NCBI GenBank assembly: GCA_002368605.1
Contig: DFEB01000065.1
Location: forward strand, 1-42,884
Length of the DNA: 42,884 bases
Reading direction: 5' to 3'
Source of the DNA: Treponema sp. UBA3813
Lineage (GTDB): Bacteria; Spirochaetota; Spirochaetia; Treponematales; Treponemataceae
How positions within the stretch are numbered: position 1 is the stretch's first letter; each line of letters opens with the position of its first letter. Position numbers and translations under genes: made by a program. Positions 1-42,884 of the stretch are shown piece after piece. A model generated the notes under the pieces. It worked only from the letters and a program-made list of their open reading frames with translations, had not been told where the DNA came from and searched no databases.

Positions 1-153
1 CTATTTGTTTCTTGGAATTTACAGTGCCGCACACGCCAAAAGACAAATTTTTTTTTGTCACGCAGATTTATCTGCAAAACTACGAATTTCGTATGAAATT
101 CTAAAAAATCACCCGGGGACTGTCGCCCATAAAAAAGACAGTAGGATAATGCT
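1..153. other. Leader with four short inverted repeats upstream of the HU/DUF4469 gene
   Basis: No convincing gene lies here. The stretch holds four perfect short inverted repeats in a row: GACAAA/TTTGTC (42-47/54-59), GCAGAT/ATCTGC (62-67/70-75), GAATTTC/GAAATTC (84-90/95-101) and ACTGTC/GACAGT (119-124/137-142). The last ends directly before the AGGA ribosome-binding site at 143-146. Such symmetry could be operators for a dimeric DNA-binding protein or RNA hairpins in the leader. I see no clear -35/-10 pair. The downstream gene encodes a DNA-binding-like protein, so autoregulation is a possible but untested reading. Confidence 0.4.
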
Positions 154-918
154 ATGGAAAATATTTCCACTCTTGAAAACAGTTCTTCTATTTTAAGTGT
201 GACTTTGCACGAAAACAATTTCACAAAAGACGGATCTTATTACGCTACAGTCAGCCGTAATACAGCCACATTCAAAAACATTCTCTCTGAGATTGCAGAA
301 GACAACAAAGGCATGGATCCTTTCATGCTTCAGTTTGCCGCAATCCTGATTCAAAAGAAAATCCTCAAGATGCTTGAGCAGGGAAAAGCTGTAAACGTCC
401 TTGACCTTGGAACCATGTACATTGCCATGAAGTGCAATGCAAAAGGGAAAAGTGACGTTTCAGAAAGCGGAAATTTCTACATCAAGTTTACGCCCACCCC
501 CCTTGCAAACGAGGCAATCACGTCTTTAAGCGTAGATAAAATCGTCTATGCCGACGGAAGCCCTGAAATAACTAAAATTACAGATTTGTCGGACGTAGAA
601 TCAAAAAACACACTAACTAAAGGAAAGCCCTGCAGAATAACGGGAAGCCGCTTAAAGCTTGGCGGAGAAAACTGGGGCATTTACTTTGCGCCTGTCGATT
701 CAGAAGGAAAAATGAACTCTGATGAAAGTCAGTGGATTAAAACAGATGAATCAAGCCTTTTCCGCAACAAGCCGAGCGAACTGAACTTCTTTGTGCCGGA
801 TTCCCTTACCGAAGGAAACTGGCAGATTGTTCTTCGCACAAGTTACCTTGGAAAAGGCACGAGCCGTAAAACTATGCTGGAAACTGTAAGCGAAATAATT
901 ACAGTAAAGTCAGAATAG
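154..918 (+). CDS. HU-like DNA-binding / DUF4469 domain protein
   Basis: 254-residue protein. Residues about 15-115 look like the divergent HU/IHF-type DNA-binding fold found with DUF4469: a target-binding start, a helical stretch around LQFAAILIQKKILKMLEQGK, then a VLDLGTMYI strand. Residues about 140-250 match the C-terminal DUF4469 Ig-like domain (KGKPCRITGSRLKLGG, then GIYFAPVD and a closing ITV strand). No signal peptide is seen, so it is cytoplasmic. The start ATG has AGGA seven bases upstream. It stands alone on the plus strand and converges on tyrS. HU-like proteins with this tail are common in Bacteroidetes and treponemes; their exact role is not settled, so nucleoid or chromosome binding is an inference from the fold. 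Confidence 0.72.
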   Translation: MENISTLENSSSILSVTLHENNFTKDGSYYATVSRNTATFKNILSEIAEDNKGMDPFMLQFAAILIQKKILKMLEQGKAVNVLDLGTMYIAMKCNAKGKSDVSESGNFYIKFTPTPLANEAITSLSVDKIVYADGSPEITKITDLSDVESKNTLTKGKPCRITGSRLKLGGENWGIYFAPVDSEGKMNSDESQWIKTDESSLFRNKPSELNFFVPDSLTEGNWQIVLRTSYLGKGTSRKTMLETVSEIITVKSE

Positions 919-931
919 TTTCCCAAAAACA

Positions 932-972
932 AAAAAGACCGCCAGAATGAAGCACACTTCACTGACGGTCTT
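932..972 (-). terminator. Intrinsic terminator of tyrS (partly bidirectional)
   Basis: Read on the minus strand, an AAGACCGTCAG arm (972-962) pairs with CTGGCGGTCTT (945-935), with one G-U pair. The internal TGAAG/CTTCA extends the stem and a run of T follows. It lies 17 bases after the tyrS stop. On the plus strand the same hairpin has only a weak U-tract, so it may also serve the convergent HU-like gene. Confidence 0.8.
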
Positions 973-988
973 ACAAAAATCATTTCCT

Positions 989-2233
989 TTACTTGAATAC
1001 CACGCGACAGAACTTTTTCTTTCCTGCCCGCAGGACAAGCTCGCCGTCTTTGTCAAGATTTGCCGCCGTGACTTTGAGGGTCGGGTCAGAAAGTGCCTCG
1101 CCGTTTAAGGAAGCGCCGTTACCCTGAATCAATCTTCGGGCATCGCCGTTTGAGGCGCACAAACCTGCCTTTACGAAGAGGGCAAGAACACCAAGGCCTG
1201 CGTCAAGTTCTGCCTTTGAAACTTCAACAGTCGGCATCTGGGTTTTGTCGCCCTCGCCGCTGAAAGCCGCCTTCGCGCCTGCAAGGGCAGAATCAGCCTT
1301 TTCCTTGCCGTGGATTTCCTTGGTGACCTCGTAAGCCAGCCGTTCTTTTGCGGCATTGATGTCGCCTGCACAAATAGACTTAATCTCGTCAATTTCGAGG
1401 AAAGTGAAGAGCTTGAAGAATTTCTCCACATCAGGGTCAGCCACATTTCGCCAGTACTGGAAGAAGTCGTAGACGCTGGTGAGTTTTTCATCCAAAAAGA
1501 TTGCGCCTTTTTCGGTCTTTCCCATCTTTTTGCCGTCGCTTCGGGTGATGAGCGGGAAGGTAAGGCCGAACACATTGTGCTGTGCGTTGAGTTCCTCAGT
1601 GCCACCGAGCTTTCGTCGAATCAAATCAACGCCCGCAGTGATGTTGCCCCACTGGTCATCGCCGCCAATCTGAAGCTGAACGTTGTGTTTTTCGTGCAAA
1701 CGGAGGAAGTCGTAGCTCTGCAAAAGCTGATAGTTGAACTCGATGAAAGATAGCCCTCGCTCAAGTCTCTGCTTGTAAGCCTCGTAAGAAAGCATTTTGT
1801 TTACGCTAAAGCATGAGCCAATGTCACGCAGGAAGTCGATATAGTTAAGGTCGGCAAGCCAGTCCTTGTTGTTGGCAGAAAAAGCAGTCTTTCCGTCGAA
1901 ACCGATGAATTTATCCAGCTGAGCCTTGATTGTCTCGACATTCTGGTCAATCTGCTCGTAAGAAATCATCTTTCGCATTTCGGTTTTGCCGGAAGGATCT
2001 CCGATTCGGGCAGTTCCGCCACCAATCAAAGCGATACCGATATGGCCGAATTTGCGCAAATGGCGGAGGGCAAAGAAGGGAACCATGTGACCGATGTGAA
2101 GGCTGGGACCTGTGGGGTCACAACCGACATAAAAAGCAACCGGTCCCTTGTCCATCAAATCAGAAAGTCCCTGTTCATCAGTGCACTGGGCAAAAAATCC
2201 GCGTTCTTTCAATACTTCAAGTGCTTTGTTCAT
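989..2233 (-). CDS. tyrS: Tyrosyl-tRNA synthetase
   Basis: Charges tRNA-Tyr with tyrosine in the cytosol using ATP. The 414 residues are a normal length for the bacterial enzyme. The class I signature HIGH is at 46-49. The second ATP-binding loop is KMGKT at 236-240, the form usual in this TyrRS subgroup. The tyrosine pocket signature GGDDQWGNI is at 190-198. The last 70 residues or so form an S4 RNA-binding domain. AAGGA lies before the ATG. It is the last gene of the clpC-side group, 27 bases downstream of clpC, and is followed by a strong hairpin terminator. I see no T-box leader in front of it. Confidence 0.96.
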   Translation of the reverse strand: MNKALEVLKERGFFAQCTDEQGLSDLMDKGPVAFYVGCDPTGPSLHIGHMVPFFALRHLRKFGHIGIALIGGGTARIGDPSGKTEMRKMISYEQIDQNVETIKAQLDKFIGFDGKTAFSANNKDWLADLNYIDFLRDIGSCFSVNKMLSYEAYKQRLERGLSFIEFNYQLLQSYDFLRLHEKHNVQLQIGGDDQWGNITAGVDLIRRKLGGTEELNAQHNVFGLTFPLITRSDGKKMGKTEKGAIFLDEKLTSVYDFFQYWRNVADPDVEKFFKLFTFLEIDEIKSICAGDINAAKERLAYEVTKEIHGKEKADSALAGAKAAFSGEGDKTQMPTVEVSKAELDAGLGVLALFVKAGLCASNGDARRLIQGNGASLNGEALSDPTLKVTAANLDKDGELVLRAGKKKFCRVVFK

Positions 2234-2260
2234 TTTTAATTTTCCTTTATGGCTTTTATT

Positions 2261-4786
2261 CTACCCAAGATTTGCATTCTTTTCAATCAAGGGGACTTTT
2301 ACCTTCTTTCCTCGCGCCCCTTTCACCACAAGTTTTTCTTTCTCAAAGCCGACTTCCACTTCCCCGTTCTCAGGCACTTTTCCGCTCAGGATCAGGTTTG
2401 CAAGCTGGTCTTCAATTTCGTTCTGGATCAGGCGGCGCATCGGGCGTGCTCCCATGCTGGGCTCGTAGCCGTGGTCGAGAAGGTAATCACGGGCTTTTGG
2501 CTTTATTGAAAGATGAATGTTCTTTTCTGAAAGTCGATTTTCAAGCTCTGCAATCTGGATGTCGAGGATTTTTGAAATCTCTTCGCGCTTCAATGGATTG
2601 AAGACCACGATGTCGTCGATTCTGTTGATAAGCTCTGGTGCCATAATTCGCTTGAGTTCTTCCATGGCGTTGGCCTTTATTTCAGCGGGCGGCAAGAATC
2701 CGTCGTCCAGCTGGGCAAATCCAAGCTTTTTGTCGGCGGTAATGCTTCTGGCTCCGGCATTACTTGTCATTATGATTACGGTATTACGGAAGTTTACGGT
2801 ATGGCCAAGATTGTCGCTCAACTCGCCTTCTTCAAGAATCTGCAAGAGGAGATTGAAGACTTCATTATGAGCCTTTTCAATTTCATCAAAAAGAACCACG
2901 GAATATGGCTTTTGCAGGACTTTGTTGGTGAGCATACCGCCCTCTTCGTAGCCCACATAGCCCGGAGCCGAGCCCACAAGGCGGCTTGAAGTGTGCTTTT
3001 CCATGAAATCCGACATATCGATTCGGATAAGGGCTTCTTCCGTTCCGAAGAGGAATTTTGCCATTGCCTTTGCAAGCTGGGTTTTTCCAACGCCAGTAGG
3101 TCCCAAAAAGATGAAAGAGCCAAGAGGACGATTCGGTGAAGAAACCCCTGCCCGGCTTCGGCGGATTGCGCTTGAAAGATATTTTACGGCCTCGTCCTGT
3201 CCGATAACATCCTTGTGGATTTCCTTTTCCATGTCCAAAAGGCGGCCGCTTTCGGCAGAATCCAGCTGGGTGGCAGGAATTCCTGTCATATCCGAGATGA
3301 TTTGTGCCACATCAGTCACTGTGACATGCTTTCGCACGGTGACGGCATTGTTCTTCCAGTAATTGTTGAAATCGTCCAGTTTTTGCTTTAACTCCCGGAC
3401 TTTATCACGAATCATGGCGGCCCGCTCGTAATCCTGATTTGCAACAAGGGCTTCCTTTTCGTGACTCAAATTTTCGATTGATTTTTCAAGCTCGGCAAGT
3501 TCTGTCGGACGGCTCTCCGAAGTGATTTTTTTTGCGCTTCCCGCCTCGTCCAAGAGGTCAATGGCCTTATCCGGCTGGTATTTTTCGGGAATGTAACGGG
3601 ATGAAAGTTTGACGATTGCCTCGATTGAGCCTTCATCGTAAGTGACATTGTGGAATTCCTCGTATTTTGGCTTTAAGCCTTCAAGAATCTGAATCGTCTC
3701 TTCGGTTGAGGGCTCTTCGATTTTTACAAGCTGGAACCTTCGTGCCAATGCGGAATCTTTTTCAATGTATTTTCGGTATTCTTTAAAAGTTGTGGCTCCC
3801 ACAAGCTGCAAGTCTCCGCGGGAAAGAGCCGGCTTTAAGATATTGCTCGCGTCCATCGTGCCGTCAGGGCTTCCCGCGCCGATAATCATGTGCATTTCAT
3901 CGATAAAGAGAATGATGTCGCCAGATTCCTTGACTTCCTTCATCATGCGCTTCATTCGCTCTTCAAAGTCGCCACGATATTTCGTTCCTGCGACCATAGC
4001 CGTGATGTCCAGGAGAAGGACTCGTTTTTGAAGCAAATTGTATGGAACTTCACCAGAGGCGACCCTCTGGGCTAATCCCTCGGCCACGGAAGTTTTTCCC
4101 ACACCAGGCTCTCCCACGAGGATTGGATTGTTTTTCGTTCTTCGGCTTAAAATCTGAATCACCCGGTCAATTTCTTTTGCGCGTCCGATAACCGGGTCAA
4201 GCTCGCCCTTTTTTGCAAGTTCGGTTAAATCTCGGCTGAATTCTGCGAGGAAAGAGCGTTTTTTCTGATTTGGATTCTCATTATTGCGGGCATTAGCAAA
4301 TTCAGCCTCGCCTTTTTCATCGTTTGCTTCCTCGCCGCCGTTCTCGTTCTGCAAGTCACGGATTACATTTCGCACGGTCTCAAGCTGAATCGAAGCCCTT
4401 TCAAAAAAGCGGTAGCAGGCAGAATTTTCCTCACGGATTGCGGCAAGAAGAAGATGCTCCGTTCCCACATATTCGCTTCGGAGGGAGCGGGACTCAATCA
4501 CCGCCACATCAAGGAGAGTGCGCAGTCGTCGGCTGGGCGGCAGGGCGGAAAAAGCCGGGGGATTTGCCAGCCGGGGGAAAGTGGAAAGACTCTGCTCCAG
4601 TAAAAGCTGGAAAGAAAGTACATTTATATTGAGGACTTTAAGGGCGTTAAAGCCCATGCTGTCCGCTGATTTGAGCATGGCAAGAATCACATGCTCCGGT
4701 AAAAGTTCCGTAAGTCCTGAGTTTCGCCCCTCAGTCTGGGCATATTCTGTAAGAAGTCGTTGTGCTTTTGGAGAGAGACCTTTCAT
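2261..4786 (-). CDS. clpC: ClpC-type AAA+ unfoldase of the Clp protease
   Basis: ATP-driven unfoldase that feeds substrates to ClpP. The 841 residues hold two N-terminal Clp_N repeats (1-145), a first AAA+ module with Walker A GEPGVGKT (225-232) and Walker B IDEMH, a UVR/coiled middle domain (443-470) and a second AAA+ module with GPTGVGKT (562-569) and [11 protein letters not shown] Clp_C tail follows with the sensor-2 GARPMRR. The UVR middle domain marks it as ClpC rather than ClpB. An LGF tripeptide (688-690) is in the usual place of the ClpP-binding loop. It lies downstream of mcsA and mcsB, which in Firmicutes supply its adaptor and kinase. No ClpP, CtsR or CIRCE element is visible here. 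No Shine-Dalgarno precedes the start. Confidence 0.94.
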
Positions 4787-4794
4787 ATATAATA

Positions 4795-4823
4795 AAGATA
4801 AGATTTTTTTTCAAAAACGGCAA
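4795..4823 (-). promoter_or_regulatory. Candidate clpC promoter, nearly leaderless
   Basis: On the minus strand TTGCCG (4823-4818) is followed after 17 bases by TATCTT (4800-4795). Only eight bases separate the -10 from the clpC ATG, so transcription would start one or two bases before the start codon. No ribosome-binding site is seen upstream of that ATG, which fits a leaderless message. The boxes are imperfect, so this remains a candidate. Confidence 0.4.
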
Positions 4824-4848
4824 GCGAAAAATCTCTGCTATTAAGGCC

Positions 4849-6198
4849 TTATCTCTTAGCTTCTATATATTCGTTCACAGCAGACTTGAAAGGAAAAGAA
4901 ACCTGCAGTTCTTTCATTATTTCTTCAGGTGTTTTATTTGTAGTTTTTATACTTATTTTGGAATCATCAATTTCTGCTGTTCCAGAGCCTTTATCAAAGT
5001 CATTTCCAAAAGAACTGCTTCTTTGGAAAGATTTTTTTACAGTATTTTCCAGTTTTATTCCATAATTTAAGAATTTTGCAGTCACATCTTTGCTGCAGTT
5101 CAATCTGTAACTATTCAGGCCATTTCCTACCGAATAAGAATTTTCGATATAAACAGGATTTGGCGCAGACCGTCTTGTAAATCCATCGCCATAATTATTG
5201 ATTGCACAACATTCATAAAATGAAACCGGTTCCAGAAAATCCTGTGGCTTTATCAATGCCTGACCAGACAAAACTTTCGGCGCAAAAGTCGTTCCCCAGA
5301 AAGGGCTTCCAAAACCACCACCATCACATCTTAAGTCAAGGGCACCGTTTTCCTTGTTATTCGCTCTCTGACATTTTGAATTCGTTAAAATATTATCAGC
5401 TTTACCAGAAAGTACCATTTCTTCACTGAAACCGTTATATCTTGCAGCACACCGCTTAAAAACAATATTACCTAAAGCATTGCAGGTATCAAATCCATCA
5501 TCAGAATTACAGTCAGCTACACAGTCTTCTAGAATAATATCTTTTGCTCCCTGTGCAATAAAAAATCCGTCCCCTTCTTCGCCCAAAGTAAAATCATCAT
5601 AATTTCCATGAGAATAACAATTCCTGATTCTTATGTTTCTTGTATAGACAGTTTTTTTGCTTCCGATTTTTCCGACAAGTCTGAATCCCTGATAATGGTT
5701 GTAACAGGATTCTATATTTTCAAGCACTATATTTTCACAAAGACTCAGACAGATTCCTGCAAACTGAGCCTTCATCACTTTTAGATTTTTTATTGAGCCT
5801 TTTTTTGCCTTCAAAAGATAAATTCCGGCAGAAGCTTCCATTTTTTTATCAAGCTCGCTGCTGTAATCCTTAATCATCCATTTATTGTTTTCAATCATAA
5901 ATTTTCTGATTTCAGCCAGGAGATTTTCATCGATGAACATGGTGGGACTAAAATCAATTACGGCATTATTTTCACCAATGATATTTATTTCATCGCCAGA
6001 AAAATAAAGCATTTCGGATTTAAAAATTCCATCGCTGCCATCAATAATCAAAGTTTTGTCAGCTTCAGAAGCAGCTTTTAAAAGAAAATTTGGCAAGTCA
6101 TTTGGTCCCGGACAGTTTTTTGCTGTAACTCGAATTGAAGCAAAAGATGCTGCGGAAAAAGCAAGAAAATAGAAAACAAAAAAAAGATTTTTTTTCAT
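4849..6198 (-). CDS. Exported right-handed beta-helix protein (pectate-lyase-like)
   Basis: 449 residues. A signal peptide covers about 1-20, with likely cleavage after ASFA. The body has many PbH1-like turns, such as NIVLENIESCYNHYQGF, NIRIRNCYSHGN and DIILEDCVADCNSDDGF, typical of parallel beta-helix polysaccharide lyases. The SDDGFD and NGALDLRCDGGGFG stretches recall PL9-type pectate lyases, but I cannot assign the catalytic residues with certainty. It is secreted or periplasmic and may act on plant or mucosal polysaccharide. It sits between mcsB and clpC, where Firmicute operons have no such gene. It is visibly more AT-rich than its neighbours and lacks a clear ribosome-binding site, which suggests insertion of a foreign gene. 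Confidence 0.7.
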   Translation of the reverse strand: MKKNLFFVFYFLAFSAASFASIRVTAKNCPGPNDLPNFLLKAASEADKTLIIDGSDGIFKSEMLYFSGDEINIIGENNAVIDFSPTMFIDENLLAEIRKFMIENNKWMIKDYSSELDKKMEASAGIYLLKAKKGSIKNLKVMKAQFAGICLSLCENIVLENIESCYNHYQGFRLVGKIGSKKTVYTRNIRIRNCYSHGNYDDFTLGEEGDGFFIAQGAKDIILEDCVADCNSDDGFDTCNALGNIVFKRCAARYNGFSEEMVLSGKADNILTNSKCQRANNKENGALDLRCDGGGFGSPFWGTTFAPKVLSGQALIKPQDFLEPVSFYECCAINNYGDGFTRRSAPNPVYIENSYSVGNGLNSYRLNCSKDVTAKFLNYGIKLENTVKKSFQRSSSFGNDFDKGSGTAEIDDSKISIKTTNKTPEEIMKELQVSFPFKSAVNEYIEAKR

Positions 6199-6211
6199 AG
6201 AAAATTTTATT

Positions 6212-7309
6212 TTAATTCAGTTTGATATTCTCAAAGGCTTCCTGCAAAATGAGAGCCCTGAGATAGTCCGTCTTAAGAGATTTGCTTTCGGAAATGTCCA
6301 CGGGGAAATTGAATTTCCGATTTTTCAGCACGAACTGCAAATGTCCCTTCTGCACCCGGTACAAGAGGGCGCAGAGCTCAGAGTCTTCGATTCCGGCGAA
6401 AAAGCCAAGGTTCTTTCCCCATTTGATGTCAGAGATAATTTCGATTGCCTCCCGGTCGCTTATCAGAGAGGCGTATTTTACTTTTGCGTAAGAGCGGTAA
6501 ATGCGGTTACGGAGCTCAGTCTGCCGTGAGCGCAAGACCACATTTCTTTCCCGCCGCTCGTTCTCAACAAGATATTTTACCGAAGAAACAAGGCTGGCGA
6601 TTTGGTCAAGTTCAGTGCCGTTTCCCGCCGTTTTTGTAGAAATCTGATAGTAGAATCCCAAAGATGAAGAAGGAATAGTTCCCGTCCCAAAGCAATCGCT
6701 GACGATTATTTCTTTCTGGCTGAGGGATGAAAACAAATCCAATAACCGGCCCGAAAAAGAAAGAGAGGGTAAATGAAGCCTGCAAGAGACTTTCATGCCG
6801 CTTCCGCAGTCGTTCAAAGATGATGTGAGATAGCCGAAGTCGTAGTCAGCCGCAAACTGCATTGTGTTCTGCAATTCGTCGTCAATCTTCGCGCAGAGAG
6901 AAAAGGCTTCGTTGCCGTCCAATCCAGGCACAAAAGAAGCCAAGCGCACATGGTCTTTTGAATTTATGGCGCAGGAAACTTTGCCGTCGGTGCGAACGAT
7001 GATTCCGCTGCCCTTTTCCTTTGCGCTTTCTGAGTCCAGAACGCCCCGCTCTTCCAGAATGAGGGCTCCCAGTTCGTCAAGTTCCGAAGCCACCACTCCC
7101 TGATATTTGTCAGGCTCCTGACAGTGAGAAAATGAATCAAAAACCAAAGTCTGAACGCGAAAAGCGTCATCGTCCTTGAATTTACCGGGAAAGGGAAAAT
7201 TCGCTAAATTTCGGGCCAGGCGCACCCTGGTCGAGAGAACAACATCGTTTTCAGGCCCCTTGAAGGCGTACCATGCGTCACTTGAGAGATTTGTCTCGCT
7301 TTCTGCCAT
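6212..7309 (-). CDS. mcsB: McsB-family protein, catalytic residues apparently lost
   Basis: Similar along its full 365 residues to McsB, the protein-arginine kinase that marks proteins for ClpCP. Conserved are the start (GPENDVVLSTRVRLARN, 18-34), DHVRL (119-123), FGYLTS (158-163) and the NRIYRSYAKVKYASLIS stretch. Three active-site motifs are changed. NEEDH reads NSKDH (116-120), so both Glu are gone. CPTNxGT reads SLNDCGS (164-170), without the Cys at the usual place. The GEGSE loop reads GTGTIPSSS (208-216), without its Glu. The C-terminal phosphoarginine-sensing RDxxRA is partly kept as TDYLRA (347-352). It starts on the last base of the mcsA stop (TAATG). It may be a pseudokinase adaptor. 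The comparison uses motifs recalled from Bacillus McsB and arginine kinases, not a computed alignment. Confidence 0.82.
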   Translation of the reverse strand: MAESETNLSSDAWYAFKGPENDVVLSTRVRLARNLANFPFPGKFKDDDAFRVQTLVFDSFSHCQEPDKYQGVVASELDELGALILEERGVLDSESAKEKGSGIIVRTDGKVSCAINSKDHVRLASFVPGLDGNEAFSLCAKIDDELQNTMQFAADYDFGYLTSSLNDCGSGMKVSCRLHLPSLSFSGRLLDLFSSLSQKEIIVSDCFGTGTIPSSSLGFYYQISTKTAGNGTELDQIASLVSSVKYLVENERRERNVVLRSRQTELRNRIYRSYAKVKYASLISDREAIEIISDIKWGKNLGFFAGIEDSELCALLYRVQKGHLQFVLKNRKFNFPVDISESKSLKTDYLRALILQEAFENIKLN

Positions 7310-7824
7310 TATTCTTCTCCGCCTGAAACCGGGGATTTTTCAAGAGCCTTGAGATAGTCACGGTAGACCGCCGCCTTCTCATAATCTTCCCGCTTTAATG
7401 ACTCTTCCAATTTTGCCTGAATGATGATTCTGTCGGTAAGGACTGAGCGGAAATTCTTGAGCCGCTTGGGAAGAGTGCCTTTGTATGGAGGAATGACGCC
7501 GATTTTTTTGAAAGAATCCTGGGCCTCGCTCTTAAAGACTGCATAGCACTCAGGACAGCCGGCATGGCGGGTCATGGTGATTTCTTTTACGCTGCTTCCG
7601 CAGACAGGGCAGACTCGGTTATCTTCTTTTTGATTCTGGACTTTATTTTTTCCGAGAAGTGAATCAAAAAGCATGGCAAGAGAACGGCCGATTGACTTAG
7701 AATCTGGAGAAACGCCGTTTTTTCTGGCACATTCCACGCAAAGATTGAGTTTTCGTTTATTATTTGCATTGGTCTGCTCTATAAAAAGAACAGCCTCGTT
7801 TTCACCGCATAAATCGCAGAGCAT
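7309..7824 (-). CDS. mcsA: McsA-type zinc-finger/UVR activator of McsB
   Basis: 171 residues. Four Cys pairs, CDLC (3-6), CVEC (29-32), CPVC (73-76) and CPEC (90-93), form the two zinc-binding units of McsA. A C-terminal UVR motif (LEESLKREDYEKAAVYRD, about 138-155) matches the UVR segment of ClpC and UvrB. In Firmicutes McsA binds and activates McsB and links it to ClpC. Here it heads the group, is translationally coupled to the mcsB-like gene, and has AGGA six bases before its ATG. Since the partner seems catalytically dead, McsA may now serve mainly as a ClpC adaptor; that is inference. Confidence 0.85.
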   Translation of the reverse strand: MLCDLCGENEAVLFIEQTNANNKRKLNLCVECARKNGVSPDSKSIGRSLAMLFDSLLGKNKVQNQKEDNRVCPVCGSSVKEITMTRHAGCPECYAVFKSEAQDSFKKIGVIPPYKGTLPKRLKNFRSVLTDRIIIQAKLEESLKREDYEKAAVYRDYLKALEKSPVSGGEE

Positions 7825-7850
7825 AATATTCCTGTAAATTAATTTCTATA

Positions 7851-7880
7851 AAGATACTGATAATTATAATCCAGCGTCAA
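7851..7880 (-). promoter_or_regulatory. Candidate mcsA promoter
   Basis: Minus strand TTGACG (7880-7875), 18 bases, then TATCTT (7856-7851). The -35 overlaps the stop codon of the upstream permease gene. It would give a leader of about 20 bases carrying the mcsA ribosome-binding site. The -10 matches only four of six consensus bases. No terminator separates it from the Lol group, so read-through is also possible. Confidence 0.38.
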
Positions 7881-9205
7881 ATTTTTCTCAATGTTTCAAT
7901 GGGTTTTTCTTTGCCGGCTTTAAGGGCAGGAATCAAGCTCACCAGAAGAGAAAGGACTATGGTTCCAAGGGCAATCAATAAAATTTTAGGAAGAGGAATC
8001 ACAATCGAAAAATTCTGCAAGTAAAAAGCCTCGTCCAAAAGATGGACTGGAAGATAATTGGCAAGACTGCCCTCTGTCAGAAAATAAAATACTTTTGCCC
8101 CAAGATTCACAACAAACTCTATTGCCCCCATAATTCCGTTAAAATGAAGGGAACAGAAAAGCCCCAGTGGAAGACCGAAAAGCACTCCCAGGGCACCTGT
8201 AACCAGGCCGGTGATGATAAAAGAAAGGGCAATTCCGTTGGAACTTCCGCCCAGGCTCTTTAAAATCGAGATTTCTTTTTTGCGCTCCATGACCAGCATG
8301 ACAAGGGCACTTGAAATATTCACCGAAGCGACGAGAACAATCAGCATCATAATGAAAATGAGCATAATCTGAGTCGAGGCAAAATTCTCGTATTGGGCTG
8401 AATTCAAGTCGTTCCAGCGATACAATCGTCCTGCAGAAGAAAGAAAAGGCGAGAGTTTACGGTAAGTTTTTTCAAGGCTGAGAGAAAATGCGTCATCTGT
8501 ATCAATTCCGAAAAGTGCCGTTCCCGAAGAAAGGGAAATCAAATCGAAGCCGTTTTCAAGGGAGACAAAAAGCCAGAGAGAATCCAGTTCTTGATAGCCA
8601 GAAGAAACGATTCCGCTAACCTTTAATGAAGTGATTTTCGGCATGGTCTTTCCAGAAGAATTTTCTTTTGTGGTGATGAGTCTGATTCTTTCCCCAGCCT
8701 TTACACCCAAGTCTGAGGCAAGTTTTTTTCCAAGAACGCAGGAATTCCGCGCCGTCAAATCCGTGTTGCCATCAATGACTTCAAAAAGTGAAGCAAAAGC
8801 AGGATTTTTTTCAAAGATATCGCTTTCAAGGGCCCGGATTGAAGAGCCGAAACGGCCTTTGCTTGATGACGCAAGACCTATTCCCTGCAATTCGGGGTAA
8901 ACTGCCTTTACGCCAGTGTCGTATTTTTTTATCGCGTCAGCAAGAATCTGCATATTTCCGGCATTTTCAGCATATTCTGACTTAGGATAGAGGACCAGCT
9001 GAATGTGAGAAGAACCAAGTCCGATCATGCGCTCGGTAATGCCCTTAATCATGCCGTCCGAGACAGTGAGCACCATAATGAGGGGAACGAGGCTTATTCC
9101 TATGCAGACAAAAGCACCGAACAAACTGCGCCGGGCGTTGGATTTTTTGCCCGTGCGGGGAAAGAGAAGCCTTGAAGCGAATAAAAGTGACGAAGAAAAA
9201 GTCAT
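7877..9205 (-). CDS. LolC/LolE-type ABC permease
   Basis: 442-residue inner-membrane subunit of a lipoprotein-release exporter (LolCDE/FtsX-MacB superfamily). One membrane helix lies near residues 28-50, followed by a large periplasmic domain (about 50-270). A three-helix FtsX-type block follows (about 280-320, 325-360 and 405-435), with the characteristic VMERKKEISILKSLGG coupling stretch. AGGAG precedes the ATG. It lies nine bases after lolD and pairs with the second permease at 9893-11188, so the complex is probably a LolC/LolE-like heterodimer with LolD. Which one is LolC and which LolE cannot be told from the sequence alone. Confidence 0.83.
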   Translation of the reverse strand: MTFSSSLLFASRLLFPRTGKKSNARRSLFGAFVCIGISLVPLIMVLTVSDGMIKGITERMIGLGSSHIQLVLYPKSEYAENAGNMQILADAIKKYDTGVKAVYPELQGIGLASSSKGRFGSSIRALESDIFEKNPAFASLFEVIDGNTDLTARNSCVLGKKLASDLGVKAGERIRLITTKENSSGKTMPKITSLKVSGIVSSGYQELDSLWLFVSLENGFDLISLSSGTALFGIDTDDAFSLSLEKTYRKLSPFLSSAGRLYRWNDLNSAQYENFASTQIMLIFIMMLIVLVASVNISSALVMLVMERKKEISILKSLGGSSNGIALSFIITGLVTGALGVLFGLPLGLFCSLHFNGIMGAIEFVVNLGAKVFYFLTEGSLANYLPVHLLDEAFYLQNFSIVIPLPKILLIALGTIVLSLLVSLIPALKAGKEKPIETLRKI

Positions 9206-9213
9206 GATTTCTC

Positions 9214-9900
9214 CTAGGCCTCTACCCTTTCAAGCTGACCGCCTTTTATCGAATAAGAAAAATCGCCTTTTTTCGCGAGATTCATATCATGGGTGACCAA
9301 AAAAAGCGTTTTATTATATTTGTCAGCCATAGAAAAAAGCAAGTCGCCGATTATTTTCGCATTCTGCGGGTCAAGGTTTCCTGTAGGCTCGTCAGCAAGG
9401 ATAAGTTCAGGGTCATTGATAAGGGCACGGGCCACCGCAACACGCTGCCTCTCTCCGCCTGAAAGCTGGCTTGGAAGGTGATCAAGTCGTTTTTCAAGAC
9501 CGACATCGCACAAAAGCTGCCTTGCCTTTTCGCTGGCCTCTTTTTTTGAGCATCCTGCCATAAGAGCCGGCAGAAAAGCGTTCTCAAGAGCAGTAAAATC
9601 TTTGAGCAAATAATGGAACTGGAAAATCAGGCCGAGGAAATGAGAGCGGTAGAGCGAAAGTTTGTTCTCATCAAGACGGGACAAATCATATTCGCCGCAC
9701 CTTACCAAGCCGCTTGTGGCATTGTCCAGTCCGCCGATAATATTGAGGAAAGTGCTTTTTCCGCTTCCGCTTTCCCCTACAATCGTAACTTTCTTTCCCT
9801 TTTCAATCTCAAGGTTAAGATTTTTTAAAATCGTCAGTGATTCGCTTTCAGTTTTGTATGTTTTCTCAAGATTCTGAATCGAAACAATTATATCACTCAT
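9214..9900 (-). CDS. lolD: LolD-type ABC transporter ATPase
   Basis: 228-residue ATP-binding subunit that powers release of lipoproteins from the inner membrane. It shows Walker A GESGSGKST (42-50), Q-loop FQFHYLL, ABC signature LSGGERQRVAVARAL (146-160), Walker B LILADEPTGNLD (167-177) and the switch His in VTHD. This set is the LolD/MacB/FtsE pattern. The two permeases flanking it are of the LolC/E type, which decides for LolD. Its first eight bases overlap the end of the upstream permease gene, indicating translational coupling. Confidence 0.88.
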   Translation of the reverse strand: MSDIIVSIQNLEKTYKTESESLTILKNLNLEIEKGKKVTIVGESGSGKSTFLNIIGGLDNATSGLVRCGEYDLSRLDENKLSLYRSHFLGLIFQFHYLLKDFTALENAFLPALMAGCSKKEASEKARQLLCDVGLEKRLDHLPSQLSGGERQRVAVARALINDPELILADEPTGNLDPQNAKIIGDLLFSMADKYNKTLFLVTHDMNLAKKGDFSYSIKGGQLERVEA

Positions 9901-11188
9901 CTCTCATTACCTCTGCAACTGTCATTTTTAAAACGCCACGGCTCGCGATAAAACTTGCGATAAGCGACGATAAAATTCCAAACATGGAAATCATAAGAAC
10001 TTCACTTGTAAAAATTTTCGGCGGGATGCTGGCATAAAGCATGAACATGGGATTTTCCCTCACAAAATCACCGTTAGCCGGATTAGAGAGCATCACGAAA
10101 AAAAGGCTGGCATAATAAGAGAGTTTGGAAAGAAGCAAAAATACCGTGTCCATGTTGATTGAAAGGAAAAGACCAAGAAGGACTCCGGGGACAGAGCCTG
10201 AAATGCCAGTCAAAAATCCCTGCATGACAAAAATTGACTGAATAGAGACAGGCTTTCCGCCAAAGGCCGTAAGAACGGAAATTTCCTCCCGCCTCTCAAA
10301 AACCATTCGCCTCATTCCGTTGAAGATATTGATTGCAACCACGACGAAAATCATAAAGACCAAGACCATGAGCATATTCTTTTCGACCTGCAAGGCTCCG
10401 AAAAAGGAGCGGTTATAAGTCTTCCATGACTCAAATTTTAAATTTGGAAATTGAGAAGAAAAGCGGGCAATCTGACGGTCACAGTCGTTTTCATCAAGAA
10501 GCTTGACTCCGTAAATCAGCTTTGCGTCGCTACCGAAATATTTTTTTCCGTCATCTATATTTATAAAAGCGAAAGAAGCGTTGATGTCGGCATAGCCCGT
10601 GTGAAAGATTCCCGTCACAGTAAAAAGCCGCTCACTTGAAAACAAATCCACATCGCTTCCGCCGGAAAGGGCATAAAGATTTATTTCGTTGCCCAAGCGG
10701 GCACCACAGCGGCGGGCAAGCTCCGAGCCGATAACGATATTGTTTGGCGAAGAAATGTCAAACTGGCCTGCAATCATAGTCACTTGTTTTTTAAAGCCCT
10801 CATCATGATTGTAAACAAAATCTGGCAGGGCCTTTATCATGGCGGCAGCTTCTTTTCCATTGCTTCCCACGACAAGACTCTGAGCCTCATAAAAAGGAGT
10901 GAAAGATTTTACAAGTTTTTCAGAAAGACAGAATTTTTCAAAGGAATCGTCAAAATTCTTTTCTTCGGGAACGCTGCAATTCTCAACACGAATATGATAG
11001 GAGCTGATTTCCATGATGACATCGATGAAACTGTGCTGGAACCCGTTCATCACGCTGATTACGGTGATAAGGGTCATCACGCCGAAGCAAATTCCCAGAG
11101 AAGCAAGTGTCGTCGTAACCGCGGAAGAGCCTTTTCGGTCAACCTTGGCAAAACGACGCGACACAAAATAAATCCACTTAATACTCAA
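9893..11188 (-). CDS. LolC/LolE-type ABC permease (second subunit)
   Basis: About 431 residues. The N-terminus IYFVSRRFAKVDRKG runs into a membrane helix, typical of LolC/E. A periplasmic domain follows (about 50-260), then an FtsX block with RMVFERREEISVLTAFGG as coupling helix and three further membrane segments. I place the start at the TTG at 11188, because AGGAGAAGGA lies directly before it. An upstream in-frame ATG at 11212 has no such site and would overlap the previous gene by 35 bases. Even so, the TTG start overlaps the upstream stop by 11 bases, so translation is probably coupled. It forms the exporter with lolD and the permease at 7877-9205. Confidence 0.83.
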   Translation of the reverse strand: MSIKWIYFVSRRFAKVDRKGSSAVTTTLASLGICFGVMTLITVISVMNGFQHSFIDVIMEISSYHIRVENCSVPEEKNFDDSFEKFCLSEKLVKSFTPFYEAQSLVVGSNGKEAAAMIKALPDFVYNHDEGFKKQVTMIAGQFDISSPNNIVIGSELARRCGARLGNEINLYALSGGSDVDLFSSERLFTVTGIFHTGYADINASFAFINIDDGKKYFGSDAKLIYGVKLLDENDCDRQIARFSSQFPNLKFESWKTYNRSFFGALQVEKNMLMVLVFMIFVVVAINIFNGMRRMVFERREEISVLTAFGGKPVSIQSIFVMQGFLTGISGSVPGVLLGLFLSINMDTVFLLLSKLSYYASLFFVMLSNPANGDFVRENPMFMLYASIPPKIFTSEVLMISMFGILSSLIASFIASRGVLKMTVAEVMRDE

Positions 11189-12440
11189 AATTCCTTCTCC
11201 TCTGCTCCACATTATTTAAATAGATGATTTCAGTTTTTTTAATACCATTCTCATAAAGGACTTCCACCGAAAATCCACCCTCAAAGAAGAGTTTTTCGGA
11301 ATAAGACTCAGGGCTAGTGTGTTTTCGCTCCAAGTGTAGCTCTCCGTCCTCATAATAATGAATATCAGGTTCTGAATGATTTCCCCCTTGAAGCGCCTCG
11401 TAATCATACACAGTTTTCATTACATGCTCATCAACGGACAGTTTTCCGAATGTGTTTTTTTTGTAATTCCACAAGCGGACTTCCTCTTCTTCAGTGCGTC
11501 CTTGAATATCATAGCGTCTTGCAGTCTTTTTGTCAGTGCGGAGCTCATTATCTTCATCATAATGGCTTTCCGTCAGAAGGAGAAGTTTTCCGTTTGAATC
11601 ATAAAGACTCTCAAGCCTTTTTTTTTCGGAAAAAATCTCCTCTATCGTTTTTTCCGGGATATACGAGTCAGGGCTATATTCATAAACGATAACATCCTCA
11701 AGCACCAAATCTTTTGCCTTTCTCCCAGTCTTAAACCTTTCATTTCGTATAAGGCGATAAAAAGAGTCATATCGTTTCCTGATGATTTTTTGCCCATAAT
11801 AATTCACTATAACAGTGTCATCATCTTCCTTTGTTACTGTAAGTTGCTCACCATCATAAGAAAACCGCCTGAGCGAGCCATCTTTTTTTGTATATGACGC
11901 TTCCTGCGGGAGGGAGTCACTGTCTTTATTTTCATTCTGAGCTTCAATTCCACGACTGTCATTATTCTCAAGCATTTCAAGAATTTTCCTTCCGTCAGTG
12001 ACATCTATGGAATTATTTGAATTCTTAGGATTAGCCTGCGCTCCAGCCGAAGCAAGAACTAAATCAATCCAGTCAAAATATGGCTCATCGGATGAAACAT
12101 AAACATCTTCTGGACAAAAAGTACAATCAATAATTCCAAGTTTTTCAGGATCAAAAAATTCACAAAAATAAACAGATTTCATTTCCGGAATAAGGATTTT
12201 TCTCTGCGAAAACAGCCTTGTCCCAAAGCGCGAGAGTTCTGCAAGTTTTAAACATTCAGGACGGGTGGCTACATCTGTCAGTGAATAGCGCGTAACTTCA
12301 AAGCAAAGTTCCCGGAGATAGACCAGGGATTTTTCTTCATTAGGAGACAAATCCCTGGCAAAAACAGAGAAAGAAGAAAAAAAAGAGAAAAGCAAAATGA
12401 GGATTGAAAGCTGGAAATTTAAAGCCGGAAGTTTTCTCAT
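11178..12440 (-). CDS. Exported protein of unknown function, upstream of the Lol exporter
   Basis: 420 residues with a signal peptide (about 1-28, cleaved near FA-RD). I do not recognise a named domain. The N-terminal third has several Cys (CFEV, CLKL, CEFF, CTFCPED). The C-terminal half is a series of charged beta-strand-like repeats (YDSFYRLIRNERF, YDSNGKLLLLTESHYDEDNEL, YYEDGELHLERKH) resembling the YD/MORN-like toxin-repeat style of surface proteins. The position, 13 bases after ftsY and overlapping the first Lol permease, suggests co-expression with lipoprotein export. A periplasmic role is inferred from that context only. Confidence 0.6.
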   Translation of the reverse strand: MRKLPALNFQLSILILLFSFFSSFSVFARDLSPNEEKSLVYLRELCFEVTRYSLTDVATRPECLKLAELSRFGTRLFSQRKILIPEMKSVYFCEFFDPEKLGIIDCTFCPEDVYVSSDEPYFDWIDLVLASAGAQANPKNSNNSIDVTDGRKILEMLENNDSRGIEAQNENKDSDSLPQEASYTKKDGSLRRFSYDGEQLTVTKEDDDTVIVNYYGQKIIRKRYDSFYRLIRNERFKTGRKAKDLVLEDVIVYEYSPDSYIPEKTIEEIFSEKKRLESLYDSNGKLLLLTESHYDEDNELRTDKKTARRYDIQGRTEEEEVRLWNYKKNTFGKLSVDEHVMKTVYDYEALQGGNHSEPDIHYYEDGELHLERKHTSPESYSEKLFFEGGFSVEVLYENGIKKTEIIYLNNVEQRRRNFEY

Positions 12441-12453
12441 TCGATTTTTCTTT

Positions 12454-13323
12454 TTATTTTCCTATGAATTCATCGATGTATTTTTCAGGATTAAAAGGCT
12501 CGATGTTCTCGTATTTTTCGCCAGTACAAACGAAAAGCACAGGGATTCCAAGTTCTTTACCAATGGAAAAAACACAGCCCCCCCGCGCCGTGGAATCGTA
12601 TTTTGTCACGACGATTGCGTCCACGCCCACGCTCTCAGAAAAGACTTCTGCCTGACGAAGCGCATTCTGTCCCGTGGTTCCGTCAATGACCAAGATTTTT
12701 TTGTAGCAGTCAGAATCTGCCTTTTGCGCGGCGATGCGGTCGATTTTCTGCAGCTCGCGCACGAGGTTTTCTTTATTGTGAAGTCGGCCGGCCGTATCCG
12801 CGATAATGAGGGCTCCCCCCTGAGCACGGGCAGAATCAGCCGCATCAAAGACAACCGCACTGGGGTCGCTGCCATGTTGATGGGAAATCACGCGGATTCC
12901 AAGCCGCTCTCCGTGCATTTCAAGCTGTTCCTCAGCCGCAGCCCTAAAAGTGTCGCTGGCCGCCAGAAGAACATTCTCCCCCTTTTCTTTGTAAAGTTTT
13001 GCGACTTTTGCCGCCGTCGTTGTCTTTCCGACTCCGTTAACCCCAAGCATCATATAGATGTTGACCTTGCCCTTTTCGGGAGAAAACTCAGTTTTTTTAG
13101 CATAAGATGAAAGAAGATTTTTTAGTTCGTCTTTGATTGCCGCCTCATCAGAAATTTTCTTTTCACGGCAGATTTTTTCGAGTTCTCCTGTGATTTCGTA
13201 GGCCATTTTTGCGCCCATATCACCTTCAACAAGGGCATCTGTCAAATCATCAAAAAATTCCTCGTCGATTTTATTTGATGAAAAGAGATTCTTAAATTTT
13301 TGAGCGAATGAAAGTTTAGCCAT
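12454..13323 (-). CDS. ftsY: Signal recognition particle receptor FtsY
   Basis: GTPase that docks SRP-bound ribosomes at the inner membrane. The 289 residues comprise the four-helix N domain (1-80) and the G domain. Its motifs are G1 GVNGVGKTT (94-102), the closing loop DTFRAAAEEQL (124-134), G3 DTAGR (176-180), G4 TKYD (240-243) and the terminal GEKYENIEPFNPEKYIDEFIG. It lacks the long acidic A domain of E. coli FtsY, as in many other bacteria. It lies nine bases after the PEGA-like exported protein gene, in the operon starting at the Cas2-like gene. Confidence 0.95.
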   Translation of the reverse strand: MAKLSFAQKFKNLFSSNKIDEEFFDDLTDALVEGDMGAKMAYEITGELEKICREKKISDEAAIKDELKNLLSSYAKKTEFSPEKGKVNIYMMLGVNGVGKTTTAAKVAKLYKEKGENVLLAASDTFRAAAEEQLEMHGERLGIRVISHQHGSDPSAVVFDAADSARAQGGALIIADTAGRLHNKENLVRELQKIDRIAAQKADSDCYKKILVIDGTTGQNALRQAEVFSESVGVDAIVVTKYDSTARGGCVFSIGKELGIPVLFVCTGEKYENIEPFNPEKYIDEFIGK

Positions 13324-13332
13324 GATTTCTCC

Positions 13333-15033
13333 TTATTGAACTTCAATTTCCTCTTGAGTCTCAATCGGCTCTTCAAAAAGCTGGGCATTTTTTAGCGCTT
13401 TTTTATCGATTTTGACCTTTTCAGGAAGAACGCGGTCAGCAGACCACAAATACCGTACCAACTCAATGACAACCCAAACACCACAGACTGCAGTAACGCC
13501 AAGGCAAATATTTGTCCTACCCTGCAAATCCTTGAGCCGTTCCAGATCCCCCCGCCCCTGTGAATATGCCGTATTTTCTGCAGTAAATTCACCGAGATTA
13601 TAAAAAGTAAATGGAAGCGAGCAAATAAGAGCAGTGTAGGCAGTATACATCCATCTGCGCCGTTTGTCGATGTTCGCCTGTCGGTCAAAAGGTTTTGCAT
13701 TTACGAACAAATATGCGCCGTCAAAAGCATTTTGAGAAGGTATCTGAAAAAAGGCAATATTGCTTGAAGCTGAATCATCAGGATTTGTTTTTGGAACAGA
13801 GAATACACCAAGCACAGATTTAGAATTCACCTCAACGCTTGCCCAAGGATTTTTCTCCGTAACAGACGACTGTGAAAGTCCGTATGTATGGAAAACACCG
13901 TCACGATATTTTTTCAGCCTTATATTTGCCAGCCCATGCACTTCAGGAACAAGGTTGACATGAACAAAAAAATGATTATCGCCAGAAAAGGCATAAGTAA
14001 AGGCCAATTCTTCATATCCAGGTGCTTCGATTACAACATGATGAATTCCCGATTCATCAATGATTTTGTTCTCAAAGCGTCCATCGCTGTTTTCAAGCGG
14101 AAAAACAATCCCGTCTATTGTAATTTTCGTACTCCGGGCAATTTCCCTTGGCTCAATCTCAAATTCAAGCAGAACAGGAAGGGCATTCGCAATTTTTGAA
14201 TCAAGATTTCTCGCAATGGAATTGGCAAGCGGCATCAAATCAGTCAAAAGCCCGACTTCTGTAACAGATCCGAGGACTTGCGAGCCAGGATAAACACGAA
14301 GACTTGCCGTAACAGAACAATAATCGCCGTAAACCGTAATCTCGCCAGTAATAAGACCGTTGATTTTCGCTGCAATAACCTCAGACTCAAAATCCCATGA
14401 AGAATAGCCCGATTCCAGAGCCTTTTCACTTGCCGTAAAAAGTGAAGACGAATCACTTTTATATAGTTTTATTTTTTCACTGACAATCTCGTTGTTTTCA
14501 TCTTTTTGAAAAAAAGAAAATGGAAGTTGAAAAGGGAAAAATCCGTCATTTTCTTTTTTGTCGTCAACCTTTCTTCCTTCCGAAATCGCTTTTTCACGCT
14601 CTATCTTAGGAGCGGCTTCATCTCGGACTTTTTTTACTTCTGCAAGATTCTCATCGATTTTAATCTCGATGTCTCGGATTTTTTCCATCTCCTCTTTTAT
14701 TGATTTTTGAAGCGTTTTTGGCTTTGTCGTCGTAAGCACAAGGGAATCCCGGCTTTTGTATTCCTTTGAAAGCTGAAGAAAAAGTGACAGACGCGCCGTT
14801 TGAAGTTCATTCAACTTGCGGTCAAGGATCTCGGTGGCAGGAATCGTGCGTAGCTCTTCATTGGAAAATTGGTCAATTATAAGTTGGGGAAGCACGGAGG
14901 CTGCCTTAGAAGCACTTTCACTCCTAGCCTGAGTCTGCTTAAAAGAAAACTCCATGACGCCCAGAGTCCAGTTATCCGAAAAGGCAAAAAAAGCGAGAAA
15001 ACTAAAAACAAGAACGAAAAAAAATTTCTTCAT
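13333..15033 (-). CDS. Exported membrane protein with PEGA-like domain
   Basis: 566 residues. A signal peptide covers 1-19 (FAFS-DN). A coiled, highly charged stretch around 95-160 follows. Residues about 300-370 look like a PEGA domain (a TKITIDGIVFPLEN strand, then IHHVVIEAPGYEEL), a beta-fold usual in spirochaete surface proteins. Two hydrophobic segments near 465-490 and 515-535 should anchor the C-terminus. Function unknown; the PEGA part suggests envelope or wall contact. Its ATG overlaps the last base of the prfB stop (TAATG), so it is translationally coupled to release factor 2, an unexpected pairing. Confident as a gene, not as to role. Confidence 0.65.
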   Translation of the reverse strand: MKKFFFVLVFSFLAFFAFSDNWTLGVMEFSFKQTQARSESASKAASVLPQLIIDQFSNEELRTIPATEILDRKLNELQTARLSLFLQLSKEYKSRDSLVLTTTKPKTLQKSIKEEMEKIRDIEIKIDENLAEVKKVRDEAAPKIEREKAISEGRKVDDKKENDGFFPFQLPFSFFQKDENNEIVSEKIKLYKSDSSSLFTASEKALESGYSSWDFESEVIAAKINGLITGEITVYGDYCSVTASLRVYPGSQVLGSVTEVGLLTDLMPLANSIARNLDSKIANALPVLLEFEIEPREIARSTKITIDGIVFPLENSDGRFENKIIDESGIHHVVIEAPGYEELAFTYAFSGDNHFFVHVNLVPEVHGLANIRLKKYRDGVFHTYGLSQSSVTEKNPWASVEVNSKSVLGVFSVPKTNPDDSASSNIAFFQIPSQNAFDGAYLFVNAKPFDRQANIDKRRRWMYTAYTALICSLPFTFYNLGEFTAENTAYSQGRGDLERLKDLQGRTNICLGVTAVCGVWVVIELVRYLWSADRVLPEKVKIDKKALKNAQLFEEPIETQEEIEVQ

Positions 15034-16167
15034 TACAAGTCATCTTCGTCATCGTCGCCGCCAACAGGCAGGCCTTTCCACTGAGCCTGAAGGAAGGAGT
15101 CGATGAACTGGTCGATGTCTCCGTCCATGACGGCCTGAATGTCACCCACAGAGAATTTTGTGCGGTGGTCTTTTACCATCGTATATGGCTGGAACACATA
15201 GGAACGGATTTGGTTACCCCAGGAAATGTCCTTTTTTTCGGCACCGAATTTTGCCGTCTCCCTTGCCCGCTCCTCCTCGTAATGGGCGTAAAGTTTTGCC
15301 CGCAAGAGGTTCATACAAGTGGCCCGGTTCATAATCTGGCTTCGCTCGCTGTCACACTGAACGACGATGCCGGTGGGAATATGGGTGAAGCGGACTGCCG
15401 AGTCAGTTTTGTTTACATGCTGGCCGCCTTTTCCGCCAGAACGGTAAGTGTCAACCCGCAAATCCTCCGGCCTGATATCGACTTTAATCGTATCGTCAAG
15501 AATTGGGAAAATGAAAACCGAGCTGAATGAAGTGTGCCTTCGGGCGTTGGCGTCAAAGGGGCTGATTCGCACCAGGCGGTGAACGCCGGCCTCGCCCTTT
15601 AAATGACCGTATACATAATCGCCGGTAATCTGAATCGTGGTGGATTTGATTCCGCCCTCGTCTTCCTGAAGATCAACTGTCTCAAGCTTGTAGCCGTGCC
15701 GCTCTGCCCAGCGGATATACATTCGTGAAAGCATGTAAGCCCAGTCACAGGCCTCGGTTCCGCCAGCCCCGGCATGAATCGTAAGGAAGCAGCCGTTTTT
15801 ATCAACTTCGCCCGAAAGGAGATTTAATATGCTCTGCTCCTCAAACTTTTTCTGGCAGTCAGCGAGTTCAGCCCTCACCTCTTCTTCCACGGAATCATCC
15901 CCGCCCTCGGCGCCCAGCTCGTAAAGAGTTTTAATGTCGTCAATCTGCTGCAAAAGCTCCCGCCAAGGCTCCACCCGACCTTTAAGCAATTTGAGGTCGT
16001 TCATGACTTTCTGGGCTTTTTCGGCATCATTCCAGAAATCTTCTGCGGCGGTGAGTTTTTCGGTTTCGGCTATTTTTTTATCGATGGCAGGCGCGTCAAA
16101 GACGCCCCCAGACATTTTTAATATCTTCTTCGAGAGTTGAAATCGGTTCTTTAAGTTCTTCTAACAT
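15033..16167 (-). CDS. prfB: Peptide chain release factor 2, with programmed +1 frameshift
   Basis: Terminates translation at UGA and UAA. A 23-codon first frame begins at the ATG at 16167 (MLEELKEPIST...), with AGGAG six bases upstream, and ends at an in-frame TGA (16098-16096). The slip site reads GGGGG, CGT, CTT TGA C. This is the classic RF2 autoregulation signal, with a Shine-Dalgarno-like stretch three bases before CTT. Skipping one T continues at GAC (16097) to give about 377 residues. SPF, the stop-codon-reading tripeptide of RF2, is at about 202-204, and GGQ, the hydrolysis motif, at about 247-249. A conventional single-frame call would wrongly start at 16115. It follows the Cas2-like gene by 17 bases. 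Confidence 0.96.
16091..16112 (-). promoter_or_regulatory. prfB +1 programmed frameshift site
   Basis: On the minus strand the message reads UGG GGG CGU CUU UGA C. The G-run acts as an internal Shine-Dalgarno three bases before the slippery CUU, and UGA is followed by C, the poor termination context. When RF2 is scarce the ribosome slips +1 and makes full-length RF2. This matches the E. coli element in spacing and order. Confidence 0.93.
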
Positions 16168-16184
16168 TTTTTTCTCCTGGATTT

Positions 16185-16466
16185 TTAATTTTGTTTTGCT
16201 CCGTAGACACTCCGCTTCCATTGCTTGTGACGCAATTCCGTGACAGCGAAATTTGAATTGACCGGAAACTGGTAAATTCTAAGCGTGTCATAATAATCTG
16301 TGACGGAATCAATTTCTCGTTTGAGAACCGTAAGCTGAGCCTCGTTAATCTGCATACTTTCCCAACAAGCCTTTTGAATTTTTTTGAAAGAGTAGCGGGT
16401 AAGAATCTCGGCGATTGATTTTGCGCTGTCAATTCCGCCCGGATCAAGAACTACGGATACGAACAT
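16185..16466 (-). CDS. Stand-alone Cas2-like small protein
   Basis: 93 residues with the Cas2 pattern. A first strand MFVSVVLD has Asp at position 8. An AEILTRYSFKKIQKACWES helix-strand matches the family's RYGxxRVQxSVFE. A helix LTVLKREID and a last strand DTLRIYQF match DSIRIYPL. Cas2 proteins are ferredoxin-fold dimers, usually the structural partner of Cas1 in spacer capture; some are nucleases. Here there is no cas1, no other cas gene and no repeat array. It is the first gene of the unit that continues with prfB 17 bases later. The LDPGG turn differs from the common YDI form, so VapD-like or another Cas2-fold family is possible. Confidence 0.68.
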   Translation of the reverse strand: MFVSVVLDPGGIDSAKSIAEILTRYSFKKIQKACWESMQINEAQLTVLKREIDSVTDYYDTLRIYQFPVNSNFAVTELRHKQWKRSVYGAKQN

Positions 16467-16472
16467 TTATAT

Positions 16473-16501
16473 AGAATAAAACATAGATTTTATCTTGTCA
16501 A
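16473..16501 (-). promoter_or_regulatory. Promoter of the Cas2-like/prfB operon, leaderless geometry
   Basis: Minus strand TTGACA (16501-16496), a perfect -35, then 17 bases, then TATTCT (16478-16473). Only six bases lie between the -10 and the ATG at 16466, so the message would begin at or next to the start codon. No ribosome-binding site is present. The divergent FN3/TPR-like gene begins 64 bases away. Confidence 0.55.
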
Positions 16502-16529
16502 ACCGCACTTTTTGCTGCAAAATAAAGAT

Positions 16530-17450
16530 ATGCAGATTCTGCGCAGGGCTTTTTTCACATTACTAACACTAATCATTTTTCTCTCTTTCCCTGTAAATTT
16601 ATACGCCCAAAAAGTCATGGCAAGGCCTGTTTGCACAGCAATTTCCGCACAAAAAATCGGTCTAAACAAAATCCAACTAAAATGGAACATTCCTTCGGAC
16701 TTCAATGCGGCAAGCATTGCAATTTTCCGCTCAACCAGCCAAATCCAGCAAAAATCCAGCATTTCAGCAGAAAAACCTGTTGCCGAAGTTCCAGCGCAAA
16801 CAACAAGCTACACCGATACTCTAACTCACTATGGCGACTATTACTATGCCCTCATTGCCCGCGACAAAAACGGCGACCTTTTCAACATGCTTCTTCCCAC
16901 AGTTAACGCAACGGTTAAAGCAGTTTCTCTTATTCCTCCAGATGATTACATTGAGATTGCATCTACCCCTGAAGACCAATATATTCCAGGATTTTTGAGA
17001 GAGCTTCCACTTCCCTACCTGGATTTAATTTCAGACTTAAACATCCCCCCAACAAAAATGGGAGCAAAGGCAAAAAACGAGGGCAAAATTCTCGCAGGAA
17101 AATACGCCGTTAAAAAAACAAAATTACTCAGTCCATATATTTTCGAAGAAGATATGGTGCTTTCCCCAGAAGGAGATGATTTTTTTCTTTTTGAGTCACT
17201 AAAAACTTATTTCATAAAAAAAGACTACAAAGGCTCTGTCAAAGACTTACGCGAATTTTTGAGTCTCACGAGAGACCCGGCTGTCATGATTCGAGCTATT
17301 TTCTACCTTGCTGAATCCCATTATTATTGCAAAGATTACAGAAAAGCCCTGGAGCTCTTCCTTTTTGTCGAAGATGAATATCCAGAGCTTTCAAAAAAGT
17401 GGATTGACTCTACGCTAGATTTTTATCAGATTCCCAAAGAAAGTCTTTAG
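16530..17450 (+). CDS. Exported FN3-like / TPR-like protein
   Basis: 306 residues from the ATG at 16530; a TTG 18 bases upstream is in frame but less likely. A signal peptide covers about 1-26 (NLYA-QK). Residues about 30-130 look like a fibronectin type III fold (IQLKWNIPSD, IAIFRSTS, TTSYTDT, GDYYYALIARDKNGD). The last 90 residues are helical and TPR- or BamD-like (AIFYLAESHYYCKDYRKALELFLFVEDEYP). Function unknown; it could be a periplasmic scaffold. It is divergent from the Cas2-like operon. Its stop overlaps the stop of the large TPR gene on the other strand by three bases. The Shine-Dalgarno is weak (AAAG). Confidence 0.62.
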   Translation: MQILRRAFFTLLTLIIFLSFPVNLYAQKVMARPVCTAISAQKIGLNKIQLKWNIPSDFNAASIAIFRSTSQIQQKSSISAEKPVAEVPAQTTSYTDTLTHYGDYYYALIARDKNGDLFNMLLPTVNATVKAVSLIPPDDYIEIASTPEDQYIPGFLRELPLPYLDLISDLNIPPTKMGAKAKNEGKILAGKYAVKKTKLLSPYIFEEDMVLSPEGDDFFLFESLKTYFIKKDYKGSVKDLREFLSLTRDPAVMIRAIFYLAESHYYCKDYRKALELFLFVEDEYPELSKKWIDSTLDFYQIPKESL

Positions 17451-19588
17451 TTTTTAAGCCCACGAATAAGCTGAATAATTGCAGGAGTTTTTATCAAGCC
17501 CATCTCACGGGCATCAAGCTTCTTCTGTTTTTCGGCGTTTTCATCTTCCGGCAAGATTCGAGAGCCGTTTTCACCAGCGGCAGGCGCATTTTCAGAAATT
17601 TGTGCATCCTCCGCAGATTTTTCATCCGGGCGGAATTTAACGAGAACCTCATCACCCACATTCACACGATCATAAAATCCCGTCTGCGAGAGGGTTCCCT
17701 GTGAGATTTCCTCGCCAGCACGGTTTATTTTTATCGTTCCCAAAAGATTTTTTTCTTCAAAAGTGACACCAAGCCCTTTATCATTAGTGACGATTTTTCC
17801 AGCCTTAATGACATCAAGCACGACATCAGCCTTCATTCCTTCAACGCTTCCCAAATCAACAAGAATTTCATTCACGCTTCTCTGCAAGATTTTTCCACGA
17901 ACAGGAAGAATATCCAGTAAGTCACGGCGGAAGGCGCGCAAAACGGCAGAAAATTTATCGTTTCCAGTTCGGAATGAAGAGAATTTCGCTGTTTCCGTTC
18001 CAGTTCGAGCCGAATATACGACTGCACTCAAAGTGATTTCACGCTCACTCTCATCAATGGCAAGCAAGACAAAATAATCCATGTGACTGTTTCGAGCCAA
18101 GCGATAAGCTTCGCCGTATCCAGAAACAGGCTGATTCTGCACAGCGACTGATGTTGATGCAATTCCAGAAAATATATCCGCGCACATGCCTGCGGCAATT
18201 TCTTCGGCATCGCAGTGCAAAAGCTGAACAGGAGACTTCGTGTAATATAAGCCCACATGCCAGCGTGTCTTATCAAGATAGAAAGGATCTACATTCCATT
18301 TTGCAGCAAGAGAATACTTCATCAGAGATTCATAGGCCTCGATAGTATCGTTGACCTTTTTCTGCTCAGGTGTGAGTTTTGTACTTGCCTTTTCAGACTC
18401 AGATTTTTCGGCTTCGGCGCGCTCCTGATTCTGCTTTATAAATTTCAACTGATTGAGGTAATTTTCATTTAAGCCTGTGTTTCCGAGCAATGCCGCGAAT
18501 TCAGCGCGGGCCGTGTCATCATAGGGATTGATTTTTAAGGCTCGCTGGTACTCGTAGCGAGCTTCTTCTCCAAAATAAGATTTTGCAAATTCACGGCCCT
18601 TTTGGGCATGAAATGAGGCATATTCGGCGCGGCTCGCATCCTCCACAGGAAGATTCTTCATAATCAGCAATTCAAGACCGCTACGCATCACTTCGTCATG
18701 GGGATTGATTGTAAGAGCCGTTGACCATGTTGAGATTGCGCTCTTCCAATCTCCCCGTCGGTTTTGAGAAAGGCCTTTTAAATACCAGGCCTCGCTAGTG
18801 TTTCGATTTTTCTCAATTAAATAATCACACAAATCGATAACATTGCTGTATTTTTTCTGGGCATAAAGAATAGAAGAAAGAAGCACATAGGCCTTCGTGT
18901 AGTCAGGGTTAATTTGCACGGCGGCACGGGCACGCTTTTCTGCTTCAGCGAATTTTCCCTGCTTTGCGTCAAGATAGCCCGCCAGATAGTGAACCTCTGC
19001 CTCACCTGAGTGATAGCGCAAAGCCTGCTCGATATATTTTCGCGCCGTATCGTGGTTTCCCATTTCCTCACTGATAAGAGCGAGAGAAAGGAGAGCCTTG
19101 CGGTTGTTTCCCTGTCTTTTTAGAGCGTCCTCATACTGATTTTTTGCCCCTATAAAGCTTCCCGTAAAAAGGTCAAGTTCTGCCAAACCGAAGCGGGAAT
19201 CAATATCATTGGGATATTTTTTAAGAACGTCACTGAAAACAGTCCTTGCCTCATCAAGTCGTCCCAGTGCGATAAGAATCAAGCCTTTGAGATTCTGAAT
19301 GTCGGTGCGATTTTTTGCATATTTGTCGGCTTCATCAAGGTAAGTGAGGGCAAGGGAATAATCTCCCAGCGAGTAAGTCACCTGAGAAAGGTGAAACCAA
19401 GCCTCCCCGTAAGAAGGATTTGCCTGAAGAGCCTGCTGGAAATCCTCACTGGCCCCGTAATAATCTTCGCTATTCTGTTTTGCCACGCCCCGATCGAAAA
19501 GGCGGAGAGCGCCAAGATTCTGAGAAAAAGCAGAAAGTGAAAGAGAAAAAATCGCAATAACAAGAAAAAATTTTGAAATCGACTTCAT
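17447..19588 (-). CDS. Large exported TPR protein
   Basis: 713 residues. A signal peptide covers 1-22 (SAFS-QN). At least ten tetratricopeptide repeats cover about 24-300 and again about 330-365 (for example SEDYYGASEDFQQALQANPS and GKFAEAEKRARAAVQINPD). The middle region (about 400-560) contains a CsgG/FlgT-like alternating fold. The 580-670 part (VDLGSVEGMKADVVLDV and the following strands) resembles a FlgT C-terminal domain. It is probably a periplasmic or outer-membrane-associated scaffold. It is the last gene of the operon that starts at mlaE, six bases after the CorC-like gene and without a clear ribosome-binding site. The specific partner is unknown. Confidence 0.68.
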   Translation of the reverse strand: MKSISKFFLVIAIFSLSLSAFSQNLGALRLFDRGVAKQNSEDYYGASEDFQQALQANPSYGEAWFHLSQVTYSLGDYSLALTYLDEADKYAKNRTDIQNLKGLILIALGRLDEARTVFSDVLKKYPNDIDSRFGLAELDLFTGSFIGAKNQYEDALKRQGNNRKALLSLALISEEMGNHDTARKYIEQALRYHSGEAEVHYLAGYLDAKQGKFAEAEKRARAAVQINPDYTKAYVLLSSILYAQKKYSNVIDLCDYLIEKNRNTSEAWYLKGLSQNRRGDWKSAISTWSTALTINPHDEVMRSGLELLIMKNLPVEDASRAEYASFHAQKGREFAKSYFGEEARYEYQRALKINPYDDTARAEFAALLGNTGLNENYLNQLKFIKQNQERAEAEKSESEKASTKLTPEQKKVNDTIEAYESLMKYSLAAKWNVDPFYLDKTRWHVGLYYTKSPVQLLHCDAEEIAAGMCADIFSGIASTSVAVQNQPVSGYGEAYRLARNSHMDYFVLLAIDESEREITLSAVVYSARTGTETAKFSSFRTGNDKFSAVLRAFRRDLLDILPVRGKILQRSVNEILVDLGSVEGMKADVVLDVIKAGKIVTNDKGLGVTFEEKNLLGTIKINRAGEEISQGTLSQTGFYDRVNVGDEVLVKFRPDEKSAEDAQISENAPAAGENGSRILPEDENAEKQKKLDAREMGLIKTPAIIQLIRGLKN

Positions 19589-19594
19589 ACAATA

Positions 19595-20416
19595 TTAGTT
19601 ATCGGAATTTTCCACCGGCTTTTTAATCACTTTTATGAGATTGACCCGGTGGCCTTCCATGTCCTGAACGATGAAGTCAAAATTCTCGTACTCAATCTTT
19701 TCGTATTTGACAGGAATGCGGCCGAACATATCAAGGACGAAGCCGCCCAGAGTGTCAAAATCCTCAGTGGGAAAGTTGGATTCCAAAGTCTCGTTAAGGT
19801 CGTCCAGGTCAACACGGGCATCACAGAGCCAGACATTCTCGCCCAGAGAAACGATGTCCTCTTTTTCGTTGTCGAATTCGTCCTGAATGTCACCTACGAT
19901 TTCCTCGATGATGTCTTCCATACAGACGATGCCGGAAATTCCGCCGTACTCATCGATTGCGATGGCAATGTGCTGGTGGCGGCGTTTGAATTCACGCAAA
20001 AGCCCGTCGATTTTCTTTGACTCAGGGATAAAATATGCTTTTTTGGTGATTTTCTGCAAGTCAACCTTTTCTTTTTTAGAGAAGGCTTTGAGAATATCCT
20101 TTACATAGAGGATTCCCGTAACATTGTCGATTGACTCGCTGTAAACTGGGAAGCGGGAATGACCGCTGGCGGCGATTTTTTCCAGAAGCTCGTCTTCCGG
20201 AGTGTCGATTGAAATAAAATCAACATCAATCCGAGGAATCATGACTTCCTTGACCGTGGTCTCAGACAAATCCTCGATTCCCTTAATCATGTCCTTTTTT
20301 TCTTCAATGAGAATTTCTTCTTGTGCCCGATCCAAATCAGAAGATTTTTCCGACTTGGCGGCGTTACTGGAGTGATAGTCCTCGTCTTTCTTTTTACCGA
20401 ATTTAAATAATCCCAT
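19595..20416 (-). CDS. tlyC: CBS-pair / CorC-HlyC family protein (hemolysin-like TlyC)
   Basis: 273 residues. Two CBS motifs (about 60-115, MIPRIDVDFISID, and 120-180, containing IAIDEYGGISGIVCMEDIIEEIVGDI) are followed by the CorC_HlyC C-terminal domain (about 190-265). It lacks the N-terminal DUF21 membrane part, as CorC and spirochaetal TlyC do, so it should be cytoplasmic or peripheral. The hemolysin name is historical; a role in divalent-cation homeostasis is more likely. It lies next to ybeY and phoH, an arrangement known from many bacteria (phoH-ybeY-corC). AAGGAAA precedes its start. Confidence 0.85.
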   Translation of the reverse strand: MGLFKFGKKKDEDYHSSNAAKSEKSSDLDRAQEEILIEEKKDMIKGIEDLSETTVKEVMIPRIDVDFISIDTPEDELLEKIAASGHSRFPVYSESIDNVTGILYVKDILKAFSKKEKVDLQKITKKAYFIPESKKIDGLLREFKRRHQHIAIAIDEYGGISGIVCMEDIIEEIVGDIQDEFDNEKEDIVSLGENVWLCDARVDLDDLNETLESNFPTEDFDTLGGFVLDMFGRIPVKYEKIEYENFDFIVQDMEGHRVNLIKVIKKPVENSDN

Positions 20417-20426
20417 ACTGTTTCCT

Positions 20427-20909
20427 TTATATTAAATTTATTTCTTTAAACTCTGACAAAATTTTCTCCTGCAGGACAAGCATTTCGTCCGTTGGAGCGA
20501 CACCAGGCTCTATGTGCTCTTCGCCGTGGTCGTAGCCGTTCAAGTGCAGGACTCCGTGAATTAAAAGCCGCTTAAGCTCCTCGTTTTGGCTCACCTTAAA
20601 ATAATCGGCATTTTTGGGGAGCGTATCAAGGGAAATGGCTATATCCCCGGCAGAAAGCCACTCTCCTTCCTCATCGGTATACTTCGTACCGTTCTCAAAT
20701 GAGAGAATATCCGTAGGCGAGTCAATGTTGCGGTAATCCCGGTTAAGTTGTTGAATGGCAGAATCATTGCAAAATAAAATTGAGATTTCTTCTTTATCAT
20801 AAGAAAGTTTTTTCAGGACTTCGATAACGAATTTTCCTATTTTATTATCATCCAGCCATGTGGGAATCGTGATTCCCCCCTGAACAGAAATAAGAACTCT
20901 GTTTGCCAT
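20427..20909 (-). CDS. ybeY: Endoribonuclease YbeY, rRNA maturation factor
   Basis: 160 residues. The zinc-binding HGVLHLNGYDH motif gives His118, His122 and His128, the UPF0054 signature. YRNIDSPTDILSF (59-71) is the other conserved block. YbeY acts in 16S rRNA 3'-end processing and ribosome quality control in the cytosol. Its ATG overlaps the stop of the 7TM-HD gene (TAATG), and it lies in the usual phoH-HD-ybeY order. Confidence 0.95.
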   Translation of the reverse strand: MANRVLISVQGGITIPTWLDDNKIGKFVIEVLKKLSYDKEEISILFCNDSAIQQLNRDYRNIDSPTDILSFENGTKYTDEEGEWLSAGDIAISLDTLPKNADYFKVSQNEELKRLLIHGVLHLNGYDHGEEHIEPGVAPTDEMLVLQEKILSEFKEINLI

Positions 20910-22633
20910 TATTTACCCCTTACTTCGCTTGAAAGTGACTTGTCTTTTTCGCTGGTGAAAGATTTGTCGCCGTTTTCAGTATCGCCAGTCGCGTCCGGAT
21001 CCCGCTGATTCTGATATTTGATTCGGCCATGATAATAGGCGGCAAGGATACGCACAAATGTATCGCGGATTTTGGTGAGTTCGCCGAAAGTAAGGGCTGA
21101 ATTGTCCAACTGGCCGCTCTCGATTTTGGCGTTTATGAGTTCCTGAATGAATTTCTCAAGACGCTGGGCAGTGGGCTTTTCCAGAGACTTACAAGCCGCC
21201 TCACAGACATCTGCCAGCATGACCACGGCACTCTCTTTTGAAGCCGGCGGGTTACCGGGATATGAGTAATCTTCCGGGCTGACATTCTCGTCTTTTTCTT
21301 TTGCCTTCATGTAGAAGTAAGAGATGACAGAATTTCCGTGATGCTCTGCGATAATGTCGATAATCTGCTGGGGAAGGCGGAGCTGGTGAGCCTTTTCCAC
21401 GCCAAGTTTGATATGACTTTTAATGACCGAAACTGAAAGCGAAGGATTCAAGTCAGTGTGCTTGTTGGCCGTATCGATATTGTTTTCGGTGAAATATTCC
21501 GGATGTTCCATTTTACCGATATCGTGATAATATGCGCCAACTCGTGCCAAAAGAGCGTTTGCCCCGATTTCCTTACAGGCATTTTCGGCCAGTTGAGCCA
21601 CCATCATACAGTGCTGGTGAGTTCCGCTGGCGGTAAGGAGAAGTTTTCGCAAAACAGGCGCGTTCTGGTCACTCAAATCCATGAGACGGAAAACAGAAGC
21701 CGTGTTCATGATTGACTCAAGAGGCGTAAGGAAGCCGAGAACCAGAATTCCAGAAAGGAATGAATTAAAGGCAAGTGCCGGGAAAACAAAAACAGCATCG
21801 TTAAAATCCGAGTTGAACATAACTTTAAAGAAAATTATAAAAACGATGCTCAAAACAGCCTGCATAATTGAGGCAAAAACCATGTCGATTCGTCTTTCGA
21901 TTTTCATAACGATTCGCGCCGCTGACACGCAAAGGGCAAGAGTGTACAAGGCTGGCACAATTTGGAAAGAAGAGGCGCCCAAAACTCCAAGGGAAAGCAA
22001 GAAGGAGAAGAAAAGTGCCGAGGTCTGTCCAAAAAGAATCGCGACAAGGAAGGCGGAGAAAACAGACGGAATCATAATCGGAAGAGTAAAAGGATTCTGG
22101 AAAATCGCGTTTTTCATGCCGAATGAAGTTGCAAAGAATACAAGCACGAAAAGTACGCACTCCAAAATAACCTCTTTTACCTCGACTTTCCGCCTGAGCA
22201 AAACTGGATTAAAAAGCACAATCCACAAGACTGCAACGAGAATTAAATAGAGGACTTTATCACAGAAAGCACGGTAATCCACATAAAGCGGAGAATCTGC
22301 CATTTTCTGTAACTTAAAATATTCTTCTTCGGTAATAGGGAAGCCTTTTCTGATTACCTTCTCGCCTTTTTCGATGGCAACAGGATACTGCATATCTTCA
22401 GGCAAGGATTTTGTGGCATAAATTGTTTTATCAGCTACCTGTCCAACTTCATATTCTTCGATTGCAAAAGAAGCTAGAGTTTCGGTGGTATTAGCGTCAT
22501 ACCAGACGATTGCAGTAGCGACCACAAAAGTAAGGAAGAAGGCAAGGATAAAACGCCAGTTTTTTGTGATAAAATGCCCAATCGAAGAGAAGAAAACCGA
22601 AATTCCCTTTTCTTCGTTTTTTTCTTTACTCAT
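20909..22633 (-). CDS. 7TM-HD phosphodiesterase (PgpH-like, c-di-AMP) with short ectodomain
   Basis: 574 residues. One membrane helix (27-46), an external segment of only about 75 residues (46-122), six further membrane helices (124-303), then a cytoplasmic HD domain with H341, HD 370-371 and HH 431-432 (AYYHDIGKMEHPEYF, then IIAEHHG). In Firmicutes proteins of this family (YqfF/PgpH) cleave cyclic di-AMP and have an external domain of some 250 residues. Here it is much reduced. The gene overlaps phoH by eight bases and ybeY by one. Substrate c-di-AMP is inferred from the family. The charged C-terminal tail of about 40 residues seems disordered. Confidence 0.85.
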   Translation of the reverse strand: MSKEKNEEKGISVFFSSIGHFITKNWRFILAFFLTFVVATAIVWYDANTTETLASFAIEEYEVGQVADKTIYATKSLPEDMQYPVAIEKGEKVIRKGFPITEEEYFKLQKMADSPLYVDYRAFCDKVLYLILVAVLWIVLFNPVLLRRKVEVKEVILECVLFVLVFFATSFGMKNAIFQNPFTLPIMIPSVFSAFLVAILFGQTSALFFSFLLSLGVLGASSFQIVPALYTLALCVSAARIVMKIERRIDMVFASIMQAVLSIVFIIFFKVMFNSDFNDAVFVFPALAFNSFLSGILVLGFLTPLESIMNTASVFRLMDLSDQNAPVLRKLLLTASGTHQHCMMVAQLAENACKEIGANALLARVGAYYHDIGKMEHPEYFTENNIDTANKHTDLNPSLSVSVIKSHIKLGVEKAHQLRLPQQIIDIIAEHHGNSVISYFYMKAKEKDENVSPEDYSYPGNPPASKESAVVMLADVCEAACKSLEKPTAQRLEKFIQELINAKIESGQLDNSALTFGELTKIRDTFVRILAAYYHGRIKYQNQRDPDATGDTENGDKSFTSEKDKSLSSEVRGK

Positions 22634-23627
22634 TTTTTACCTCATTTTCGTACGCCTGTACGATTTTTCTGACCAGCTCAGAGCGGACTACATCGCTTCC
22701 AGTAAGGCGAACCATGCCGATTTCCGGGATTCCGTCAAGAATCCGCAAGGCATGAACCAAACCAGATGTAAAGCGCTTGGGAAGGTCAATTTGTGTTATA
22801 TCTCCGGTGATGAAGACTTTTGCGTTCTCGCCCATACGGGTGAGGAACATCTTCATCTGTTCTGTCGTTGTGTTTTGCGCCTCATCAAGAATGACAGCAC
22901 AGTTATTTAAGGTTCTTCCCCGCATATAGGCAAGGGGAGCCACTTCAATAATACCATTTTCGGTAAGCTTATGCACTATTTCACGAGGCAGGCAGGCATT
23001 CATTGAGTCATAAAGAGGCCTGAGATAAGGATTTATTTTATCTTCAAGGTCACCGGGTAAAAATCCCAGGCTCTCCCCCGCCTCAACAATTGGCCTGGTA
23101 AGCACGATGGAATTCACTTTTTTTGAAAGGACAAGGGAAAGAGCCTCTGCGATGGCAAGGAAAGTTTTGCCGCTTCCAGCAGGTCCCTCAGCGAAAACCA
23201 AATCTTGCTTGCGGAATGCCTTTACAAGCTCGGCCTGATTGCGCGTTTTGGGATAGATTTTTCGCACTGCCCCCGGAATTGAAATCGCATAGCGGGCGGC
23301 ATTAAAGTCTGTGTCAGCGACACCGTGAACGAAACCCGTATTTAAAATAGAATGGATTAAGTCGGAAGAAGAATCCCCGGAATCTGAAATTTCGTCAACG
23401 ATTCGGTCTATGATGAATTTGAATTCCTGCTGCACACGGGGATTGTCTTCGGAAATAGAAATCTCATTACCCCTTGTAAAAACAGGCACCCCGATGTGTT
23501 CTTCTATGAGTTTTAAATTGCTGTCATTTGTGCCGCACACTCTGGAAAGCAAATCACTGTCGGCAAGCACAATCGTATATTCAGAATTCACTTGCTTTAT
23601 TGTAATAGCAAAATCGCTTTCATGCAA
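22626..23627 (-). CDS. phoH: PhoH-family ATPase/RNA-associated protein
   Basis: 333 residues. Walker A GPAGSGKT (148-155), Walker B VILDEAQNTT and the motif DLPKRFTSGL define the PhoH/YbeZ family. The first 90 residues (VLADSDLLSRVCGTNDSNLKLIEEHIGV, then IDRIVDEI) form the usual KH-like N-terminal region. It works with YbeY in RNA metabolism; the exact activity is uncertain. The start is a TTG at 23627 with poor signals, and other non-ATG starts within the first 12 codons cannot be excluded. It lies five bases after the lipoprotein gene. Confidence 0.9.
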   Translation of the reverse strand: MHESDFAITIKQVNSEYTIVLADSDLLSRVCGTNDSNLKLIEEHIGVPVFTRGNEISISEDNPRVQQEFKFIIDRIVDEISDSGDSSSDLIHSILNTGFVHGVADTDFNAARYAISIPGAVRKIYPKTRNQAELVKAFRKQDLVFAEGPAGSGKTFLAIAEALSLVLSKKVNSIVLTRPIVEAGESLGFLPGDLEDKINPYLRPLYDSMNACLPREIVHKLTENGIIEVAPLAYMRGRTLNNCAVILDEAQNTTTEQMKMFLTRMGENAKVFITGDITQIDLPKRFTSGLVHALRILDGIPEIGMVRLTGSDVVRSELVRKIVQAYENEVKNE

Positions 23628-23632
23628 CTAAA

Positions 23633-24547
23633 CTAATTCCTTGCATTAAGAATCTTCTCACCCCACAAGGCAAGTTCCTCAGATAATTTTTTTTCTTCGT
23701 CAGTAGGATTATCTTTTAAAAGAATTTTTGAATAAGCTATATAGTCAGAGGCAATTCCGCTTGTATTTTCGGCATCTTTATCGTATTTGAGAGCACTCTG
23801 AATCGCGGAAATCGCATCACTTTTTTTACCACCAAGAGAATAAGCGCGGGCAAGACAATACCAGTCTAAACCAATTTCAACAAGATAGCGGTCATTCGTG
23901 TGGATTCTAGCCGCCTCTGCAAAGTTTTTCTGAGCAGCATCATACATGCCGGCTGCCATGCAAACATCCCCTTCAGTACGATACAGATAAGCGTGATAAT
24001 AAGGCTCTTTCTTAAGCAAAGGCCGGACAGATTCAAGAACTGAAAGATAGGAGCGACAGGAGTCTGAAGAAATTGAATTTGTATCAGAAGCAGCAAGTTC
24101 ATTTTCAAGAAAAATTCGTGTTTCATATATGGAACAAAGTTTCGAGAAAAAGGCAGGATTTGAAGAACGGTTGGCGAGTTTTTTTGACTCCGCAAGGATT
24201 TCGTCCTTGGATTTCAGGAGAAAAACATCTTCATTTACCGAAGTTTGCCGTTCAGCAGCCGGGATTATCTCCGAAATATCAGGACACAGAATCTTAAAGA
24301 CTATTCCGGAAAGAGTAACCTTACACAGCAAATCCGTGTTATCAACGGAAAGAGCCAGGGAGTATGCCGATGCAAGCAAATTGTAAGCGCGGGAATATTT
24401 CCCGGAAACAATGCTGTTATTCGCATCCTCAAGTTGAGAATAGGCAACCTGAGAATTGTCCGTCACAAGCATCGCCCGTTTTGGCGCAGAAGAGCAAGAT
24501 AAAAAGAAAAGGCAGGAAAGAATTAAATAGAAAAATGCTTTTTTCAT
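23633..24547 (-). CDS. TPR-like lipoprotein linked to the Mla genes
   Basis: 304 residues. A lipoprotein signal ends in FFLSC (Cys18, followed by SS). The rest is helical, with TPR-like pairs (YSRAYNLLASAYSLALS, MYDAAQKNFAEAARIH and KKSDAISAIQSALKYD). No catalytic motif is seen. It follows mlaD by two bases, where other systems have mlaC or a lipoprotein MlaA/PqiC, so it may be the envelope partner of this MCE transporter; that is positional inference. GAGGAC precedes the ATG. Confidence 0.66.
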   Translation of the reverse strand: MKKAFFYLILSCLFFLSCSSAPKRAMLVTDNSQVAYSQLEDANNSIVSGKYSRAYNLLASAYSLALSVDNTDLLCKVTLSGIVFKILCPDISEIIPAAERQTSVNEDVFLLKSKDEILAESKKLANRSSNPAFFSKLCSIYETRIFLENELAASDTNSISSDSCRSYLSVLESVRPLLKKEPYYHAYLYRTEGDVCMAAGMYDAAQKNFAEAARIHTNDRYLVEIGLDWYCLARAYSLGGKKSDAISAIQSALKYDKDAENTSGIASDYIAYSKILLKDNPTDEEKKLSEELALWGEKILNARN

Positions 24548-24549
24548 TT

Positions 24550-25479
24550 TTAGAAGTCCTCGCTTCTCAGTTGAGTTGTCGAAGATTTTCCCTTCGTTCG
24601 GTCAGGAACACCACCCCTTATGAGAGGATTATTTTTCACGCCGTCCAGAACATCCTGAACATCGAGAAGAGTCGCATTAAGTTGGACAAGAATCGAATTA
24701 ACTTCAGGAGATGCATTGTTTATAAGGATATCTGCGGTTTCTGAAATAGAAGCAAGCTCCTCGGTAATAACCGCAACATTTGAAAGAGCATGATTCAAAT
24801 TATTGGAAAGCTCTGGTCCCAGCAAAGAAGGAACTGCCCCCTGCTCATCATTAAGGCTGTCAGTAAGGAAAGCTAAATTTTTCGTAATATCGTTGACATT
24901 TGAGACAAGATCCTTGAGGGTTGAGTTCCCCCTTCCATCAAGCGCTCCATTCACCGTAAAGAGGAGCATATTGACATTATCAAGAACCGTGGAGACTTTT
25001 TTCATAAGTACGCCGATAGAATCTTCTTGACTATCCAGACGAATTTTTTTAGCAGCGATAATCTCACGGGCAGCGATAGAATCAATGCGATAAATCTCTG
25101 ATTCAGAAGGAAGTAAGTCAGGTCCCTTTCCAGGATGGAAAATAAAGGAAGCGCCAAGACCAATCGGGCTCGTTATTAATTCTACGAGAGAATTTTCTTT
25201 TACATAATCAGCATATTCTCCAAGAATGTAGTAATCAACGCGAACATCATAGCCGTCAAGCTCAACCTTTTTGATTTTACCGATTGAGAAGCCCTTGTAA
25301 GTGACATCCATACCAGTCGAAAAGCCGGAGCCTGATGTAAAATAAGTATAATAATTGTTTTTTTTGGCAAACCAACTCTGCTTGGCACCGATTAAAAAAA
25401 TAAAAAGAACAAGCGCGACAAGTCCAATCAATGAGAATAATCCGACAATCTGATCAGCATAACGAATTTTAAATTTCAT
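24550..25479 (-). CDS. mlaD: MlaD-type MCE substrate-binding protein
   Basis: 309 residues. One membrane helix (about 10-30), then one MCE domain (37-120: YYTYFTSGSGFSTGMDVTYKG, then IGKIKKVEL and the LGASFIFHPG block), then a long helical part (about 150-290) with DNVNMLLFTVNGALDG-like amphipathic repeats. MCE proteins form hexamers that carry phospholipids across the periplasm. The tail is longer than in E. coli MlaD (183 residues), more like the extended single-MCE proteins. AAAGG lies upstream of the ATG. Confidence 0.86.
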   Translation of the reverse strand: MKFKIRYADQIVGLFSLIGLVALVLFIFLIGAKQSWFAKKNNYYTYFTSGSGFSTGMDVTYKGFSIGKIKKVELDGYDVRVDYYILGEYADYVKENSLVELITSPIGLGASFIFHPGKGPDLLPSESEIYRIDSIAAREIIAAKKIRLDSQEDSIGVLMKKVSTVLDNVNMLLFTVNGALDGRGNSTLKDLVSNVNDITKNLAFLTDSLNDEQGAVPSLLGPELSNNLNHALSNVAVITEELASISETADILINNASPEVNSILVQLNATLLDVQDVLDGVKNNPLIRGGVPDRTKGKSSTTQLRSEDF

Positions 25480-25494
25480 ACTTTTGCCTTTATT

Positions 25495-26157
25495 TTACTC
25501 ACTTAATTGACCTTCTTCAATAACAAGAACCTTGCCAGCCAGAGAAGTAATGAATACAGAGCTATGGCTTACATAAATCACGGTTTTTCCCTCGTTCACA
25601 AAAGAATTAAGCAGGGACATAATAACCTCAACTCCTTTTCGGTCAAGTGACTCGGTACACTCATCCAGGAAAAGCACTTCAGGATTGTTTATAAGTGCTC
25701 TTGCAAATGCAATTCTTTTTTGCTCTCCCATAGACAAATCTGCGGGTCTGAGCTGAAGGGACCGGTCATACTTTACAATCGAACAAATCTCATGGATTCT
25801 TTCGAGACGCTGGGAATAAGTCATATCCGGATTGTGGGTTTGAAGAGGAAGATTCAGGTTCTGCTGAATATCCTGATTCGCCCACAAGGCAGAATCCTGA
25901 AAAACGAAGGCGCATTTCCGCCGGAACTCTTTGTTTTTTATATTATTCATCGACTGAATGTCAACGCCTTCATACAAGACCTTACCAGAAGAAGGAACGA
26001 GGATTCCGGCGATAAGTTTTAGCAAGGTTGACTTTCCGCCACCAGACTTTCCCGTCAATCCAACGACTGAGCCTTTTTCGATTTCAAGATTGACGCCCCT
26101 GATAATTTCCTGGTTACGAGACTTGAAGTAAAGGTTTTCCAGAGTAAAAAGAGCCAT
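25495..26157 (-). CDS. mlaF: MlaF-type ABC ATPase
   Basis: 220 residues from the ATG at 26157. The open frame extends upstream to 26310 but there overlaps mlaE, and GAGG lies just before 26157, seven bases after the mlaE stop. Walker A is GKSGGGKST, the ABC signature LSMGEQKRIAFARAL, Walker B VLFLDECTESLD, and the switch His is in YVSHSS. ECTES at the Walker B end, where most ABC proteins read EPTSG, is a small deviation. It powers the MlaE permease in retrograde or anterograde phospholipid transport. Confidence 0.87.
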   Translation of the reverse strand: MALFTLENLYFKSRNQEIIRGVNLEIEKGSVVGLTGKSGGGKSTLLKLIAGILVPSSGKVLYEGVDIQSMNNIKNKEFRRKCAFVFQDSALWANQDIQQNLNLPLQTHNPDMTYSQRLERIHEICSIVKYDRSLQLRPADLSMGEQKRIAFARALINNPEVLFLDECTESLDRKGVEVIMSLLNSFVNEGKTVIYVSHSSVFITSLAGKVLVIEEGQLSE

Positions 26158-26164
26158 TTTAGCC

Positions 26165-26941
26165 TCACATTGAAGAAAGAACAATGATAACGACATCAGC
26201 CAGAATAATTCCGACAAAAGACTTTGAAACAGCCTGAATTCCAGCGACAGGAATTTCGGTAGAGGCGCGCTCGACATTAAAACCATAGTAGGTCGCAATA
26301 ATTGAGACAATCATGCCAAAAATAAAACTTTTCAGCATTGAAGTGATAATCGTAAAGGCAGAGACCGTTTTCAACAGGTTCGTTACATAGCCGGCCGAAC
26401 CAAGGGGACTAATAAATTGTGAGATAAGAGCCGGGCCAAGGAGTCCGCAGAGAGAAAAATAAAGATTCAAAAAAAACATAGAAAGTGTCACTCCTAAAAA
26501 ACGCGGAGCGACAAGGTAATCTATAGGGTCAATTCCGCAGGCGACATAGCTTTCGATTTGATGCGAAGTGACCATTCCTCCAAGTTCGGTGGCTATAGCA
26601 GTTGCCGAACGGGCGATGACTACAAAGGCAACCAGGACAGGTCCAAGCTCCCGCATAATCAAAAGGGATAAAAGCCCATAAATCAAAGATTCCTGACCAA
26701 TTGACTGCAAGAAAGAATAACCGATAATGAACATGGCAGAACCAAAGGCTGCCGAAAGGACTACGACAATGGGAAGGGCTTCAATAAAAGTGAACAAAAG
26801 CTGCATGACAAGAACTTTTCGAGCAGCCTTTTCTCTCTTTAAAAATCCGGTCGTACCAACAAAGACCTTTCCGATGTATCCCAAAAGATAAGGCAGAGAG
26901 ACAAAATAAGAAGAGACCAAAAATCCGATTTTTTTTAGCAT
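26165..26941 (-). CDS. mlaE: MlaE-type ABC permease (phospholipid transport)
   Basis: 258 residues from the ATG at 26941. A TTG at 27025 is in frame, but it would add a non-conserved 28 residues. Several membrane helices and the family core are present: FIEALPIVVVLSAAFGSAM, LIMRELGPVLVAFVVIARSATAIATELGGM, QIESYVACGIDPIDYLVAPR and the AVSKSFVGIILADVVIIVLSS end. Inner-membrane half of the MCE transporter with MlaF and MlaD. First gene of a nine-gene minus-strand operon. No Shine-Dalgarno is visible; a UUCG hairpin abuts the start codon. Confidence 0.88.
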   Translation of the reverse strand: MLKKIGFLVSSYFVSLPYLLGYIGKVFVGTTGFLKREKAARKVLVMQLLFTFIEALPIVVVLSAAFGSAMFIIGYSFLQSIGQESLIYGLLSLLIMRELGPVLVAFVVIARSATAIATELGGMVTSHQIESYVACGIDPIDYLVAPRFLGVTLSMFFLNLYFSLCGLLGPALISQFISPLGSAGYVTNLLKTVSAFTIITSMLKSFIFGMIVSIIATYYGFNVERASTEIPVAGIQAVSKSFVGIILADVVIIVLSSM

Positions 26942-26943
26942 AA

Positions 26944-26966
26944 AAAAGCCGTCCGAAGAGGCTTTT
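26944..26966 (-). terminator. UUCG hairpin with U-run just before mlaE
   Basis: Minus strand: AAAAGCC, TC-TTCG-GA, a bulged C, GGCTTTT, then TT and the ATG. The stem has nine pairs, a UUCG tetraloop and a U-run, i.e. the look of an intrinsic terminator. It ends three bases before the start codon. It could stop antisense transcripts coming from glgC or modulate mlaE initiation. It overlaps the predicted start of the mlaE transcript, so its role depends on where transcription begins. Confidence 0.45.
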
Positions 26967-26994
26967 ACTATAATAGCACACTTTTTTTTATCAA
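26967..26994 (-). promoter_or_regulatory. Candidate mlaE operon promoter
   Basis: Minus strand TTGATA (26994-26989), 16 bases, then TATAGT (26972-26967), five of six matches in the -10. It would start the transcript near 26960, leaving a leader of about 20 bases. It shares the 160-base intergenic region with the divergent glgC promoter. Confidence 0.5.
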
Positions 26995-27019
26995 ACCACA
27001 AAATTCTGCTAGAAATAAT

Positions 27020-27048
27020 TTGCAATCTCCTTTTTTTGGGGTTATGAT
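27020..27048 (+). promoter_or_regulatory. Candidate glgC promoter
   Basis: TTGCAA (27020-27025), 17 bases, TATGAT (27043-27048), giving a leader of about 46 bases with AGGAG before the glgC ATG. The -10 matches five of six bases and the -35 four of six. Confidence 0.45.
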
Positions 27049-27100
27049 TATTGAATAGACATTAAAAATACACAATTAAATTTTCAGGAGCGTATACATT

Positions 27101-28411
27101 ATGGCAAATTCAAAAGAACCACGAGTTTTGGCAATCATCTTGGGCGGCGGTAAAGGAACACGGCTTTACCCTCTTACAAAAGAACGCTCCAAGCCGGCAG
27201 TTCCTTTCGGTGGCAAATACCGAATCGTTGACATTCCAATCTCAAACTGTATCAATTCAGGCTACCGCAAGATTTATCTTCTCACGCAGTTTAACTCGGC
27301 TTCACTACACCACCACATCACAAGCTCATACAATTTCGACCATTTCTCAAAGGGCTTCGTAGAGATTCTGGCAGCAGAGCAAACACTGGAACACTCAGGC
27401 TGGTTTGAGGGCACGGCAGACGCAGTCCGAAAAAACATGGTTCACTTCCGCTCACAGAACCCGACCCACTACATCATTCTCTCTGGCGATCAGCTCTACC
27501 GCATGGATCTCAAGGCCTTCATGGACAGTCATATCGCAAGCGGCGCTGACATCACGATTGCCACCACAGCCGTAAACGAACGGGACGCAACTGGTTTCGG
27601 CATCATGAAAATCGACAACAAGCAGGCCATCACTGAATTCATCGAAAAACCATCAGTCGATGTCTTAAAGAGCGGCAACTGGAAGATTCCCGCAAATGCC
27701 CGCGGAGACTTGCCGGCCGAAAAGGAATATCTCGCCTCAATGGGCATCTACATCTTCAACGCAAAAACAATGGAAGAAATGCTGGACAACGAATTCACTG
27801 ACTTCGGCAAAGAGATTATCCCCCGCGCAATCAAAAACAAAAAGGTCAACTCATACATCTTCGACGGCTACTGGGAAGACATCGGTACAATCCGCAGCTT
27901 CTACAACTCAACCTTGGATCTCACCCTTGACCATCCTCCATTCAACTTCTACGACGCGGACGCACCGATTTACACACACATGCGAAACCTTCCGCCGCCA
28001 AAAGTCAACGGGGCTCCGCACATCGAAAATTCCCTTCTCACAGAAGGATGTATGATCATCAACGCAAAGTCAATCACAAAATCTGTCATTGGCGTAAGGA
28101 CGATTATCCGAGAAGGCAGCGAGCTTGACGGCGTAATCACTATGGGCGCAGATTTCTACGAAAACGAAGAGGCAAAAGCCGACAACAAAAAGGAAGGTCG
28201 TCCAAACATTGGAATCGGAAAGAACTGTAAGATTGCAAAAGCCATCATCGACAAAGACGCGGCTATCGGTGACAACTGTAGCATCAATGTAAGCGGCAAA
28301 GTCTACCCTGACGGCGAAAACAAACTCGACAACGGAGTTTCATTCTATAGTTCAGAGGGAATCATCGTCATCCGAAAAGGCGCGGTCATCCCGTCTGGCA
28401 CAGTAATTTAA
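27101..28411 (+). CDS. glgC: Glucose-1-phosphate adenylyltransferase (ADP-glucose pyrophosphorylase)
   Basis: Makes ADP-glucose from glucose-1-phosphate and ATP, the committed step of glycogen synthesis. 436 residues, with LGGGKGTRLYPLTKERSKPAVPFGGKYR split over 14-41 as nucleotide-binding loop, FVEILAAEQT (86-95), GTADAVR and SGDQLYRMD (about 126-134). The sugar-binding VEKP-like block is FIEKPS, and a left-handed beta-helix follows (about 300-436). AGGAG lies 11 bases before the ATG. No other glycogen gene is in view. It is coupled to the following J-domain gene through TAATG. Lack of this enzyme in T. pallidum fits a commensal, carbohydrate-storing treponeme. Confidence 0.95.
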   Translation: MANSKEPRVLAIILGGGKGTRLYPLTKERSKPAVPFGGKYRIVDIPISNCINSGYRKIYLLTQFNSASLHHHITSSYNFDHFSKGFVEILAAEQTLEHSGWFEGTADAVRKNMVHFRSQNPTHYIILSGDQLYRMDLKAFMDSHIASGADITIATTAVNERDATGFGIMKIDNKQAITEFIEKPSVDVLKSGNWKIPANARGDLPAEKEYLASMGIYIFNAKTMEEMLDNEFTDFGKEIIPRAIKNKKVNSYIFDGYWEDIGTIRSFYNSTLDLTLDHPPFNFYDADAPIYTHMRNLPPPKVNGAPHIENSLLTEGCMIINAKSITKSVIGVRTIIREGSELDGVITMGADFYENEEAKADNKKEGRPNIGIGKNCKIAKAIIDKDAAIGDNCSINVSGKVYPDGENKLDNGVSFYSSEGIIVIRKGAVIPSGTVI

Positions 28412-28824
28412 TGACAATGTTCGACAAGCTGGGCGATTTGCTCAGCGAAGCCCTCGAAAAGGGTGAACTTCCAAAATCCGGGGAGACTTCTCAAAACGAA
28501 AGAATTGAGAATACATTCTCGGATTTTAATTTTATACAAAAAGAAGCAGAAAAAGCATCTCCCCCGCCCGCTCAAAAAACAAAAAAAAGGATTCCTGCCG
28601 AAATCAAGGCGGCATTTGATTTTATCGGAATAAGCGAAGAGGCGGATTTTGACTCGGCAAAAAGAATCTACCGCGAAAAATTAATGTATTATCATCCCGA
28701 CAGGCGAAACGATAATCCAGTTTTACAAAAAGTAGCGAAAGAAAAAACTGCACAACTCTTAAAAGAATGGAAACTAATCGAAAACTGGTACGAATCAAAT
28801 AAAGCAAAAAAATTAAAATCCTAA
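28411..28824 (+). CDS. Short J-domain (DnaJ-like) protein
   Basis: 137 residues. The C-terminal half (about 65-130) is a J domain: FDFIGISEEADFDSAKRIYREKLMYYHPD with HPD at 95-97, followed by a helix around AKEKTAQLLKEWKLIE. The N-terminal 60 residues are charged and probably disordered. J domains stimulate DnaK ATPase; there is no zinc or substrate domain, so it should be a specialised co-chaperone. The ATG sits on the last base of the glgC stop, which suggests a client or function linked to glycogen metabolism; this is inference. Its 3' end overlaps the minus-strand neighbour by 12 bases. Confidence 0.75.
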   Translation: MTMFDKLGDLLSEALEKGELPKSGETSQNERIENTFSDFNFIQKEAEKASPPPAQKTKKRIPAEIKAAFDFIGISEEADFDSAKRIYREKLMYYHPDRRNDNPVLQKVAKEKTAQLLKEWKLIENWYESNKAKKLKS

Positions 28825-29559
28825 GTCCATATCAATAACAAGCTGCACTTCTGTCGTGGAACTATTCAATTCACGCGCAATTTCCTCTACTGAATGACCG
28901 GCATAATGCAAATCCCTGACAAGCTCACCGAATTTCTTTTGCGGATGTATAGGATCGTCCGCATAGCTCACATTTCCACCAATAACAGGAACACTGGCAT
29001 ACGAAGAGCCGTCACTTTCAACGGTAAAAGTAGTACCTGTATCAGAGACAATGCTCTTGTTATCATCGGCCTCTGCCTGTTCAAACAAATCACCCTGAAC
29101 ATCACGACCATGCTTAACATGCCGATTTCCTTCATCAGTTATCTCATAACGATTTCCCGACTGCAAGCCTGCTGAAATATTCTGAGTTTGAAGATACTTT
29201 TGAGCTGCCCTTTCAGAAGCTGAAAATCCAGACTGAGATGATTTTTTCGCATTAACAACTGAATCGATTTTTTGCTGATAAGAAAGAGCACTTTTCTGGC
29301 TTTCTATTTCTCGTTTTGCCGTCTCAATATGCCGGTCAGCTTCTGCAACAACAAGTTTAAGCTGTTTGATTCTATCCTCGATGAGTTCAATGTTTCGGCC
29401 GGCATTTCTGTTCATATCAGCAATCATATTATCCATTTCTTCCCTGGTCGAAGCGATGATATCATCTGTAGAAAAAAGCTTCTTGAATTTTAGGATAATC
29501 GTAATCCAAAGGCTTATATTCAATACACAAAAAAAAGCCGCAATAAAAACAACTGCCAT
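28813..29559 (-). CDS. Membrane-anchored coiled-coil protein with DUF6115-like tail (SwrB-like)
   Basis: 248 residues. An N-terminal membrane helix (2-23), a coiled coil (about 35-105: MDNMIADMNRNAGRNIELIEDRIKQ), a low-complexity middle, and a C-terminal HTH-like piece (about 212-245: GELVRDLHYAGHSVEEIARELN, then TTEVQLVIDM). The tail has the look of the DUF6115/SwrB domain found at the end of Bacillus and spirochaete flagellar operons. SwrB helps assemble the flagellar type III export complex. It is the last gene of the motility group here. AAAGG lies before the ATG, which follows the 110-residue gene. Confidence 0.62.
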   Translation of the reverse strand: MAVVFIAAFFCVLNISLWITIILKFKKLFSTDDIIASTREEMDNMIADMNRNAGRNIELIEDRIKQLKLVVAEADRHIETAKREIESQKSALSYQQKIDSVVNAKKSSQSGFSASERAAQKYLQTQNISAGLQSGNRYEITDEGNRHVKHGRDVQGDLFEQAEADDNKSIVSDTGTTFTVESDGSSYASVPVIGGNVSYADDPIHPQKKFGELVRDLHYAGHSVEEIARELNSSTTEVQLVIDMDLGF

Positions 29560-29565
29560 TAGTTA

Positions 29566-29898
29566 TTACCTTTCAATATCAATATGAATGCCTAGATAAG
29601 ACTCGCGGATTTCTGACTCTCGCCGCGGAAGCCCCTCTTCCTGATTATCTTTTTGTTTTTTCTTTGAAGAGGCTCCGCCACCGCTTCCTTGATGCCCCTC
29701 ATCGTTTATTCCGCTTGACTTCGCCTCATTATCTGCAGCCTTATGAACTTGAGCCGCTTTCTCTGCATTTTGCTGAATTATCTTTGATTCCTGAAGCTGC
29801 TGCGCAAGCACCACTCCTTGTTGCTGATGAGAAACGGTTCGGGCTACATTGTTCATATTTGCATACATTGTCTGCAAATCAAGCGGCGAAACACTCAT
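29566..29898 (-). CDS. Small protein of the spirochaete motility operon, function unknown
   Basis: 110 residues: a helical, Gln-rich N-terminus (about 1-50), a Gly/Ser/Lys-rich linker (65-85) and a terminal ESYLGIHIDIER motif. I recall comparable small proteins after FapA in flagellar operons but know no function. Soluble, no signal peptide. Its ATG overlaps the last base of the fapA stop, so translation is coupled, and its stop lies six bases before the SwrB-like gene. Confidence 0.6.
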   Translation of the reverse strand: MSVSPLDLQTMYANMNNVARTVSHQQQGVVLAQQLQESKIIQQNAEKAAQVHKAADNEAKSSGINDEGHQGSGGGASSKKKQKDNQEEGLPRRESEIRESYLGIHIDIER

Positions 29899-31862
29899 TA
29901 GCTATAACCCTCCGGACCTTTTATATCATCCATATTAGGTTGCTCATATTTTCCGCGCCGAACAAATCCGTTTTCGTAGAAGAATGTAACACTCTTCGTA
30001 TCTGCTCTAACCTCGTCTTTTTCGTCACGAACAAAGATTTTCACGCCGGAATAAACAGTTCCTGACGCATAAACTTTTCCGATATTTTTGAGTTCCCGAA
30101 GCCGAGCCTGAATCTGCTCAATTTCTTCATTATATTTAATATTCTCTTCAATTATTTCATTCTTCTGCTCATTGAGAGATACAAGACTCTCTTCTTTTTC
30201 TTTTGGAAGAGACTTTCGTACCTTTTTCATATTTTCAAGAGTTGAAATATTAAGCTCAAGTTCATCAAGTTGCTTAATATTGTTATTCTGCATCTCAAGC
30301 AACTCTTCCAATCTCTTTTTAGCCCTCGGATCGAAACCTACAGAAATAGTTGTTTCCGTACCACCGCCTTCAGAGCCAATATTCTTAGCAATAACGGCCT
30401 CTGTAGCAAAAACATTTCCGCCCGTAATCTGGGCTCGTTTTCCATTAAGTATAATGCGTTTTTGGGCCGAGACCTCACTGTTCATGATTGAGTCTGTTAC
30501 AATGACATTTTCTTCAACCTGAACAGTTGTATTCTGAATGAATTTTGCCCAAAGAGAGCCGCCACAGACGATTTTTCCTTCGTCTCGACCGATGATACCT
30601 GAAGAAACGATGATATCGCCGTCCGATTCAAGCGTACACTTTCCGACAGTGCCAGAGACTTCGATATTTCCAGAAGCCTTGACATTGAATCCATCTTCGA
30701 CCGCACCTTTGACAATAACAGTTCCGAGGAAGGTAATGTTTCCTGTTTTGATATTGACGCCATCGACTTCCATAATTGGCTCAACACAAATTTTATCATT
30801 TATAAGAAGAACCTGACCGTTGGCATCTGCAAGAATCGTGCGTCCATCCGTATCGACACGGACATTTTTTCCAAGAGGGAGCTGGATATCCTTGCCATTT
30901 TTCGCCTCAAGATAACGACCGTAAAGCGTCTTTCCAGCCTTTCCCTGCTCTGCAAGCATTTTCTGCGCAAGCGGTTGTCCTTCGACTACATTCTGGATAA
31001 GGTTAAGTTCCTTAAAATCGACCTGACCATTCGCCGCCTGTTTTGCGCGAAGTTTTGATCGGTCTGTCTCAAAGTTGTATGTAATATAAGCGTCTTTTCC
31101 GTCAATCGGCAAAATTGCTTCAGCAACAACGACTGGTTCATTATAAATCGGGCGATCGACAAGAGCCTGAATTTTCTCTTTTGAGATGCCGGCGACAACT
31201 CCTTGCTGCCCAAGGGCCTTTTCAATTGCTTCGGCCGTTACATCAGCTCCGCCCAAAGACGGAGGATTGATTGTTGCCGTTGCCTTTAACTCATCGCTTG
31301 AAATGTCAATAACGAAAATCGCGTCGGCAGAGGCCTCATGATTGTACTCTCCGACAGCTTTATACTCATCATCAGTTCCGTTTTTGACAAGCGAGCGAAC
31401 AAGGTCTTCATCAAAACTCTTTGTATCAGGGCGTTGCAAATCTTCAATGACAACATCCTCAATGACAGGAACTCCTTCACCCACAGGCAAAGTAACCTTG
31501 AGCATGATTTCTGGACCAAAATGATGGATAAAGTATTCGCCGTTTTTTGAAACAATTTTTTCGATATTCTCTTCGTCTTCTGATTCGATAATCTCGCCGT
31601 TCTTACCCACAACGACTTTTTTAACCATGTCAGGATTCTGATAAACTTTCAAAAACCAGGGTTTCTTTGCAATTCCTAAAAAACCATCAAAACCTCGCTC
31701 GATGACTTCATACTCAAGATTAGAAACTTTCGTATCAAACTGCACGGCAGCATCAGCCAAAGCCTCGTCGAGCGTATCGGCACGCACCTCAACACACTCA
31801 ATATCTTTGTCTTTTGAGAGAAAGTCTGCCATATCCTTGCGAATTATTTCGAGCGTTATCAT
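29898..31862 (-). CDS. fapA: FapA (DUF342) with N-terminal Jag-like domain
   Basis: 654 residues. The first 60 residues (VEVRADTLDEALADAAVQF, then YEVIERGFDGFLGIAKKPW) look like a Jag_N domain as in KhpB/EloR. Residues about 120-420 hold the FapA part, with KTLYGRYLEA and GKNVR, and then polymerising-like beta-helix turns (TVIVKGAVEDGFNVKASGNI, IEVSGTVGKCTLESDGDI). A coiled coil (520-610) and a short beta tail complete it. FapA/DUF342 proteins occur in flagellar and polar-assembly clusters and probably act as scaffolds. It sits between fliA and the small gene, as in other treponemes. The Jag-like fusion links it to RNA-binding regulators of cell elongation. Confidence 0.72.
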   Translation of the reverse strand: MITLEIIRKDMADFLSKDKDIECVEVRADTLDEALADAAVQFDTKVSNLEYEVIERGFDGFLGIAKKPWFLKVYQNPDMVKKVVVGKNGEIIESEDEENIEKIVSKNGEYFIHHFGPEIMLKVTLPVGEGVPVIEDVVIEDLQRPDTKSFDEDLVRSLVKNGTDDEYKAVGEYNHEASADAIFVIDISSDELKATATINPPSLGGADVTAEAIEKALGQQGVVAGISKEKIQALVDRPIYNEPVVVAEAILPIDGKDAYITYNFETDRSKLRAKQAANGQVDFKELNLIQNVVEGQPLAQKMLAEQGKAGKTLYGRYLEAKNGKDIQLPLGKNVRVDTDGRTILADANGQVLLINDKICVEPIMEVDGVNIKTGNITFLGTVIVKGAVEDGFNVKASGNIEVSGTVGKCTLESDGDIIVSSGIIGRDEGKIVCGGSLWAKFIQNTTVQVEENVIVTDSIMNSEVSAQKRIILNGKRAQITGGNVFATEAVIAKNIGSEGGGTETTISVGFDPRAKKRLEELLEMQNNNIKQLDELELNISTLENMKKVRKSLPKEKEESLVSLNEQKNEIIEENIKYNEEIEQIQARLRELKNIGKVYASGTVYSGVKIFVRDEKDEVRADTKSVTFFYENGFVRRGKYEQPNMDDIKGPEGYS

Positions 31863-31868
31863 AAAAAA

Positions 31869-32666
31869 TTAGAAAATTCCCTTTCTGAAATTAGTAAGTT
31901 TTGCACGCAGATGCAAGTTTGCGTTCGAATGAAGCTGTGAAATACGAGACTCGGACACATCGAGAACCTGACCGATTTCCTTAAATGTTAAGTCTTCATG
32001 ATAGTACAAAACAATGACCATTTTTTCTTTTTCGGGAAGCTCGTTAATTGCCTGTATGATGACCTTTCGAATTTCCTCACGCTCGACCTGAACATCAGGA
32101 TTAAGGCTCTGGGGGGATTCAATTGAATCTCCGATTGAAAGATGATCCGAATCATCTCCTGAATACCAGACATCATTGAGAGAAAGGACAGATGTACCGC
32201 TAACCTTCATAACCGTATGCTGGTACTCTTCCAAAGAGAGATTCATTTCTTTTGCTATTTCTTCATCAGTTGCAGGACGAGAAAGCCGTGACTCCAAACC
32301 CGCAATGACATCTTCGATTTCACGGGATTTCTGACGAACAGAACGAGGAACCCAGTCAAGCTGACGCATTTCATCAAAAATCGCACCACGGATTCGGGTA
32401 ACAGCATAAGTCTTGAATTTTACTTTTTTATCTAAATCGTATTTGCTAATTGCATCAAGAAGTCCGAACTGTCCGAAACCGACCAAATCATCGAATTCCA
32501 TGCTCGCTGGCAGACCAACCGAAACCTTACCGGCAACATATTTTACCAAAGGCATATACTTTCGGATGATTTTGTCGCGCAGAGCCGCAGATTTGGTCTT
32601 TTTAAATTCTTCCCAAAGTGCGTCTTCTTCTTCATCATTAATAATTTGCGTTTTTGTATTATCCAT
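31869..32666 (-). CDS. fliA: Flagellar RNA polymerase sigma factor (FliA/WhiG, sigma-28)
   Basis: 265 residues from the ATG at 32666; an in-frame GTG at 32672 lies too close to the AAAGG to be used. Region 2 is EFDDLVGFGQFGLLDAISKYD with GAIFDEMRQLDWVPRS; region 3 is IEDVIAGLESRLSRPATDEEIA; region 4 is LPEKEKMVIVLYYHEDLTFKEIGQVLDVSESRISQ. The set identifies a sigma-28 with no region 1. It directs transcription of late flagellar genes such as flagellin and chemotaxis. It is encoded between the disordered membrane protein and fapA, separated by nine and six bases. Confidence 0.93.
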   Translation of the reverse strand: MDNTKTQIINDEEEDALWEEFKKTKSAALRDKIIRKYMPLVKYVAGKVSVGLPASMEFDDLVGFGQFGLLDAISKYDLDKKVKFKTYAVTRIRGAIFDEMRQLDWVPRSVRQKSREIEDVIAGLESRLSRPATDEEIAKEMNLSLEEYQHTVMKVSGTSVLSLNDVWYSGDDSDHLSIGDSIESPQSLNPDVQVEREEIRKVIIQAINELPEKEKMVIVLYYHEDLTFKEIGQVLDVSESRISQLHSNANLHLRAKLTNFRKGIF

Positions 32667-32681
32667 ATTCACACCTTTGTA

Positions 32682-33461
32682 TTAATTATCCTGTGCCAAT
32701 AATGTCTGAATAGCTTTCGCCATAACATTTGTATCTCCGCTAACAGGCTGCTCTTTTAAAGGAGCTCCACCCGAAGCAAATTCCGAGTCGCTTACAACCT
32801 CATTTACAGAATCAAGAACAGAATCTGATGAGGAATCAGAGGGACTCTCACTCATCGAGCTGATATCAGGCAATTCGTCCAACTGCTCAATCGAATTTGA
32901 ATCAGCAGCAGGAGCCGAAGCAGGAGCGGGTTCTTGCTTTGACTGCGCCTGTGTATCAGCCAAACTTACTGGTTTAAATGAAGAATCATTCTGACCAGAA
33001 TTATTATCTACGGCAGCAGATGGCTGCACTGCAGGAGCTTCCTGTGGTGAAGGAGCCGCAGAAATACTTTCGGGACTTTTCGATTGGGCTTTGACAGGCT
33101 CTTCTTTTTTTACAGCTTCATCAGATTTAGCCAAATCACCGACATGTTTGCTCATAATCGTAAATTTTGGAGCCAAGCCATCATCAGAAAGATTTGAATC
33201 GTCAACAACAATATTTACGACACCGCCAGAAGTCGTTTTTTGGGAAACAGTTTCAGCCTCAGCAGAAAAACCGCCGTTATCATTGGAAAGAAATTTTTGA
33301 TACAGGAAAGTGACGCCGATGCAGAGAGCAGCAAAAACCAGCGCAAAGGAAAAAGCACGGATTAAAACATGCGAAAAACGGACATCGGAAAGCAATCCAA
33401 TAAAAAAAGACAGAAAAAACCCGATACAAGCCGAGACGCATATATTTTTCGGGTTTATCAT
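32682..33461 (-). CDS. Membrane protein with long disordered Ser/Ala/Pro-rich tail (flagellar operon)
   Basis: 259 residues. Two membrane helices (about 5-25 and 32-54) are followed by a cytoplasmic or periplasmic tail rich in Ser, Ala, Pro, Gln and Asp (about 115-240), with an ordered-looking strand near 78-105 (GVVNIVVDDSNLSDDGLAPKFT). It ends in a short helix (MAKAIQTLLAQ). No named domain recognised. The tail probably binds partners or spans a gap. It has its own promoter after flhG and precedes fliA, so it may belong to the early motility program. GGGAGG lies six bases before the ATG. Confidence 0.6.
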   Translation of the reverse strand: MINPKNICVSACIGFFLSFFIGLLSDVRFSHVLIRAFSFALVFAALCIGVTFLYQKFLSNDNGGFSAEAETVSQKTTSGGVVNIVVDDSNLSDDGLAPKFTIMSKHVGDLAKSDEAVKKEEPVKAQSKSPESISAAPSPQEAPAVQPSAAVDNNSGQNDSSFKPVSLADTQAQSKQEPAPASAPAADSNSIEQLDELPDISSMSESPSDSSSDSVLDSVNEVVSDSEFASGGAPLKEQPVSGDTNVMAKAIQTLLAQDN

Positions 33462-33479
33462 ATTTTCCTCCCATATAAG

Positions 33480-33508
33480 AGTTTAAATCAGAAAATTCAT
33501 TCGGTCAA
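33480..33508 (-). promoter_or_regulatory. Candidate promoter of the fliA sub-operon
   Basis: Minus strand TTGACC (33508-33503), 17 bases, TAAACT (33485-33480). It lies in the 95-base gap between flhG and the 259-residue gene and gives a leader of about 12 bases containing GGGAGG. It would let the sigma-28 gene be read apart from the export genes. Confidence 0.45.
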
Positions 33509-33556
33509 GTTTTTTATCATTTTTGCCGCCACTTTTCTGAAAAAGAACTGAAATAA

Positions 33557-34402
33557 CTAGTTTTTCCGCAAGAATTTTTTGAGGAAGCTGGAAACTCCTT
33601 CTGAAGTTCCATTATCGCTTTTCTCGATTCGTCCGACGATGTGCTTAATACACTGGGCAGGCTTTGAAGTCGGATTTACAACGATAAATGGCTTTTGTCG
33701 GATAACCGAAGCTTGAACGACCGGATCATCATATACGAAGCCGATATAATCCACCTTGTAGTTAAGGAATTGAGCGGCGATGTTTATGATTCGCTCTGAA
33801 ATGCGTTTTCCTTCGTCAGCAGAGTGAACGCGGTTTACAAGCAATTTAATGTTCGTCTCGCGGTCAACAAGCTCGGTGGTAATGATTTTGATGATGCCGT
33901 AGGCGTCGGTAATTGCCGTTGGCTCCGGAGTCGTGACGACATAAACCTCATCGGCGGCAGCGACAAACTGGAGAACATTGTTTGCGATACCAGCACCTGT
34001 ATCAATAAGGATGATGTCGGCGTTACCCAGCATAGCGAACTGCTTTGCGAAATAATCCAGCTCATCCACAGTGAGGTTAGCGATTTTTGAGAAACCGTTG
34101 GCTCCTGCGATAAATTTAATCCCGAATTCTGTGTCGGTGATGATTTCCTGCATGGTCTTCTGCTTGTTGATGACTTGCATGAGATTATACTGGGGGACGA
34201 TGTTCATAAGAACATTTACATTGGCCATTCCCAAGTCACCGTCAATAAGAATGACTTTCTTTCCCTGCTGGGCATAGGCAATCGCCATATTAACGGAAAG
34301 ATTTGACTTTCCGACACCGCCCTTACCGCTCGTAATAGCGATAATCCTTGTCTTGCGGTTATTAGACATCATTTCTTTGAGTTCCTGTGCCTGATCTTCC
34401 AT
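33557..34402 (-). CDS. flhG: FlhG/FleN flagellar number regulator (MinD-like ATPase)
   Basis: 281 residues. Deviant Walker A SGKGGVGKSNLSVNM (25-39), switch I region GDLGMANVNVL and Walker B IILIDTGAGI identify a MinD/ParA-type ATPase. A C-terminal amphipathic helix is probable. Works with FlhF to set the number and site of flagella; in spirochaetes it keeps the count of periplasmic flagella low. It follows flhF by two bases and has GGAGG-like signals before the ATG. Confidence 0.9.
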   Translation of the reverse strand: MEDQAQELKEMMSNNRKTRIIAITSGKGGVGKSNLSVNMAIAYAQQGKKVILIDGDLGMANVNVLMNIVPQYNLMQVINKQKTMQEIITDTEFGIKFIAGANGFSKIANLTVDELDYFAKQFAMLGNADIILIDTGAGIANNVLQFVAAADEVYVVTTPEPTAITDAYGIIKIITTELVDRETNIKLLVNRVHSADEGKRISERIINIAAQFLNYKVDYIGFVYDDPVVQASVIRQKPFIVVNPTSKPAQCIKHIVGRIEKSDNGTSEGVSSFLKKFLRKN

Positions 34403-34404
34403 AA

Positions 34405-35700
34405 TTATTTATCCTCCGGGAATGTCTCATCTATATGCTTGCGGTCAATAGTGAAATCATGTAAATTTATTAAGAATCGAACGACAGACGCGCGCTCAAT
34501 ATTTTTCGTGACAGTTTGTCCGTCAGTGATATATGAAACAGCCTTTCCTTTTTCAGAAAGAACGCTGATTACATTTCCGATTGCAGAAGTCTCGTCCCAT
34601 TTCGTAATAATTACAGAAGAGAAATTAAAGACTTCATAATTCTGAATGATTGAAATTAAATCACGGGCTTTTGACGAAGCCGTGGCAGCAAGGTAAACAT
34701 CAGGATGAATCCCCTGCACTTCCAGCATTTTTCGCATTTTTCCGAGGTTTTCAAAATCTTTGGGACTGTATCCTGGCGTATCAATAAAAAGAACATCAAG
34801 ATTATCCTTGTAGGTTTCAAAGATTTTCTTTACATCGGCGGCAGTCTCAGCCTTGTCAACTTCAATTTCCATGACATCACCGTATCTTTTGATTTGCTCA
34901 ACGGCACCAACCCTGGTGTGATCAGTAGTAAGCATTCTTACACGGGGACGAGGTTCATTTTTTTCATGAGCCTCTTTGATAAGATTAACGGCAAATTTTG
35001 CTATAGTAGTCGTTTTTCCAACTCCAGTAGGACCAACTACGATAACTACATGGGGATATGTATGGGGAATTTTTGGAGCAATTTTAACAGACTCACCAAT
35101 CCAGTCAACGACTTTTTTTTGCACATAGTCAAAATCCTCAAGTTCATCGACAGACAGTTCTGAACGCAGTCTTGTGGTAATTTTATTTATATATGCAAAT
35201 GTGAATTCATTTTCTTGAAGCAAATCCTCGATTTTTTGAATAGACAAAGGTTTATCACCAGCGTTTGTGGCGGCAGCGATATTTTTCATATTCGCTTCCA
35301 TTATTTTTTTCATTTCATCGAGTTTTTTATCCAGCGTTGCAATCTGAAGCGTATTAGTAACGCTACTTCCTGCTTTCGTAAGAATCTCATCACGGCTTTT
35401 TTGAAAAGATTCCTGTGATGACAAGGGTTTCGGCTGACCAATCGTATACCTAACCTCGTAATATTCACGCTGTCCAAAAAGGCCACCGAGAATACCGGGT
35501 TTCAGAACCTGCCTCTGTCCCCAGATTTTGTAATTATGCTGGTACAAATTGAACAATTTCTGCTTACATTCCTCAACACTCTTTCCAACAATGACCTGAG
35601 TCTCTTCGTCATTTCGGGCATATCCGGTAATACCAGAATATGCAGGAGTTGTTTTTGGATTATTCTTATCAGCAGATAAAGCAAAACCGTCGTTATACAT
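34405..35700 (-). CDS. flhF: FlhF, SRP-type GTPase for flagellar placement
   Basis: 431 residues. An N-terminal basic domain (1-160), then N and G domains with G1 [10 protein letters not shown] (223-232), the DTPGYSPKDF G3 loop and TKWDETSAIGN as G4. This NG core is that of FlhF rather than Ffh or FtsY. It recruits the first flagellar basal-body components to the cell pole. Its start overlaps the end of flhA by eight bases. GGAGAAATAA lies before the ATG. Confidence 0.93.
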   Translation of the reverse strand: MYNDGFALSADKNNPKTTPAYSGITGYARNDEETQVIVGKSVEECKQKLFNLYQHNYKIWGQRQVLKPGILGGLFGQREYYEVRYTIGQPKPLSSQESFQKSRDEILTKAGSSVTNTLQIATLDKKLDEMKKIMEANMKNIAAATNAGDKPLSIQKIEDLLQENEFTFAYINKITTRLRSELSVDELEDFDYVQKKVVDWIGESVKIAPKIPHTYPHVVIVVGPTGVGKTTTIAKFAVNLIKEAHEKNEPRPRVRMLTTDHTRVGAVEQIKRYGDVMEIEVDKAETAADVKKIFETYKDNLDVLFIDTPGYSPKDFENLGKMRKMLEVQGIHPDVYLAATASSKARDLISIIQNYEVFNFSSVIITKWDETSAIGNVISVLSEKGKAVSYITDGQTVTKNIERASVVRFLINLHDFTIDRKHIDETFPEDK

Positions 35701-37837
35701 TTATTTCTCCAAGAATCTCCAAATTAACATTATTTCCAGCCGCAACAACTTCATTCAGTGAAAGCACGACAGTTCCTGGCATTTCCCTGCAAAGTGAATT
35801 GTGCACAAGCTGACGGAGTTCGGCAGTACCGCAGAGCAAAATAGGGAGGTAATTTCGCTCACGAACCGATGCCATAGCTGAGCTAACGGCGCTTATCCAC
35901 TTGCGTCCGTCAACAGGATCGAAAGCCACGAAAGGCTGTCCGCCGTCATTCGGAACCACACAATGGCTCATAATCTTCTCAGCGGCAGACTGCGAGACCT
36001 GAAGAACACTGAGTTTTTTATTCGGGTCACGGCTGTCTACATATTGCAAGCAGATTTGAAGACCGAGGGCTTCACGCACTTTCTCCACAAGGAGCCAGTT
36101 ATTATGCGGCATGTTACCATAATTTGCCAAAGTTTCGAGGATAGCGACGATATTACGGATAGAAACCTGCTCTTTAAGCAAGCCTTGAAGAACACGCTCA
36201 ATGTCGCCATAAGTGTATTTGTATGTATTAAGGACTTCATCAACAACAACAGGATTCGTTTCTTTAATTTTGTCGATAATAGCCTTTGTCTCAAGACGAC
36301 CAAGAATCTCTGCCGCATGAGAACGAATAATCTCAGTGATGTGAGTTGCGATAATAGTCGGAGGGTCAACAACGGCATAACCAGCATTTTCTGCCTCAGA
36401 ACGCTGCTCTTCACTAACCCAAATAGCAGGAACACCAAATGCAGGATCGGTCGTAGCCTCGCCTTTAAGCTCTTCGGTAACAGAACCCGTATTCATGCAC
36501 ATATAATAACCCATTTTAATACGAGAACGACCAGCCTCAATTCCCTTGATTTTAAAGCTGTACTCATCAGGAGCAAGGGTCATATTATCGATGATACGGA
36601 TTTTCGGAACAACCAAGCCCAAATCCAGGCCTGCTTCACGGCGGATTCGAGTGACTCGCTCAAGAAGTTCCGCGCCTTTTTCTTTGTCCACGAGAGGAAT
36701 AAGAGCATAGCCCAGTTCAAGGCAAAGGGCATCGAGAGGAACTACAGGGCTGACCTCACCATTTTCTCCGGCCGCTTTCTTGTTTTTTGCGTTCTGCTCT
36801 TCCTCAAGCTTTTTAGCAAAGGAAGCCTTCTCACTACGAACAAGACGATAACCGTAAAAGACAAAAAGCGCACCAACAGGAAGCAAAAGATACCAGGGAA
36901 AGTTGGGAATAAGGCTCATTAGAGCCAGGGTAACGCCAGTAATAATGTAGACATAACCGCTTGCCGTAAGCTGTTTTTTAAGCTGATCACCAAGGACTTC
37001 GTCACTTGAATTGCCGGTAACGATAAGACCTGTGGCAAAAGAAAGCAAAAGCGACGGAAGCTGACCGAGAAGGCCGTCACCAATGGTAAGTCGTGAATAA
37101 GTGCTTGCCGCGTCCCCAAACTGCATTCCACCAATAGCGACGCCGGCAATGATTCCCGCAATCAAGTCAATGGCCGTAATGAAAATACCGGCCTTAACAT
37201 TTCCGCTGACGAACTTTGAGGCACCGTCCATGCTTGAGTAAAAGTCGATATCCCGCTGAATGGCGGCTTTTTTGTCACGAGCCTCTTCGTCCGTGATATA
37301 GCCTGAATTGAGTTCAGAATCGACGGCGAAGAATTTCTGGTTCATGGCGTCCAAACTGAATCGGGCTGCGACCTCAGAAACGCGGGTGGCACCCTTTGTG
37401 ATGACGATGACCTGAATGATAATGAGGATGATAAAAATCACCATACCGATGACCAAACCTGTCGTTGACGGACTCATCGGATTGTCACCAGTTACAATAG
37501 AAGAAAAGGCTTTCAGCATGTTGCCGGGAAAGTTACGGTAACCGGTTGCAGAAGCCTTTGTGAGAATCAATCGCGTGGAACACACATTAAGGGCAAGGCC
37601 ATAAAGAGTGGCAAAAAGCAAAACGCGGGGAAAAGATGTAAAATCAGAAGATTTGGGCGTATAAAGAACAACGAGAAGAACTATAACAGAAATTGAAATG
37701 TTTATAATCATAAGGAAGTCCAGAAGGACTCCCGGTACGGGAATCAAAAGCATGAGCACGACAGCAATTGCAGCTGCGGCTACAGCATGATTCTCAATGT
37801 TCCCCAAAACATTTTTTAAATTAAAACGGCTCGCCAT
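35693..37837 (-). CDS. flhA: Flagellar export gate protein FlhA
   Basis: 714 residues. The first 330 residues hold eight membrane helices with the FHIPEP-family sequence (RFSLDAMNQKFFAVDSELNSG and the cytoplasmic GGMQFGDA region). The C-terminal half (about 345-714) is the docking platform for chaperone-substrate pairs (VVPKIRIIDNMTLAPDEYSFKIKG, DPPTIIATHITEIIRSHAAEILGR). FlhA is the proton-driven core of the flagellar type III export gate. Normal length. GGGTGGGGA precedes the ATG; the 25-base gap from flhB carries the binding site only. Confidence 0.96.
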   Translation of the reverse strand: MASRFNLKNVLGNIENHAVAAAAIAVVLMLLIPVPGVLLDFLMIINISISVIVLLVVLYTPKSSDFTSFPRVLLFATLYGLALNVCSTRLILTKASATGYRNFPGNMLKAFSSIVTGDNPMSPSTTGLVIGMVIFIILIIIQVIVITKGATRVSEVAARFSLDAMNQKFFAVDSELNSGYITDEEARDKKAAIQRDIDFYSSMDGASKFVSGNVKAGIFITAIDLIAGIIAGVAIGGMQFGDAASTYSRLTIGDGLLGQLPSLLLSFATGLIVTGNSSDEVLGDQLKKQLTASGYVYIITGVTLALMSLIPNFPWYLLLPVGALFVFYGYRLVRSEKASFAKKLEEEQNAKNKKAAGENGEVSPVVPLDALCLELGYALIPLVDKEKGAELLERVTRIRREAGLDLGLVVPKIRIIDNMTLAPDEYSFKIKGIEAGRSRIKMGYYMCMNTGSVTEELKGEATTDPAFGVPAIWVSEEQRSEAENAGYAVVDPPTIIATHITEIIRSHAAEILGRLETKAIIDKIKETNPVVVDEVLNTYKYTYGDIERVLQGLLKEQVSIRNIVAILETLANYGNMPHNNWLLVEKVREALGLQICLQYVDSRDPNKKLSVLQVSQSAAEKIMSHCVVPNDGGQPFVAFDPVDGRKWISAVSSAMASVRERNYLPILLCGTAELRQLVHNSLCREMPGTVVLSLNEVVAAGNNVNLEILGEINV

Positions 37838-37862
37838 TCAAATCCCCACCCGAAATAGCTCA

Positions 37863-38966
37863 CTACTTTTTATTAAATTTTTCCAGATGACTATAAATCG
37901 TTGCAATAGCAGAGAAATAGTCACTAGGTATTATATCACCGATTTCAGTTTCTGCATAGAGCCCGCGGGCCAAAGGACGATTTTCTACGATAGGAACATC
38001 GTTTTCTTTTGCAATCTCACGGATTCTGAAGGCAAGATTATCGCTTCCCTTCGCCATAACTTGCGGTGCGTCGGAAACGGCCTGATCATACATGAGCGCG
38101 ACCGCAAAATGGGTCGGGTTCGTGATGACAACATCGGATTTTGCGACCTGCTGGGGCATATTCCGTTGCAAAAGTTCCCGTTGAGCAGCCTGCAAGTGAG
38201 CTTTTACCTCAGGGTCACCTTCCATCTCCTTGTACTCCTGCTTAACTTCCTGCTTGGTCATCTTCATGCTCTCGATGAACTGCTTGCGCTGCACAAGATA
38301 GTCAGGAATGGAAATTCCAAGGAAAATGATTGCACAGGCAGCAAGAATTTGGGCCGCTGTCCATGCAATTTTCCCCACAGCGTGATGAACGCTGGAAGCA
38401 TTTATAAATTCAAGAATTATGTTTATATTCAGGCGAATTATCATAAAGGAAACAAAGCCTACCATTCCAACCTTAACAAATGATTTCGCTACATTAAACC
38501 CACCTTCAAATGAAAAAAGTGTCTTTTTAAGATATTGACCAATTCGCGGAGTAATTTTAGAAAACTGAGGCTCAATGGGCTTCGTTGAAAAAATAAAACC
38601 CCTGTTCTGAATCAGATTAGCCAGAACTCCAGCGACAATACCACACAAAGCAAGTGGCAGAACCATTTTTGCAAGGGAAATCAAAAAGTGATAAAAGAAG
38701 CGTTTTTGCAGCATCTCCGTTTCAGTCGCATGGGTAAAATAAAAAACAAGGATTTCCTCAAACCAGCGCCAGAAATAAGGAGCGGCAATGATAAGCACGA
38801 TTACCGTTACGAGCATAACAAGCGCAGAACAAAGCTCCTGACTTTTTGCAACCCGCCCCTCTTCACGCGCCTTACGGAGTTTATACTCGGAAGGCTCTTC
38901 CGTTCGTCCCTCGTCTTCAGCAGCAAACCACTGAAGATCAATGAATTCGAATTCTTCCCCGCTCAT
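37863..38966 (-). CDS. flhB: Flagellar export specificity switch FlhB
   Basis: 367 residues. Four membrane helices (about 47-65, 95-120, 160-180, 200-220), then the cytoplasmic domain with the self-cleavage site NPTH (283-286). The cleaved form switches export from rod/hook to filament substrates. A basic N-terminus with EPSEYKLRKAREEG is family-typical. It overlaps fliR by four bases (ATGA) and has GGAGGTGG before its start. Confidence 0.96.
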   Translation of the reverse strand: MSGEEFEFIDLQWFAAEDEGRTEEPSEYKLRKAREEGRVAKSQELCSALVMLVTVIVLIIAAPYFWRWFEEILVFYFTHATETEMLQKRFFYHFLISLAKMVLPLALCGIVAGVLANLIQNRGFIFSTKPIEPQFSKITPRIGQYLKKTLFSFEGGFNVAKSFVKVGMVGFVSFMIIRLNINIILEFINASSVHHAVGKIAWTAAQILAACAIIFLGISIPDYLVQRKQFIESMKMTKQEVKQEYKEMEGDPEVKAHLQAAQRELLQRNMPQQVAKSDVVITNPTHFAVALMYDQAVSDAPQVMAKGSDNLAFRIREIAKENDVPIVENRPLARGLYAETEIGDIIPSDYFSAIATIYSHLEKFNKK

Positions 38967-39766
38967 GCTCCACCTCCGACAATCGTAAACAAACGCTGAA
39001 GGCTTGCAAATCCTGCTTCAAAAGAATGAATGAAGAATTCACAAATTTGAGGAAAAACAACAGTGATTATAAAGAATGAAGTCAGAATCATAATCGGAAA
39101 ACCTTCGCTCATAAGGTTCATTTGAGGAGCAGCTTTCGAAAGGATTCCCATAGTCACCGAAATAAGCAGAAGAGTTCCCATAATCGGGAGAGAAATAACA
39201 AAAGCATCAGCGAACAATTTCGTAAGTCCACCGAGCAAAAATTGAATCATATTCTCACGCTGCAACACAAGATTCAGCGCATTGAGAGAATCGAAACTTG
39301 AGAGCAAGGCCTTTGAAAAAAGCATAAGAGCCCAATCGCTCTGCAAGAAAATGAGCATGGCGACAAGATTAAAGAACTGCCCCATCAAAGGATTCTCAAC
39401 TTGAGAAAGAGCATCATAAACTTCAGAGGCGGAAAATCCCATCTGAAAGGCAAAAAACTGACCCGCAGAACTGAAAGCAGCAAAAATAATCGTCACATAA
39501 AAACCAGTAAGAATACCGATAAGACCTTCACCAACAAGCAGGGCGACATAAGGCAGCGACAAAGCTCCGTCATAGGCAATATAGGGCGCATATACAGAAA
39601 GATCCACATGGGGAAAAATAAGATATGCCATATAGCCGGTAAAAGCCACTTTTGCAACGCGAGAAACATTTCGGATAGAAAAAAGCGGAAGCGTCATAAT
39701 CATAGCAAAGCAACGCACCGCAATAAGGAGAAAAATCGGAGCATTCGTTAGAATCCGCTCTAACAT
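38963..39766 (-). CDS. fliR: Flagellar export protein FliR
   Basis: 267 residues with five or six membrane helices. ECF-like core motifs are GFYVTIIFAAFSSAGQFFAFQMGFS, and the last helices end in FPQICEFFIHSFEAGF. Part of the FliPQR pore complex. It lies 21 bases after fliQ and overlaps flhB. No strong ribosome-binding site. Confidence 0.93.
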   Translation of the reverse strand: MLERILTNAPIFLLIAVRCFAMIMTLPLFSIRNVSRVAKVAFTGYMAYLIFPHVDLSVYAPYIAYDGALSLPYVALLVGEGLIGILTGFYVTIIFAAFSSAGQFFAFQMGFSASEVYDALSQVENPLMGQFFNLVAMLIFLQSDWALMLFSKALLSSFDSLNALNLVLQRENMIQFLLGGLTKLFADAFVISLPIMGTLLLISVTMGILSKAAPQMNLMSEGFPIMILTSFFIITVVFPQICEFFIHSFEAGFASLQRLFTIVGGGA

Positions 39767-39787
39767 AATTCAAGCACCACTTTTCTG

Positions 39788-40054
39788 CTAAGAAATGTTC
39801 CGAATTTGAGAAAACAAGTTGACCGTATAGTTGCCCATCATAGAGAACATCCAACCACCAAAAAGCGCAAGTATCAAAAGAATCACAAGCATTTTAGGTA
39901 AAAAAGTAAGCGTCTGTTCCTGAATCGAAGTAGTCGCCTGAAAAATTGCGACAATGAGACCAACGATGAGAGCCGCCCCAAGAACAGGAGCGCACAGGAT
40001 AAAAACCTGAAAAACAGCCCCTCTCATAAGATTTACGATAAGCCCTATAGACAC
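39788..40054 (-). CDS. fliQ: Flagellar export protein FliQ
   Basis: 88 residues, two membrane helices (15-40, 53-75), with the family sequence GLIVAIFQATTSIQEQTLTFLPK. The start is GTG at 40054, preceded by a strong TAGGAGGTAAGAA. Part of the export pore with FliP and FliR, acting as the clamp of the right-handed helical FliPQR assembly. Confidence 0.94.
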   Translation of the reverse strand: MSIGLIVNLMRGAVFQVFILCAPVLGAALIVGLIVAIFQATTSIQEQTLTFLPKMLVILLILALFGGWMFSMMGNYTVNLFSQIRNIS

Positions 40055-40064
40055 TTCTTACCTC

Positions 40065-40943
40065 CTAACGAATCACAGACAAGAAAAGCTGTTGCGTCAG
40101 CAAGCCCCAACCATCAACCATGACAAAAAGCATGAGTTTAAATGGCATGGAAATCTGAACTGGAGGGAGCATCATCATGCCCATACTCATGAGAATACTA
40201 GCAACAACCATATCTATGACAATAAATGGAATATACAGGAAAACACCTATTTGAAAGGCCACTGTAAGTTCATGAAGAATATAAGCAGGAACAATCACAT
40301 AAGTGGGGATATCCTCTGGTCCGTTTGGAGCCGGAAGATTCGCCATAGTAAGAAAGGTGGAAATATAACGAGAGCCCATGCTTCCATCAGGCTGCTCAAC
40401 GACTGTCTGCCGTAGCATAAACTCTCGGAGAGGAGCCTCTGCTTCTCGGTAAGCCTGCTCGATAGTAAGCTCGCCGTTCGAGAGCGGGCGGAAAGAGTTG
40501 TTGTAAACACGCTGCAAGGTCGGGAACATGATAAAAATCGTCATAAAAAGCGCGATTCCGTTCAAAACCGATGTCGGCGGAACCTGCTGAAGGGAAAGAG
40601 CACGCTTAATAAAATCAAGCACGATTGAAAAACGCAAAAAACATGTGGTAAGAATCAGAAGACTTGGAGCAAGAGTAAGAACCGTGAGCAAAAGAAGGAG
40701 CTGTACCGAAAAGGCAATCTGCTCGCCCGACTGAGGACGGGTAATATTCACATCGATGTTGGGAAAGTCAAGTCCGCGAACCTGCCCACTCATCTCAGTT
40801 CTTCCATTCGTCGAGCCCTGAGGGAAATTGCTATTCTGACTTGACTGAGAAGCTACCGGGAAAAGGCAGAAAACTGAGATAAAAGCGGCGAGCACGATTT
40901 TCGGAAGCCATTTGTGAAAGGAGATTGAAATCGCATCTTTCAT
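40065..40943 (-). CDS. fliP: Flagellar export protein FliP
   Basis: 292 residues from the ATG at 40943; an open frame running to 41087 overlaps fliO and is spurious. A signal peptide covers about 1-32, usual for FliP. Then a TM-rich core with LQQVPPTSVLNGIALFMTIF and PPVQISMPFKLMLFVMVDGW. FliP is the main pore-forming subunit of the flagellar export gate. One base separates it from the fliO stop, and GGGGGCGAG lies just before the ATG. Confidence 0.95.
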   Translation of the reverse strand: MKDAISISFHKWLPKIVLAAFISVFCLFPVASQSSQNSNFPQGSTNGRTEMSGQVRGLDFPNIDVNITRPQSGEQIAFSVQLLLLLTVLTLAPSLLILTTCFLRFSIVLDFIKRALSLQQVPPTSVLNGIALFMTIFIMFPTLQRVYNNSFRPLSNGELTIEQAYREAEAPLREFMLRQTVVEQPDGSMGSRYISTFLTMANLPAPNGPEDIPTYVIVPAYILHELTVAFQIGVFLYIPFIVIDMVVASILMSMGMMMLPPVQISMPFKLMLFVMVDGWGLLTQQLFLSVIR

Positions 40944-40944
40944 T

Positions 40945-41652
40945 TTACTCGCCCCCTTCCTCATTCTCGTTGAGCCTCTCGCGCTGACGGCGGAGCGACT
41001 CTGAGGCGTTCCATGCGCTAGAGCCGAATACATTCTCGCCCTTGCTTTGCGCCCCGCCGCCAGGCATGAAAATATTGAGTATATCATTGAATGAGCGCGG
41101 TCGTTTGGTATTGTCTTTTTTGTCGGCGTAAAGATTCATGGAATTCACAAGTTCCTGATCCGTGATTTCTCCCACAAGATTGACAGCATTATCCGATACG
41201 CCAAGAATGTATGCGTGGTCTAAAATCGTGACAACATCGACCGAACGGCTTGCGCTCAAAGCAAGATGGGAGACATGGCGCAAAAACGGGTCGTCAGAAT
41301 TTGAAAGCTTAGTTCCACGCTTCAGTACCCTTATGGCAAGATAGGCGGCAGCAAGAACAAGAGCGAGGGCAAATACCATACGGAAGAAAAGGCCGATTGA
41401 TGACGGCTGACTTTGACTCTGCTCGCCACCGCTTGACCAGTTCCAGTTTTGTGCCGAAAGATTTGAATTTTGATTTGAAGAATTTGAAGAAAAATCTTGA
41501 GACTCCACCGAAGATGAAGAAATCTCGGTCATTGCAGAAGAATCAGTCGTTTGATTTGAATTTTGCGCAAAAACAGAAAATTGCGCCGAAGAAAGCAAAA
41601 AAGCCAAAAGCGAAGCCAAAACCCGCTTGCGGCAAAGAAACTTTTTTGTCAT
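40945..41652 (-). CDS. fliO: Flagellar export assembly factor FliO (FliZ type)
   Basis: 235 residues from the ATG at 41652; a GTG at 41661 lies inside the AGGTGGG ribosome-binding site. A signal peptide covers about 1-29, then a Ser/Gln/Asn-rich external stretch (30-85), one membrane helix (85-107), and a cytoplasmic FliO domain (115-180: DVVTILDHAYILGVSDNAVNLVG). FliO helps assemble the FliP ring. The long Ser/Asn-rich periplasmic segment is longer than in E. coli. First gene of the block; no fliM/fliN gene lies directly upstream in this window. Confidence 0.85.
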   Translation of the reverse strand: MTKKFLCRKRVLASLLAFLLSSAQFSVFAQNSNQTTDSSAMTEISSSSVESQDFSSNSSNQNSNLSAQNWNWSSGGEQSQSQPSSIGLFFRMVFALALVLAAAYLAIRVLKRGTKLSNSDDPFLRHVSHLALSASRSVDVVTILDHAYILGVSDNAVNLVGEITDQELVNSMNLYADKKDNTKRPRSFNDILNIFMPGGGAQSKGENVFGSSAWNASESLRRQRERLNENEEGGE

Positions 41653-41669
41653 TTTACCCACCTAACATG

Positions 41670-41698
41670 ATTATAGCAAAAAAAAAAGCATCTGTCGA
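41670..41698 (-). promoter_or_regulatory. Promoter of the fliO-flhG operon, -35 inside a terminator stem
   Basis: Minus strand TCGACA (41698-41693), five of six bases, 17 bases, then TATAAT (41675-41670), a perfect -10. The start would be near 41663, so the leader would be about 11 bases beginning with the AGGTGGG ribosome-binding site. The -35 overlaps the 3' arm of the hairpin at 41686-41718. Confidence 0.6.
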
Positions 41699-41718
41699 AT
41701 GTTTTTTGACAGATGCTT
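41678..41718 (-). terminator. Intrinsic terminator upstream of fliO
   Basis: Minus strand AAGCATCTGTC (41718-41708), an 11-base loop, then GACAGATGCTT (41696-41686), a perfect 11-pair stem, followed by a run of about ten T. It should stop transcripts arriving from the Rhs-tip side. On the plus strand the flanks are not T-rich enough for a clear reverse function. Confidence 0.85.
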
Positions 41719-41859
41719 GAAAGATTTTTAGATTTTTCGGCTATCGCCCCAACTCCCGCAAACGCCTATTGTTGTGACTAAGACAGGGCGAAAATTCCAC
41801 TATACAGCGGGATTTGGGAAAGACTATACGAATAAACCGTTTTAAACTTATATTTTTTG
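41719..41859. other. Intergenic stretch with interleaved GC-rich inverted repeats
   Basis: No gene is seen between the terminator before fliO and the small membrane protein gene. Two perfect short repeats interleave: TCGCCC (41744-41749) with GGGCGA (41786-41791), and CCCGC (41755-41759) with GCGGG (41807-41811). An interleaved pair order is that of a pseudoknot. The surroundings are AT-rich. With the terminator after it, a small structured RNA on the minus strand is possible. Nothing else supports it. Confidence 0.3.
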
Positions 41860-42063
41860 TCACCTCCACCAATTTCTATCATTTCTTACCCAAAAGAATA
41901 GCAATATAGCATAAATTACAAAAAAAATAACCTTGAAAATAATCGAACTTGTCCTGTCATTAAATAAATGAATCTTATCAATTTCTATTGAAATAAAAAC
42001 AGAAATCAGAAGAGCGATTAGCGTGATTGTTAGCCATTTTATGAAAGAAGGAAATTTTCTCAT
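41860..42063 (-). CDS. Small two-helix membrane protein, candidate immunity protein
   Basis: 67 residues from the ATG at 42063, with GGTGAT before it. Two membrane helices (about 10-27 and 42-60), then RNDRNWWR at the end. It starts one base after the stop of the Rhs-tip gene. Small membrane proteins placed directly after Rhs or polymorphic toxin tips are often immunity proteins, so that role is a position-based guess. AT-rich like its neighbour. Confidence 0.5.
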   Translation of the reverse strand: MRKFPSFIKWLTITLIALLISVFISIEIDKIHLFNDRTSSIIFKVIFFVIYAILLFFWVRNDRNWWR

Positions 42064-42064
42064 G

Positions 42065-42853
42065 TCAATCACCATAATGCACAGTTGATTTTTTTAATTC
42101 ATTTTTTATATCTAAGGCTGCAGGTACAATCGATTCTCCAGTCACACCAACAGACCCCGCCCATTTTGGCTGATGCATATTAAAATTCGATTTTGTTCCT
42201 GTCAAAACATTTGTAATCTGTCCTGATGTCGCAGTATTTACAGCAATGCAACCTTCTGTAATACCTGTAAATAAAAGGGCTGTTGTTGCGCCATCGGTCA
42301 TTTTATTTAATGTATCACCAAAATTTTGTTCTTGTCCTTTTATACCTTTAGTTGCGACATCTTTTAATCCTGCATCAACTGCACCTGAAGCTGTATTTAT
42401 CAAAGTTGTTTTTAAGGCCACTTTTGCAATTTCTTTTGTACCTTCTTTTGCTGCAAGTGAAATAACAGCCTTTGAGGTCGATGTTGCTGCTTTTACAGCA
42501 ATTCCTGAAACACCAGAAGTCGCAGCCCCTATTGCGGCAGATGCTCCCATAACAGCCCATGATTTTCCACTTGTAAATGTATTTTTAGCAGCTTCAGAGA
42601 GCGACTGCCCACTCATCATTTTTTCACCAATTTCAGAAACTGCAGCTGTAACAAAGCCAATGGCAGCCCCTATAACAAAGTTTACAACTTTCCCATCCGG
42701 GTCTGTATACTTGACAGGATTGTTTGCGGCATAGGCATACAAATTGCCATTTGAGGGAAGAAGCTGCTTTTTCCCGCGTGTTTCCATGCTCCGCACGGCC
42801 GAAAGCCAGCTTTTTGAGGAATTCTGATAAAATTTTCTCTCAGTCTCAGTCAT
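42065..42853 (-). CDS. Orphan Rhs C-terminal tip (polymorphic toxin remnant)
   Basis: 262 residues. A 30-residue start is followed by the closing motif of an RHS core, GNLYAYAANNPVKYTDPDGK (36-55), after which Rhs proteins carry a variable toxin. The part after it is rich in Gly/Ala (VIGAAIGFVTAAVSEIG, AVMGASAAIGAATSGVSGIAV) and ends with a likely toxin segment (about 195-262) that I cannot classify. The bulk of the RHS shell is absent, so this is an orphan tip, probably left by recombination. The ATG has its own GGAGAG and a TATAAT just upstream. It may be a donor cassette, a remnant, or an independent small protein. Confidence 0.66.
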   Translation of the reverse strand: MTETERKFYQNSSKSWLSAVRSMETRGKKQLLPSNGNLYAYAANNPVKYTDPDGKVVNFVIGAAIGFVTAAVSEIGEKMMSGQSLSEAAKNTFTSGKSWAVMGASAAIGAATSGVSGIAVKAATSTSKAVISLAAKEGTKEIAKVALKTTLINTASGAVDAGLKDVATKGIKGQEQNFGDTLNKMTDGATTALLFTGITEGCIAVNTATSGQITNVLTGTKSNFNMHQPKWAGSVGVTGESIVPAALDIKNELKKSTVHYGD

Positions 42854-42856
42854 TTT

Positions 42857-42869
42857 CTCTCCGATTATA
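42857..42869 (-). promoter_or_regulatory. -10 box and ribosome-binding site of the Rhs-tip gene
   Basis: Minus strand TATAAT (42869-42864), then GGAGAG (42862-42857) and the ATG at 42853. The -35 would fall beyond the window edge. It suggests that the truncated Rhs gene is expressed from its own promoter rather than being a silent remnant. Confidence 0.4.
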
Positions 42870-42884
42870 CCATGTTTTTTTGCA

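Follow-up and report, generated by a model that had tools for sequence, protein, structure and literature searches.

Introduction

McsB writes phosphoarginine, a mark for degradation; disentangling its work as an adaptor from its work as a kinase has proved difficult. In Bacillus subtilis the gene for CtsR adjoins mcsAB. We take E121, C167 and E212 to be the catalytic residues of McsB (residue numbers are those of the B. subtilis protein throughout) and presume that they match Glu225, Cys271 and Glu314 of animal arginine kinase. The available text of one study calls these three residues of the animal enzyme essential (PMC11075012).

According to the accessible part of a study of B. subtilis McsB, arginine-to-lysine substitution at R29, R31, R34, R125, R176, R207 or R337 each abolished the kinase signal, and C167S served as a kinase-inactive allele (PMC7235348). 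The same study found that the R341 lysine mutant was no longer stimulated by McsA and that R96 of McsA was needed for stimulation of McsB (PMC7235348). R337, D338, R341 and S285 of B. subtilis McsB are described as binding phosphoarginine in the text available to us of another report (PMC8370763), and a review, as far as its available text goes, credits the second McsA zinc finger with a part in orienting McsB's catalytic cysteine (PMC12467219). The half-life of MgsR was 12.3 min with mcsB C167S versus 17.7 min in the deletion, and a kinase-independent adaptor function of McsB was proposed by those authors, in the part at hand with ClpX rather than ClpC in mind (PMC7235348).

The protein described here shares near full-length homology and the N-terminal arginines with the McsB kinases of B. 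subtilis, Geobacillus stearothermophilus and Staphylococcus aureus (8wtb, 6fh1 and 8gqd), as well as the DH and GxG elements of the catalytic loops, R341, the partner McsA and, in most loci, the neighbour clpC. It differs from them at E121, C167, E212, N170, R176, R207 and R337, and no CtsR was found in its genome. By title and abstract, no prior description of a spirochaete McsB pseudokinase was found in the open-licence literature, which is no proof of novelty.

Results

An McsB homologue next to mcsA

The window, meaning the whole 42,884-nucleotide stretch of contig DFEB01000065.1 of Treponema sp. UBA3813 that was analysed, carries an mcsB-like gene for a predicted pseudokinase of 365 amino acids (P0001; 6212..7309), which runs on the minus strand from 7309 to 6212. 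The original prediction gave these coordinates exactly and left out the strand. Its alignment by eye with Bacillus McsB was also borne out, as residues 7–325, near full length, aligned with Geobacillus McsB 6fh1 in phmmer (E 8.6e-47), and Pfam PF00217 (ATP:guanido phosphotransferase) was matched at 105.9 bits against a cut-off of 22.4. The closest solved relatives are all McsB structures (6fh1, 8wtb, 6tv6 and 8gqd). The near full-length alignment suggests that the McsB fold survives, as had been predicted as well. The protein scored below the cut-offs of both NCBIfam equivalogs for protein-arginine kinase (219.7 versus 385 bits for NF002194 and 211.8 versus 500 bits for NF053707); the NF002194 cut-off was passed by none of 392 spirochaete genomes, intact-looking copies included. 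By homology and by its operon with mcsA and clpC the protein is thus an McsB by descent that lies below the equivalog cut-off.

The gene order in the window is mcsA, mcsB, a beta-helix ORF and clpC. The mcsA gene (171 aa; 7309..7824, minus strand) encodes eight zinc-finger cysteines and a UVR motif, and its stop overlaps the mcsB start in the sequence TAATG; its only match was to an NCBIfam model, at 75.7 bits (cut-off 210). Further upstream lie genes that by eye resemble an ABC transporter of the lolCDE kind. The clpC product (841 aa; 2261..4786, minus strand) has a Clp N domain, a UVR motif, a Pfam/NCBIfam Clp ATPase match, an LGF loop by eye and, in the N domain, Glu at both (P/T)EH positions. 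Between mcsB and clpC lies an ORF for a right-handed beta-helix protein (449 aa; 4849..6198, minus strand), whose start looks signal-like by eye and whose pectate-lyase-type match is weak (36 bits, cut-off 740). A similar ORF was seen at this position only in L032 and in L002, which is from the same genome as L033. In L031, whose McsB is 98% identical, clpC follows mcsB directly. Because this locus lacks the ORF while the window, L032, L002 and L033 have it, the ORF is a recent gain or loss within the operon, and it is not considered part of the McsA-McsB-ClpC system.

Active-site residues of the window protein

The N-terminal RVRLAR motif (window R28–R33; 7211..7228, minus strand) corresponds to R29, R31 and R34 of B. 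subtilis McsB, all of which are kept. All further motifs are likewise on the minus strand. NEEDHIR is replaced by NSKDHVR (6944..6964), in which E121 becomes K, with D122, H123 and R125 kept. CPTNVGTGLRAS is replaced by SLNDCGSGMKVS (6785..6820), which changes C167 to S, N170 to D and R176 to K, and VRGTYGEGSEAL by VSDCFGTGTIPSSSL (6659..6703), which changes R207 to S and E212 to T and has a small insertion. The RDxxRA motif of the C-terminal phosphoarginine receptor site reads TDYLRA (6254..6271), with R337 changed to T and with D338 and R341 kept; R341 was placed with the help of an additional comparison beyond the phmmer span of residues 7–325. Elsewhere, R86 is L, R281 is S and S285 is D. 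The active-site arginines R29, R34, R125, R176 and R207 therefore read R, R, R, K and S, and the receptor residues R337, D338, R341 and S285 read T, D, R and D, which is less than the full set.

The original prediction had named NSKDH, SLNDCGS and GTGTIPSSS as motif replacements, with loss of both catalytic glutamates and the cysteine, and had noted a kept STRVRLARN and a C-terminal TDYLRA. All of this was recovered as written (E121K, E212T and C167S), although the reading was incomplete, having missed R176K, R207S, N170D, R86L and R281S. At E121, C167 and E212, the residues expected of an active protein-arginine kinase, the window has K, S and T. Two of its changes, C167S and R176K, are each kinase-dead alone in B. 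subtilis, and its S at R207 and T at R337 occupy sites where arginine-to-lysine substitution was dead, as stated in the accessible part of that work (PMC7235348).

Loss of catalytic residues across the window's family

The protein turned up in 67 of 97 relatives searched, and 242 of 392 genomes of the phylum gave an McsB-like protein in a profile search. The loci used were a subset from both searches plus 11 named loci (10 Treponema and one Spirochaetaceae), and five short pieces and five duplicates were removed from the 169 matching ORFs. The window's family is Treponemataceae, as judged from the named Treponema loci and the NCBI lineage of T. ruminis; its set comprised 90 distinct rows from 97 loci, with frames of at least 250 aa and two pairs more than 97% identical. 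The comparison set comprised 28 rows from eight intact-looking spirochaete families (among L079–L105 and L108), and a third set held 42 rows from other families, including L165 (family f51), which lacks C167 yet groups with the 28 on the tree.

C167 was kept in none of the 90 window-family copies, in 26 of the 28 comparison copies and in none of the 42 others. E121 was kept in 11/90 versus 27/28, and position 212 was E or D in 1/90 versus 20/28, the loop around it differing in length across copies. All three positions were lost in 79 window-family copies and all three kept in none, whereas 18 of the 28 comparison copies, which share the same operon, keep E121, C167 and E or D at 212; this contrast is partly by construction, since the eight families were picked after the motifs had been seen and their rows are the best-scoring kinase-profile matches, taken family by family with misses included. 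The predicted catalytic death thus extends, in the homologue alignment, beyond the window's own gene. Position 170 is D in 71/90 window-family copies and N in 28/28 comparison copies. Other positions are near-fixed in the window family, namely R341, H123, N119 and the first G of the GxG loop (90/90 each), R34 (89/90) and D122 (88/90), and position 236 is an invariant Q where all 28 comparison copies have I. R29, R31, R34 and R125 are all present in 54/90, because of which ATP may still bind the McsB proteins of this family.

The comparison set has R176K in 6/28, R207K in 16/28 and no R337 in 28/28. As these changes are common to intact-looking families, we rejected the idea that changes at R176, R207 and R337 could by themselves prove a kinase dead; here R176K, R207K and the loss of R337 are weak evidence of it. 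Assembly error was rejected as well, because the 90 distinct copies, all without C167, stem from separate assemblies that include the complete T. ruminis RU1 chromosome (L035). Sequencing error is disfavoured by the number of copies and by their low dN/dS (below). Frames were split in two of the 97 window-family loci (L043 and L137).

A quickly built tree of 95 rows, weakly supported at its deep branches, showed at least five changes of state at C167, some of which fell within the intact-looking clade (L089, L104 and L165). The window family formed one group (support 100) within a wider set of 63 rows, all without C167 (support 94), and the main loss of C167 may have been one deep event or several. 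In a separate family, f30, mcsA and mcsB stand together in four loci (L155–L157 and L167) with C167 replaced by S, and no clpC was seen in about 3 kb downstream of mcsB at these four loci.

Relaxation and selection

Relaxation was assessed from column entropy in the window family versus the 28 comparison rows over 338 positions. By gain of variability, E121 ranked 2, E120 ranked 3 and C167 ranked 12; E212 ranked 143, since it already varies in the 28 comparison copies. A one-sided rank test on these four positions gave p = 0.004. D338 ranked 21 and was thus among the more relaxed positions. The ranks rather than the raw entropies carry the argument, because the window family is somewhat more divergent (mean identity 0.43 over the first 2000 pairs, versus 0.49 in the comparison set). 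Pairwise dN/dS between the window gene and seven close Treponema copies was 0.027–0.090 in the 23 of 28 pairs that were computable, single ratios being rough since dS was saturated in the other five pairs and exceeded 1 in many of the rest. With its catalytic residues lost and its gene conserved under purifying selection, the window protein classes as a pseudokinase.

Partners of McsB and their joint loss

The mcsA gene lies directly upstream of mcsB in 88/88 testable window-family loci and 27/28 comparison loci, and clpC directly downstream in 81/87 and 28/28, respectively. Among the six window-family loci without clpC at that position is L032, with its intervening beta-helix ORF; at three others, all from close relatives (L035 from T. 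ruminis, L037 and L038), the 6 kb downstream showed no clpC. In McsA, the second zinc finger has all four cysteines in 87/88 window-family copies, and the first finger has gaps in 13 to 16 of the 88, some of them perhaps from truncated ORFs. The position of McsA R96 is H in the window and varied across the family. In ClpC, the (P/T)EH glutamates of the N domain, which presumably contact phosphoarginine, are kept at both sites in 81/81 window-family copies.

The profile search of 392 genomes matched McsB in 75 of 80 window-family genomes. Of 17 McsB-negative genomes of the family, 13 were examined for clpC and mcsA. In 12 of the 13 the best ClpC match had 48–91% identity; that of G051, at 42–45%, may be another Clp ATPase. 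McsA-profile matches were obtained in 10 of the 13, all to the UVR end (profile positions 135–179) and all in frames of at least 666 aa except a 45-aa frame at a contig edge in G013, which could be a cut mcsA. No trace of mcsB was found with the family profile around clpC in 11 McsB-negative loci, about 1.5 kb or less being covered on each side. In L220 and L221 a permease-like gene (by eye), of the type that precedes mcsA in the window, stands directly before clpC, and mcsA and mcsB are both absent. At least two relatives have thus lost mcsA and mcsB together while retaining clpC, in keeping with a function that the two genes share. In L219, from a relative (genome G038) that gave no McsB match, a clpC 91% identical to that of the window lies near nadD-like and transposase-like frames (by eye), with no trace of mcsB in the stretch around clpC. 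G152, a 1.1 Mb genome of the window's family, has a ClpC match at 48% identity, no mcsB match and mcsA matches to the UVR end only.

Second kinase, CtsR and phosphatase

The window's genome (88.5% complete) yielded a single PF00217 protein; a further source of phosphoarginine of this type is thus not apparent. A search of the same genome for CtsR was negative. The B. subtilis genome used as a control, which we take to carry both McsB and CtsR genes, gave no match to NF002194, PF00217 or CtsR and seems to be an incomplete copy there, so that single absences are to be read with care.

A Thr in the P-loop of YwlE marks arginine phosphatases. P-loops were read by a regular expression, to which 2 of 23 comparison loci had no hit. 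The CTGNTCRSP-type loop was found in 0/21 window-family genomes (the window's and 20 others, eight of them without any PF01451 match) and in 1/20 comparison genomes, 16 of which had a PF01451 match. Since this test did not discriminate, YwlE was rejected as a marker of live phosphoarginine signalling. A review, in its accessible text, has a single residue deciding YwlE-type specificity (PMC5506225).

Discussion

The reading that we hold somewhat probable is that an McsB pseudokinase is fixed across the window's family and, together with McsA, takes a non-catalytic part in ClpC action, as adaptor or regulator. Its parts differ in strength. Loss of catalysis in this type of McsB is well supported by the residues at the active site: McsB has lost those that activate the target arginine and transfer the phosphate, while its partner McsA and usually the operon with ClpC are kept. 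The adaptor role is suggested by the operon and by the B. subtilis precedent. We also infer the absence of kinase activity in vitro, the formation of a complex and the direction of action on ClpC. McsB would most likely form a complex with McsA, and the pair would act on ClpC, or on ClpC plus ClpP, by bringing in or holding back substrates in a manner free of arginine phosphorylation. Because the literature ties activation of ClpC by McsB to kinase activity, in the treponeme protein the two would have become uncoupled, unless it acts by inhibiting or holding.

The original prediction offered two roles, as an adaptor or as a reader of phosphoarginine. The adaptor role fits the conservation of the operon, the loss of mcsA together with mcsB, and the C167S allele of B. 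subtilis, which has the same serine as the window and, in the accessible text, still affects MgsR turnover in part and independently of kinase activity (PMC7235348); reading of phosphoarginine fared less well. That allele is a laboratory mutant altered at this single residue, whereas the dead state suggested for the window is natural, multiple and fixed in a family. Cysteine mutants of animal arginine kinase are reportedly 'partially active', in the title of a 2004 paper by Gattis that is cited in PMC11075012, which counts against the pseudokinase reading. Also counting against it, adaptor action on ClpC in B. subtilis depends on kinase activity according to the available text of a review (PMC5506225), and the link to ClpC is weakened by the 6/87 loci where clpC is not directly downstream. 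The dispensability of the pair in some relatives and the replacement of McsA R96 count against it as well.

Were the C-terminal receptor site to bind phosphoarginine on substrates and hand them to ClpC, one would expect that site and its counterpart in ClpC to persist, and in part they do: R341 is present in 90/90, position 338 is D or E in 52/90 with both D and R kept in the window, and the ClpC glutamates are retained at both sites in 81/81. The site is eroded elsewhere, however. R337 is found in 0/90, a loss that does not discriminate since it is equally absent from 28/28 intact-looking copies; S285 is D in the window, though Y in 24/28 of those copies; and D338 is among the more relaxed positions. 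The sole PF00217 protein in the 88.5% complete genome and the YwlE-type P-loop in 0/21 family genomes, albeit in only 1/20 comparison genomes, also speak against it. With R337 gone and no second PF00217 protein found, such reading by treponeme McsB is possible but less likely, and we consider it unlikely overall. A kinase for arginine or another substrate whose catalysis relies on other residues, such as the aspartate at 170, would account for the near-invariance of R34, D122, H123 and the first G of GxG, for the survival of E121 in 11/90 and for D at 170 in 71/90 as an acid specific to the family. Against this stand the high variability of the E121 and C167 columns, which offer no conserved substitute, the varying length of the E212 loop, and the nature of position 170 itself: D is present there in only 71/90, and an acid should repel the phosphoryl group, because N274 of animal arginine kinase, the equivalent of N170 given that C271 matches C167, contacts that group in the available text (PMC11075012). 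We regard an altered kinase as quite unlikely.

That the gene is a disappearing relic, retained solely through its position in the operon, is disfavoured and seems very improbable. The missing pair in some relatives, G152 without an mcsB match and the two split frames among 97 loci would suit it, but dN/dS of 0.027–0.090, 90 distinct copies with frames of at least 250 aa, invariants specific to the family such as Q236 and the second McsA zinc finger intact in 87/88 argue for a gene under constraint. A bolder form of the adaptor reading, possible but doubtful, is that McsA-McsB in the Treponema family is a phosphorylation-free degradation adaptor with its pocket repurposed for another ligand, the phosphoarginine pathway having been rewired to run without its mark. 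This might hold for much of the class, because none of the 42 other non-canonical spirochaete copies has C167. The former pocket, with its GSGMK loop and the conserved acid at N170, would then be the site for a ligand such as unmodified arginine or a cationic degron.

Serine/threonine pseudokinases of bacteria have a different kinase fold, McsB being a phosphagen (guanidino) kinase. What the window protein would have in common with them is lost catalysis combined with scaffold or allosteric roles, as described in the accessible text of a review, where McsB is named only among the references (PMC12599244). For the spirochaetes the finding carries a warning, in that an mcsA-mcsB-clpC operon is not proof of arginine phosphorylation; even the activity of intact-looking spirochaete McsB is in question, given R337 in 0/28 and R207K in 16/28. 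If the pseudokinase reading is true, a natural lineage that holds McsA, McsB and ClpC minus catalysis would provide a ready-made separation of the adaptor role from the kinase role, and the McsA-McsB-ClpC complex would have a selected function without phosphoarginine.
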